From NCBI GenBank assembly GCA_945276085.1, contig CALYPO010000004.1, forward strand, positions 1 to 49,092: a DNA stretch of 49,092 nt. The letters run 5' to 3'. Below the pieces are notes generated by a model that saw only the letters and a list, made by a program, of their open reading frames with translations, was not told where the DNA came from and made no database searches. Origin of the DNA: an uncultured Gilliamella sp. Lineage in GTDB: Bacteria > Pseudomonadota > Gammaproteobacteria > Enterobacterales > Orbaceae. This document shows positions 1 to 49,092 of this stretch, piece by piece (within the stretch, counting starts at the first letter, position 1; each line of letters starts with the position of its first letter). Both the position numbers and the translations under genes were made by a program.

Positions 1-39
1 ATGAATGACGATTTTTAAACAAATAGAATCATTAATAAA

Positions 40-351
40 TTAAACATTCATATTCATGATTTCTTGATACGCTGCTACTAACTTATTTCTAACTTGCACG
101 CCAAATTGCAATGAAACCGAAGACTTTTGCATATTAACCATCACTTCATTTAATGAAACATTAGGTTCACCCATTTCAAAAGCTTTAGCTTGCTTACTTG
201 CCTCAATTTGAGTTTGGCTAATTTTATCTAATGCCATTTTTAATTCAGCAACAAAATTTTGCTCTTTACTTACCTGTTGATTCGAAGAAAAATCCAATTT
301 AGTTGCCGGATTAAAAGCCTCGATACTGTTCATCATATTAATTATATTCAT
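40..351 (-). CDS. fliE: Flagellar hook-basal body protein FliE
   Basis: This 103-residue protein is close in length to E. coli FliE (about 104). FliE is the adaptor joining the MS ring to the proximal rod in the periplasm, and is exported early by the flagellar type III system. The C-terminal half carries the family pattern, with [15 protein letters not shown] followed by a conserved helix ending in YQEIMNMNV. There is no cleavable signal peptide, as expected for this export route. It is divergent from fliF across 153 nt, as in E. coli. The Shine-Dalgarno (SD) sequence is weak, so the Met at residue 6 or 7 could be the true start. Confidence 0.95.
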
Positions 352-504
352 CTTAATAAAATTACCGCTTAAATTATCACAAAGATAACAATCTAAAAGC
401 GATAACTAAAGGGTAAAGCATGTGCTTTTTTAGCTATTGATTTTTATAAATACACAGATAATAGACCCTAGAATTAATCTAACCTGTTTAGAATTAGGAT
501 ACAT
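352..504. promoter_or_regulatory. Divergent fliE/fliF control region
   Basis: This gene-free, very AT-rich spacer lies between divergent flagellar genes, so it must hold promoters for both directions. I cannot assign a convincing sigma-28 or sigma-54 site. A short palindrome (AAAGCA, TG, TGCTTT followed by T residues) lies near 414-430; its 2-nt loop makes it a doubtful terminator. The role rests on gene arrangement, not on a recognised motif. Confidence 0.4.
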
Positions 505-2199
505 ATGGATAGCCAGTCAGTAGGTAACAAAGGCGAATCAATATTGAATAAGTTACCATTTATCAATCAATTAAAACAAAATCGAAAAATGCTGCTCCTT
601 ATTGTAGGAGTGATCGTAATAGCTATAAGTAGTATCACCTATTTATGGCTTAAGAGTGATGCTTACGGTGTGCTATTTAGTAATTTGAATGATAAAGATG
701 GCGGTGAAATCATTAGCCAACTTGATAAGATGAATATTCCTTATAAGTTTTCATCATCCGGTACAACGATCTTAATTCCCGAAAATAAAATTTATGATAC
801 TCGCCTACGAATTGCTCAACAAGGTTTACCTAAAGGCGGTGCTATCGGTTTTGAACTGCTTGATAAAGAAAGTTTTGGAATGAGCCAGTTCAATGAACAA
901 ATCAATTATCAACGAGCATTAGAAGGCGAATTATCCAGAACAATTTCAATCATTAGTAGTGTTGATGATGCCAGAGTGCATTTGGCTATGCCAAAACCCT
1001 CTTTATTTGTTAGAGAAAGAAAATTCCCTTCTGCATCAGTCGCATTAACTTTATTACCTGGTCGCTCGCTATCTCAAGGTCAAATTGACGCTATTATCCA
1101 CTTAATTTCAAGTAGTGTGCCGGAATTACAAGCGGATAAAGTCACTATCATCGATCAAAACGGTAATTTATTGACTGGAGAAAAATACCGCGATACTAAC
1201 GTTAATGTTGCCCAATTAGAATATAGTGAACGAATCGAAAATTTGGTGCGTGAACGCGTAGAAAAAATCATTATACCGATTTTAGGTAAACAAAATGTTA
1301 AAGTTCAAGTTAATGCTGACATTGACTTTAGCCGTCAGGAATCAACATCCGAAATCTATGATCCTAATAGCGATGTTAACAATCAAACCATTCGCAGTAA
1401 GCAGCAAGTTGAAAACCGTCAATTAGCATCAAGCAATGCTATTGGTGGTGTACCAGGGGCTTTATCTAACCAACCAGTACCAACACCAAGTGCACCAATT
1501 GATGGAGAGAATGAAGTAAAAGATAAAGACGACAAGCAAAAAATGTATCATTTACAATCCAATAATACGTTGAACTTTGAAGTTAATCGTCAAATTATTC
1601 ATAGCAAAATTCCTGAAGGTCGTATCAAGCGCTTATCTGTCGCGGTTCTAGTTAATTATAAATTTGCGACAATCAATGAAGTTGCATCGTCAAATGAAGA
1701 AAATCAAAAAAATGAAGCGGTCGAAAAATGGGTAAAACTCGATAAAGAAGAGCTTACTCATATTGAAGCACTAGCACGTCAAGCTATGGGATTTTCTGAC
1801 TTGCGTGGTGATTCATTAACGGTGGCAAATTTGAAATTTACAGATCAAATAGATGATGAAAATGACGCCATCACCTTTTTACAAAAACATGAAGTTTACG
1901 ACATGCTGAAAACGGCAATTAAATATCTAATTTATATCTTAATAATATGGTATGCATGGCGAAAAGTACTGCGTTCGGTATGGATTAAGATTCAAAGACA
2001 ATACCTCAATACGGATAAATCTGACGGCACGATGGGCGCTGAAGATAAGCTTGATTATAAAGCACACAGTAAACTGCAACAGAAAATTTTTGAAGATAAT
2101 ATGCAACAACAGCAATACATCCGAAAAATTGTCGAAAAAGATCCTCGTGTAATGGCTCTCATTATTCGTGGTTGGATGAACAAGAAGGACACCGAGTAA
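505..2199 (+). CDS. fliF: Flagellar MS-ring protein FliF
   Basis: This 564-residue protein is a full-length FliF, the inner-membrane MS ring that forms the base of the flagellum and anchors the C-ring. A transmembrane segment lies near residues 29-49 (LLLIVGVIVIAISSITYLWL), followed by the YscJ-like ring-building domains, which contain GLPKGGAIGFELLD. A second transmembrane segment lies near 472-488. The C-terminal tail, with DPRVMALIIRGWM, matches the peptide that binds FliG. Its stop codon overlaps the fliG start by one base (TAATG). It is the first gene of a fliFGHIJK transcription unit. Confidence 0.97.
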   Translation: MDSQSVGNKGESILNKLPFINQLKQNRKMLLLIVGVIVIAISSITYLWLKSDAYGVLFSNLNDKDGGEIISQLDKMNIPYKFSSSGTTILIPENKIYDTRLRIAQQGLPKGGAIGFELLDKESFGMSQFNEQINYQRALEGELSRTISIISSVDDARVHLAMPKPSLFVRERKFPSASVALTLLPGRSLSQGQIDAIIHLISSSVPELQADKVTIIDQNGNLLTGEKYRDTNVNVAQLEYSERIENLVRERVEKIIIPILGKQNVKVQVNADIDFSRQESTSEIYDPNSDVNNQTIRSKQQVENRQLASSNAIGGVPGALSNQPVPTPSAPIDGENEVKDKDDKQKMYHLQSNNTLNFEVNRQIIHSKIPEGRIKRLSVAVLVNYKFATINEVASSNEENQKNEAVEKWVKLDKEELTHIEALARQAMGFSDLRGDSLTVANLKFTDQIDDENDAITFLQKHEVYDMLKTAIKYLIYILIIWYAWRKVLRSVWIKIQRQYLNTDKSDGTMGAEDKLDYKAHSKLQQKIFEDNMQQQQYIRKIVEKDPRVMALIIRGWMNKKDTE

Positions 2200-3197
2200 T
2201 GAATTTAAGTGAATCTCAAAAAGCAGCGACAATTTTAATGATTTTAGGTGAAGAATTAGCTGCAAAAGTAATGCAATTTTTAGACCATAAAGAGGTACAA
2301 CAAATTAGTAGTGCCATGATGGGATTACCACAATTAACACAAGAACAACTCAAAAATATTCTTAATGAGTGTCAAACCACACTTGATGATTGTGCCGTAT
2401 TAAATACCGATACTAATGGCTATCTACGAAAAGTTCTCGAAAAATCAATTGGTAGTGATAAAGCCAGCCGTCTACTTGATGAACTATTAGATACCGATAT
2501 TGAAGATACTACCGATGGCTTAAAAATGCTTAACTTTGTTGATGCGGCCAGAGCTGTTGATTTGGTTAAGAAAGAGCATCCACAAATTATCGCCACAATT
2601 TTAGTTCACTTAAATCGTGACTTAGCTGCTGAGATATTAAATCTATTTGATGATGATCTGCGTAATGATGTAATGCTACGTATTGCAACCTTCGGTGGAG
2701 TAGAGCCTTCAGCGTTAGAAGTTTTATCAACATCGTTATCAACTTTACTACATGGACAAAATATTAAACTTAATAATATGGGTGGTATCCGCACCGCAGC
2801 AGAAATCATCAACCTGATGAAATCACAACAAGAAGAATTGGTTATCAATGCATTACGTGATTATGACAATGAGTTAGCTCAAAAAATCATTGATGAAATG
2901 TTCTTATTCGAAAATCTGGTTGATGTGGATGATAGAAGTATCCAACGTCTACTCAAAGATGTGGATAATGAAACCTTAATTATTGCCCTGAAAGGTGCGA
3001 CAGAACCATTACGGGAAAAATTATTATCGAATATGTCGCAACGTGCTGCATCTATATTACGTGAAGATTTAGAAAACAGACCACCAGTGCGCTTGTCACA
3101 AGTTGAAACCGAACAGAAGAAAATTTTGGTTATTGCTCGTCGTTTAGCTGAAACTGGTGAGATGATCTTAAGTAGCGGTGATGATGAATATGTATAA
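2199..3197 (+). CDS. fliG: Flagellar motor switch protein FliG
   Basis: FliG is the C-ring protein that generates torque with MotA and binds FliF and FliM. I start it at 2199 (MNLSESQKAA), 9 codons inside the longest frame, because this ATG has AAGGA about 9 nt upstream and couples to the fliF stop codon. That gives 332 residues, the usual length. The EHPQ motif of the middle domain (KKEHPQIIATILVHL) is present. The C-terminal torque helix and the conserved ending VRLSQVE...RRLAETGEM match closely, so the motor end looks functional. Confidence 0.96.
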   Translation: MNLSESQKAATILMILGEELAAKVMQFLDHKEVQQISSAMMGLPQLTQEQLKNILNECQTTLDDCAVLNTDTNGYLRKVLEKSIGSDKASRLLDELLDTDIEDTTDGLKMLNFVDAARAVDLVKKEHPQIIATILVHLNRDLAAEILNLFDDDLRNDVMLRIATFGGVEPSALEVLSTSLSTLLHGQNIKLNNMGGIRTAAEIINLMKSQQEELVINALRDYDNELAQKIIDEMFLFENLVDVDDRSIQRLLKDVDNETLIIALKGATEPLREKLLSNMSQRAASILREDLENRPPVRLSQVETEQKKILVIARRLAETGEMILSSGDDEYV

Positions 3198-3939
3198 TCA
3201 AGCTAGTACCTTAACTTGGAAACCATTACACTTTCAAGATTTAGCAGAATCATCACCACTTATACCAGAAACCGATGAGCTAGAAGAGAGTGAACCAGAA
3301 CTTGAAATAGTCGATGAGGCCGATACCAATTTTATTGATATTAATAGCCCTGAAATAACGCTAGAACTTGAAAATATCAAACAACAAGCAAGAGAAGAAG
3401 CCTATCAAGAAGGCTTTAATCTAGGTAAAGAAGAAGGTTTCAATATTGGTAAACAAACAGGGTATGAGGAAGGGTTAACAATAGGCCAACAAGAAGGCCT
3501 GGAGAAAATAGAACAACAGATAAACGAAGAAAAATTAAATACTGTTGAATCCATCAAAAATCTAGCAATTCATTTTCAGCAGTCAATTAATCAAATTGAT
3601 GAAAAAATTGTACCAAAGCTATTTGATCTCGCTTTACTTGCCGCTGAAAAAACTGTTGGTTCGTTATCCAAAGTAAAACAAAAACAATTAATGCATTCGA
3701 TCAAGTCATTAATTGAACAAAATACAATTGCACCGATTGTGGTTCGAATCAATCCGAATGATTTTTTATGGCTAGAGCCACAGCTAGATGATCAACTAAA
3801 AAACGAATGGCAATTTATTGCCGATGCAAATATAGAATTAGGTGGCTGCAAAATATTTACTGAAACAAATGAGATCGACGCAAGTATAACCAATCACTGG
3901 CAAATTATTTCAGACACAGTGCATGGAGATGAGCGTTAA
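3178..3939 (+). CDS. fliH: Flagellar export ATPase regulator FliH
   Basis: FliH is the stator of the export ATPase; it holds FliI and links it to the C-ring through FliN. The 253-residue frame has an acidic N-terminus. From about residue 70 to 105 it carries the diagnostic glycine-repeat helix, with repeated G-x3-G steps in [18 protein letters not shown] and its continuation. A FliH/YscL-type C-terminal domain follows. It overlaps the end of fliG. The start is uncertain: GTG 3178, ATG 3181, ATG 3184 and ATG 3190 are all in frame and none has a clear SD. Confidence 0.93.
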
Positions 3940-5326
3940 GGTGAGCTTTTGTACGCAATGGGCAACTAAAATTGATAGTGCTAAACAGAAATTAGAGTCT
4001 GCATCTTTAATTCGTCAATATGGTCGATTGGTTAAAGCGTCTGGTCTTGTTCTAGAAGCTATTGGTTTAAAACTACCATTAGGATCCAACTGTTTTGTTG
4101 AACGACAATTAGATGGCAAAATCCAAGCGGTTGAGTGTGAAGTAATTGGTTTTAAAGGAAAAACACTATACCTCATGCCGTTTGAATCAACAGACGGTAT
4201 ATTACTCGATGCAAGAGTTTATACATCACAATATGATTTAACACATTTTAGCCACAAAGTTTTACCAATTGGTATGGGGTTATTAGGCCGAGTTGTCGAT
4301 GCAATGGGAAAACCTCTCGATGGCAAACCATTACCTGAAGATATCGAATATGAAGGATTAATTAATAAAACACTAAATCCGCTAACCCGAACACCAATTC
4401 ATCAAGTTCTCGATGTTGGCATTCGTGCAATCAATGCATTATTAACCGTTGGTCAAGGTCAGCGAATGGGGCTTTTTGCAGGTTCAGGCGTTGGTAAAAG
4501 TGTTTTACTTGGCATGATGGCAAGATACACCAAAGCCGATATTATTGTGGTTGGTTTAATCGGTGAGCGAGGTCGAGAAGTAAAAGATTTTATTGAAAAT
4601 ATTTTAGGTGAAGAGGGCTTAGCTCGATCTGTTGTTGTTGCCGCGCCTGCTGATGTATCGCCATTATTACGTCTACAAGGTGCAGCCTACGCGACTAAAA
4701 TTGCTGAAAAATTTCGTGACCAAGGATTTAATGTATTACTCATTATGGATTCATTAACACGATACGCCATGGCACAACGTGAAATAGCCTTAGCGATCGG
4801 TGAACCACCAGCGACTAAAGGATATCCTCCTTCAGTATTTGCAAAATTACCAGCATTAGTTGAAAGAGCCGGTAATGACGCAGAAGGCAAAGGCGCTATT
4901 ACCGCTTTTTATACCGTGCTAACCGAAGGTGATGACCAGCAAGATCCTATCGCTGACTCAGCTAGAGCAATTCTCGACGGACATATTGTTTTATCCCGTT
5001 CTCTTGCCGAATCAGGTCATTATCCAGCTATTGATATTGAAGCATCAATAAGTCGCGTGATGACAGAACTAACCAAAGACGAAAAAAAATCACGGTTATT
5101 TAAGCAATTATTTTCAAGTTTCCAACGAAATCGTGACTTAATTAATGTTGGCGCTTATGTAGCAGGAACCGATCCTTTATTAGATAAGGCAATAACGCTT
5201 TTTCCTGCTATGCAACAATTTTTACAACAAGGAATTTATGAACATTGTAGTTATCAAGACGCTTATCAACAGTTAGCAAGAATTGTTGATTCAAACTTAG
5301 GAAAGAACAATGGCCAATCAATATAA
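3923..5326 (+). CDS. fliI: Flagellum-specific ATP synthase FliI
   Basis: FliI is the hexameric ATPase that energises substrate unfolding at the flagellar export gate. The 467-residue frame has the Walker A loop GSGVGKS at about 188-194, the family block [19 protein letters not shown], and the Walker B region [19 protein letters not shown]. The stretch [19 protein letters not shown] matches E. coli FliI almost exactly. The start could be ATG 3923, ATG 3929 or GTG 3941; the last lies just after the fliH stop, gives an N-terminus closest to E. coli, and has GGAG 11 nt upstream. Confidence 0.97.
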
Positions 5327-5774
5327 TGGTAAATTTGCCTTTTTAACATTAAAAAAGTTAGCTGAAAAATCAGTCGACGACAAATTGATTAAATTAAAAA
5401 ATGCGCATGATAATAAGCGTAATGCTCAATCACAACTAAATGTATTGAATGATTACTATAATGAGTACCAACAGCGCTTAAATAAAGCATTATCAGTTGG
5501 CATTACGGGATCAGAACTGAACAATTTTAATGCTTTTATTACTGCTATTGAGCAAGGGATCACACAACAAAAAAAGTTATTGTTAACTTTAGAAATTAAA
5601 CAAAAACAGATTACCAATGAGCTAAATCAATCACAAAAAAGTCTCAATACTTACACCACATTATTGGATAAACAAGATAAAAAACTACTGCTACAGCAAA
5701 GCCGTTTACAACAAAAATTAACCGATGAATTTGCACAGCAGCAGTTAGCAAGGAGAATGTTGAATGAATATTAA
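5310..5774 (+). CDS. fliJ: Flagellar export chaperone and central stalk FliJ
   Basis: This 154-residue protein sits at the fliJ position and is a predicted long, Gln- and Lys-rich coiled coil with almost no prolines or glycines, as expected for FliJ, which inserts into the FliI hexamer like the gamma subunit of F1. The start is well set by AGGAAAG six bases before ATG 5310, overlapping the end of fliI. Sequence conservation in this family is low, so context and the helical character carry most of the weight. Confidence 0.88.
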
Positions 5775-6849
5775 TCAATTTAGTGATATCCCATTAATAT
5801 CACCTATAGAATTGAATGAAGTATCAATTATTGAAGACGATTTTTTTCAGCTTTTATTACAGTTTAATGAAAAACAAGGCGAAAATAATAGCCTAGCCAA
5901 AGCTAATATTCTCGAGAACAAACTCGATCATCAATTAGATGATCAAGAAGAGGAAGATAGTGATGAATTATTCACACTATTTCCACTAACTTTGCAAGTC
6001 GAAGAACAGCCTATAATTAATAATGAGCATAATCATACTGAACAGCCAGCAATACGTGAATTAAAAATTAATACTACAGCTAATGATATACTTTTAAAGG
6101 CACCAGTTTCTGATGATATCAATGTAGATGAAAAAGCAGCAGAAATACTCACTATTATTAATAGTAGTGAACAAGTAATCATTAAGCCAAATAAACAAAC
6201 GAGTTTGCTAACGAATGATGAACATAATATATCAACCAATATAAATTCAGTTAAAACCTCAAATCAACCATTACCAACTCTTACTAATACTCAAAATAAT
6301 AATATCGATTTACCTATCACCAATTTTGATATTAGCCACTTTGAACAAGAACCTACATTACTAGTCCATAGCCCAAATCAATTAACCACATCAACACCAT
6401 TAATTGAAAGTCAAAAAACGTTAAATATAAATTTACCTATGCCAATGGATATTACTGAATGGCAAAAAACATTAAACGAAAAAATTAGTCTCGTTTGTCG
6501 TCAAGGTATCCAAAATGCGGAAATCAAATTACATCCTGAAGAATTGGGTTCGCTGCATATTAAATTGGCAATAGTTGATGACAAAATGAACCTTCACATG
6601 GCTGTTGCACATAATATGGTTAAAAGCGTGTTAGAATCAGCTTTACCGCAATTAAGAACTTCATTGGAAGAACAAGGTATTATGTTAGAGCAGACCGATA
6701 TTAGTGATTTTTCAATGATGAATGACTCCTCATCACCTTATAAACAAGAGTTTGAAATAGAGCAATTAATGGACGATAAAAATCAAACACTTCATGAACT
6801 TGATCATCCATCAAACATTGTTCAATCAGGATTAAGTATTTTTGCCTAA
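5764..6849 (+). CDS. fliK: Flagellar hook-length control protein FliK
   Basis: FliK is the exported ruler that sets hook length and switches export specificity through FlhB. In this 361-residue protein the first 230 residues are low-complexity, Asn-, Thr- and Gln-rich and poorly conserved, as usual. The C-terminal Flg_hook domain is clear, with IKLHPEELGSLHIKLAI near residues 255-270 followed by a helix containing ALPQLRTSLEEQGI. AGGAGA precedes ATG 5764, which overlaps the end of fliJ. It appears to close the fliFGHIJK unit. Confidence 0.93.
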   Translation: MNINQFSDIPLISPIELNEVSIIEDDFFQLLLQFNEKQGENNSLAKANILENKLDHQLDDQEEEDSDELFTLFPLTLQVEEQPIINNEHNHTEQPAIRELKINTTANDILLKAPVSDDINVDEKAAEILTIINSSEQVIIKPNKQTSLLTNDEHNISTNINSVKTSNQPLPTLTNTQNNNIDLPITNFDISHFEQEPTLLVHSPNQLTTSTPLIESQKTLNINLPMPMDITEWQKTLNEKISLVCRQGIQNAEIKLHPEELGSLHIKLAIVDDKMNLHMAVAHNMVKSVLESALPQLRTSLEEQGIMLEQTDISDFSMMNDSSSPYKQEFEIEQLMDDKNQTLHELDHPSNIVQSGLSIFA

Positions 6850-7024
6850 ATAATAGTATTTGAAACAGTACTATGTTTTGATAGCTAGAGATTAAAAAGG
6901 TTGAATAGGTCATATTTTTACTGCCTATTCTTCCAATTAATTCTCAAAGCATGATTTATTATTTTGGTAATTTTTGGCTATTTAAATAGACATTTCATTA
7001 ATTTTCATTGAGACAATAATAAAT
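6850..7024 (+). promoter_or_regulatory. fliK-fliL spacer, possible second flagellar promoter
   Basis: This 175-nt AT-rich gap separates fliFGHIJK from fliLMNOPQR, which are two transcription units in E. coli. Two small inverted repeats are visible: ATAGTA with TACTAT at about 6854-6875, and AATAGG with CCTATT at about 6903-6928. Neither is followed by a proper T-run. I infer a terminator or promoter zone but cannot name the elements. Confidence 0.35.
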
Positions 7025-7486
7025 ATGCAAACTACCAAGAAAAAAATAAGTATTTTAAATCTAGTACTTATTTTAATTACCCTTTTAGCAACAGGTTTTG
7101 CTGCTTATTTATGGTTACAAGATTCTCCTAAAACGACGCCCCATGTAGAACCAGAAGTGTTATCACCGGTTTTTTTAACATTAAAACCTTTCACAATTTC
7201 ACTTCCACCATCTAAAGAAAATTTAGAAATCAATAAAATTCTATACGTAGGTATGGTGTTACGCGTCGCTGATGAAGAACAAAAAACCGTTTTATTAGAT
7301 TATCTTCCTGAAGTAAGAAGTGACGTACTTTTGTTAACTTCAAAACAGTACGTTAATAATTTAAAGAAAGAGTCAGGCAAACTTGAATTACAAGAGCAGA
7401 TAAAAATGGCATTATCTCGCCAATATGATGCAAAACATTCAGTAAAAATTGATGAAGTTCTATTTACTGATTTCATTGTAAGGTAA
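7025..7486 (+). CDS. fliL: Flagellar basal body-associated protein FliL
   Basis: FliL is a single-pass inner-membrane protein that surrounds the stator units and supports torque. The 153-residue sequence has a short basic cytoplasmic N-terminus, one transmembrane helix at about residues 10-30 (LNLVLILITLLATGFAAYLWL) and a periplasmic FliL domain ending in DEVLFTDFIVR, the usual family end. It is the first gene after a 175-nt gap, matching the fliLMNOPQR unit of E. coli. Five bases separate it from fliM. Confidence 0.93.
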   Translation: MQTTKKKISILNLVLILITLLATGFAAYLWLQDSPKTTPHVEPEVLSPVFLTLKPFTISLPPSKENLEINKILYVGMVLRVADEEQKTVLLDYLPEVRSDVLLLTSKQYVNNLKKESGKLELQEQIKMALSRQYDAKHSVKIDEVLFTDFIVR

Positions 7487-7491
7487 TTATC

Positions 7492-8523
7492 ATGTCTGAT
7501 AAGCTTCAACCTAATACCGATAAAAGTGAATCTTTGCATTCACAAAATAATTCAGCCAGCATAAAAAATGATGCTGAGCAAAATTATCATTTACAACAAA
7601 GTAAACGGACTGAAGTTAAGCCTTATGATATATCAGTTAAACATAGCTTTATCCCTGAAAGACTAACCGCGTTAGAGATTATTAATGAACGCTTTGCACG
7701 TCAATTTAGAATTGGATTATTTAATTTATTACGCCGAAATACTGATGTTATAACCTCACCCATTGAACCCAAAACGTTTAAAGAGTTTTCACATGTTTCA
7801 GCAACCAATCATTTAAATTTAGTTCATCTTAACCCTTTGCGGGGAAGTTGCTTATTTTCATTTTCACCTGAATTAGTATTTATTGTTGTTGATACTCTTT
7901 TTGGTGGGGATGGCCATACTACTAATGTTGATACTGAAGGACGAGAGTTTACTCATACTGAGCAAGAGATTATTCGACGAGTATTAAGTCTTGCTTTAAC
8001 AACTTATCAAAGCTCCTGGATTGATGTATACAATATTGAAACCGAATACATCCGCTCTGAAGTAGAAAGCAAATTTACCAACATTACCAGCTCGCCTGAC
8101 GATGTTGTGTTAACTTCATCATTTTTAGTCGAAATTGGTAATTTTAAAGGAACATTTTGCATATGTATTCCTTATGCAATGGTTGAACCAATTAAAGAGC
8201 TATTAATTAAACCACCGATAGAAAACCAAACTCACCAAGATGATAACGTGTGGATGAGCTCACTGACGAGTGGTATTAAACAATCAACCGTTGAGTTAGT
8301 CGCAAACTTTACAAACATTCAAACAACTGTTGCCAAATTATTAGCATTAAAAGTCAGTGATATTTTGGATATCGAAAAACCAACAAGCCTTGATGTCACC
8401 ATTGGCGGTGTACCAGTATTAAAAGGTCATTATGGTAGCGTAAATAAACAGTATGCAATCCAAGTAGATCAGATAAGCAATCCAGTTTTAGAACAATTGA
8501 ATGAAGGAGTGTTCAATGAGTGA
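7492..8523 (+). CDS. fliM: Flagellar motor switch protein FliM, CheY-docking motif absent
   Basis: FliM is the C-ring switch protein between FliG and FliN. The 343-residue protein has the typical core: RLTALEIINERFARQFRIGLFN, the GGDG of the middle domain (about residues 138-141), GREFTHTEQE, and the C-terminal SpoA domain with TIGGVPVLKGHYG. The N-terminus is odd. E. coli FliM starts with the CheY-P binding segment ILSQAEIDALLNG, whereas here the first 45 residues are a Ser/Asn/Gln-rich stretch with nothing like it. There is no room for an earlier start, because the fliL stop lies 5 nt upstream. Confidence 0.95.
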   Translation: MSDKLQPNTDKSESLHSQNNSASIKNDAEQNYHLQQSKRTEVKPYDISVKHSFIPERLTALEIINERFARQFRIGLFNLLRRNTDVITSPIEPKTFKEFSHVSATNHLNLVHLNPLRGSCLFSFSPELVFIVVDTLFGGDGHTTNVDTEGREFTHTEQEIIRRVLSLALTTYQSSWIDVYNIETEYIRSEVESKFTNITSSPDDVVLTSSFLVEIGNFKGTFCICIPYAMVEPIKELLIKPPIENQTHQDDNVWMSSLTSGIKQSTVELVANFTNIQTTVAKLLALKVSDILDIEKPTSLDVTIGGVPVLKGHYGSVNKQYAIQVDQISNPVLEQLNEGVFNE

Positions 8524-8884
8524 TATACCAAGTGATGATAGCCAACTAAATATTAGTGATGAATCAGTAATGAAAGAAGCTATTTTCGAAACCCTTTCAC
8601 CACAACCAACAGACGTAAAAAAGCAAGATATTAACCTTATCCTAGATATTCCAGTTAATCTAAGCGTAGAACTTGGTCGAACCAAAATGGCCATTAAAGA
8701 TCTTTTAAATTTAACTCAGGGTTCAGTTATAGCCTTAGACGGTTTAGCTGGTGAACCTTTAGACATCCTTATTAATGGCTATTTAATTGCGCAAGGTGAA
8801 ATCGTTGTAGTTGGAGATAATTATGGAGTACGAATTACCGATATTATTACTCCATCAGAACGTGTTCGTAGATTAAGCCGTTAA
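8516..8884 (+). CDS. fliN: Flagellar motor switch protein FliN
   Basis: FliN forms the base of the C-ring and binds FliH to dock export cargo. I start it at ATG 8516, since AAGGAG lies 7 nt upstream and the start overlaps the fliM stop by 8 nt; this gives 122 residues. The SpoA domain is almost identical to E. coli, with DIPVNLSVELGRTKM, LTQGSVIALDGLAGEPLDIL and ITPSERVRRLSR. The N-terminal part is shorter than in E. coli (137 residues) and lacks its LWAEAL segment. Confidence 0.96.
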   Translation: MSDIPSDDSQLNISDESVMKEAIFETLSPQPTDVKKQDINLILDIPVNLSVELGRTKMAIKDLLNLTQGSVIALDGLAGEPLDILINGYLIAQGEIVVVGDNYGVRITDIITPSERVRRLSR

Positions 8885-8897
8885 AAATGAGATAACC

Positions 8898-9269
8898 ATG
8901 ACCCAAACTTTATCCGCCATTCCAGTAGAATCAAGCCTATATAGCCAGATCGGCATGGCATTTTTTTGTGTAATTGCTGTTATCTTATTTTTAGCATGGA
9001 TAATAAAACGAATTGGTTGGAAAAAGTCTACGAAACAATTCATTGATATTAAAGCAACTTATAATATAAGTGCTAAAGAGCGAATTCTTCTGGTTTATGT
9101 AGATCATCAATTACTGGTAGTTGGTGTTACTGCACAACAAATGACATTACTGCATACCATAAATGAACAACGCACTGAAATGTTATTAGCTGAGCCCGCT
9201 GAGGTTGAGCAATTGTCAAAAAGTAACCTGTTTAATCAGATATTACAATCTGTGTTAGACAAGAGGTAA
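8898..9269 (+). CDS. fliO: Flagellar biosynthesis protein FliO
   Basis: FliO is a small membrane protein that helps assemble the FliP ring of the export gate. The 123-residue sequence has one transmembrane helix at about residues 17-38 ([24 protein letters not shown]), then a cytoplasmic FliO domain containing [27 protein letters not shown]. It lies between fliN and fliP as in E. coli, with 13 nt before and 4 nt after. Confidence 0.92.
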
Positions 9270-9273
9270 CATA

Positions 9274-10014
9274 GTGCGGTTAATACATATTATTTTGCTA
9301 AACGTACTGTTTTTTAGTCAATGTAGTTTTGCTCAATTATCACCATTAACAATTGTTTCTCAAACACCCTATCAAGAAGGACAAAGTTGGTCTTTACCTG
9401 TTGAAACCTTAGTCTTTTTAACTTTACTCACTTTTATCCCTATTATTCTACTACTAATGACGAGTTTTACTCGGATCATTATTGTATTAGGATTATTGCG
9501 AAGTGCACTTGGCACACAATCTGCACCACCTAATCAAGTGATAATAGGCATTGCGTTATTTATGACATTTTTTATTATGTCACCAACACTCGATAAAATA
9601 TATCAAGAGGCGTATGTGCCTTATTCGAAACAACAAATCACCATGCAAGAAGGGTTAAATGAAGCAACAAAACCGCTTCGTGAATTTATGCTCTCTCAGA
9701 CTCGTGAAAGCGATTTAGGGTTATTTGTAAATATGTCTCATACGAATGAAATTCAAACTCGTGAAGATATCCCACTACGAATTTTGGTGCCGGCTTTTAT
9801 CGTTAGTGAACTCAAAACCGCTTTTCAAATTGGCTTTACACTGTTTATTCCTTTCTTAGTAATTGATTTAGTTGTCGCCAGTACCTTAATGGCGTTAGGG
9901 ATGATGATGGTCCCACCCGCAACGGTATCTCTACCATTTAAAATTATGTTGTTTGTATTAGCTGATGGCTGGCACTTACTATTAGGTTCGTTAGCACAAA
10001 GTTTTTTTAGTTAA
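9274..10014 (+). CDS. fliP: Flagellar export gate protein FliP
   Basis: FliP forms, with FliQ and FliR, the membrane pore of the flagellar export gate. The 246-residue protein starts at GTG 9274, with AGAGG about 8 nt upstream, and has a cleavable signal peptide (to about residue 20), as known for FliP. Family blocks include [31 protein letters not shown] in the first helices and [20 protein letters not shown] near the C-terminus. Four transmembrane helices are apparent in the mature protein. Confidence 0.97.
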
Positions 10015-10028
10015 AGTAAAGGAATATA

Positions 10029-10298
10029 ATGCCATCTGAATATATTAGCCATTTCGCCATACAAGCCATCAAGGTTGCAGCATCGCTTGCTGGTCCTTTA
10101 TTAATAGCGGCACTGGTCACAGGATTAATCATCAGTTTACTACAAGCAGCAACCCAAATTAATGAGATGACGTTATCTTTCATCCCAAAAATTTTGGCTG
10201 TTATTCTAGTATTAATTATTTTAGGTCCATCAATGCTAACCACAATGATCGACTATATTCGCCTTGTCATCACTAGCATTCCCAACCTAACAAGTTAA
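10029..10298 (+). CDS. fliQ: Flagellar export gate protein FliQ
   Basis: This 89-residue protein has two transmembrane helices, at about residues 16-38 and 52-75, and the family pattern SLLQAATQINEMTLSFIPKI. FliQ packs around the FliP-FliR complex of the export gate. AAGGA lies 7 nt before ATG 10029. The length equals that of E. coli FliQ. Confidence 0.97.
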   Translation: MPSEYISHFAIQAIKVAASLAGPLLIAALVTGLIISLLQAATQINEMTLSFIPKILAVILVLIILGPSMLTTMIDYIRLVITSIPNLTS

Positions 10299-10303
10299 CC
10301 TTA

Positions 10304-11107
10304 ATGGATTTAGCTATTGTCGATCTATTGAATATTGATTTTTTTGCTTGGGTTCAATCAAGTTTTCTCCCTTTTGTTCGTATTTTAGCTTTAATTATGG
10401 TCGCACCAATCACTGGCGAAAAAGAAGTACCAAACCGTGTAAAAATAGGTTTAGCAATACTTATTGTCATTGTGTTACCTTTACCAAAGTTAGACGACAA
10501 CCTTACCCTTTATTCGTTAATGGGCATCTGGATTATTGCTCAGCAAATCATGATTGGCATCCTAATTGGTTTTGCAATACAACTTACCTTTATGACGGTT
10601 AGATTTTCGGGGGAGTTAATTAGTATGCAAATGGGATTAGGAATGGCCACTTTTTATGATCCTATCAGCGGTCCATCAACCTCGGTATTATCACGTTTAA
10701 TTAATATTATTGCTATGTTGATATTTCTTAGTTTAGATGGTCATTTATGGTTACTTTACGGATTAGCTAACAGTTTTGATATCATTCCTATTACGGTCTA
10801 TCCTTTAAAACAAAACGGCTATTTAGCCTTAATCGAAATAACGGGTCTATTATTTAATAACGGTATTATGTTGGCATTACCATTAATGACATTATTACTT
10901 ATTATTAATCTGTCATTGGGCTTATTAAATAGATTTACACCACAACTATCAATTTTTGTGGTCGGCTACCCGCTTACATTATTATGTGGGCTAACGATGT
11001 TATCGTATCTATTTTCTGCTTTACCATTGTTTGTCGAATCAATTTTAGAACAGATCTTTTCAACAATTTCTCGCATCTTAATCTATCTTGCTGATGTATC
11101 TACTTAG
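10304..11107 (+). CDS. fliR: Flagellar export gate protein FliR
   Basis: FliR completes the FliPQR export gate. The 267-residue, highly hydrophobic protein has about six transmembrane helices and the conserved block GELISMQMGLGMATFYDPISGPSTSVLS near residues 104-130, typical of FliR. Only 5 nt separate it from fliQ. It ends the flagellar cluster; flhB, flhA, the flg genes and flagellin are not in the window. One base after its stop codon begins a 30-bp repeat (11109-11138). Confidence 0.96.
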   Translation: MDLAIVDLLNIDFFAWVQSSFLPFVRILALIMVAPITGEKEVPNRVKIGLAILIVIVLPLPKLDDNLTLYSLMGIWIIAQQIMIGILIGFAIQLTFMTVRFSGELISMQMGLGMATFYDPISGPSTSVLSRLINIIAMLIFLSLDGHLWLLYGLANSFDIIPITVYPLKQNGYLALIEITGLLFNNGIMLALPLMTLLLIINLSLGLLNRFTPQLSIFVVGYPLTLLCGLTMLSYLFSALPLFVESILEQIFSTISRILIYLADVST

Positions 11108-11108
11108 A

Positions 11109-11138
11109 CAAAAAAAGTTGAGGAACGGGGTTTTTGAA
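11109..11138 (+). repeat. 30-bp dispersed repeat, copy 1
   Basis: A 30-nt sequence with core GTTGAGGAACGGGGTTTTT, preceded by C and seven A residues and ended by GAA, recurs as a perfect reverse complement at 39557-39586. It is more GC-rich than its surroundings and lies in the convergent fliR/dacA spacer. Four bases after it, the 10-mer TAAATTAGAG (11143-11152) also follows copy 2 in the same plus-strand direction, although the core is inverted there. Function unknown. Confidence 0.85.
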
Positions 11139-11189
11139 CGCCTAAATTAGAGATAATTAACGCTTGATAAAATCAAATTTTGCTTAAAA

Positions 11190-11229
11190 TAAAAAACCGC
11201 TGCGTAAACAAAAGTCACACAGCGGTTAT
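11190..11229 (-). terminator. Rho-independent terminator of dacA
   Basis: The arms AACCGCTG (11195-11202) and CAGCGGTT (11220-11227) form an 8-bp perfect stem. Read on the minus strand, the stem is followed by a run of six T residues. It lies 12 nt beyond the dacA stop. On the plus strand no T-run follows, so it mainly serves the mrdA-rodA-dacA transcript. Confidence 0.85.
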
Positions 11230-11239
11230 TAAGAAAAAA

Positions 11240-12421
11240 TTAATTAAATAATTTATGGAATTGTAAACATATCCAATCCCAAATGCCGCCGAAGAATCCA
11301 GTTTCCTCAATATTTTCAAGCGCAACTAAAGATTGTTCATTGATAACTTTATCATCCAATAAAAATTGAATTTTACCAACCGCGGTTCCTTTGGTTATTG
11401 GTGCATAAATATAATCATCAATGGTATATTGCACTTTAACATCTGCTGAACGACCTTTCGGCACTGTGATATAAGCGCCATTGATCGCACCTAATTTAAC
11501 TTTATTTTCATCACCATACCAAATTGACTCAATCGCGAGTGGATCATTGGGTTTTACTGGATTTGCCGTTTCAAAGAATCTGAATCCCCACGTAAGTAAT
11601 TTTTTACTTTCTTCTTCACGACCTTTAAATGTTCGACCACCCAATACCGCTGAAATTAAACGTGTATTACCATCAACAGCAGAAGCAACAAGGTTATAAC
11701 CGGCTGCGTTAGTATGTCCAGTTTTAATGCCATCTACATTTAATGTAGTATCCCAAAGTAATCCATTACGATTCATTTGAGGTTTAGAAAGATTGTAGGT
11801 AAATTCTTTTTCTTTATAAATTGCATATTCTTTTGGTAAGTCACGGATTAAAGCCTGACCTAACAACGCCATATCTTTAGCTGTGGTATATTGACCCGGT
11901 GCATCAAGCCCGTGCACAGTTTCAAAATGAGTGTGTTGTAATCCAATTTTTTTCGCATATTCATTCATCAAATTAACGAAAGCACCTTGGCTACCTGCAA
12001 CATGTTCAGCCATAGCAATACATGCGTCGTTACCCGATTGAATAATGATACCTTTATTTAAATCAGAGACCGAAACAGTCTTACCGACTTCTAAAAACAT
12101 TAATGATGAGCCTTTTAATACTGGGTTACCTGTTGCCCACGCATCTTTACTCACTAATACCATATCATCATTTTTAATTCGGCCTGATTCTAAGGCTTGA
12201 CCAACAACATAACTTGTCATCATTTTAGTTAAACTTGCTGGATCACGTTGTTGTTCCGCATTATATTGCGCTAAAATTTCGCCAGATTTGGCATCCATTA
12301 AGATATACGCTTCAGCATCTAGTTGTGGAATAGCCGGTATAGGAAAAGCCATTTCCGCAGAAGCAGAAGAACATATTGCGAGCACTAATAATCCAAAAGA
12401 TAATTTAAATTTCTTTTTCAT
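11240..12421 (-). CDS. dacA: D-alanyl-D-alanine carboxypeptidase, PBP5/6 type
   Basis: This is a periplasmic serine DD-carboxypeptidase that trims pentapeptide stems of peptidoglycan. It has 393 residues with a signal peptide to about residue 22. Active-site motifs are complete: SLTK at 63-66, then SGN (QSGNDACIA) and KTG ([11 protein letters not shown]). The C-terminal beta domain ends in an amphipathic helix ([17 protein letters not shown]) like the membrane anchor of E. coli PBP5. It lies 14 nt after rodA; no rlpA gene lies between them as in E. coli. Confidence 0.96.
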
Positions 12422-12435
12422 TTATAAAAATTCCG

Positions 12436-13545
12436 TTAAATGTTTTTAGATAACATATATCGATGAGTGTGAATAGACATCATAATGCCAAAACTTGCCA
12501 TTAAAACGACTAATGATGAGCCACCATAACTTATTAGTGGTAATGGTACACCAACTACTGGCAATATTCCACTGACCATACCGATATTAATAAATACATA
12601 GACAAAAAAGACCAAAATTAAACCACCAGAAAGGATTCGGCCAAAAGTCGTTTGTGCTTGAGAGGCAATAATCAAACCTCTAATTATTAAGCATAAGAAT
12701 AAGACCAGCAAAATAATCGAGCCAATAAAACCAAACTCTTCTGCGATGACTGAAAAAATGAAATCAGTATGGCGTTCAGGTAAAAATTCTAACTGTGACT
12801 GGGTACCTTCTAGCCAGCCTTTGCCCCATATTCCACCTGATCCAATTGCTGTTTTAGATTGAAGAATATGATAGCCAGTACCATTAGGGTCACGTTCAGG
12901 ATTAATTAGCGTTAATACTCGTTCACGTTGATAATCGTGCATTAAGTAGAACCACATAATCGGTACAAAGATAGCCAACAATATCAAAGCAACAAGAATA
13001 AATCGCCAATTAATACCAGCCAAAAAGATAATAAAAATACCAGACATGACAATTAAAATAGCAGTTCCCAAATCGGGTTGCATTGCCACTAATAGTGTTG
13101 GCACACCGATAATAGCTAATGTTTGTAAGGTCGTTTTTAGTGGTGGAGGGCAACCATCACGATGAATAAATTTAGCTACCATTAAAGGAACAGCAATTTT
13201 AGCAATTTCTGAGGGTTGAAAACGAATAACTCCTAAGTCTAACCAGCGTTGAGCGCCTTTACTGGTGTAGCCAAAAATATCAACCAATAGTAATATAAAA
13301 ATACAGGCAATATAAAGATAAGGTGCCCACTGTTCATAACTTCTTGGTGAAAACTGTGCAAAGACAATCATCACAAAAAAACCAAGTAATATTTGGATCA
13401 CTCTTTTTTGCATCATATCTATATCTTGGCCGCTAGCACTCCATAGAATATAAAGGCTATAACCAAGTAGTAAAGAGATAAATAAGCAAAAAAGCGGATC
13501 GATATGTATCTTTTGCCAAAAAGATTTCTTAATATTATTCATCAT
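12436..13545 (-). CDS. rodA: Rod-shape peptidoglycan glycosyltransferase RodA
   Basis: RodA is a SEDS-family glycosyltransferase that polymerises glycan strands with PBP2 in the elongasome. The 369-residue, ten-helix membrane protein has family blocks [29 protein letters not shown], the [20 protein letters not shown] loop, and [13 protein letters not shown] near the C-terminus. Its start overlaps the mrdA stop by one base (TAATG), so translation is probably coupled with its partner. Confidence 0.97.
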
Positions 13546-15491
13546 TAATCTTCATGTCCTGTATTAGGTGATTCATCGTTTAATTCCGTTGAGTTATCAC
13601 CTTCAAGATAATAATCTAGTATCTTACGTGCGACTGCACCACCGTTGGAGCTTCCTCCTCCACCATTTTCCAGAACAATCGCTAAGGCTATTTTCGGTTT
13701 ATCGTAAGGTGCGTAAGCAATAAATAAAGCATGATCGCGTAAATGTTCAGGTATTCTATGTGCGTTATAGGTTTCGTTTTCTTTTAAACCATAAACTTGA
13801 GCAGTACCTGATTTACCCGCGGCTTGATATTTAGCGCCTGCATAAACTTTACGCGCGGTGCCTCGAGCACCAAACATTACTCGGTGCATACCTTCTTTTG
13901 CTAATGCCCAATAGGTTGGATTAACATCAACAAGACTGTTTTTTTCAATATATTTTGATGGATCAATCAGTGGTTGATTTTGATTGGTATTGATAATGTC
14001 GCTCTTTTTATATAATAAAAAGTGTGGTGTATAGGTTTTACCATTATTAATTAGTGTAGTTAATGCTTTAGCCATTTGCATTGGCGTTGCTGTCCAATAA
14101 CCTTGACCTATACCGACAGGAATAGTGTCTCCTTGTAACCAAGATTTTTTATGGCGTTTTAATTTCCATTCACGACTTGGCATGACAGCTCGTGTCTCTT
14201 CACTAGGCGAGATATCAATGCCTGTTCGCTGGCCATAACCAAACTTAGTCATCCATAAATTTAAGCGATCTATCCCCATGTCATATGCAACTTGGTAAAA
14301 ATAGGTATCTACTGATTCTTCTATCGCTCGTAATACATCGACATGACCATGTCCCCATTTTAACCAGTCTCGATAACGTCTTTCAGTACCCGGTAATTGC
14401 CACCAACCCGGATCGTTAACCACACTTTTTGGTGAAACAACGCCTTCACTTAATGCTGCTATCGAAATAAATGGTTTAACAGTTGAAGCTGGGGGATAAG
14501 CACCGAGCAATGCACGGTTAAATAGTGGTTTACTTGGATCATTAAGTAACTCACTATATTTCTTACTTGAAATACCACCTACAAAGTCGTTTGAATCATA
14601 ACTTGGGCTTGATACCATTGCTAATATTTCACCATTATTTGGATTAATAGCAACAACCGATGCTTTACGGCCAGCAAGCAGTGATTCAATATAGAGTTGT
14701 AATTTGAGATTAATGGATAAATAGATATCTTCACCCGCTTGTGGTGGATGTTGTTCAAGTAAGCGAACAATACGACCTCGGCTATTGACTTCAACCTTTT
14801 CGTTACCCGCCGTGCCATGTAAAACATCTTCGTAATATCGTTCAATCCCCATTTTTCCAATATTAAAGGTAGCCACGTAATTGCTAGCTTTATTTTCTTC
14901 TTCTAGACGTTGCTTATCTTGACTGTTTATTTTAGATATATAACCAAGAATATGGGTAAGTGAAGCACCGTATGGATAATATCGATGTTGAATTTTTACA
15001 ATCGATACAAAAGGAAATCGATGCTGATCAACAATAAACCGAGCAATTTGTTTTTCGGTTAAGTTTTCTTTAAGTGGTACAGGACGATGAGATCGATAAT
15101 TTCGTCGCTCCTTTTGGAAGTTTTCAATATCTTCATCAGTTAAATCAACAATCTTTTTTAATTGTTCAAATTGCTCATTAAGGTTTTTAGTTTTGTCAGG
15201 AACAATATTAAGTTGATAGGTAATATTATTTATCGCTAATGGCGTGCCATTACGATCATAAATCATACCGCGACTTGGAGGAATAGGGATAATTTCAATA
15301 CGATTATTGTTCGATTTGGTGCTGTAATAACTAAAATTCGATATTTGCAAATCAGCTAAATTGGCTAATAATACAAAAATTAGTAGTATAATTACGACAA
15401 ATGCAAACAGTGCTCTACGCAAAAATAAGTTTGTTTCTGCGGAGTGATCGCGAATATAGCCTTTTTTTGTTTTACCTGAAATAGAGATAAT
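13545..15491 (-). CDS. mrdA: Penicillin-binding protein 2, probable AUU or AUC start
   Basis: PBP2 is the elongasome transpeptidase paired with RodA. Motifs present are a transmembrane helix, the dimerisation region with [13 protein letters not shown], active-site STVK (PPASTVKP), SVD and KSGTAQV. The first AUG/GUG/UUG-type codon is TTG 15422, which gives 625 residues, but family homology extends further upstream: the frame reads [18 protein letters not shown], like RDYTAESALFVRRAL of E. coli. No ATG, GTG or TTG lies between that segment and an in-frame TAG (15494-15492). A strong AGGAG (15500-15496) precedes ATT 15491 (4 nt) and ATC 15488 (7 nt). I annotate from 15491, giving about 648 residues; the exact start is open. 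Confidence 0.93.
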
Positions 15492-15511
15492 CTAACTCCT
15501 CTAAATTCTGT

Positions 15512-16513
15512 TTATAGATGTTCTTTTTGTTCCCATTTTTCATAAGCATTAACAATTCTAGCTACCACAGGATGGCGAACTACATCTTCACTCTTGAAAA
15601 AATTAAAACTAATATCTTCAACTTCATTTAATACTTCTATTGCGTGACGTAACCCAGATTTTTGATGACGAGGTAAATCTATTTGGGTTATATCACCCGT
15701 TATTACCGCTTTAGAATTAAAACCAATGCGCGTTAAAAACATTTTCATTTGTTCTATTGTTGTGTTTTGGCTTTCATCAAGAATAATAAATGCATCATTG
15801 AGTGTACGCCCACGCATATAAGCTAACGGTGCAACTTCAATCACACTTTTTTCAATTAGTTTTTCGACTTTTTCAAAACCAAGCATTTCAAATAAAGCAT
15901 CGTAAAGCGGACGCAAATAAGGATCGACTTTTTGGCTTAAATCACCTGGTAAAAAACCCAATTTTTCACCGGCTTCAACTGCAGGGCGTGTTAATACAAT
16001 TCGTCTAACTTGTTGTTTTTCAAGTGCATCAACTGCGGCAGCTACAGCTAAATAGGTTTTACCTGTACCAGCAGGACCGATACCAAAAGAGATGTCATAA
16101 TCTAATACATGAGCAATATATTGTGCTTGATTAGGCGTGCGGGGTTTTATTACTCCTCGCTTGGTCTTTATCATCACTTGTTTGCTACCATGCAGATCAA
16201 CATAACTAGGTGCGTGTTCATTAGCTTTTTCTAACGCACCTGATTCTTTAATAGCTAAATGTATCTGCTCTGGTTCTATATCGACAATACTGTCTTTTAC
16301 TTTAGTTTGTTTATACAGCGATTGTAAAATCTCAGTTGCCGCTTTTGCACAAATTGTATCGCCAGTAATAGCAAATTGATTACCCCGATGGTTTATTTCT
16401 AATCCTAATCGTCGTTCAAGTTGTTTGATATTGTCATCATAAGGACCACAAAGACTATTAAGCCGCTGATTATCTGCTGGTTCAAGCATTGTTTCATATG
16501 TCGTAATATTCAA
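15512..16513 (-). CDS. ybeZ: PhoH-family ATPase YbeZ
   Basis: This 333-residue PhoH-like P-loop NTPase matches E. coli YbeZ closely, including NITTYETMLEPADNQRL at the start and LEPADN-CGPYDDNIKQLERRLG. Walker A is GPAGTGKT (about residues 145-152) and Walker B lies in DAFIILDESQNTT. YbeZ is linked to the RNase YbeY and to rRNA processing. It follows miaB as in E. coli, but ybeY and lnt do not come next; mrdA does, after about 17 nt. Confidence 0.95.
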   Translation of the reverse strand: MNITTYETMLEPADNQRLNSLCGPYDDNIKQLERRLGLEINHRGNQFAITGDTICAKAATEILQSLYKQTKVKDSIVDIEPEQIHLAIKESGALEKANEHAPSYVDLHGSKQVMIKTKRGVIKPRTPNQAQYIAHVLDYDISFGIGPAGTGKTYLAVAAAVDALEKQQVRRIVLTRPAVEAGEKLGFLPGDLSQKVDPYLRPLYDALFEMLGFEKVEKLIEKSVIEVAPLAYMRGRTLNDAFIILDESQNTTIEQMKMFLTRIGFNSKAVITGDITQIDLPRHQKSGLRHAIEVLNEVEDISFNFFKSEDVVRHPVVARIVNAYEKWEQKEHL

Positions 16514-16604
16514 AGATATGTCCCCAAATCGTTTATTTTAAACACGTTCTTTTGAGCCAAAATTTATCAACATGTTATATATTATTATTTCAATCATTAT
16601 TTAA

Positions 16605-18032
16605 TTATGGTTGATAGATAGCCACACCTAAATCGTTTTCTTTACGGGTACGAGAGATGACCGATATTGGTGATTCGCTCACACGTAAATTCATCTGATC
16701 CTCTGTTCTTACTACTTTACCACGCAATGAGTTAGGATAAACATCGGTAATTTCAACATCAACAAATTTACCAATCATATCCGGACTACCTTCAAAATTA
16801 ACAATACGATTATTTTCTGTTCGTCCAGTTAATTCCATAAGATCCTTTTTAGAAGGGCCTTCAACTAAAATACGTTGCACAGTATTTAACATGCGACGAC
16901 TAAATTGCATTGCTTGTTGATTGATTCGTTCTTGGAGAATATAGAGCCTTTGTTTTTTCTCTTCTTCAGAAACGTTATCTTCCATTTCAGCAGCAGGTGT
17001 ACCTGGTCGTGCTGAATAGACAAAGCTATAACTTAAATCAAAATTAACATCAGCAATGAGTTTCATGGTTTGTTCAAAATCTTCTTGGGTTTCACCAGGG
17101 AATCCAACAATAAAGTCTGAACTAATTTGAATGTCAGGACGAACTTTGCGTAATTTGCGAATGATTGATTTATATTCAATTGCTGTATGAGTGCGTTTCA
17201 TTAAATTTAACACTCGGTCAGAACCACTTTGTACCGGCAAATGTAAAAAGTTAACCAGTTCTGGCGTATCACGATATACATCGATGATATCATCAGTAAA
17301 TTCAATTGGATGGCTGGTTGTAAAGCGAATGCGATCAATACCATCAATAGCAGCAACTAAGCGTAGTAGTTCAGCGAAAGAACAAATATCACCATCGAAA
17401 GTTGGCCCTCGATAAGCATTTACATTTTGACCCAGTAAATTAACTTCGCGTACACCTTGTTCAGCAAGTTGAGCTATTTCATAAATTACATCATCACAAG
17501 GTCGGCTCACCTCTTCACCACGAGTGTAAGGTACCACACAATAAGTACAGTATTTATTACATCCTTCCATAATTGAAACAAAAGCTGTTGGACCTTCACT
17601 GCGAGGTTCGGGTAAACGGTCAAATTTTTCAATTTCAGGAAAACTAACATCAACCACATGATGACCATTACCACTACGAATTTGTTCAATCATCTCGGGT
17701 AAACGATGAAAAGTTTGTGGTCCAAAAATAATATCAACAAAAGGAGCACGCTTACGGATATGTGCACCTTCTTGTGATGCTACGCAACCACCTACACCAA
17801 TGATGATATCAGGGTTATGTTGTTTTAAATTTTTCCAACGGCCTAGTTGATGAAAGACTTTTTCTTGGGCTTTTTCTCGAATAGAGCAAGTATTTAATAG
17901 TAAAATATCTGCTTCTTCGGCATTTTCTGTTAAAGTTAAACCATGGGTGGATTCAAGGAGATCTGCCATTTTTGTTGAATCATATTCATTCATTTGGCAA
18001 CCCCAAGTTTTGATATGTAATTTTTTGCTCAT
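16605..18032 (-). CDS. miaB: tRNA-2-methylthio-N6-isopentenyladenosine synthase MiaB
   Basis: MiaB is the radical SAM methylthiotransferase that adds a 2-methylthio group to i6A37 in tRNA, after MiaA (also encoded here, at 42765). It has three N-terminal cluster cysteines ([28 protein letters not shown]), the radical SAM motif CNKYCTYC, and a C-terminal TRAM domain from about residue 375. I start at ATG 18032 ([13 protein letters not shown]), one codon inside the longest frame; this gives 475 residues, as in E. coli. Confidence 0.97.
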
Positions 18033-18298
18033 CAATAACTCAGCTATATTTAATTGTTAAAATGAAAACGGGTTTAAATCCGTGATTTTAGCGTGCCATA
18101 TTGTAATCCTTTGTGATTGTAGGGTCTATAATTAATATAAAAAACTATATTTATATGCTTTATTTAGAAAATAATGTCTAATTAGTAATTAATCTATCGA
18201 AAAAACAACTGATTATGATAATCATTCTTTTTAATATCGTTTTATTTTATGCTATTATTCTTGGCCTATTAATATTACTAATATAAAAGTGTCTAGGT
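18033..18298. promoter_or_regulatory. Divergent miaB/amiC control region
   Basis: This is a 266-nt AT-rich spacer between divergent genes. A TATAAT sits at about 18126-18131, but with no well-spaced -35 on the plus strand. The clearest motif is a Fur-box-like palindrome at 18211-18229, listed separately. Promoters for both genes must lie here. Confidence 0.4.
18211..18229. promoter_or_regulatory. Possible Fur box upstream of amiC
   Basis: The 19-mer GATTATGATAATCATTCTT matches the Fur consensus GATAATGATAATCATTATC at 16 of 19 positions, with an intact central TGATAATCA. It lies 70 nt before amiC. Amidase genes are not usual Fur targets, and AT-rich sequence produces such matches by chance, so this is only a candidate. 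Confidence 0.35.
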
Positions 18299-19531
18299 AT
18301 GTCGAAAACTTTTAGTCCAACAAAGCGCTTTTTGATCAAAGGCATTATTGCTACTTGTCTATTATCTGTTACACGAGTTGGCTTTGCTGCGGCAATGGCT
18401 CAAGTTGTGGCTGTGCGTGTTTGGCCTTCATCAACCTATACACGAATAACGTTAGAATCAAACGTTAAGCTTAATTATAAAAGCGCACAATTATATAACC
18501 CTGATCGTATGGTGATTGATATTGATAATCTCAATTTAAATCCAATATTAAAAGCCGTTTCGACAAAAGTTTTAAGTCGTGATCCTTTTATTAAATCTAT
18601 ACGTGCATTACAGTTAGATCCTAAAACTGTACGTATTATGATCGAATTAAAACAGGGTATTGATCCTAATACGTTTACATTACCACCGATTGCTGAATTT
18701 AAACATCGATTAGTCGTTGATCTTTATCCGTCTAAACCGGCTACAGCTAATGATGATCCTTTACTTGCTCTTTTAGAAGAGTATCAAAAAGGGGATCTAA
18801 ATAAAAAACAAGCGCAAATAAAATCGCCAACGAATAAAAATAAAAACTCGCCTGTTATTGTTATGCTCGATCCTGGTCATGGTGGTGAGGATCCTGGTGC
18901 GATTGGCTACAAAAGAACACGAGAAAAAGACATTGTTTTGCAAATTGCCAGACGAACATATAGTTTGCTAAAAAAAGAACCAAATATAAAAGTTTATATG
19001 ACTCGTAATGAAGATGTTTTTATTCCATTAAAAGTTCGAGTAGCGAAAGCGAGATCTTTACATGCGGATCTATTTGTCTCTATCCATGCTGATGCTTTTG
19101 CGAGTCGATCTGTTAGAGGGTCATCTGTATTTGCTTTATCAACACGTGGAGCTAGTAGTTCTGCTGCAAGTTATTTAGCCCAAACTCAAAATGATGCAGA
19201 CCAAATAGGTGGTGTTAGCCGAAGTGGTGATAAATATTTAGATAACACTATTTTAGATTTAGTGCAAAAAACAACCCTTTCTAATGGTGTATTATTAGGA
19301 AGTGCTATTTTAAATCGAATGAAAAATGTGAATAAATTACATAAACCATCGATAGAAAAAGCAGGTTTTGCAGTGTTAAAAGCACCAGATATTCCATCAG
19401 TTTTAGTTGAAACAGCCTTTATTAGTAATATAGCTGAAGAGCAAAAACTTAAAACAGCAGCCTTCCAAAATCAAGTTTCTAAAGCCATAGTTGATGGTAT
19501 TAAGGATTATTTGAAAAGACGTAAAAATTGA
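18299..19531 (+). CDS. amiC: N-acetylmuramoyl-L-alanine amidase AmiC
   Basis: AmiC is a zinc amidase that cleaves septal peptidoglycan for daughter-cell separation. The 410 residues comprise a signal sequence, an N-terminal AMIN domain ([20 protein letters not shown]) that targets the septum, and an Amidase_3 domain from about residue 183 with zinc ligands in [16 protein letters not shown] and SIHADAF. Alignment with E. coli AmiC is end to end. E. coli AmiC uses a twin-arginine signal; here the equivalent position reads TKRFLIK, with KR in place of RR. Confidence 0.95.
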
Positions 19532-19558
19532 TCTAAAAAGTGATTAGATCAATTTGTT
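19528..19558. terminator. Bidirectional terminator between amiC and rsmG
   Basis: A perfect 9-bp stem, TTGATCTAA (19528-19536) and TTAGATCAA (19544-19552), has a 7-nt loop. It is followed by TTTGTTTTTT on the plus strand and by TTTTT on the minus strand. It overlaps the amiC stop and sits 8 nt beyond the end of rsmG, so it can serve both convergent genes. Confidence 0.9.
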
Positions 19559-19560
19559 TT

Positions 19561-20160
19561 TTATTCAATGATCATTAATCGTCTTTCAGCATTCAATTCA
19601 GGTATGGTAAGTTTTATATCTTGTTTAAGCGTAAATCCTTCAGGGATCGGATCAAGATCACTGCCTTTTAACGCATAAAATAATCCTTGTTCATTAGGAA
19701 GATGTTTACACCAGGTTAACATATCTTGTAAAGAAGCAAATGCTCGACTTATTACCCCATCGAATTTTTTTTGATTATATTCTTCAATACGGCTTTGAAT
19801 TGGTTGAATATTTGGTAGCTTTAATTCAAATTGAACTTGTTTTAAAAAACGGATCCTTTTACCTAAACTGTCAACGAGATCAAATTGTTTGTCTGGATTG
19901 ATAATTGCTAAAGGAATCCCTGGTAATCCAGGGCCTGTACCTACATCAATAAACGTGCTACCAACTAAATAAGGTGAAACAACTAAGCTATCCATAATAT
20001 GTTTTATTAACATTTCATTAGGATCACGCACCGCTGTTAGGTTGTAAGCTTTATTCCATTTATTAAGCATTTCAACGTAATTGATCAGTTGATCAATTTG
20101 CTGACAATTGATTGAAAGATCCGTTTGATCAATAAGATTAATGAGTTTCTTTTTTAACAT
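19561..20160 (-). CDS. rsmG: 16S rRNA (guanine527-N7)-methyltransferase RsmG
   Basis: RsmG (GidB) methylates G527 of 16S rRNA. The 199-residue protein has the SAM-binding motif [17 protein letters not shown] (about 86-102) and the family block [18 protein letters not shown](I)KHI. It overlaps the 3' end of mnmG by 23 nt, the classical gidA-gidB arrangement beside oriC. In E. coli the atp operon follows; here the neighbour is the convergent amiC. Confidence 0.96.
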
Positions 20161-22030
20161 AGTTCTTCTTTTTTAAATAAACTAATAACATTGAAATTGC
20201 AGCTGGTGTAATACCTGAAATACGTGAAGCTTGACCAATTGAAACCGGCTTATGTTGTTTTAATTTAGCAACAACTTCGTTAGATAACCCTGATATTTCA
20301 GCATAATCTATATGCTCAGGTATGAGAGTTTCCTCATTTCGTTTTTGTCTTTCTATTTCTTCAATTTGTAGTTTTATATAGCCGTCATACTTAACTTGAA
20401 TTTCAACTTGTTCTGCTGCTTGATCATCACTTAGCCCTGGTGCAAATAAAGACAGGGATTGTAGAGTTTTGTAGCTCATTTCAGGGCGTTTAAGCAGCTC
20501 TTCTCCATTGGCTTCTTTGGTAAGGTTAGCGCTTAATACCGCATTAACTTCATCAATTGTTTCAATGTGAGGATGAACCCAAATGTCACGAAGACGTGCT
20601 CTTTCTTGTTCAATAGCTTCAAATTTTTCGTTAAAACGTTGCCAACGGTAATCATCAACCATTCCAAGTTGTCGTCCAATTTCTGTTAAACGAATATCTG
20701 CATTATCTTCACGTAACATTAAGCGATATTCAGCTCGTGAAGTAAACATACGATAAGGTTCATTAGTACCTAAAGTACAAAGATCATCAACCAAAACCCC
20801 TAAATAAGCTTGATCACGCGTTGGATACCATTGATCTTGATCATAAACAAAACGAGCTGCATTTAATCCTGCCAGCATACCTTGAGCAGCGGCTTCTTCA
20901 TAACCTGTAGTACCATTGATCTGTCCTGCTAAAAACAAGCCTTTGATCACTTTACTTTCAAGAGTTGGTTTGAGATCACGAGGATCAAAGTAATCATATT
21001 CAATCGCATAACCTGGTCTGACTATATTGGCATTTTCCAGTCCTTTCATACTGCGAACAAAAGCTAATTGTGTGTCAAAAGGTAAACTTGTTGATATTCC
21101 ATTTGGATAAATTTCATTACTGTCTAAACCTTCCGGTTCTAAATAGATCTGGTGCGAGTTACGATCAGCAAAACGCATTATTTTATCTTCGATTGATGGA
21201 CAATATCGTGGACCTACACCTTCAATAACACCTGTATACATAGGGCTACGATCTAAGCTGTTTCGAATAATATCATGTGTGGTTTCATTAGTACTTGTTA
21301 TATAACAAGGAATCTGTCTAGGATGCTGTTTAGCATCACCTAAAAATGAAAATACAGGCACAGGATCATCACCGTATTGTGTACCTAATTTAGAAAAATC
21401 TATGGTTCTAGCATCGATACGAGGTGGCGTTCCTGTTTTTAAACGACCCATTCTAAATGGGTATTGATGCAACGATTTGGAAAGACCTATCGAAGCAGGA
21501 TCACCAGTTCTACCGCCACTATAATTATCAAGTCCTATATGGATCTTGCCATCTAAGAAAGTGCCAGTAGTTAATACAACAGATCTTGCTTTAAATGAAA
21601 CACCCATTTGTGTAACCACGCCCGTGATCTGATCGTTTTCAATGATCACGTCTTCAACTGATTGTTGAAATAACATTAAGTTTTCTTGGTTTTCAAGGGT
21701 TGTTCGTATTACTTTACGATATAAAGATCGATCCGCTTGAGCTCGTGTTGCTCTTACAGCAGGACCTTTGCTGCTGTTTAAGATCCTAAATTGGATCCCA
21801 GAAAGATCAATAGCATGTGCCATTAATCCACCCATTGCATCAATTTCTTTTACTAAATGTCCCTTACCAATACCACCAATAGCAGGGTTACATGACATTT
21901 GTCCTAACGTATTGATATTATGGGTTAAAAGTAATGTTTTTCGGCCCATTCTTGCTGATGCCATTGCTGCTTCTGTTCCGGCATGGCCACCACCAACGAC
22001 GATGACATCAAAAAGATCTGGATAAAACAT
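20138..22030 (-). CDS. mnmG: tRNA uridine-5-carboxymethylaminomethyl modification enzyme MnmG
   Basis: MnmG (GidA) works with MnmE to modify U34 of tRNA. The 630 residues match the E. coli length. The FAD-binding motif is [17 protein letters not shown] near the N-terminus, with further signatures [18 protein letters not shown] and [21 protein letters not shown]. The gene reads away from the origin region at 22060-22620, as gidA does in E. coli. Confidence 0.97.
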
Positions 22031-22137
22031 ATAAAGCCTCGTTTTTTATTTTACAGATAGATGATCATTATTTTGATCAGGTGATTTGGTTTTATTTAGC
22101 GTAAGGAATTTTACTCATCTTTTTTATTACGTCAAAT

Positions 22138-22302
22138 GATCTATTTTGATCATCATTTAAATTAAATAAGATCTTTTTGTGATCTTTTTTATTTTTACTA
22201 TTATTAGTTTGGATCATTTTTGTTGATAACTCTTTTTTATGATTATTTTATAGGATCTTAATGATCGTCTAATGCTGTTAATTGATCGGATCTTTTTTTA
22301 GT
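22138..22302. repeat. GATC-led AT-rich 13-mer-like repeats (putative DUE)
   Basis: Segments GATCTATTTTGAT (22138), GATCTTTTTGTGA (22169), GATCTTTTTTATT (22181) and GATCTTTTTTTAG (22289) each resemble the E. coli 13-mer consensus GATCTNTTNTTTT. They lie on the mnmG side of the consensus DnaA boxes. I infer this is the duplex-unwinding element where DnaB is loaded. Confidence 0.7.
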
Positions 22303-22326
22303 TAATCCTGTTTATAACTCTTATTT

Positions 22327-22335
22327 TTATCCACA
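22327..22335 (+). promoter_or_regulatory. DnaA box (TTATCCACA)
   Basis: Exact match to the strong DnaA consensus TTATCCACA, inside the candidate oriC. Confidence 0.88.
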
Positions 22336-22400
22336 ACCTTTTTTACTTTTAAGGTTATTAATATGATTATAACAGCTTATATAGTGGGTTTATCACAGAG

Positions 22401-22409
22401 TTATCCACA
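22401..22409 (+). promoter_or_regulatory. DnaA box (TTATCCACA)
   Basis: Second exact match to TTATCCACA, in the same orientation as the one at 22327 and 74 nt from it. It is immediately preceded by a weaker related sequence, TTTATCACA (22389-22397). Confidence 0.88.
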
Positions 22410-22620
22410 AAAAATAAATTTGTTTGCTTAAATTTTATCTTTTATTGTCTATAATTTAATCTTAATTATTTAGATCATTCTGGTTAAAAAAGTTATACAT
22501 CTTAAATATTATGATCAATAAAAATGTAATTATGAGTTTTAATGATCATTATAAAGTTCGAAATATGATCTTTGATCATACTTAGCGACATTAATATTAT
22601 TAATTTAAATTTTAAAAATA

Positions 22621-23058
22621 CCTAAGAATAGGGTAATTAATTATCATTTTATTAATTTTTTAAAATACCTGAAAAAGAGATTTTTCTAAAAGATATTGGT
22701 GTTTTTAGTAGAAAGCTAATGTAACTAATGTTTAAAAGTAGGATTATAGGTATTTGTTTCTTTTAATTCGGAAGTGCTGTGAGGTGGCAGTACCATCATC
22801 ACTTAAAATAATAGTACTTATTAAAAGCTATTTAGGAAAAGGTTAAAATGTTTTTTTAAGTATTAGATAATAATAAAATGGATTAATTTCTATATCTAAA
22901 TGAATTTTTAATTAGGTTATTATTTAGTTTTTTAGAATTGATATATTAATTTTTGATAGTTACTTTCGTTAACTTATTTGTTTGCTGTAAAAGTGATTGA
23001 TTTTTGTAAAAGCAAATTTATACTTAGTAAGATTATATTTTTATTGTGAGGTTATTTT
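22621..23058. other. Gene-free AT-rich stretch between oriC and hda
   Basis: About 440 nt with no credible gene in any frame. It presumably contains the hda promoter. The only compositional anomaly is a GC-richer patch at about 22770-22802, containing a possible short hairpin (GTGCTG with CAGTAC, one G-T pair, loop of 8). There is no mioC or asnC homologue, unlike E. coli. Confidence 0.6.
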
Positions 23059-23742
23059 ATTACTCTTTCACAGTTGCCTTTACCTTTTATATTACCTAAT
23101 AACGAAACATTTGATAGTTTTTATGTAGGTAATAATCAATTATTGTTTGAATCTTTGCAAACCTTACTTGATAAGGAAGGCTTCAACGTCTTTTATATAT
23201 GGTCAGCAAGTGCCGCTGGTCGTACTCATCTATTACATGCTTCATGTCAAAATAAGTTAGCAAGCTATATTCCTTTAAAACAGCATGTTCTACTTGTACC
23301 TGAGATTTTACAAGGTTTAGATAATTATGATTTGGTTTGTTTAGATGATATTGATGCGATAGCAGGTCATCGTGATTGGGAAGAAGCAATATTTGATCTT
23401 TTTAATCGTTTAACCGAAAAAAACGTTAGTAAATTATTGATAACTGCCAGTGCTCCTCCAAAACAAGTTCCTTTTATACTACCTGATTTGGTATCAAGGT
23501 TAACGTGGGGGCAAGTTTATCAGTTAAAAGAGTTAAGTGATGAGGATAAACTAAAAGCTTTACAACTTAGGGCTAAGCTAAGTGGATTTGAGCTATCAAC
23601 GGAAGTTGGATTATTTTTGTTAAAACGTGTTAATCGCGATATGCGAACTTTATTTTCTTTAATGGAAGAGTTTGAAGTAGCTACGTTAGCTCAACAACGC
23701 AAATTAACCATTCCTTTTATTAAACATATTTTGGATTTATGA
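23059..23742 (+). CDS. hda: DnaA regulatory inactivator Hda, probable AUU start
   Basis: Hda is an AAA+ DnaA homologue that, bound to the DNA-loaded sliding clamp, stimulates ATP hydrolysis on DnaA after initiation. The best start is ATT 23059, 7 nt after GAGG, giving 227 residues beginning (M)TLSQLPLPFILPNNETF. The clamp-binding motif QLPLPF (E. coli QLSLPL) lies before the first TTG (23074), so a TTG start would remove its Gln. No ATG or GTG is available between the in-frame TGA at 23047 and this motif. E. coli hda is itself reported to start at CUG. The LPF-ETF core, DEDKLKALQLRA and RKLTIPFIKHIL match E. coli Hda well. Confidence 0.93.
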   Translation: MTLSQLPLPFILPNNETFDSFYVGNNQLLFESLQTLLDKEGFNVFYIWSASAAGRTHLLHASCQNKLASYIPLKQHVLLVPEILQGLDNYDLVCLDDIDAIAGHRDWEEAIFDLFNRLTEKNVSKLLITASAPPKQVPFILPDLVSRLTWGQVYQLKELSDEDKLKALQLRAKLSGFELSTEVGLFLLKRVNRDMRTLFSLMEEFEVATLAQQRKLTIPFIKHILDL

Positions 23743-23743
23743 A

Positions 23744-24523
23744 ATGAAAAAGAAACCTGAAGCTATTGTTTTTTTCGATTTAGATGGAACCTTATTTAAT
23801 AAAGATATAGATGTGTTACCTAGTTCTTATGATGCAATTAGAAAACTAAAACAAAATAATATTGTACCAATAATTGCAACTGGTAGAACACCACCTGAAG
23901 CGGTTGATTTGATGAGGGATACTGGTATAGATTCAATTATTGGTATGAATGGCCAAGTAGTTATTTATGAAAAAGAGGTCGTTTTCACAAACAATATTGA
24001 TAAAAATCTCATTACTCGATTATATGAATATTCAAGAGAAAAGATGAATATTCCATTATCTTTCTATAGCTATAAGACTATGCGAGTGAGTGAAAACAGT
24101 CTTCCAGCTCAAAAATTCTATACTTCTTTAAAACAACAAGTACCTCCTGTTGATGATCAAATTTACTTAAAAGAACCGATTCAAATGTTATTACTGCTTT
24201 GTGAACAAGGCGAATCACCTTATAGAGAAGTTTTTCCTGAATTGACGTTTATCCGTAATACACATTATTGTGTTGATGTTTTTAATCATGGCGGTTCTAA
24301 AGGTAATGGCATTAAAGAATTATTAAAAACTAAAGGTTTTAATGACGTACCTACTTATGCATTTGGTGATGGTATGAATGATTTTGAAATGTTCCTAACC
24401 GTTGACCATCCTGTAGCAATGAGCAATGCGGTTGATCAGCTAAAAGAAAAAGCTGAATATGTCACTGATACCAATAATAATGATGGCATAGCGAAAGCAT
24501 TGAAAAAGTTTGGATTAATTTAA
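23744..24523 (+). CDS. Cof-type HAD-IIB family hydrolase
   Basis: This 259-residue cytoplasmic phosphatase belongs to the HAD superfamily, subclass IIB. The nucleophile motif I is FFDLDGTLF (Asp residues near 12 and 14), motif II is ATGR (about residues 46-49), and the acidic motif is GDGMNDFEMF near residue 207. The substrate is probably a sugar phosphate or similar small metabolite, but it cannot be told from sequence. It starts one base after the hda stop, so the two are likely co-transcribed. Confidence 0.85.
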   Translation: MKKKPEAIVFFDLDGTLFNKDIDVLPSSYDAIRKLKQNNIVPIIATGRTPPEAVDLMRDTGIDSIIGMNGQVVIYEKEVVFTNNIDKNLITRLYEYSREKMNIPLSFYSYKTMRVSENSLPAQKFYTSLKQQVPPVDDQIYLKEPIQMLLLLCEQGESPYREVFPELTFIRNTHYCVDVFNHGGSKGNGIKELLKTKGFNDVPTYAFGDGMNDFEMFLTVDHPVAMSNAVDQLKEKAEYVTDTNNNDGIAKALKKFGLI

Positions 24524-24530
24524 TATAAAA

Positions 24531-24563
24531 AAAATCATCTAATTGTTTAGATTAGATGATTTT
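24531..24563. terminator. Bidirectional terminator between HAD gene and transporter
   Basis: A perfect 12-bp stem, AAAATCATCTAA (24531-24542) with TTAGATGATTTT (24552-24563), has a 9-nt loop. The A-rich left flank and T-rich right arm allow use on both strands. It lies between the convergent genes that end at 24523 and 24587. Confidence 0.85.
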
Positions 24564-24586
24564 AAGTTTAATTATATTACTTTTGT

Positions 24587-26092
24587 TTAGTGGTGTTGTT
24601 TAAAGCCTACATTATTATTACCAAAACAGTTGTCATACTCAAAGCCTGTTAACTCTTTAACTAAACTTCTTATTTCTGGTGTTGCATCTTGTTTTTTGCC
24701 ACCATTTTTTAATCTATCAAGTTCTTGAATAATAAGTGCATGAGTCGATTTATCTAATTTCATACGATATGTGAAGAAGATACCTAATAGTGCCATTCCA
24801 CACACACCGAAGATTAATACTAAGTTAATTGCAGTAACGGCACTCTCTGGTTGAACAGCATCTACGCCAGACACAAAACCAGAATATTTCAATACAATAC
24901 CTAAGACAAAGACGATAGTTGCACGCATTAATTTACCGGCCATGGTCATAGCACCAGCATAAATACCTTCGCGACGTCTTCCTGTTAGTACTTCATCGAT
25001 ATCTGCTAAAAATGTGTATACACTCCAAGGAATATAATAAACACCACCCGTTCCTAATCCAAACCAAATAGTAATACCAATTACAATCCATGTAACATGA
25101 GGCATATTAAAGTAGTAGACACCGATATAGCCGATTACCGAAGATATTACTATCAATATTGCAATAACAAATGGTCTTTTGAATCCACGTTTTACACACC
25201 AAGCCATGAAAAAGGCAGTTGAGATTAATTGGCAAATACTACTTAAACTGTTCATTTGTGAAACGAAGGTTTTGGGTTGGCCTAAGTTAAATACCACAAA
25301 ATAAGTAAATGTTGCTGCAAATAACCATTCAGCACCAAAGCCAAATAGATACATACCTAAATGGTTTCTAAAAGTTTTTAAACGGAAAGTTGAAAAAACA
25401 TCTGAAAATAATTTAACAATACTTTCCCAAAGGCCAGAAGTTGTTTCATCTTCAATTTCATCAACTGATTTTTCCCAGCTATTAAAATAAAGCAAAATTA
25501 GTGCTATCGCCATAATAGATGCATAAGTAATACCTGTTAATAAGAATGGTAGTGGAGAGTCTTTACCATCAAATAGATAGAAAAATACACCAGGAATAGC
25601 TGCAGCTAAGAAGTTTGCTACTTTACCAAACATCGCTTTGGAACCTGCTAGGTAAGTTCTTTGATCGAAGTTTTTAGTCATCTCTACCGGTAAAGTATTG
25701 TATGGAATCATAATCATGGTATAGATGAATTCAAATAAAATATAAGTAGTTAAGTAGTACCAGAAATTCATCCCATCTACCCAAAGTAATGGGTAAATAA
25801 TCATACATGGAATAGCAAATAGGATGAAGAATCGACGGCGACCAAATCGACGTCCAAGTTTTGTATGGTTAAAGTTATCAGTAATAAAACCCATTAGTGG
25901 ATTTAAAATTACATCTAAATAGGTAGCTATAGAAAAAATTAACGTTGCTTGAAATGCCGAAAGTCCACAAAATGTTGTATAAAAGTATAGTAACCAAGCG
26001 GCACTAATTGCTAGAGCACCACTTCCTATCAAATTACCACTACCATACGAAAATCGAGTGAGTGTGGTTATTTTTTTCTGATTATCAGCCAT
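24587..26092 (-). CDS. GPH-family MFS transporter, probable oligogalacturonide importer (TogT-like)
   Basis: This inner-membrane symporter of the glycoside-pentoside-hexuronide family has about 12 helices. The family signature follows the second helix (DVILNPLMGFITDN...GRRFGRRRFFIL), and FGLGTGGVYYIPWSVYTF lies in the second half. I start at ATG 26092 (MADNQKKITTLTRFSYG), with AAGGAAA 8 nt upstream, giving 501 residues; the longer frame adds 24 unsupported residues. It is divergent from the porin gene and shares a control region with inverted KdgR-like sites, so it probably imports unsaturated oligogalacturonides. TogT is the best analogue; other hexuronides are possible. Confidence 0.85.
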   Translation of the reverse strand: MADNQKKITTLTRFSYGSGNLIGSGALAISAAWLLYFYTTFCGLSAFQATLIFSIATYLDVILNPLMGFITDNFNHTKLGRRFGRRRFFILFAIPCMIIYPLLWVDGMNFWYYLTTYILFEFIYTMIMIPYNTLPVEMTKNFDQRTYLAGSKAMFGKVANFLAAAIPGVFFYLFDGKDSPLPFLLTGITYASIMAIALILLYFNSWEKSVDEIEDETTSGLWESIVKLFSDVFSTFRLKTFRNHLGMYLFGFGAEWLFAATFTYFVVFNLGQPKTFVSQMNSLSSICQLISTAFFMAWCVKRGFKRPFVIAILIVISSVIGYIGVYYFNMPHVTWIVIGITIWFGLGTGGVYYIPWSVYTFLADIDEVLTGRRREGIYAGAMTMAGKLMRATIVFVLGIVLKYSGFVSGVDAVQPESAVTAINLVLIFGVCGMALLGIFFTYRMKLDKSTHALIIQELDRLKNGGKKQDATPEIRSLVKELTGFEYDNCFGNNNVGFKQHH

Positions 26093-26115
26093 AAATCTAT
26101 TTCCTTTAATAATTA

Positions 26116-26130
26116 TGAAATACTGTTTTA
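26116..26130. promoter_or_regulatory. KdgR-like operator (transporter side)
   Basis: TGAAATACTGTTTTA resembles the KdgR consensus half-sites (AATGAAAY, TGTTTYATT). The exact reverse complement occurs at 26348-26362 in the same spacer. It lies 24 nt before the transporter start. Confidence 0.65.
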
Positions 26131-26347
26131 AAATTATTATTGAAATAATACTAAATTTATACAAATTAATTTTAATTTTTTTTTAGAAATGTGACGTTGG
26201 TAACAAATTATTTTGATTTTTAAGGTATATATATTAATATTATTTTAAATAAAAATTAAATATATCATGTAGTTATTGTTTTTTTTGAATTGTTTTCTGA
26301 AACTGTGATCTTATTAACAGAAAAAATTAATAAAATAATAAAAAATA

Positions 26348-26362
26348 TAAAACAGTATTTCA
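26348..26362. promoter_or_regulatory. KdgR-like operator (porin side)
   Basis: TAAAACAGTATTTCA is the exact reverse complement of the site at 26116-26130 and lies 33 nt before the porin start, a suitable place to block transcription. Confidence 0.65.
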
Positions 26363-26394
26363 AAAAATAAATTTAAAAATTTAGGAAAACAATA

Positions 26395-27957
26395 ATGAGT
26401 CAATTTAAATTAAAAAAAATACCGCTTTTAATGTTTCTGTCTACCTTTCCTATTTATTCTTTTGCTGGTCAAACAACTTTTCAATATGAACATAACTGGA
26501 AATCTATGGATAGGATTCATGGGGATACAATTAAGTTAATTCATAAAACTGACGATAGTTGGCAATATGAATTTAAATTTGGTGTTACTGAAGGTGGTGG
26601 AAACAAACGTGATGTTTTATATGATGATATGCAAGGTGGATCGGGTGGTGTTGTTATTCAAAAAACATTTACGCTTGATGATGGCTGGGGATCGATTATT
26701 CCATCATTAGAATTAGGTTTCAGCAAAGATTCAACTCTTTATCAACCAGGATTGAAATATAGTTATAAAATTAATAGTGATTGGTCAACAAGTTTTCGAT
26801 ATCGCTATGAATGGAAAAAAATATCTCACGCTGAACGTTATAAAAGAGCAAAAATAGCTGGCAAACAAGTTAAATATGTTGCTAGTAGTAATACAGGAAG
26901 GAATCGTTTAGATTGGGCATTAATGTATTCTGGTATAAAAGCATTTAACTTTGCCTATACCTTTAACTATTATTTTGGTGATTATACTAACAATTCTTAT
27001 AAAGCATTGAGGAACGGTTTTTCTAAAAATGAATATAAAGCTTATAACAATAAAAAAACTGATTATGAGCAAGAATTTAAAATTACCTATAATTATTCAA
27101 AATTGTTCCGTCCTTATTTTTCCATTTCTGATGTATCGAAAAATAAAACCACAAATACTCGACAAGCTAAGTTTAAAGTTGGTTTCAATTACGCATTCGG
27201 TCAATCAAATAGCAAAGATTCTAATTTCGCTTATAAAACCTATTTCAAATATGCGCATCATTATGGTTTAACTTCACATTACCATGGTGATAGTTTTGGT
27301 CTATATACTGATTTTGATAAAAAAGGCTATGTTGGTCTAAGTGTAAATACCTATAACCAATTAAAAAATAGATTATTCTTTGATGATATTGTTTCTAGTC
27401 ATTATCAAATTTATGGAGGTTACAATTTTTATTTAGCTGATAATTGGGTACTAACACCAAATATGGAAGTTAGATTCTATTCAGGTGGTGGTTATAAAGC
27501 TAAAAGTAAAGAAAACTTACCCCATTATCAGTTAGGTGATGTAAGTGATTCACAACGTCCAGGTGTTCGTTATTCTCCCGCTTTAAAATTGACTTGGTTA
27601 CAAAGTGATGATCTATCTTTTTATGGCCAATATCGATTTGAATATCGCAAAGTTTCAAGAAGTAAACGCGAAGATAGTGTTCAAGGTTATGTCGATAATC
27701 GAGCGCGCAATCGTTTTGATATAGGTACTGATATTAATCTAACTCCTGATTGGAACATTGGCTATCGCTTCTCATACTTAAAAGGGAACTATGTATTACA
27801 CAATGATAAAAAGCATGATTATCAACAAGAACTGGATATAAATTGGCAAGCAACCAAAGTTTGGCAAGTTAACTTTGCTGCAGAAGATGTGGCAAAAAGT
27901 GTTCATTCTGACGCAAGGGAAGCTAAGTTAGCACTAGGATTATCTTATTTATTTTAA
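26395..27957 (+). CDS. Double-length KdgM-type oligogalacturonate porin
   Basis: This 520-residue outer-membrane beta-barrel protein has a signal peptide cleaved near A24. The mature part is two tandem KdgM-like halves of about 245 residues each. Half 1 (25-268) has YRYEWKKISHAERYK, then RNRLDWAL, KKTDYEQEFKITYNY and the end TRQAKFKVGFNYAF. Half 2 (275-520) repeats these as YRFEYRKVSRSKRED, RNRFDIGTDI, KKHDYQQELDINWQ and AREAKLALGLSYLF. KdgM of Dickeya is a single 12-strand porin of about 236 residues ending in a similar motif. It is the first gene of a run with the esterase and both lyases. Confidence 0.88.
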   Translation: MSQFKLKKIPLLMFLSTFPIYSFAGQTTFQYEHNWKSMDRIHGDTIKLIHKTDDSWQYEFKFGVTEGGGNKRDVLYDDMQGGSGGVVIQKTFTLDDGWGSIIPSLELGFSKDSTLYQPGLKYSYKINSDWSTSFRYRYEWKKISHAERYKRAKIAGKQVKYVASSNTGRNRLDWALMYSGIKAFNFAYTFNYYFGDYTNNSYKALRNGFSKNEYKAYNNKKTDYEQEFKITYNYSKLFRPYFSISDVSKNKTTNTRQAKFKVGFNYAFGQSNSKDSNFAYKTYFKYAHHYGLTSHYHGDSFGLYTDFDKKGYVGLSVNTYNQLKNRLFFDDIVSSHYQIYGGYNFYLADNWVLTPNMEVRFYSGGGYKAKSKENLPHYQLGDVSDSQRPGVRYSPALKLTWLQSDDLSFYGQYRFEYRKVSRSKREDSVQGYVDNRARNRFDIGTDINLTPDWNIGYRFSYLKGNYVLHNDKKHDYQQELDINWQATKVWQVNFAAEDVAKSVHSDAREAKLALGLSYLF

Positions 27958-27993
27958 TCGATAAAAGTGTTAAAAACAGTTAGTGGTGAAAAA

Positions 27994-29550
27994 ATGATAA
28001 AGAAAATTTTTTTCGGATTTTTATTGGTTGTCACTTCAATCAATCAAGTATTGGCAAGTACTGTAATACAAGGTTATGTTTATGTTAATAAACCAGTTGT
28101 TTCATCGGTGATAGTCCGTGATGTGAATAATAAAATTTTAAAAACGGCGACTAATAGCGATGGGTTTTATCAACAAGATGTTTCTGAACTGACTCCACCA
28201 CTAATTGTTTTTAGTAATGAAAACTCACTTGCCCGAAAAGCGGATGAAGGGCAAATGTGTAACGGTAATTGTTTGGTTTCATACGTTCATACCTTACAAA
28301 AAGATGAAAAAAATACTGTTAATATTAATCCATTAACTGATTTTTTAACTAGTGAACTAGCTAAACAAATCAATCTTCTAGGCCCAGAACAATTTACTGA
28401 TAATCAATTATCTTTTTCAATAGATGATGCTGCATTAAGCCATGCTTATAAAAATTATCATTTGCTGTTTGATAAAGCATTACGCCAAGTAGGTATTATT
28501 GCTAATTCTTTTGATCCACTTACCACCGAAAATCCAGATATTAACAAGCTACTTAATGTAATGTACTTTAATCGTGGATACGATTCTTCTACTGGTAAAG
28601 TAAGTGGTACTGTATTGTTTGATATGCGTTTAAGACCCATTAGCCAAGATTCACCTTTTGATTATGATCAGGCAGTTAAGCAAAAAGAAAGAAATATAAA
28701 TGCTAAGCAACGTATTTTTATTTTAGGTGATTCGACTGCGTCCAACTATGATAAAAAAGTTTATCCAAGAATGGGATGGGGCCAAGTTTTTGATCAGTTT
28801 ATTGATGATAAGGCTGATACGGTTGTCATCAATGGCGCACAGTCAGGCCGTTCAAGCCGTAGTTTCAAAACTGAAGGATGGTTCGATTTACTGATCCCTT
28901 TAATGAAAAAAGGCGATTATATGATCATCGCTTTTGGACATAATGATGAAAAATGTAACGGTAACAATCCGAAACGAGGTAAAGTGGATGTTGCTAATTT
29001 ATGCACTTATCCTAATGATGATAATAACCAAAAACAGTATCCATCAACGCAAGAAAATATGTCATTCCAATCCTCTTTAGAAGGTTATCTCGCTGTGGCA
29101 AAAGCGTTGGATATGACGCCAATTTTAATGACACCAGTCACCCGTTATAAAGATAAGAATAATAACATTGCTTATCAAAATACTAATCCTGTTAGTCATA
29201 CGCATTATACCGCCAATAAACCAGGTTTTGCTTATTGGGGAGATTATTCGAATACGATTAAACATACGGCAAAAGTTAATCAAGTTGCTTTAATTGATTT
29301 GGAGTCATTTAGTATTGATTTTGCCAACCAACACAAAGATGACTGGCAGTCTTACTGGTTAGCTGTAGATCCTAATGATCCTAAATATCCTTATTATAAA
29401 AATCAAACTTCTGGCGTGATTAACAATCCTGATGCTACGCATTTTCAAGAAAAAGGCGCATTAGCTATCGCCAAAATTATTGCTAATGCCATAAACAACG
29501 ATCCTTGGTTACAGCAAGGAATCACTTTCGATCAAACTCAGATTAACTAA
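27994..29550 (+). CDS. SGNH-hydrolase pectin/rhamnogalacturonan acetylesterase (CE12-like, PaeY-like)
   Basis: This exported esterase is predicted to remove acetyl groups from pectin so that lyases can act. Start ATG 27994 (GGTGA upstream) gives 518 residues with a signal peptide, MIKKIFFGFLLVVTSINQVLA. The first 230 residues are an unassigned domain beginning VIQGYVYVNKPVVSSVIVRD, which resembles an Ig-like carboxypeptidase-regulatory fold. The C-terminal SGNH domain has GDSTAS (Ser247), GAQSGRSSRSF, AFGHND and DATHF (Asp480, His483), the rhamnogalacturonan acetylesterase arrangement. Its neighbours are the porin and two pectate lyases. Deacetylation of pectin, not only rhamnogalacturonan, is inferred from context. 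Confidence 0.8.
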   Translation: MIKKIFFGFLLVVTSINQVLASTVIQGYVYVNKPVVSSVIVRDVNNKILKTATNSDGFYQQDVSELTPPLIVFSNENSLARKADEGQMCNGNCLVSYVHTLQKDEKNTVNINPLTDFLTSELAKQINLLGPEQFTDNQLSFSIDDAALSHAYKNYHLLFDKALRQVGIIANSFDPLTTENPDINKLLNVMYFNRGYDSSTGKVSGTVLFDMRLRPISQDSPFDYDQAVKQKERNINAKQRIFILGDSTASNYDKKVYPRMGWGQVFDQFIDDKADTVVINGAQSGRSSRSFKTEGWFDLLIPLMKKGDYMIIAFGHNDEKCNGNNPKRGKVDVANLCTYPNDDNNQKQYPSTQENMSFQSSLEGYLAVAKALDMTPILMTPVTRYKDKNNNIAYQNTNPVSHTHYTANKPGFAYWGDYSNTIKHTAKVNQVALIDLESFSIDFANQHKDDWQSYWLAVDPNDPKYPYYKNQTSGVINNPDATHFQEKGALAIAKIIANAINNDPWLQQGITFDQTQIN

Positions 29551-29568
29551 TAAAAAGGTATTTGTTAA

Positions 29569-30735
29569 ATGAAAAAATTAATCATTGCGCTATTAGTTCC
29601 TTTGGCAATTAATTCATCTATTGCTGCATGTCATGCATTATCTCCGTCTCCTATCAAAATTAGAGAAGCTCGTGATGTTGCACCTAGAGACGGTTTTGGT
29701 GGTTATGATTTAGCGACAAATACCGGCACGATCGGTGGTGCTAAAGCAAATGAAAAAATGATCTTTATGGTGAGTAACAAACAAGATCTTTTAGATGCGA
29801 TTGCGATCAATAAAAATCAGCCTCGTATTATTCAAGTCTCTGGGATTATAGATATTAGTGAAGGCAAACCTTACAAAGACTTTGATGATCAAAAATCTCG
29901 TTCGTTGATCAAAATTCCTAGTGATACCACATTAATTGGTGTTGGTAATAATGCTGGTTTTATCAATGGTTCACTTATGTTGTCTAAAGTAAATAATGTC
30001 ATTATTCGAAATTTAAAAATTGAAGCACCAATTGATGTTGCGCCAAAATTTGAAGAGGGAGATGGATGGAATGCTGAATGGGATGGGATAAATATTATTA
30101 CCTCAACTTATGTTTGGATTGATCATGTCACTCTAACTGATGGTAAATTTACCGATGATATGTACCAGGAAAAAGATGGCTGGAAATATGTACAACATGA
30201 TGGTTTATTGGATATTAAGCGTGGTAGTGATTTCATTACTATCTCTTATTGTCTATTTGAAAACCATGATAAAACTATGTTAATTGGCCATAGTGATAAA
30301 AATGCTGATCAGGATGAGAATAAGTTAAATATCACGCTTCATCATAATGTTTTTTTAGACATCACTCAACGCGCACCAAGAGTAAGGTTCGGCAAAATCC
30401 ACATGTATAACAACCTGTTTAAAGGATCGGTTAATAAATCTAAAACTGTATACCCATATCAATACTCTATTGGCTTAGGCTATAAAGGTAGTGTGCTTTC
30501 GGAAAATAATCAATTTATGATTGATGGTTTAAAAGATAACTGCAAAGTAGCTAAACAGTTTAAAGGCGATAACCTTCGGGATAATAATTCTCTATTTAAT
30601 CAATCTAAGTTGAAATTATCATCATGTGGTTTTGTTGATAATTTGAATTGGTCTGTGCCTTATCAATATAGCGTGGATGATATTAAGCAATTTAGTAAAA
30701 ACTATGGACGATTAGTCGGTAGTGGAAAGCTTTAG
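29569..30735 (+). CDS. Pectate lyase, polysaccharide lyase family 1
   Basis: This is a secreted endo-pectate lyase that cleaves polygalacturonate by calcium-dependent beta-elimination. It has 388 residues with a signal peptide, MKKLIIALLVPLAINSSIA. The parallel beta-helix core shows family signatures WIDHVTLTDG, a conserved DGLLDIKRGSDFITISYC block, LHHNVFLDITQRAPRVRFG with catalytic Arg near 271, and IHMYNNLF. The length fits PelA/PelB/PelC-type enzymes. It lies 18 nt after the esterase gene and uses the same probable promoter. Confidence 0.92.
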   Translation: MKKLIIALLVPLAINSSIAACHALSPSPIKIREARDVAPRDGFGGYDLATNTGTIGGAKANEKMIFMVSNKQDLLDAIAINKNQPRIIQVSGIIDISEGKPYKDFDDQKSRSLIKIPSDTTLIGVGNNAGFINGSLMLSKVNNVIIRNLKIEAPIDVAPKFEEGDGWNAEWDGINIITSTYVWIDHVTLTDGKFTDDMYQEKDGWKYVQHDGLLDIKRGSDFITISYCLFENHDKTMLIGHSDKNADQDENKLNITLHHNVFLDITQRAPRVRFGKIHMYNNLFKGSVNKSKTVYPYQYSIGLGYKGSVLSENNQFMIDGLKDNCKVAKQFKGDNLRDNNSLFNQSKLKLSSCGFVDNLNWSVPYQYSVDDIKQFSKNYGRLVGSGKL

Positions 30736-30770
30736 AATTATTGAAATAAACAAAAATGTTAGGACCCATA

Positions 30771-33014
30771 ATGAAAAAAATATTAACTTCAATACTTTGT
30801 CTGTCTTCGCTTTATGTTAGCGCAGCTTCTGCACAAGAGTGGAAAGCGATAGCATTTGGCCAATCGACTGACTTAAATTTTGCCTCACTTATCAAGCCTG
30901 AAAAAGTGGGAACCAATAATGCATGGATTGCTGGTCAAAAAGATTATTTAGTTCCAAATCAACCTTATCAATTACCGTCAGATTTCTATTTAGAGAGTCG
31001 TGGCGGTAAAATTGCTAACTCGCATGATGGAATGGTGGTTTTTTATACTCAATTACCCGTTAATCAAACTTTTACTTTAGAAAGTGATGTTACCTTAGAG
31101 CAAATAGGACCTGAAGTGGATGGAAAAACGCCTGCCGCTCAAGAAGCGGTTGGTTTATTTGCTCGTGATACTATTGGCGTAGCTAGAAGTGATCCTCAGC
31201 CGGCTGGTTATGAGGAGTTTCCAAATGCTTCAAATGTAATTATGAATGCATTAATTACTCAAAATCAAAAAAATGATAATTTAGTAAAAGTAACCGGCTT
31301 AGTACGTGATGGTGTAAAAAAAGCATGGGGTAATGAAGGCATATCAATTGAGAAAGTTGGTTATGTTGAAAATGTTAATTATGTTGATGTTAAAAGTATG
31401 CATTTAACAATGACCAGAACGGCAGATCAATTTATCTTATCGATGAAAAATAATGCGACTGGTGAAGAGAAACAGTGGGCAACCAATGATTATTCAGGAT
31501 TCTTAAATCAACAAGATAACAAAAATATTTATGTCGGCTTTTTTGCTTCTAGAAACGCAAAAGTTGAGTTCAAAAATTCTAAATTAACCCTCAGTGATGT
31601 AACGGTTGATTATGATAAATTACCCGCTAAACCTGAGGTAATTGTTGATATTAAACCAACGTTAATTTTATCATCACCGAATGATGTATATAGTAAAAAT
31701 TATACATTACAATTTTTCCCAAATACTTCAGGTACCGTATTTGTTAAAGAAATTAATAAAACGTTGAATGCGGAAGTTGGTAAGTTATTACAGTTTCCAG
31801 CTCAGCTAAAAGATGGAACTAATACCTTTACTGTTGAGTTTACTGATAATGCTAAAAATAATACTCAAATTTTTACAATTAATCTAAATAAATCATCGAT
31901 TGAAAATTTATCTAATATTATTGTTTCGCCAGAAGGTAAAAAGGATAATAAAGGTACCAAACAATCACCGGTTGATTTCGAAACGGCTGTTAATAGCGTT
32001 GAACCGGGCGGTGTTATTCATTTGATGGATGGTTATTATGACGGCATAACTCTTCCGGCTCAATTAAGTGGATTACCCGGTAAATTAAAAACCATACAAG
32101 CCATTAATAAGCATAAAGCGATTTTTATTAACACTACGTTTAATTTAGATAGCAACTATTGGTCTATTAAGCAGGTTATCTTTGATGGAAATATTGATGA
32201 TAAAGATAATAAACCAGCTTATTTAAGAATTTCGGGCAGTCATAATGTGATTGATCAAGTTATTACACGTAATAATAGTGATACAGGTTTGGCAATCTCA
32301 GCTAAAAAGAAAAATCAAAATCGAATTTATTGGCCATCTTATAACCTAATTCTTAACTCTGATTCTTATAATAATATGGATAAATCAGGTAAAAATGCTG
32401 ATGGTTTTGCCGCTAAATTGGGTGTTGGTAAAGGGAATGTATTTAGAGGGTGTATTGCTCATAATAATACTGATGATGGTTTCGATCTTTATAACAAGAT
32501 TGAAGATGGCCCAAATGATCCGGTATTAATTGATAGTTCTGTTACATATTCAAACGGTTTTCCTTTTTCAAAACCCAATATTGCTAAAGGGAGTATAGGT
32601 AATGGCTTTAAATTAGGAGCAGAAGGTCAACCGGTAAATCATAAAATTATCAATTCAATTTCCTTAAATAATAATATGGATGGCTTTACTGATAATTTTA
32701 ATACTGGTTCTTATATCATGAATAATAATATTTCGATCAATAGTGCGAGGTATAATTATATTTTACGTGCTAATCCTTATGAATTTTTAAAACCAGTGGT
32801 CATTTTTGAACACAATTATTCTATTCGTGATAGCTGGCAATCAGCGATAAAAGATTCATTTGGACCACAGATTAAAAGTAAAGATTTTAAATCTGTAACC
32901 AGCAATCAATTATGGAAAGGAAATAGTGACTTTAAAATCACTCGAGATAAAAACGGTAATATAGTGTTACCAAAAGAGCTAAAAACGCTAATCGAAAAAA
33001 ATAAAGCTAAATAA
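30771..33014 (+). CDS. pelX: Exopolygalacturonate lyase, PL9 family (PelX-like)
   Basis: This 747-residue exported lyase is of the size and architecture of Dickeya PelX, a periplasmic exopolygalacturonate lyase that releases unsaturated digalacturonate. Start ATG 30771 has GGA 8 nt upstream and opens a signal peptide ending SAASA. The N-terminal third (to about 290) is a beta-sandwich-like region with FTLESDVTLEQIGPEVDGKTPAAQEAVGLFARD. The PL9 beta-helix follows, with NADGFAAKLGVGKGN (candidate catalytic Lys549) and NNTDDGFDLYNK (calcium ligands). It ends the porin-esterase-lyase unit. Confidence 0.88.
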   Translation: MKKILTSILCLSSLYVSAASAQEWKAIAFGQSTDLNFASLIKPEKVGTNNAWIAGQKDYLVPNQPYQLPSDFYLESRGGKIANSHDGMVVFYTQLPVNQTFTLESDVTLEQIGPEVDGKTPAAQEAVGLFARDTIGVARSDPQPAGYEEFPNASNVIMNALITQNQKNDNLVKVTGLVRDGVKKAWGNEGISIEKVGYVENVNYVDVKSMHLTMTRTADQFILSMKNNATGEEKQWATNDYSGFLNQQDNKNIYVGFFASRNAKVEFKNSKLTLSDVTVDYDKLPAKPEVIVDIKPTLILSSPNDVYSKNYTLQFFPNTSGTVFVKEINKTLNAEVGKLLQFPAQLKDGTNTFTVEFTDNAKNNTQIFTINLNKSSIENLSNIIVSPEGKKDNKGTKQSPVDFETAVNSVEPGGVIHLMDGYYDGITLPAQLSGLPGKLKTIQAINKHKAIFINTTFNLDSNYWSIKQVIFDGNIDDKDNKPAYLRISGSHNVIDQVITRNNSDTGLAISAKKKNQNRIYWPSYNLILNSDSYNNMDKSGKNADGFAAKLGVGKGNVFRGCIAHNNTDDGFDLYNKIEDGPNDPVLIDSSVTYSNGFPFSKPNIAKGSIGNGFKLGAEGQPVNHKIINSISLNNNMDGFTDNFNTGSYIMNNNISINSARYNYILRANPYEFLKPVVIFEHNYSIRDSWQSAIKDSFGPQIKSKDFKSVTSNQLWKGNSDFKITRDKNGNIVLPKELKTLIEKNKAK

Positions 33015-33238
33015 TTAAAATAATAGAGTGCTAGATCTAGTAAGATTTAGCACTTTTAATCTTTTCAATCAGCAATCTCATTCCTCTATTTTTAAATTAA
33101 ATCGGTTTAATCATTTGTTAATGAAAAATACATTAGAATTTATTCTATTAAGTTAGAAACGATTAAAAATAGTGAATTGAGCCATTTCACCAGTTAAGTT
33201 GAAATGGCACAAAATTGAAGGATGTAGTAAACTCTAAA
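33015..33238. other. Convergent spacer with inverted repeat
   Basis: Apart from the terminator at 33027-33058, this AT-rich spacer contains a perfect 9-bp inverted repeat, GCCATTTCA (33181-33189) with TGAAATGGC (33200-33208), 30 nt from the end of the isomerase gene. It lacks an adjacent T-run on either strand, so its role as a terminator is doubtful. Confidence 0.5.
33027..33058 (+). terminator. Probable terminator after the PL9 lyase gene
   Basis: AGTGCTA (33027-33033) pairs with TAGCACT (33048-33054), and the right arm runs into TTTAATCTTTT. The stem is only 7 bp, but it lies 13 nt beyond the stop codon. Confidence 0.65.
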
Positions 33239-33874
33239 TTAAGCTAGTAAGCTTTTGATGTAATTGGTTATTTCAGGATCTTGACTATTTTCAAATAAAC
33301 ATTTTTGGAAACGCTCACCTCTGATCGCATCTTTAAGTAATGATTGATCAATTGACTTCAATGCTTCAATTAAACTTTTTCCTGCTGCATTTTTCATATC
33401 ATTTAAAATTACAGCATTAGCATTTTGAGATTCACGACGCTCAGGTGGATAACCTAATCCTTTTTCGCCATCAAATGCTTTTTCAAAAATATAACGAGCA
33501 TTGAGTTCTGCACCCCAACCAAAGCCTTTAGCAAAAGCAAGTGATAACGCATTACCATTATTTACTTGTGCAAATAAATAAGCATCAGTAGGTTCAATAC
33601 AATAACCACAGTTAACACCAGGGAATGCATTTAACGCCATTAATGCGCCTTGTCCTGTTCCACAACCTGTGATAACAAAATCAACGGCTTTACTGTTTAA
33701 TAAAATAGCGCTAATAATACCTAAATGAACATAAGTTAATTTTTTATCATTGTCGCCATCCATGCCAACGTTAAAAACAGTATGTCCATATTTCTCAGTT
33801 GCGTTTTTTAATTCATTTAAAATAATTGGATTTTTAGCAGCTTGGCTAAATTCGTTCATTAGTGCTATTTTCAT
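33239..33874 (-). CDS. RpiB/LacAB-family isomerase, probable 4-deoxy-5-hexulose-uronate isomerase (DhuI-like)
   Basis: This 211-residue protein has the RpiB/LacA/LacB fold signatures: a nucleotide-like N-terminus MKIALMNEFSQAAKNP, VDFVITGCGTGQGALMALNAFPGV with the Cys-containing loop near residue 90, and NNGNALSLAFAKGFG. True RpiB is shorter (about 150). The streptococcal DhuI isomerases that act on unsaturated uronate products are RpiB-family proteins of this length and are paired with an SDR reductase, DhuD. Here the gene is divergent from ogl and near kduD, and no KduI-type cupin gene occurs in the island. I therefore infer it supplies the KduI step. A pentose phosphate role is less likely. 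AGAGGAAA precedes the ATG. Confidence 0.72.
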   Translation of the reverse strand: MKIALMNEFSQAAKNPIILNELKNATEKYGHTVFNVGMDGDNDKKLTYVHLGIISAILLNSKAVDFVITGCGTGQGALMALNAFPGVNCGYCIEPTDAYLFAQVNNGNALSLAFAKGFGWGAELNARYIFEKAFDGEKGLGYPPERRESQNANAVILNDMKNAAGKSLIEALKSIDQSLLKDAIRGERFQKCLFENSQDPEITNYIKSLLA

Positions 33875-33974
33875 GATTTTCCTCTATTTTGATAGAAATA
33901 ATAACTAATTGCATATTAGTACATTTCGTTTTCATTATAATCCTACCCAAAAATATATCAATTTTTTTAACTAA

Positions 33975-33993
33975 AATAAAACGATGTTTTAAT
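33975..33993. promoter_or_regulatory. KdgR-like operator upstream of ogl
   Basis: AATAAAACGATGTTTTAAT is an imperfect palindrome that fits the KdgR consensus (AATRAAAY, central bases, TGTTTYATT) at nearly all positions. It lies between the isomerase gene and ogl and next to a CRP site. Confidence 0.72.
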
Positions 33994-34006
33994 AAATTTA
34001 TTGCAA

Positions 34007-34022
34007 TGTGATGAAAGTCACA
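34007..34022. promoter_or_regulatory. CRP-type site, perfect half-sites
   Basis: TGTGATGAAAGTCACA has both CRP half-sites, TGTGA and TCACA, with the standard 6-nt spacer. It lies 84 nt before the ogl start and 13 nt from the KdgR-like box, a position fitting CRP activation of ogl. Confidence 0.82.
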
Positions 34023-34106
34023 AAAACGTCTTAATTTTTATATTACTATATTTAATAAATGAAAATCTTTTAAACATTTAATTATATTTATATTCAGGGA
34101 GTTCAT

Positions 34107-35279
34107 ATGGCTAAGGGGAATATCGTAAGGCTATCATATTCATCATTTACAGATGAAGATTCAAAAAATGAAATTATTCGGTTAACGCCAGAAGGTATTT
34201 TATGCCACCGTAATTATTTTTATCAAAAATGTTTTACCAATGATGGTCAAAAATTACTTTTTGCTGGTGAATTTGATACTCATCGTAACTATTATTTACT
34301 CGATATTGAAAAACAAACAGCAAAACAACTTACTGAAGGACCTGGCGATAATACTTTCGGTGGTTTTTTATCACCAGATGATAAATTTTTATACTATGTT
34401 AAAAATGAACGCAACTTACAACAAGTTAATCTTGAAACGTTAGAAGAAAAAAATGTTTATACTGTTCCTGATGAATGGGTTGGTTATGGCACATGGGTTG
34501 CTAATAGTGATTGTAATGAAATTGTTGGAATTGAAATTGATAAAAAAGATTGGACGCCACTTACCGATTGGACAATATTTAAAGCATTTTATGATAAGAA
34601 TCCACACTGCCGTTTAATCAAGATTGATATTGAAACAGGTGTAGCTAAAACAGTTATTGATCAGAATGTATGGTTAGGTCACCCAATTTTTAGACCTTTT
34701 GATGATAAAACTATCGCATTTTGCCATGAAGGTCCTCATGATTTAGTTGATGCAAGAATTTGGTTGGTTGATCGTGATGGTAAAAATGAACGAAAAGCGC
34801 ATGATAATTTACCTGGTGAAAGTTGCACTCATGAATTTTGGGTTCCAGATGGTTCTGGATTAGCTTATGTATCTTATATGAAAGGGCAACAAGAACGATA
34901 TATTCGTCTTTATAATCCGGTAACTGATGAAGATAAAGAAATCATGGAGATGCCAGCTTGTTCGCACTTAATGAGTAATTTTGATGGCACACTTTATATT
35001 GGTGATGGAACAGGCAGTCCTGTAGATGTAATTGATACAAGTGGCTATAAAATTGAAAATGATCCATGGCTTTATATTTTAGCACCTAAAACAAAAACAG
35101 CTCATAAGTTGGTTAAGCATAATAGTACATGGCGAGTTTTAGATGGTGATCGTCAAGTTACTCACCCTCATCCATCATTTTCACCTGATAATAAATACGT
35201 TTTATATTCATGTGATGCACAAGATGAACCTGCACTTTATTTAACCAAAGTGCCAGCTAACATATTAGAAGAAATGTGA
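34107..35279 (+). CDS. ogl: Oligogalacturonate lyase, PL22 family
   Basis: Ogl is a cytoplasmic beta-propeller lyase that cuts unsaturated digalacturonate into 5-keto-4-deoxyuronate. The 390-residue protein lacks a signal peptide, as expected, and matches the Ogl family throughout (CHRNYFYQKCFTNDG, GPHDLVDARIWL). The manganese ligands of the characterised Yersinia enzyme (H287, Q350, H353, H355) occur at the same residue numbers here: ACSHLM gives His287 and DRQVTHPHP gives Gln350, His353 and His355. It heads a run with kduD and kdgF and has KdgR and CRP sites upstream. Confidence 0.96.
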   Translation: MAKGNIVRLSYSSFTDEDSKNEIIRLTPEGILCHRNYFYQKCFTNDGQKLLFAGEFDTHRNYYLLDIEKQTAKQLTEGPGDNTFGGFLSPDDKFLYYVKNERNLQQVNLETLEEKNVYTVPDEWVGYGTWVANSDCNEIVGIEIDKKDWTPLTDWTIFKAFYDKNPHCRLIKIDIETGVAKTVIDQNVWLGHPIFRPFDDKTIAFCHEGPHDLVDARIWLVDRDGKNERKAHDNLPGESCTHEFWVPDGSGLAYVSYMKGQQERYIRLYNPVTDEDKEIMEMPACSHLMSNFDGTLYIGDGTGSPVDVIDTSGYKIENDPWLYILAPKTKTAHKLVKHNSTWRVLDGDRQVTHPHPSFSPDNKYVLYSCDAQDEPALYLTKVPANILEEM

Positions 35280-35298
35280 TAGACCTTTTTGTCTATCA
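35277..35298 (+). repeat. Hairpin between ogl and kduD
   Basis: TGATAGAC (35277-35284) and GTCTATCA (35291-35298) form a perfect 8-bp stem with loop CTTTTT, starting at the ogl stop codon. No T-run follows. It could stabilise the upstream mRNA or attenuate transcription between the two genes. Confidence 0.55.
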
Positions 35299-35321
35299 TA
35301 ACTATAACGGAGAATATAATT

Positions 35322-36122
35322 ATGTCGATTTTAAATAAATTTTCACTCAACAATAAAATAGCGCTGGTAACGGGCGCTTCTTATGGCATCGGTTTTGAGA
35401 TAGCAAAATCATTAGCCGGTGCCGGAGCGAAAATCGTATTTAATGATGTCGTGCCTGAAAATTTACAAAAAGGACTTGATGCTTATAAAGCAGCTGGTAT
35501 TGATGCCCATGGCTATCTATTTGATATTACGGATGAAGCTGCTGTTGAAAAATCGATTGCTCAAATTGAAAAAGAACATGGTGTGATTGATATTTTAGTC
35601 AACAATGCTGGTATTATTCAACGCAAATCAATGCTTGAAACAAGTGCGGCTGATTATCGTAAAATTATTGATATCGACTTAACAGGTCAATTTATTATGG
35701 CAAAAGCAGTCCTTCCTTCAATGATCAAAAAAGGAAGTGGCAAAATTATCAACATCTGTTCAATGATGAGTGAACTTGGTCGTGAAACGGTTGTTGGTTA
35801 TGCATCGGCTAAAGGTGGTTTAAAAATGTTAACCAAAAATATCTGTTCTGAATTTGGTCATGCCAATATTCAATGTAACGGTATTGGTCCAGGTTATATT
35901 GCCACTCCTCAAACTGCGCCATTACGTGAAAAACAAGCAGATGGTTCTCGTCACCCATTTGATCAGTTCATTATTGCTAAAACACCGGCAGGCCGATGGG
36001 GGACTCCTGATGATTTAGCTGGTGCAGCCGTATTTTTAGCATCGGAAGCATCAAATTTTGTTAACGGCCATATTCTTTATGTTGATGGTGGTATTTTAGC
36101 TTATATCGGTAAACAACCTTAA
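35322..36122 (+). CDS. kduD: 2-dehydro-3-deoxy-D-gluconate 5-dehydrogenase KduD (SDR family)
   Basis: KduD reduces 2,5-diketo-3-deoxygluconate to 2-keto-3-deoxygluconate with NAD(P)H. Start ATG 35322, with GGAG 8 nt upstream, gives 266 residues, MSILNKFSLNNKIALVTG. SDR motifs are complete: TGASYGIG for nucleotide binding, NNAGI, and catalytic Ser plus YASAK. GPGYIATPQTAPLR is typical of KduD. In streptococci the equivalent enzyme is DhuD, paired with an RpiB-type isomerase like the one at 33239. The substrate assignment comes from pathway context and family. Confidence 0.93.
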   Translation: MSILNKFSLNNKIALVTGASYGIGFEIAKSLAGAGAKIVFNDVVPENLQKGLDAYKAAGIDAHGYLFDITDEAAVEKSIAQIEKEHGVIDILVNNAGIIQRKSMLETSAADYRKIIDIDLTGQFIMAKAVLPSMIKKGSGKIINICSMMSELGRETVVGYASAKGGLKMLTKNICSEFGHANIQCNGIGPGYIATPQTAPLREKQADGSRHPFDQFIIAKTPAGRWGTPDDLAGAAVFLASEASNFVNGHILYVDGGILAYIGKQP

Positions 36123-36151
36123 TAAAATAAGGTTAAAAATTAGATAATTTA

Positions 36152-36199
36152 AGAGATAATAAAATAAAAGGATATTATTTATTATCTCTGTTTTTTTTA
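36152..36199 (+). terminator. Terminator between kduD and kdgF
   Basis: AGAGATAAT (36152-36160), extended by further A/T pairs, pairs with ATTATCTCT (36181-36189) and is followed by a run of eight T residues from 36191. If it works fully, kdgF needs its own promoter; partial readthrough would set different levels. Confidence 0.75.
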
Positions 36200-36218
36200 T
36201 AAATTTAGGAGTAATGTC

Positions 36219-36539
36219 ATGTTTTGTTTTAATTCAGATATTGAATTAATTGATTTAGGAAATGGGGTTAAACGTAAAATTTTAGCTCATGATGGTAATA
36301 TGATGGCGGTTGAAGTTCATTTTGAAACTGGCGCAATTGGTGCGATGCATCATCATCCACATGAACAACTAACCTATGTTTTGTCTGGTGAATTTGAATT
36401 TACTATCGGTGATGAGACTAAGATTGTTCGTGCTGGTGATACATTATATAAAAAACCCAATATTGAACATGGTTGTGTTTGCAAACAAGCTGGCGTTTTG
36501 CTTGATATGTTTACTCCTCAAAGATTAGATTTTTTATAA
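36219..36539 (+). CDS. kdgF: Pectin degradation cupin KdgF
   Basis: This 106-residue single-domain cupin is the size of KdgF, which catalyses linearisation of 4,5-unsaturated galacturonate to the open-chain keto form. Metal-binding histidines are visible in MHHHPHEQLTYVLSGEFEF and in IEHGC. TTAGGAG lies 7 nt before ATG 36219. It comes after ogl and kduD and before kdgR, which supports the role. Confidence 0.92.
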   Translation: MFCFNSDIELIDLGNGVKRKILAHDGNMMAVEVHFETGAIGAMHHHPHEQLTYVLSGEFEFTIGDETKIVRAGDTLYKKPNIEHGCVCKQAGVLLDMFTPQRLDFL

Positions 36540-36650
36540 AATAGCTAGTTCATTATTAATTATGATATACTTTCGATAATTTTGATTTGTTCTAGTTGAT
36601 CATTTAATAATAGAATAATGACTAATTTTTAGTAAGGAGATGTGCTAATA

Positions 36651-37445
36651 ATGAATGATAGCTCACCAGAATCGGTTGCTTCGGTTTTAAAAGTTTTCGG
36701 AATTTTAGAAGCTTTATCCGAATCTAAAGACATTGCTATATCAGAATTATCGCAAAAAGTAATGATGCCCAAAAGCACAGCCTATCGTTTTTTACAAACC
36801 ATGAAATCATTAGGTTATGTTAATCAAGAAGAAGATTCAGATAAATATTCTCTTAATTTAAAATTACTTGATTTAGGCAACCGTGTACTTTATCACCAAA
36901 ACTTTTTAGCTATTGCTGATTTAGAAATGAGAAAGCTAAGGGATAAAACTAAAGAAACGATCCATTTAGCCGTTCGTGAAGGTGACCAAATTATTTATAT
37001 TAATAAAGTGGCATCTGAACAGTATAGTCTTTGTTTAACCTCTAAAATTGGTAATCAAGCAACTGTACATGCCAGTGGATTAGGTAAGGTTTTATTGGCT
37101 TGGTTAGATGATGAAAGCAAAAAAAGTTTAGTAAACGGCATTAATTTTGTTCAATACACACCTAAAACAATCACTAATAAAGAGGCATTTTTTGCTGAAC
37201 TTGATGAAGTTAAACGTTTAGGTTATGGCAAAGATGATGAAGAATCAGAGCTTGGTTTACGTTGTTTTGCTGTGCCAATTTATAATCGTTTAGGTAATAT
37301 TATTGCAGCCTTAAGTTTATCAACCTCTATCTTTAGATGTAATACAGCAGAAGATGAAGCTAAACTTGTCGGTGAAATTAGCCAAGCTGCCGCTAAAATA
37401 TCTGAACTAATTGGTTATAATAAGCAATCAAAATTATCAGATTAA
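36651..37445 (+). CDS. kdgR: IclR-family transcriptional repressor KdgR
   Basis: KdgR is the repressor of pectin catabolism, released by 2-keto-3-deoxygluconate. The protein has an N-terminal winged helix (VLKVFGILEALSESKDIAISELSQKVMMPKSTAYRFLQTM) and a C-terminal IclR effector domain (HASGLGKVLLAWL, DDEESELGLRCFAVPI). Of two in-frame starts, GTG 36642 is only 2 nt from AAGGAG, so I take ATG 36651 (11 nt), giving 264 residues. It sits at the end of the island whose control regions carry KdgR-like boxes. Confidence 0.92.
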   Translation: MNDSSPESVASVLKVFGILEALSESKDIAISELSQKVMMPKSTAYRFLQTMKSLGYVNQEEDSDKYSLNLKLLDLGNRVLYHQNFLAIADLEMRKLRDKTKETIHLAVREGDQIIYINKVASEQYSLCLTSKIGNQATVHASGLGKVLLAWLDDESKKSLVNGINFVQYTPKTITNKEAFFAELDEVKRLGYGKDDEESELGLRCFAVPIYNRLGNIIAALSLSTSIFRCNTAEDEAKLVGEISQAAAKISELIGYNKQSKLSD

Positions 37446-37451
37446 AGGTTA

Positions 37452-38558
37452 TTATTGATAAATAACTCCTAAGCTTACCGCTTGGTTTGCTCCAGTTACT
37501 TCTGGAATATTAGATGGAATATTATTCATCCTACAATATGCAAGCCAAGCGAAAGCAATCGCTTCCATATCGTCACTGCTTACCCCTTTCACATCTGTGG
37601 TCAAAACTTCCCATTTTGGTAATAATGCTGACAATCGTTTCATAATCAGAGGATTTTTTGCTCCTCCGCCACAAACTAGCAATTGACAAGGTAAATGAGC
37701 ATTTATTGATAATTTATTAATCTCATGAGCAACAGTGGTAGCAGTAAATTCAACGAGTGTTGCTTGAATATCTTGAGCGTTTAGATTGAAGTTACTGAGT
37801 TTTTGGTTAAGCCAAGTTAAGTTAAATAATTCTCTACCAGTACTTTTTGGGGCTGGTAGTTGAAAATAATTTTCATCACATAACGTATTTAATAAACTTT
37901 GATCAACTTTTCCTAATTTAGCCCATAAGCCGTCTTTATCGTAGTTTTTCCCTAGATTTTTATTTATCCAACTATCAAGTAAAACATTGCCTGGCCCAGT
38001 GTCATAACCAATTACAGGTTGGCCTGGTATTAGAACGGAAATATTGCTAATACCACCAATATTTAAAACAACACAGTTAATTGACGGATTTAAGAATATC
38101 GCTTTGTGAAAAGCCGGAACTAATGGTGCTCCTTGGCCACCATAAGCCATATCTTTACGACGAAAATCAGCAATTGTTGTAATGCCTGTTTTAGCAGCAA
38201 TGATATTGGCATCACCAATTTGCATAGTAAAGGGATGTTGGCTATTAGGAGAATGATAAATAGTTTGCCCATGGCAACCAATGGCTTTAACTTGTTTTTT
38301 ATCAATATGATTTTGCTTTATAAACTGATCAATGCTTTTTGCGTAAAGCATACCAAGTTGGTGATCAAGCTCACCGAGCGCTTGTAATGTAGTTTGCTTA
38401 CTATTACAAAGCGTTAATAATTGGCTTTTAATTTCAGTTGGCATTGGGTAGCAATCACTAGCAATCGAAGTAATATTCCCATCAGTAATATCAACTAATG
38501 CAATATCAACACCATCCATACTGGTACCTGACATTACGCCAATGTATAAATTTTGCAT
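37452..38558 (-). CDS. anmK: Anhydro-N-acetylmuramic acid kinase AnmK
   Basis: AnmK phosphorylates and opens anhydro-MurNAc from peptidoglycan recycling to give MurNAc-6-phosphate. Start ATG 38558, with AAGGA 9 nt upstream, gives 368 residues, MQNLYIGVMSGTSMDGVD, which is the family N-terminus. Other signatures are GCHGQTIYHSP, FRRKDMAYGGQGAPLVPAFHKA and CGGGAKNPLIMKRL. Its SD lies in the 3' end of tsaC, 4 nt away, so the two are co-transcribed. It converges with kdgR with only a 6-nt gap and no terminator between. Confidence 0.96.
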   Translation of the reverse strand: MQNLYIGVMSGTSMDGVDIALVDITDGNITSIASDCYPMPTEIKSQLLTLCNSKQTTLQALGELDHQLGMLYAKSIDQFIKQNHIDKKQVKAIGCHGQTIYHSPNSQHPFTMQIGDANIIAAKTGITTIADFRRKDMAYGGQGAPLVPAFHKAIFLNPSINCVVLNIGGISNISVLIPGQPVIGYDTGPGNVLLDSWINKNLGKNYDKDGLWAKLGKVDQSLLNTLCDENYFQLPAPKSTGRELFNLTWLNQKLSNFNLNAQDIQATLVEFTATTVAHEINKLSINAHLPCQLLVCGGGAKNPLIMKRLSALLPKWEVLTTDVKGVSSDDMEAIAFAWLAYCRMNNIPSNIPEVTGANQAVSLGVIYQ

Positions 38559-38562
38559 AATA

Positions 38563-39126
38563 TTATCCTTGTCGAATGATAGTACCAGTTTGGACATCCC
38601 GGATGATTGATGGTTGTGAACGCTCACCGGTTTTACCATCTAAAATTGGAAAAAATTGACCAAATTGGTTTGCAACTTCTATTGCTGTTTTACAAGATTG
38701 ATGACCAGAAAGGTTGGCACTTGTCGAAACTAATGGCTTACCAAATAAATCACAAAGTTTACATACTAATGGATGATCAGTAACGCGAACGGCGATAGAA
38801 TGATATTTTCCGCTCAAAAAATTTGGTGTATTAATATTTTTCGGAAAAACCCAAGTATTAGGACCGGGCCAACTATCAATAGCCATCTGTTTTTGAACTT
38901 GAGTCAAAGCCGATTGATCAATATAAGGGATCAGTTGTTCATAGTGACTCGCAATTAAAATTAAACCTTTTTCAACTGAACGTTGTTTTAATTTTAACAA
39001 TTTAAAAACTGCTGATTCACAATCGGGATCACAACCTAAACCAAAAACAGCTTCAGTTGGATAAGCAACCACTTCACCTTTTTTTAATAATGAATTGATT
39101 TCTAAAAGACTTAATAAGTTTGCCAT
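38563..39126 (-). CDS. tsaC: Threonylcarbamoyl-AMP synthase TsaC
   Basis: TsaC (YrdC) makes threonylcarbamoyl-AMP for the t6A37 modification of tRNA, together with TsaD, TsaB and TsaE; tsaE lies at 39648. The protein has [36 protein letters not shown] and [13 protein letters not shown] as in E. coli. ATG 39126 gives 187 residues ([14 protein letters not shown]) and aligns best with relatives; an upstream TTG at 39147 has no SD. Confidence 0.95.
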
Positions 39127-39248
39127 TAAATTTTGTATGTTTACCAACTATTGTTAAAAATTATATTAAACTGAGGTAAGCCTATTTGCAAATTGAAGAT
39201 GGTAGCAGTGATATTAAGATAAATACTGGTTTAAGATAATTAGTCAAA

Positions 39249-39530
39249 TTACTCCCAATTCATTTGTGGGAAATAGTTAACAGTTAAATCAACAACCTGC
39301 TGCATACTGATTATTTTTACTCTTGGATCTATTAGTGAAGCTAAACTACGAGCATTAATATCATTATCAAGCACAAAACAATTTTGGGTATTTTGTAAAA
39401 TAGCCTTCAATATGGGATTATTTTGACAAGCTATAATTACGCCATTTTGCCAGAAAAGTACTGCATCTTGCGCTGAAATTAGCGTTGGATCAATTGTTGA
39501 TTGGTTATTTGTTGTGATGGTATGTAGCAT
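39249..39530 (-). CDS. tusB: Sulfurtransferase complex subunit TusB, separated from tusCD
   Basis: TusB forms the TusBCD complex that relays sulfur towards 2-thiouridine in tRNA. The 93-residue protein has the TusB frame: MLHTI at the start, DAVLFWQNGVI, VLDNDINARSL, and the ending DLTVNYFPQMNWE, close to LTVKHSSQMAW of E. coli. In E. coli it follows tusD and tusC; here the upstream neighbour is the divergent tsaE, so tusC and tusD must be elsewhere or absent. Confidence 0.88.
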   Translation of the reverse strand: MLHTITTNNQSTIDPTLISAQDAVLFWQNGVIIACQNNPILKAILQNTQNCFVLDNDINARSLASLIDPRVKIISMQQVVDLTVNYFPQMNWE

Positions 39531-39556
39531 TTGTTCCTTTTACCTTTAAATTACCC

Positions 39557-39586
39557 TTCAAAAACCCCGTTCCTCAACTTTTTTTG
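39557..39586 (-). repeat. 30-bp dispersed repeat, copy 2 (inverted)
   Basis: This is the perfect reverse complement, 30 of 30, of the sequence at 11109-11138. It lies in the divergent tusB/tsaE spacer. The 10-mer TAAATTAGAG follows at 39590-39599, in the same plus-strand direction as after copy 1. The two copies flank 28.4 kb that includes oriC. Confidence 0.85.
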
Positions 39587-39647
39587 ATATAAATTAGAGT
39601 TAATTTTACTTGGTACATCTTTATTAGTATATAATAAGGACTATTTA

Positions 39648-40133
39648 TTGAGCAAAGAATTCGTCATGAAACCTATTATTTTAGCCAATGAACAAGAAAC
39701 AATTTTGTTTGGTCAACAATTGGCTGAGCAGTGTTTAAAATATTTGTCTAATCATGATAGTGCAATTGTTATCTATCTGATAGGCGATCTTGGTGCTGGT
39801 AAAACAACGTTTAGCCGTGGCTTTTTGCAGCAGCTCGGACATGTCGGAAATGTTAAAAGTCCGACTTATACTCTTGTTGAACCTTATCAATTTGATATGT
39901 TTTCAGTATATCACTTTGACTTATATCGATTAGCTGATCCAGAAGAGTTAGAGTTTATGGGGATTCGTGAATATTTTTCATCGAAATCAATTTGTTTAAT
40001 TGAGTGGCCTATGCAGGCTGAAGGTATTTTACCTCCTGCTGATATTGAAATTCATTTGGCTTATTTGGCGCTTGAACGCACAGTTTGTTTGCAAGCAAAC
40101 AGTGAAAAAGGGCAAGCTATTATTAACCAATAA
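39648..40133 (+). CDS. tsaE: tRNA threonylcarbamoyladenosine biosynthesis ATPase TsaE
   Basis: TsaE (YjeE) is the P-loop ATPase that resets the TsaBD complex in t6A synthesis. The frame has Walker [16 protein letters not shown], then [12 protein letters not shown] and [19 protein letters not shown] as in E. coli. TTG 39648 has AAGGA 7 nt upstream and gives 161 residues; ATG 39666 would give 155 but has no such SD, so I prefer TTG. It opens the tsaE-amiB-mutL-miaA-hfq-hflX run. Confidence 0.95.
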
Positions 40134-40147
40134 AATTAGCGAAAAAA

Positions 40148-40915
40148 ATGAAAAAAATACTCACTTTTTTTATATTATTACTGCTTTGTGGCTCAGTTTA
40201 TGCTTCACAAGTTATCATTGCTGTTGATGCTGGTCATGGTGGTAAGGATTCTGGTGCCGTTGGTAAAAATAAGTTATACGAAAAAAATGTCACCATTTCG
40301 ATAGCAAAAAAATTAACTAATTTATTGAATAAAGATCCTAACTTCAAAGGCGTATTAACACGTAGCACGGACAATTTTATTTCTGTACCTCAACGTTCTG
40401 ATATTGCCCGTAAAAGTAAAGCAAACTTATTAATTTCTATCCATGCAGATGCCGCACCTAATCGTAGCGCGTCTGGTGCATCAGTTTGGGTATTATCTAC
40501 TAAACGCGCGGATACAGAATTGGGGCGCTGGCTTGAACAAGATGAAAAACAATCGCAATTATTAGGTGGTGCAGGTGACGCATTAAGTGATGATCATGAC
40601 CAAAATTTAAGCCAAGCAGTATTAGATTTACAGTTTTCATATTCACAGCAGGTTGGCTATGAATTAGCCACTCAGGTTTTAAAAGAGATGAAAGGTGTTA
40701 TTAAATTGCATAAGAATAGGCCTGAACATGCAAGTTTAGGTGTATTGCGTTCACCTGATATCCCTTCAATATTAATTGAAGTTGGATTTATTACTAACGA
40801 AACTGAAGAAAGTTTGTTAGCAAGTAATGCCCACCAAGATAAAATTGCTAAATTGATTTATCAAGGTATAAAAAATTATGTCAAACAGAACCCTAAATTT
40901 GGAAAACAGCATTAA
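40148..40915 (+). CDS. N-acetylmuramoyl-L-alanine amidase at the amiB locus, no AMIN domain
   Basis: This periplasmic zinc amidase cleaves peptidoglycan stem peptides at septa. The 255 residues comprise only a signal peptide ([19 protein letters not shown]) and an Amidase_3 domain beginning at once with [18 protein letters not shown]; further ligands lie in LYEKNVT and SIHADA. E. coli AmiB at this locus has about 445 residues with an AMIN domain and LysM repeats. This protein thus resembles AmiA in architecture but sits in the amiB position between tsaE and mutL. Its stop overlaps the mutL start by one base. Confidence 0.92.
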
Positions 40916-42768
40916 TGGCTATTCATATATTATCTCCTCAATTAGCTAACCAAATCGCTGCTGGTGAAGTGGTTGAACGACCAGTATCGGTGATCAAAGA
41001 GTTAGTTGAAAACAGCATTGACGCTGGTAGTACTCAAATTGATATTGATGTTGAACAAGGTGGCAGTAAATTAATTCGTATTCGTGATAATGGTAATGGT
41101 ATTGCTAAAGATGAATTGGCATTAGCTTTAGCTCGCCATGCAACCAGCAAAATTAATACGTTGGATGATTTAGATACCATAATGAGTTTGGGGTTTCGTG
41201 GTGAAGCGCTGGCAAGTATCAGTTCTGTTGCTCGGTTAACCTTAACTTCACGCACAGCCGATCAGTCTGAGGCATGGCAAGTTTATGCTGAAGGTCGTGA
41301 AATGAAACCAACAATTAAACCGGCTGCACATCCTGTTGGAACGACGGTTGAAGTTCTTGATCTGTTTTACAATACGCCTGCTAGACGTCGCTTTCTTAAA
41401 ACTGATAAAACAGAATTTATGCATATTGAGGAGTTTGTTCGTCGAATTGCACTTGCTAGACCTGATATTACTTTTAATTTGCAGCACAATGGGAAACTCG
41501 TCAAACAGTATCGAGAATCACTTCTTGAAAAACGTGTTGAATTAGTTTGTGGACGTACATTTGTTCAAAAAGCGATAAAATTAGATTGGCAACATAATGA
41601 TTTATTCATCCAAGGATGGGTAAGTAGCAGTGAAGTGAGTGAGTTGCAATATTTTTATGTTAATGGGCGGGTAATAAAAGATAAATTAATTAATCATGCT
41701 TTGCGTCAAGCTTATAGTAGCCGGACTAATGAACAACAGAGTTATGTCATTTTTTTACAGATCGACCCTAAACAAATTGATGTGAATGTTCACCCAGCTA
41801 AGCATGAAGTGCGTTTTCATGAAGCAAGATTGGTGCATGACTTTGTTTATCAAGCTATTGTCATGGCGCTTGAGTCAAACCAACAACTTGCCAATGACGA
41901 AAATGTGCTAATGATGCCGAATCGGCAAGCAGCTGGTGAGAATATTTTTAATAATAAAACTGAGAATAAAACTTATTCACCAACTAGCGCATTACCTAAA
42001 AAAGCTATTAATCATGTTAAAGAAAATAGACTATATGGGCAATTGGTTGATACTAAGTTAAAAGGAGCAATAGAAAAAACGCTCTTAAAATCTTTTGAAT
42101 TATCGGATGATGATAGTTCTATAACTGCACCACAACAAGCGGTTATTGAGGGATTGTTTCCTAAACGAAATGTACCTTTGCAATCACTACATCAGCAAAT
42201 TGATAGATCTTCACTAGTACAATTTGGTAAAGTATTAACGGTTATTCAACCAGATATAGCCTTAATTGAAAAATCAGAAGATAATCAACAAAAGTTCATG
42301 TTAATGAAGTTGTCGGTTGCTCAACAGAAAGTAAATTCAGTTAAATTATTATCTAACGAGTCAGAAAGATTACTCATTCCATTGACAATTTTAATTAATA
42401 AGAAAGAACAAAAAGTATTAAATGATTATCAAGAACAATTGAAGTTTTTAGGCTTTGATTTTTATATTGATAAAGCAAAATTGCATTTGCATAATGTGCC
42501 AAAAATGTTAAGAACTACAAATTGGCAAAAATTATTACCAACTTTAATTTCGTTTCTTTTATCATCCGGTAAGGATGTGCTCGATCCAACGCAAATTATA
42601 GCTTGGTTGGTTGAAAATTGTGGAGATGATTCTGTTGAAAATTGGAATGTAACTAAAGCTATCGAGTTATTAGTACAATTAGAACAGATAGATATTAATT
42701 TATTACAACAAGATAGCTTTTTATATCCGATTGATCTTCAATCTTTTTCACAATCAATTTTATCATGA
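40915..42768 (+). CDS. mutL: DNA mismatch repair protein MutL
   Basis: MutL is the GHKL ATPase that couples MutS mismatch recognition to MutH and UvrD. The 617-residue protein has the ATP-binding motifs [24 protein letters not shown] and [10 protein letters not shown] in the first 105 residues, then [12 protein letters not shown] near 300. The C-terminal part is a dimerisation domain without the endonuclease motif DQHAxxE, as in Dam/MutH bacteria; this agrees with the GATC-rich oriC. It overlaps miaA by 4 nt (ATGA). Confidence 0.97.
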
Positions 42769-43676
42769 ATAAACCAAAAATTATTTCGTTAATGGGGCCA
42801 ACCGCATCGGGTAAAACTGCTTATGCCATGGCGCTTTACGACAAGTATCCTATAGATATTATTAGTGTTGATTCCGCACTTATTTATCGAGGTATGGATA
42901 TTGGCAGTGCAAAACCAACTAAAGAAGAACAACTTAAATATCCACATAAACTTATTGATATTTGTGACCCTGCAGAAAGTTATTCTGCTGCTAACTTTAG
43001 GCATGATGCGATTGTAGAAATTGAAAAATCATTAAGTAATGGCCGAACGCCATTATTAGTTGGTGGAACAATGTTGTATTTTAAGGCGTTAATTGAAGGA
43101 CTTTCTCCTCTTCCTGCGGCAAATAGTGATATTCGCGATCAAATTGAGGAAAAAGCAAATCGATTAGGTTGGCAAGCGATTCATGAGGAGTTAAAAAAAG
43201 TTGATCCTGTATCAGCTCAGCGAATCCATCCCAATGATCCACAACGCCTTAATCGAGCATTAGAGGTTTATCTTATTACTGGTAAAAGTTTAACTGAATT
43301 AACTAAAGAAAGTGGTGATGCATTACCTTATGATATTATGCAATTAGCTATCATGCCGGAAGATAGAGCAGAATTACATCAACGAATTGAACAACGCTTT
43401 TTACAAATGCTAGATCAAGGCTTTGAAGATGAAGTAAAAAAACTTATGCAGCGCCCCGATCTTCATTTAAATCTACCTTCTATACGTTGCGTAGGGTATC
43501 GTCAAATGTGGGAATATTTAAATGGCGATACTAGTTATGATGAAATGGTTTTTAAAGGAATTTGTGCTACTCGCCAATTAGCAAAAAGGCAAATTACATG
43601 GCTTAGAGGTTGGAAACAATCGATAACATGGTTAAATAATGATAATATAGATTCAGTTCTTAATCAGATTTTTTAA
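42765..43676 (+). CDS. miaA: tRNA dimethylallyltransferase MiaA
   Basis: MiaA adds the isopentenyl group to A37 of tRNAs, the substrate for MiaB (encoded at 16605). The 303 residues include P-loop GPTASGKT (about 11-18), [31 protein letters not shown] and [11 protein letters not shown]. It is translationally coupled to mutL by an ATGA overlap, as in the mutL-miaA-hfq superoperon. Confidence 0.97.
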
Positions 43677-43987
43677 GTTACAAATAGTAGTAATAGTTTT
43701 TGGTATTTTTTCTATTGGTTATTATAATACGCTAAATTTTTTCATTTCTTAAAAAAATTTCTACTTTTCTTAACGATTAAGGTTACTTGTTTGTATAAAT
43801 TTCGTTAATTTATTAAATTTTTAGTTATTTGTGCATAAATTACTGTTGATTAGTTTAAGAGCTGAGTTTTTTATGTTATTTTGGTAAATACTACATAAGT
43901 ATTTTATATTGCGATCAATTAAATTATTATGTTGATTGTAAACTTATTTTATCTTTATATTTTTATTTCATCTTAAAGGATAAACTC
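43677..43987 (+). promoter_or_regulatory. miaA-hfq spacer, probable hfq promoter region
   Basis: A 311-nt, extremely AT-rich gap with no credible gene. In E. coli hfq has its own promoters between miaA and hfq. A TTGATT about 17 nt before TTATAT, near 43932-43960, could be a sigma-70 promoter, but in such AT-rich sequence this is weak. No stem-loop with a T-run is apparent after miaA. Confidence 0.4.
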
Positions 43988-44233
43988 ATGTCAAAAGGGC
44001 AGTCATTACAAGATCCTTATTTAAATTTGCTTCGTCGCGAGCATATTCCTGTATCTATTTATTTAGTTAACGGTATTAAATTACAAGGACAAATTGAATC
44101 ATTTGATCAGTTTGTTATTTTATTAAAAAATACTGTTAGCCAAATGGTATATAAGCACGCTATCTCAACTGTGGTACCATCAAGACCAATTTCTGGATTG
44201 ATATCACAACCTGAAGAGGACAGCGAAAGCTAA
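43988..44233 (+). CDS. hfq: RNA chaperone Hfq
   Basis: Hfq is the hexameric Sm-like protein that pairs small RNAs with mRNAs. Sm1 and Sm2 motifs are intact: [41 protein letters not shown] and [13 protein letters not shown]. The protein has 81 residues; the C-terminal tail after the core is only about 15 residues and acidic (EEDSES), shorter than in E. coli (102). AAAGGA lies 8 nt before ATG 43988. Confidence 0.97.
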
Positions 44234-44254
44234 TTAGTTGGGTGGAGAATGTGA

Positions 44255-45550
44255 TTGTTTGAGCGATATAAAGGTGGTGAATCTGCCTTATTAGTCCATG
44301 TATTCTTCCCTCAAGAAAGCGATATCGAGGATTTAAAAGAGTTTGAAGTGCTTGTTTCTTCTGCTCAAATTGAAATTCTCGATATTGTGACAACCTCAAA
44401 AAAGTCCCCACAAGCTAAATATTTTATTGGTGAAGGAAAAGCATTAGAAATCGCCGATAAAGTAAAAGAACTAAATGCTTCAGTCATTTTAGTTAATCAT
44501 ACTTTAACACCGACCCAAGAACGCAATCTTGAGCAATTATGTGAATGTCGCGTAGTAGATAGAACTGGATTAATTCTCGATATTTTTGCTCAGCGCGCTA
44601 GAACACATGAAGGTAAATTACAAGTTGAATTAGCACAATTACAATATTTATCTACTCGATTAGTTCGTGGTTGGACTCATTTAGAACGCCAAAAAGGTGG
44701 AATTGGCCTTCGTGGACCAGGTGAAACTCAGTTAGAAACTGATAGAAGATTAATTCGCCATCGTATTCAATTAATTTTATCAAGACTTGCTAAAGTTGAA
44801 AAACAGCGCAATCAAAATCGTCAATCTAGAAGTAAAGCAGATTTATCAACGGTATCATTAGTTGGTTATACAAATGCTGGTAAATCGACTCTCTTTAATG
44901 CATTAACTAATGCTGAAGTTTATGCTGCCGATCAATTGTTTGCAACGCTAGATCCGACTTTAAGACGCATTAATGTTGAAGATGTTGGAGAGGTTGTTTT
45001 AGCTGATACAGTCGGATTTATACGTCATTTACCACATGATCTTATTGCTGCTTTTAAAGCAACTTTATTAGAAACACAGGAAGCATCACTACTATTACAT
45101 GTTGTTGATGCAGCTGATCCTAATATATTAGATAATATTCATGCCGTTGATGAGGTATTACTGGAAATTGATGCACATGATATTCCTACTTTGTTAGTGA
45201 TGAATAAAATTGATTTAATAGAAGGTAAGGAACCGAGTATTGATCGGGACGAAAATGGTGTACCAATTCGCGTTTGGATTTCAGCTCAAAATAGTTTAGG
45301 ATTAGATCTTTTATTTACCGCATTAAAAGAGAGGCTCTCTGGGCAAATTCAAGTTTGCCAATTAAACTTACCTCCTTATTTAGCTAAACTTAGAAGTCGG
45401 CTATATAAATTAAATGCAGTGGAGAATGAAGTCATTGAAGATGATGGGAGTTTTCACCTAAATATAAGAATACCTTTAATTGAATGGAATCGCCTCTGTA
45501 AACAAGAGCCAGATCTGTTATACTTAATCAATACGCAAAATAACAACTAA
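44255..45550 (+). CDS. hflX: Ribosome-associated GTPase HflX
   Basis: HflX is a GTPase that splits stalled or heat-damaged ribosomes. The start is TTG 44255, with GGAG about 8 nt upstream, giving 431 residues beginning [16 protein letters not shown], which aligns with E. coli HflX from residue 1. Signatures are [19 protein letters not shown]1 [10 protein letters not shown]3 [11 protein letters not shown] and G4 NKID. It lies 21 nt after hfq, as in E. coli. Confidence 0.96.
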
Positions 45551-45573
45551 TTGTTAAATGGAGCATATAAAAT

Positions 45574-46803
45574 ATGGCGTGGAATCAGCCCGGCAATAAC
45601 GGACAAGATAACGACCCATGGGGAAATAACAAAAAACCTTCCAATTCTTCGTCGGGAGGAATATTTGATCAAATTAAAGATCTCTTAAAAAAAGGTGGAT
45701 CAAGTAATAATCGAGGTTCCTCAGATATTAACTTGAGTTCTTCTAAAATTATTATGTCGATGATTTTAGTGCTTGCTTTGATTTGGGGGGTAAGTGGTTT
45801 TTATACCATCAACCAAAACCAACGAGGTGTAATAACTCGTTTTGGACAAGTTCAACCTGAAATTATCCAACCTGGTTTAAATTGGAATCCAGCATTTATT
45901 GATACAGTTTATAAAGTAGATACCCAAGGAACTTATAACTTTAATGTTCAGGGTGATATTATAACGACTAGTTATAACGGTGAAAATCTAGTCTTTGTTG
46001 AAATGAATGTTCAATATCGAATTAGTGATCCTATCAAATATTTATTTAATGTAACTAATGTTGAAGATAGCTTACGTCAAGCAGCAGATAGTGCGCTTAG
46101 AACATCTATCGGGAGCTCTAATATTGATGCAATTATTTCAGATGGACGCTCAGTTCTAGAGAACAGTACAAAAGAAGAACTCATCAATGTTATTTCTCAT
46201 TATGATATGGGTATTACTATTGTCGATCTTAACTTCCAAGTAGCGCGTCCTCCTGTCGAAGTGCAAGATGCTTATGCTGATGCTATTCGAGCTCAAAATG
46301 ATAGTGAGCGGGAAATAAAAAAAGCTGAAGCATATAAAGTGCAGTTAATTCAGCAAGCGGAAGGTCGTTCTGCCACTATTTTAGAAGATGCAAATGCTTA
46401 TAAAGTACAAGTTGAATTAGAAGCAGCTGGTGATGTTGCACGGTTTGAAAAATTATTACCACAATATAAAGCAGCGCCTGAAATTACTAAAGATCGTTTA
46501 TATATTGAAACAATGGAAAAAGTATTAACTAAAACCCAAAAAGTGATTGTTAATGATAAGAGTGGTAACTTATTGGTATTGCCGTTAGAAAAATTAATGA
46601 AAAATAAAATTGAACCTGAATCAGCAAACTTATCAAATTTAAGTAGTGATGGCAATAACAACCCGCCAGCAGCTTCAGAAACAGTTGATAGTACTTCTCA
46701 AAATAACAATGAAGCACAAAACGCTACAACTGATAACACTCATAACACTGCAACTCAAAATAATAGTTCTATTAATCGAAGTAACCGAGCTATGGGTCGA
46801 TAA
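45574..46803 (+). CDS. hflK: FtsH protease modulator subunit HflK
   Basis: HflK and HflC form a large SPFH/prohibitin-like cage around FtsH in the inner membrane. The 409 residues start MAWNQPGNNGQDNDPWG, followed by a Gly/Ser/Asn-rich cytoplasmic stretch, one transmembrane helix at about 60-80, and a periplasmic SPFH domain (NQNQRGVITRFGQ). The last 50 residues are Asn/Thr/Ser-rich low complexity. GGAG precedes the ATG by 10 nt. Confidence 0.96.
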   Translation: MAWNQPGNNGQDNDPWGNNKKPSNSSSGGIFDQIKDLLKKGGSSNNRGSSDINLSSSKIIMSMILVLALIWGVSGFYTINQNQRGVITRFGQVQPEIIQPGLNWNPAFIDTVYKVDTQGTYNFNVQGDIITTSYNGENLVFVEMNVQYRISDPIKYLFNVTNVEDSLRQAADSALRTSIGSSNIDAIISDGRSVLENSTKEELINVISHYDMGITIVDLNFQVARPPVEVQDAYADAIRAQNDSEREIKKAEAYKVQLIQQAEGRSATILEDANAYKVQVELEAAGDVARFEKLLPQYKAAPEITKDRLYIETMEKVLTKTQKVIVNDKSGNLLVLPLEKLMKNKIEPESANLSNLSSDGNNNPPAASETVDSTSQNNNEAQNATTDNTHNTATQNNSSINRSNRAMGR

Positions 46804-46813
46804 GGAGAGAAAA

Positions 46814-47776
46814 ATGCGAAAATTATTGATTCCTATAGTTTTAATTTTAATTGTTGGGCTTTATTCAAGTGTTTATGTGATTGAAGAAGGCACGCGTGGT
46901 GTGGTTTTACGTTTTAATAAGATTATTGGGTTATCTCAACCGGGTCTCCATTTTAAAATGCCTCTTGTTGATAGCATTAAAATAATCGACGCTAAAATAC
47001 AAACCACTAATAGCTCAAATAATAATAACGAAAAGCGCTTTTTTAACGTTCATAAGAAAGAGTTAATAGTCGATTATTTTGTGCAATGGAAAATTGTAGA
47101 TTTTAATCGTTATTATGAAACTATTGCTGGTGGTAATGATGTTAATGACTTAATCTTGGCTCGTTTAAATGGTCGTTTGCGTTCTGAAATAGGTAAATTA
47201 AGTAACCGAGATATCATTAATGATACTAATGCTGATACCAAATCAAGAAATTCATTAATGGCAAGTGTTAAAGATGCATTAAATGGTTCACCGCAAGATG
47301 TTGAAGAAAATTTACCAATCGATAAATTGGTCAATGATGCGAAAAAAGATCCTGAAAATAGTAAAGCCAGTTTGAGGTCCTTTGGGGTTGTTGTGATCGA
47401 TGTTCGAATCAAACAAATCAATTTCCCTGCTGAAGTGTCAGGATCAATTTATGCTAACATGCGAGCTGAACGTGATATTATTGCGCGTGAAAAACGATAT
47501 GAAGGTGTTAAAAAAGCTGAAGAAATAAGAGCGAAAGCTACATTTGAAAAAACTAAAATAATATCGGAAGCTGAGCGCCAAGCTCGATCTATTCGTGGTG
47601 AAGGTGATGCAAATGCAGCTAAACTTTATGCAGAAGCTTTTGGTAAAGATATTGAATTTTTTAGTTTTATTCGTAGTTTGAAAGCTTATGAACAAAGTTT
47701 TACAGGTAATGATGTTATGGTCATTAGTCCTGATAGTGAATTTTTCCAATATATGAAACTAAAGTCTAACAAATAA
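46814..47776 (+). CDS. hflC: FtsH protease modulator subunit HflC
   Basis: HflC is the partner of HflK. I start it at ATG 46814, with AAGGAGA 7 nt upstream and 10 nt after the hflK stop; this gives 320 residues, MRKLLIPIVLILIVGLYSSVYVIEEGTRGVVLRF. The longer open frame reads 56 residues back into hflK without homology. An N-terminal membrane anchor is followed by the SPFH domain and a charged coiled coil (AEEIRAKATFEKTKIISEAERQAR-like). Confidence 0.96.
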   Translation: MRKLLIPIVLILIVGLYSSVYVIEEGTRGVVLRFNKIIGLSQPGLHFKMPLVDSIKIIDAKIQTTNSSNNNNEKRFFNVHKKELIVDYFVQWKIVDFNRYYETIAGGNDVNDLILARLNGRLRSEIGKLSNRDIINDTNADTKSRNSLMASVKDALNGSPQDVEENLPIDKLVNDAKKDPENSKASLRSFGVVVIDVRIKQINFPAEVSGSIYANMRAERDIIAREKRYEGVKKAEEIRAKATFEKTKIISEAERQARSIRGEGDANAAKLYAEAFGKDIEFFSFIRSLKAYEQSFTGNDVMVISPDSEFFQYMKLKSNK

Positions 47777-47792
47777 TACAATGAGTAAATAA

Positions 47793-49092
<1,300 letters not shown>

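Follow-up and report, generated by a model that had tools for sequence, protein, structure and literature searches.

The closest described relatives of the protein considered here are KdgM of Dickeya (structure 4fqe) and NanC of E. coli (2wjq), classified under TC 1.B.35/PF06178. They resemble it in sequence profile, in the fold predicted for its C-terminal half and in the pectin-uptake context, but the known KdgM/NanC members are single barrels, whereas the Gilliamella porin appears to hold two in one chain of 520 aa. In the accessible part of PMC4827864, KdgM is tabulated as a 12-strand family of 249+/-21 aa with 527 members; one sentence of that paper gives the family about 530 aa, at odds with its own table. 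The same part calls fused outer-membrane pore proteins rare, and no KdgM was seen among the fusions that it describes. Two-barrel outer-membrane proteins are already known as a kind. According to excerpts of PMC4827864, MnoP and other multibarrel fusions contain two or three barrel domains per chain; these fusions join barrels of different families, one of them having, in addition, a pair from a single family. GfcD, in its predicted model, has a 12-strand and a 13-strand barrel in one chain, much as the arrangement that is most likely here, but a periplasmic domain lies between them (PMC11494523, excerpt), where the Gilliamella porin has an 11-residue linker. The Gilliamella porin joins two paralogues of one porin family, and its unfused stage is still living.

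A survey of multibarrel outer-membrane proteins has reportedly been made by Solan et al. 2021; that survey aside, no double KdgM was found among the matches listed for the literature on KdgM, barrel fusions and Orbaceae pectin, as far as their titles and the beginnings of their abstracts go.

As for genomic organization, the tandem genes a and b of Pectobacterium are orthologous to the Gilliamella porin half by half, in the same order and with pectin genes around them. Unlike the fused porin, this type of pair comprises two genes with two signal-peptide-like starts, 14-120 bp apart (8 loci). The pair is perhaps KdgM3/KdgM4 of P. carotovorum PC1, a guess from the names used in a portion of PMC5559549, and several kdgM paralogues are mentioned for Pectobacterium parmentieri in an excerpt of PMC6192338. 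The kdgM2-pelP-sghX operon of Yersinia enterocolitica, which is under KdgR and OmpR control, has a KdgM porin upstream of a pectate lyase, as does the locus described below; however, in the portion of PMC5559549 that presents it, the operon has one porin gene, not two, and its downstream genes are unlike those found here. Gilliamella are bee symbionts, some strains of which have pectin-degrading genes, including pectate lyase (PMC5090037, excerpt).

We analysed a stretch of 49,092 nucleotides from an uncultured Gilliamella sp., hereafter called the window. The closest relatives that have a name share 93-94% identity and are Gilliamella, which places the window in this genus of the family Orbaceae. 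At 26395-27957 on its forward strand, there is an ORF of 520 aa, which starts with ATG and is open throughout. Its parts are the following:

26395..26466, forward strand: signal peptide of the fused porin, residues 1-24, MSQFKLKKIPLLMFLSTFPIYSFA, recognised by eye from the sequence
26467..27198, forward strand: predicted N-terminal KdgM-type barrel, residues 25-268, from the PF06178 match and orthology to gene a
27199..27231, forward strand: 11-residue linker, residues 269-279, from alignments and the junction DNA
27232..27954, forward strand: predicted C-terminal KdgM-type barrel, residues 280-520, from the PF06178 match, orthology to gene b, an AlphaFold2 model, Foldseek and the tree
27481..27561, forward strand: long strand 5-6 segment of the C-terminal barrel, residues 363-389, from the alignment and the strand limits of the model, whose confidence is low in that region

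A preliminary description of this DNA had taken the chain for two strongly diverged KdgM-like halves, together twice the usual KdgM size, and this was borne out. In BLASTP, the N and C halves aligned over nearly the whole length of each, with 25% identity, 42% positives and E 6e-19; their local alignment scored 201, against a maximum of 77 for 500 shuffles of the C half, and the four motif pairs that had been quoted as repeated occurred in the same order in the half-half alignment. Both halves matched PF06178 over its cut-off of 22 bits (N 63.6 bits, C 45.9 bits), the C-half match being confined to profile positions 83-222. A joint profile of the halves and their relatives matched solved KdgM 4fqe over almost the entire chain (E 4.5e-17), and NanC as well. 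The NCBIfam search of the whole porin assigned no family.

A24 and G25 are invariant in the 10 Orbaceae sequences (see below), some of which have two additional residues between them. From the last N strand to the first C strand, the linker measures 11 residues in all 10 doubles aligned, and it occupies the place that, in the unfused pairs, is taken by the stop codon of a, the intergenic gap and the beginning of b, which resembles a signal peptide. F268 and F520, the terminal F of each half, are likewise invariant in the 10 doubles. KdgM-family proteins have one barrel of about 250 aa per chain; with 520 aa and two domains, the porin is therefore a double-domain derivative and not an ordinary KdgM member. 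Judged by its sequence, it has the two complete barrel domains, each with a free-standing relative, by which multibarrel proteins are recognised. The conserved, fused two-domain KdgM porin is real, and the evolutionary steps that led to it are visible.

In Pectobacterium, the halves are represented by two adjacent genes, a (272 aa) and b (254 aa), the latter with its own signal-peptide-like start. The N half shares 48-50% identity with Pectobacterium gene a and 26-27% with gene b, the C half 38-39% with gene b and 23-25% with gene a; across the unfused loci compared, the C half and gene b were 38-43% identical. A search with a profile of the 10 Orbaceae doubles (A1) covered 392 genomes from the GTDB family to which Pectobacterium and the other holders of unfused pairs belong. 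Both parts were present in 10 of these genomes, which represent four genera; stop codons separated the parts in every case, and no fused copy was found with A1 in any of the 392 genomes. An adjacent pair was detected in 24 of 25 Pectobacterium-genus genomes, in two of the four genomes of genus g206 and in one of the eight of g228; the pair of genus g176 is known from the 392-genome family search only. An orthologue of the window's acetylesterase (39-42% identity) comes directly after the pair in five of five loci from g176, g206 and g228, with PelP further downstream in both g176 loci; in Pectobacterium, PelP follows the pair. The a-b gap, the length of which depends on the start codons chosen, was 14-26 bp in the five loci of g176/g206/g228 and 116-120 bp in three Pectobacterium loci (8 loci measured).

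In one g176 locus (L094), a pectinesterase gene (PF01095, 5241-6326) lies between the acetylesterase and PelP, and the unfused pair thus sits among esterified-pectin genes. Open frames of 576-578 aa in Pectobacterium were considered as fusions and rejected: L083 contains two separate frames and L101 two genes. By analogy with these two loci, we take the remaining frames of this length to be two in-frame genes whose stops were read through.

The two barrels differ in several respects. Net charge, a crude measure because the signal peptide was removed by count (22 or 25 residues), ranged from +5 to +18 among the a/N rows (19), from -5 to +8 among the b/C rows (19) and from -12 to +5 among the 31 single KdgMs. 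The C half has a long strand 5-6 segment (residues 363-389), of which gene b has a shorter version and which both the N half and gene a lack; these two have a longer strand 9-10 segment. Since barrel a is basic and barrel b is near-neutral with a long strand 5-6 segment, their preferred substrates probably differ, and since these differences are common to the unfused a and b, specialisation would have preceded fusion. A possible, though rather doubtful, division of labour is that of a working heterodimer, in which the basic barrel would capture the polyanion and the near-neutral long-loop barrel would take longer, esterified or acetylated fragments, side by side. If this were true, KdgM-type porins would work in pairs of dissimilar members, at first encoded side by side in one operon and later combined in a single chain. 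Assembly would then require the folding of an inner barrel with its end signal away from the chain end.

It is also conceivable, if unlikely, that two barrels form of which one conducts, the other being a structural partner or a decaying passenger. The C half is less similar to its orthologue (0.46 identity in the mean strand) than the N half is to its own (0.60), and PF06178 covers the C half just in part, which would agree with such a role; however, both halves are open and complete, with many invariant residues, in 10/10 doubles, and several basic residues persist across the two halves as well as the a and b alignment rows, among them those of a YR motif, in which R is invariant and Y is present in nearly all sequences.

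Regarding the fold, the preliminary description had offered two linked 12-strand barrels or one wide 24-strand barrel; the former is most likely, while the latter found no support. When AlphaFold2 was supplied with 26 rows of all four kinds (N, C, a and b), the best of its five models of the C half alone showed a 12-strand fold that matches those of NanC and KdgM (pLDDT 74.1, pTM 0.71; the other four had pLDDT 39-46). This model has 13 strand elements, counted as 12 by joining the short neighbours at model residues 121-124 and 127-133. Foldseek placed NanC 2wjq/2wjr and KdgM 4pr7/4fqe at the top (E 6.7e-11 for 2wjq, 4.1e-9 for 4fqe), followed by a Vibrio harveyi oligogalacturonate porin; identity to NanC/KdgM was 16%, and the TM score was 0.80-0.87 when normalised to the target and 0.60-0.66 when normalised to the query. 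The full-length model, built from 13 rows (three full-length doubles and near-identical Pectobacterium rows), reached a pLDDT of only 38.9 and favours neither arrangement.

In a single 24-strand barrel, N strand 12 would pair with C strand 1, and contact between N strand 1 and C strand 12 would close the ring around a very wide pore. The first and the last strand of either half would then have acquired new partners. Between the N half, the strands of which were placed by alignment, and gene a, conservation was 0.78 in strand 1 (the highest of the twelve) and 0.65 in strand 12, with a mean strand column of 0.60. Between the C half and gene b, strands 1 and 12 scored 0.42 and 0.43, slightly below the mean strand value of 0.46. 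Indirectly, this pattern is consistent with two barrels that have each remained self-closed, the agreement being clear in the N half and weak in the C half. The large ring could draw on the short linker, whose 11 residues might form a hairpin turn, on the slightly reduced conservation of the C closing strands and on the precedent of the 24-strand family 1.B.11, listed in the accessible part of PMC4827864. Against it stand the above-average N closing strands, with the C ones just slightly below, the stand-alone orthologues of each half in four genera, the terminal F in both halves and the 12-strand C-half model, and we consider the large ring very improbable. We infer instead that the chain forms two closed 12-strand barrels, linked one to the other.

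The order of events was derived from a tree of 9 N halves, 9 C halves, 10 a, 10 b and 31 single KdgMs, rooted on the singles. Five of the fetched Pectobacterium pairs were used; one of 32 singles, which lacked an ORF (L060), and a near copy of the window (L072, genome G006) were left out. Genes a and N halves formed one clade (100/99), genes b and C halves another (100/99), and a, b, N and C were jointly set against the singles (100/100). Pectobacterium was the first branch in each clade, and the Orbaceae halves were sister to g176/g206/g228 (97/81 and 100/97, respectively). As the Orbaceae halves are nested among unfused genes in two mirror clades of a rooted tree, duplication came first, divergence followed and fusion is derived. 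The preliminary description had assumed a tandem duplication inside one polypeptide; on the evidence of the compared sequences, the fused KdgM is instead the product of a later in-frame fusion of two old tandem genes, which arose by the duplication and are still apart in four genera. The divergence of the halves, from which the fusion had been called old, dates the duplication and not the fusion.

The opposite course, in which the fused gene is ancestral and was split in Pectobacterium and others, is hardly credible. Presence alone cannot separate gain from loss, but in either clade of the tree rooted on 31 single KdgMs, unfused genes form branches external to the fused ones, and a split must create a new start and signal peptide. 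Moreover, while KdgM was found in 105 of 394 genomes of the order, frames above 500 aa were confined to Orbaceae among the matches listed. In that family, a KdgM match was present in 11 of 44 genomes, and 10 of these 11, from two genera, carry a stop-free fused frame of 524-536 aa. Six of the 10 genomes with the fused gene are single-contig, and in nine of them it is the sole KdgM match seen. A profile search at E 1e-15 over 369 genomes drawn from the class matched only the window's own genome. That an assembly artefact or sequencing error joined two genes has practically no chance of being true: the window's genome is indeed incomplete (67%, 126 contigs), but the same stop-free frame recurs in 10 genomes, six of them single-contig, of two genera, with conserved linker length.

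Single KdgM genes also occur in Orbaceae. Genome G030 has only a single KdgM frame of 255 aa and no double, and G038 has a single KdgM gene in addition to the double one. Both singles (L019 of G030 and L018 of G038) fell outside the a/b clade in the tree.

We propose the following course of events, which, as one joint explanation, we regard as probable. A KdgM gene was duplicated in tandem in an enterobacterial ancestor, and copies a and b diverged as neighbours within a single pectin operon. The a-b pair then fused in frame in the Orbaceae lineage, with the 11-residue linker replacing the stop, the gap and the start of b. The product would be a single chain with a single signal peptide and two adjacent, separate 12-strand outer-membrane barrels in a fixed 1:1 ratio. 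Its job would be to take up the oligogalacturonates that the pectinases encoded nearby release from pectin, feeding the oligogalacturonate lyase/KdgR pathway. All stages can be seen in living genomes, i.e. single gene, tandem operon pair, fused chain and later loss. Fused and unfused genes with a similar operon offer a natural comparison for the effect of fusion on channel behaviour, and the same comparison bears on the joint action of two KdgMs and on the way in which an internal barrel-end signal is handled by the barrel assembly machinery.

The pectin-locus setting that had been noted for the porin was confirmed by its neighbours:

24587..26164 (likely start 26092), reverse strand: GPH-family sugar:cation symporter, divergent from the porin; PF13347; TIGR00792 147.7 bits, under the cut-off of 231
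26116..26130, forward strand: putative KdgR-like palindrome TGAAATACTGTTTTA, close to the beginning of the divergent gene for the symporter
26348..26362, forward strand: putative KdgR-like palindrome TAAAACAGTATTTCA, 47 bp before the start codon of the porin
27967..29550 (likely ATG 27994), forward strand: PaeY-like pectin acetylesterase (SGNH/GDSL); NF041897 494.6 bits, under the cut-off of 1000; PF00657
29569..30735, forward strand: pectate lyase, PL1 type; PF00544, E 2.7e-79
30756..33014, forward strand: PelX/PL9-like exopolygalacturonate lyase; NF041903 543.8 bits, under the cut-off of 1490; PF22842

The porin looks like the first gene of a pectin operon with the acetylesterase, the PL1 lyase and the PL9-like lyase; the NCBIfam matches to PaeY and PelX are strong, yet below the equivalog cut-offs. 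Further downstream in the window are genes for an RpiB-family isomerase, an oligogalacturonate lyase (PF14583), a short-chain dehydrogenase and KdgR, the last over its cut-off. The symporters of the remaining fused-porin loci in Orbaceae are 500-525 aa long.

The oligogalacturonate lyase is flanked by an RpiB/LacAB-type isomerase with DUF3666 (33239-33874) and the short-chain dehydrogenase (35289-36122). These two may be a DhuI/DhuD-type pair replacing KduI/KduD; in the excerpt of PMC12838403, the dhuD-dhuI cluster is given as present in Bacillota and absent in Pseudomonadota.

Evidence for KdgR sites at the locus is mixed, and the sites are regarded as putative. With the published 21-base KdgR consensus and 3 mismatches, no site was found in the window. 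A search for its 15-base core that allowed 3 mismatches or fewer returned 8 sites in the window vs 7.5 expected, i.e. no excess. A relaxed palindrome, TRAAAYRNYRTTTYA, occurred three times in the window against a mean of 0.17 expected, a chance estimate that is too optimistic, as the pattern was written after the core matches had been seen. Two of its sites lie between or at the starts of porin and symporter, and one before the oligogalacturonate lyase. The former two, at 26116-26130 and 26348-26362, are exact reverse complements on opposite sides of the divergent symporter-porin promoter region. At least one KdgR-like site was present in each of 11 other Orbaceae loci, which are close relatives; both porin-side sites were found in 8 of the 11, L002 and L080 retain only the more distant of the two, and L078 shows no such site in front of the porin. 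Control by KdgR and oligogalacturonates as the substrate are what we infer.

A near full-length oligogalacturonate lyase was detected in 14 of 44 Orbaceae genomes, comprising all 10 with the fused porin and four without it (the raw tally was 36 of 44, the remaining 22 being short matches of about 42 positions). In the fourth of the porin-less genomes, no trace of porin or symporter was found in the 17-kb stretch searched. In the other three, the 5' end of the porin gene (about 50 or 94 codons) adjoins the 3' part of the PL9 gene and the interval is missing; the deletions have two distinct pairs of end points. Loss of the porin-to-PL9 stretch was noticed in L013, L014, L103, L104 and L106 (L013 and L104, and likewise L014 and L106, are the same records). 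Some Gilliamella have thus undergone an internal deletion of the porin-to-PL9 cluster, with oligogalacturonate lyase, KdgR and symporter retained, and these strains perhaps live on oligomers released by others.
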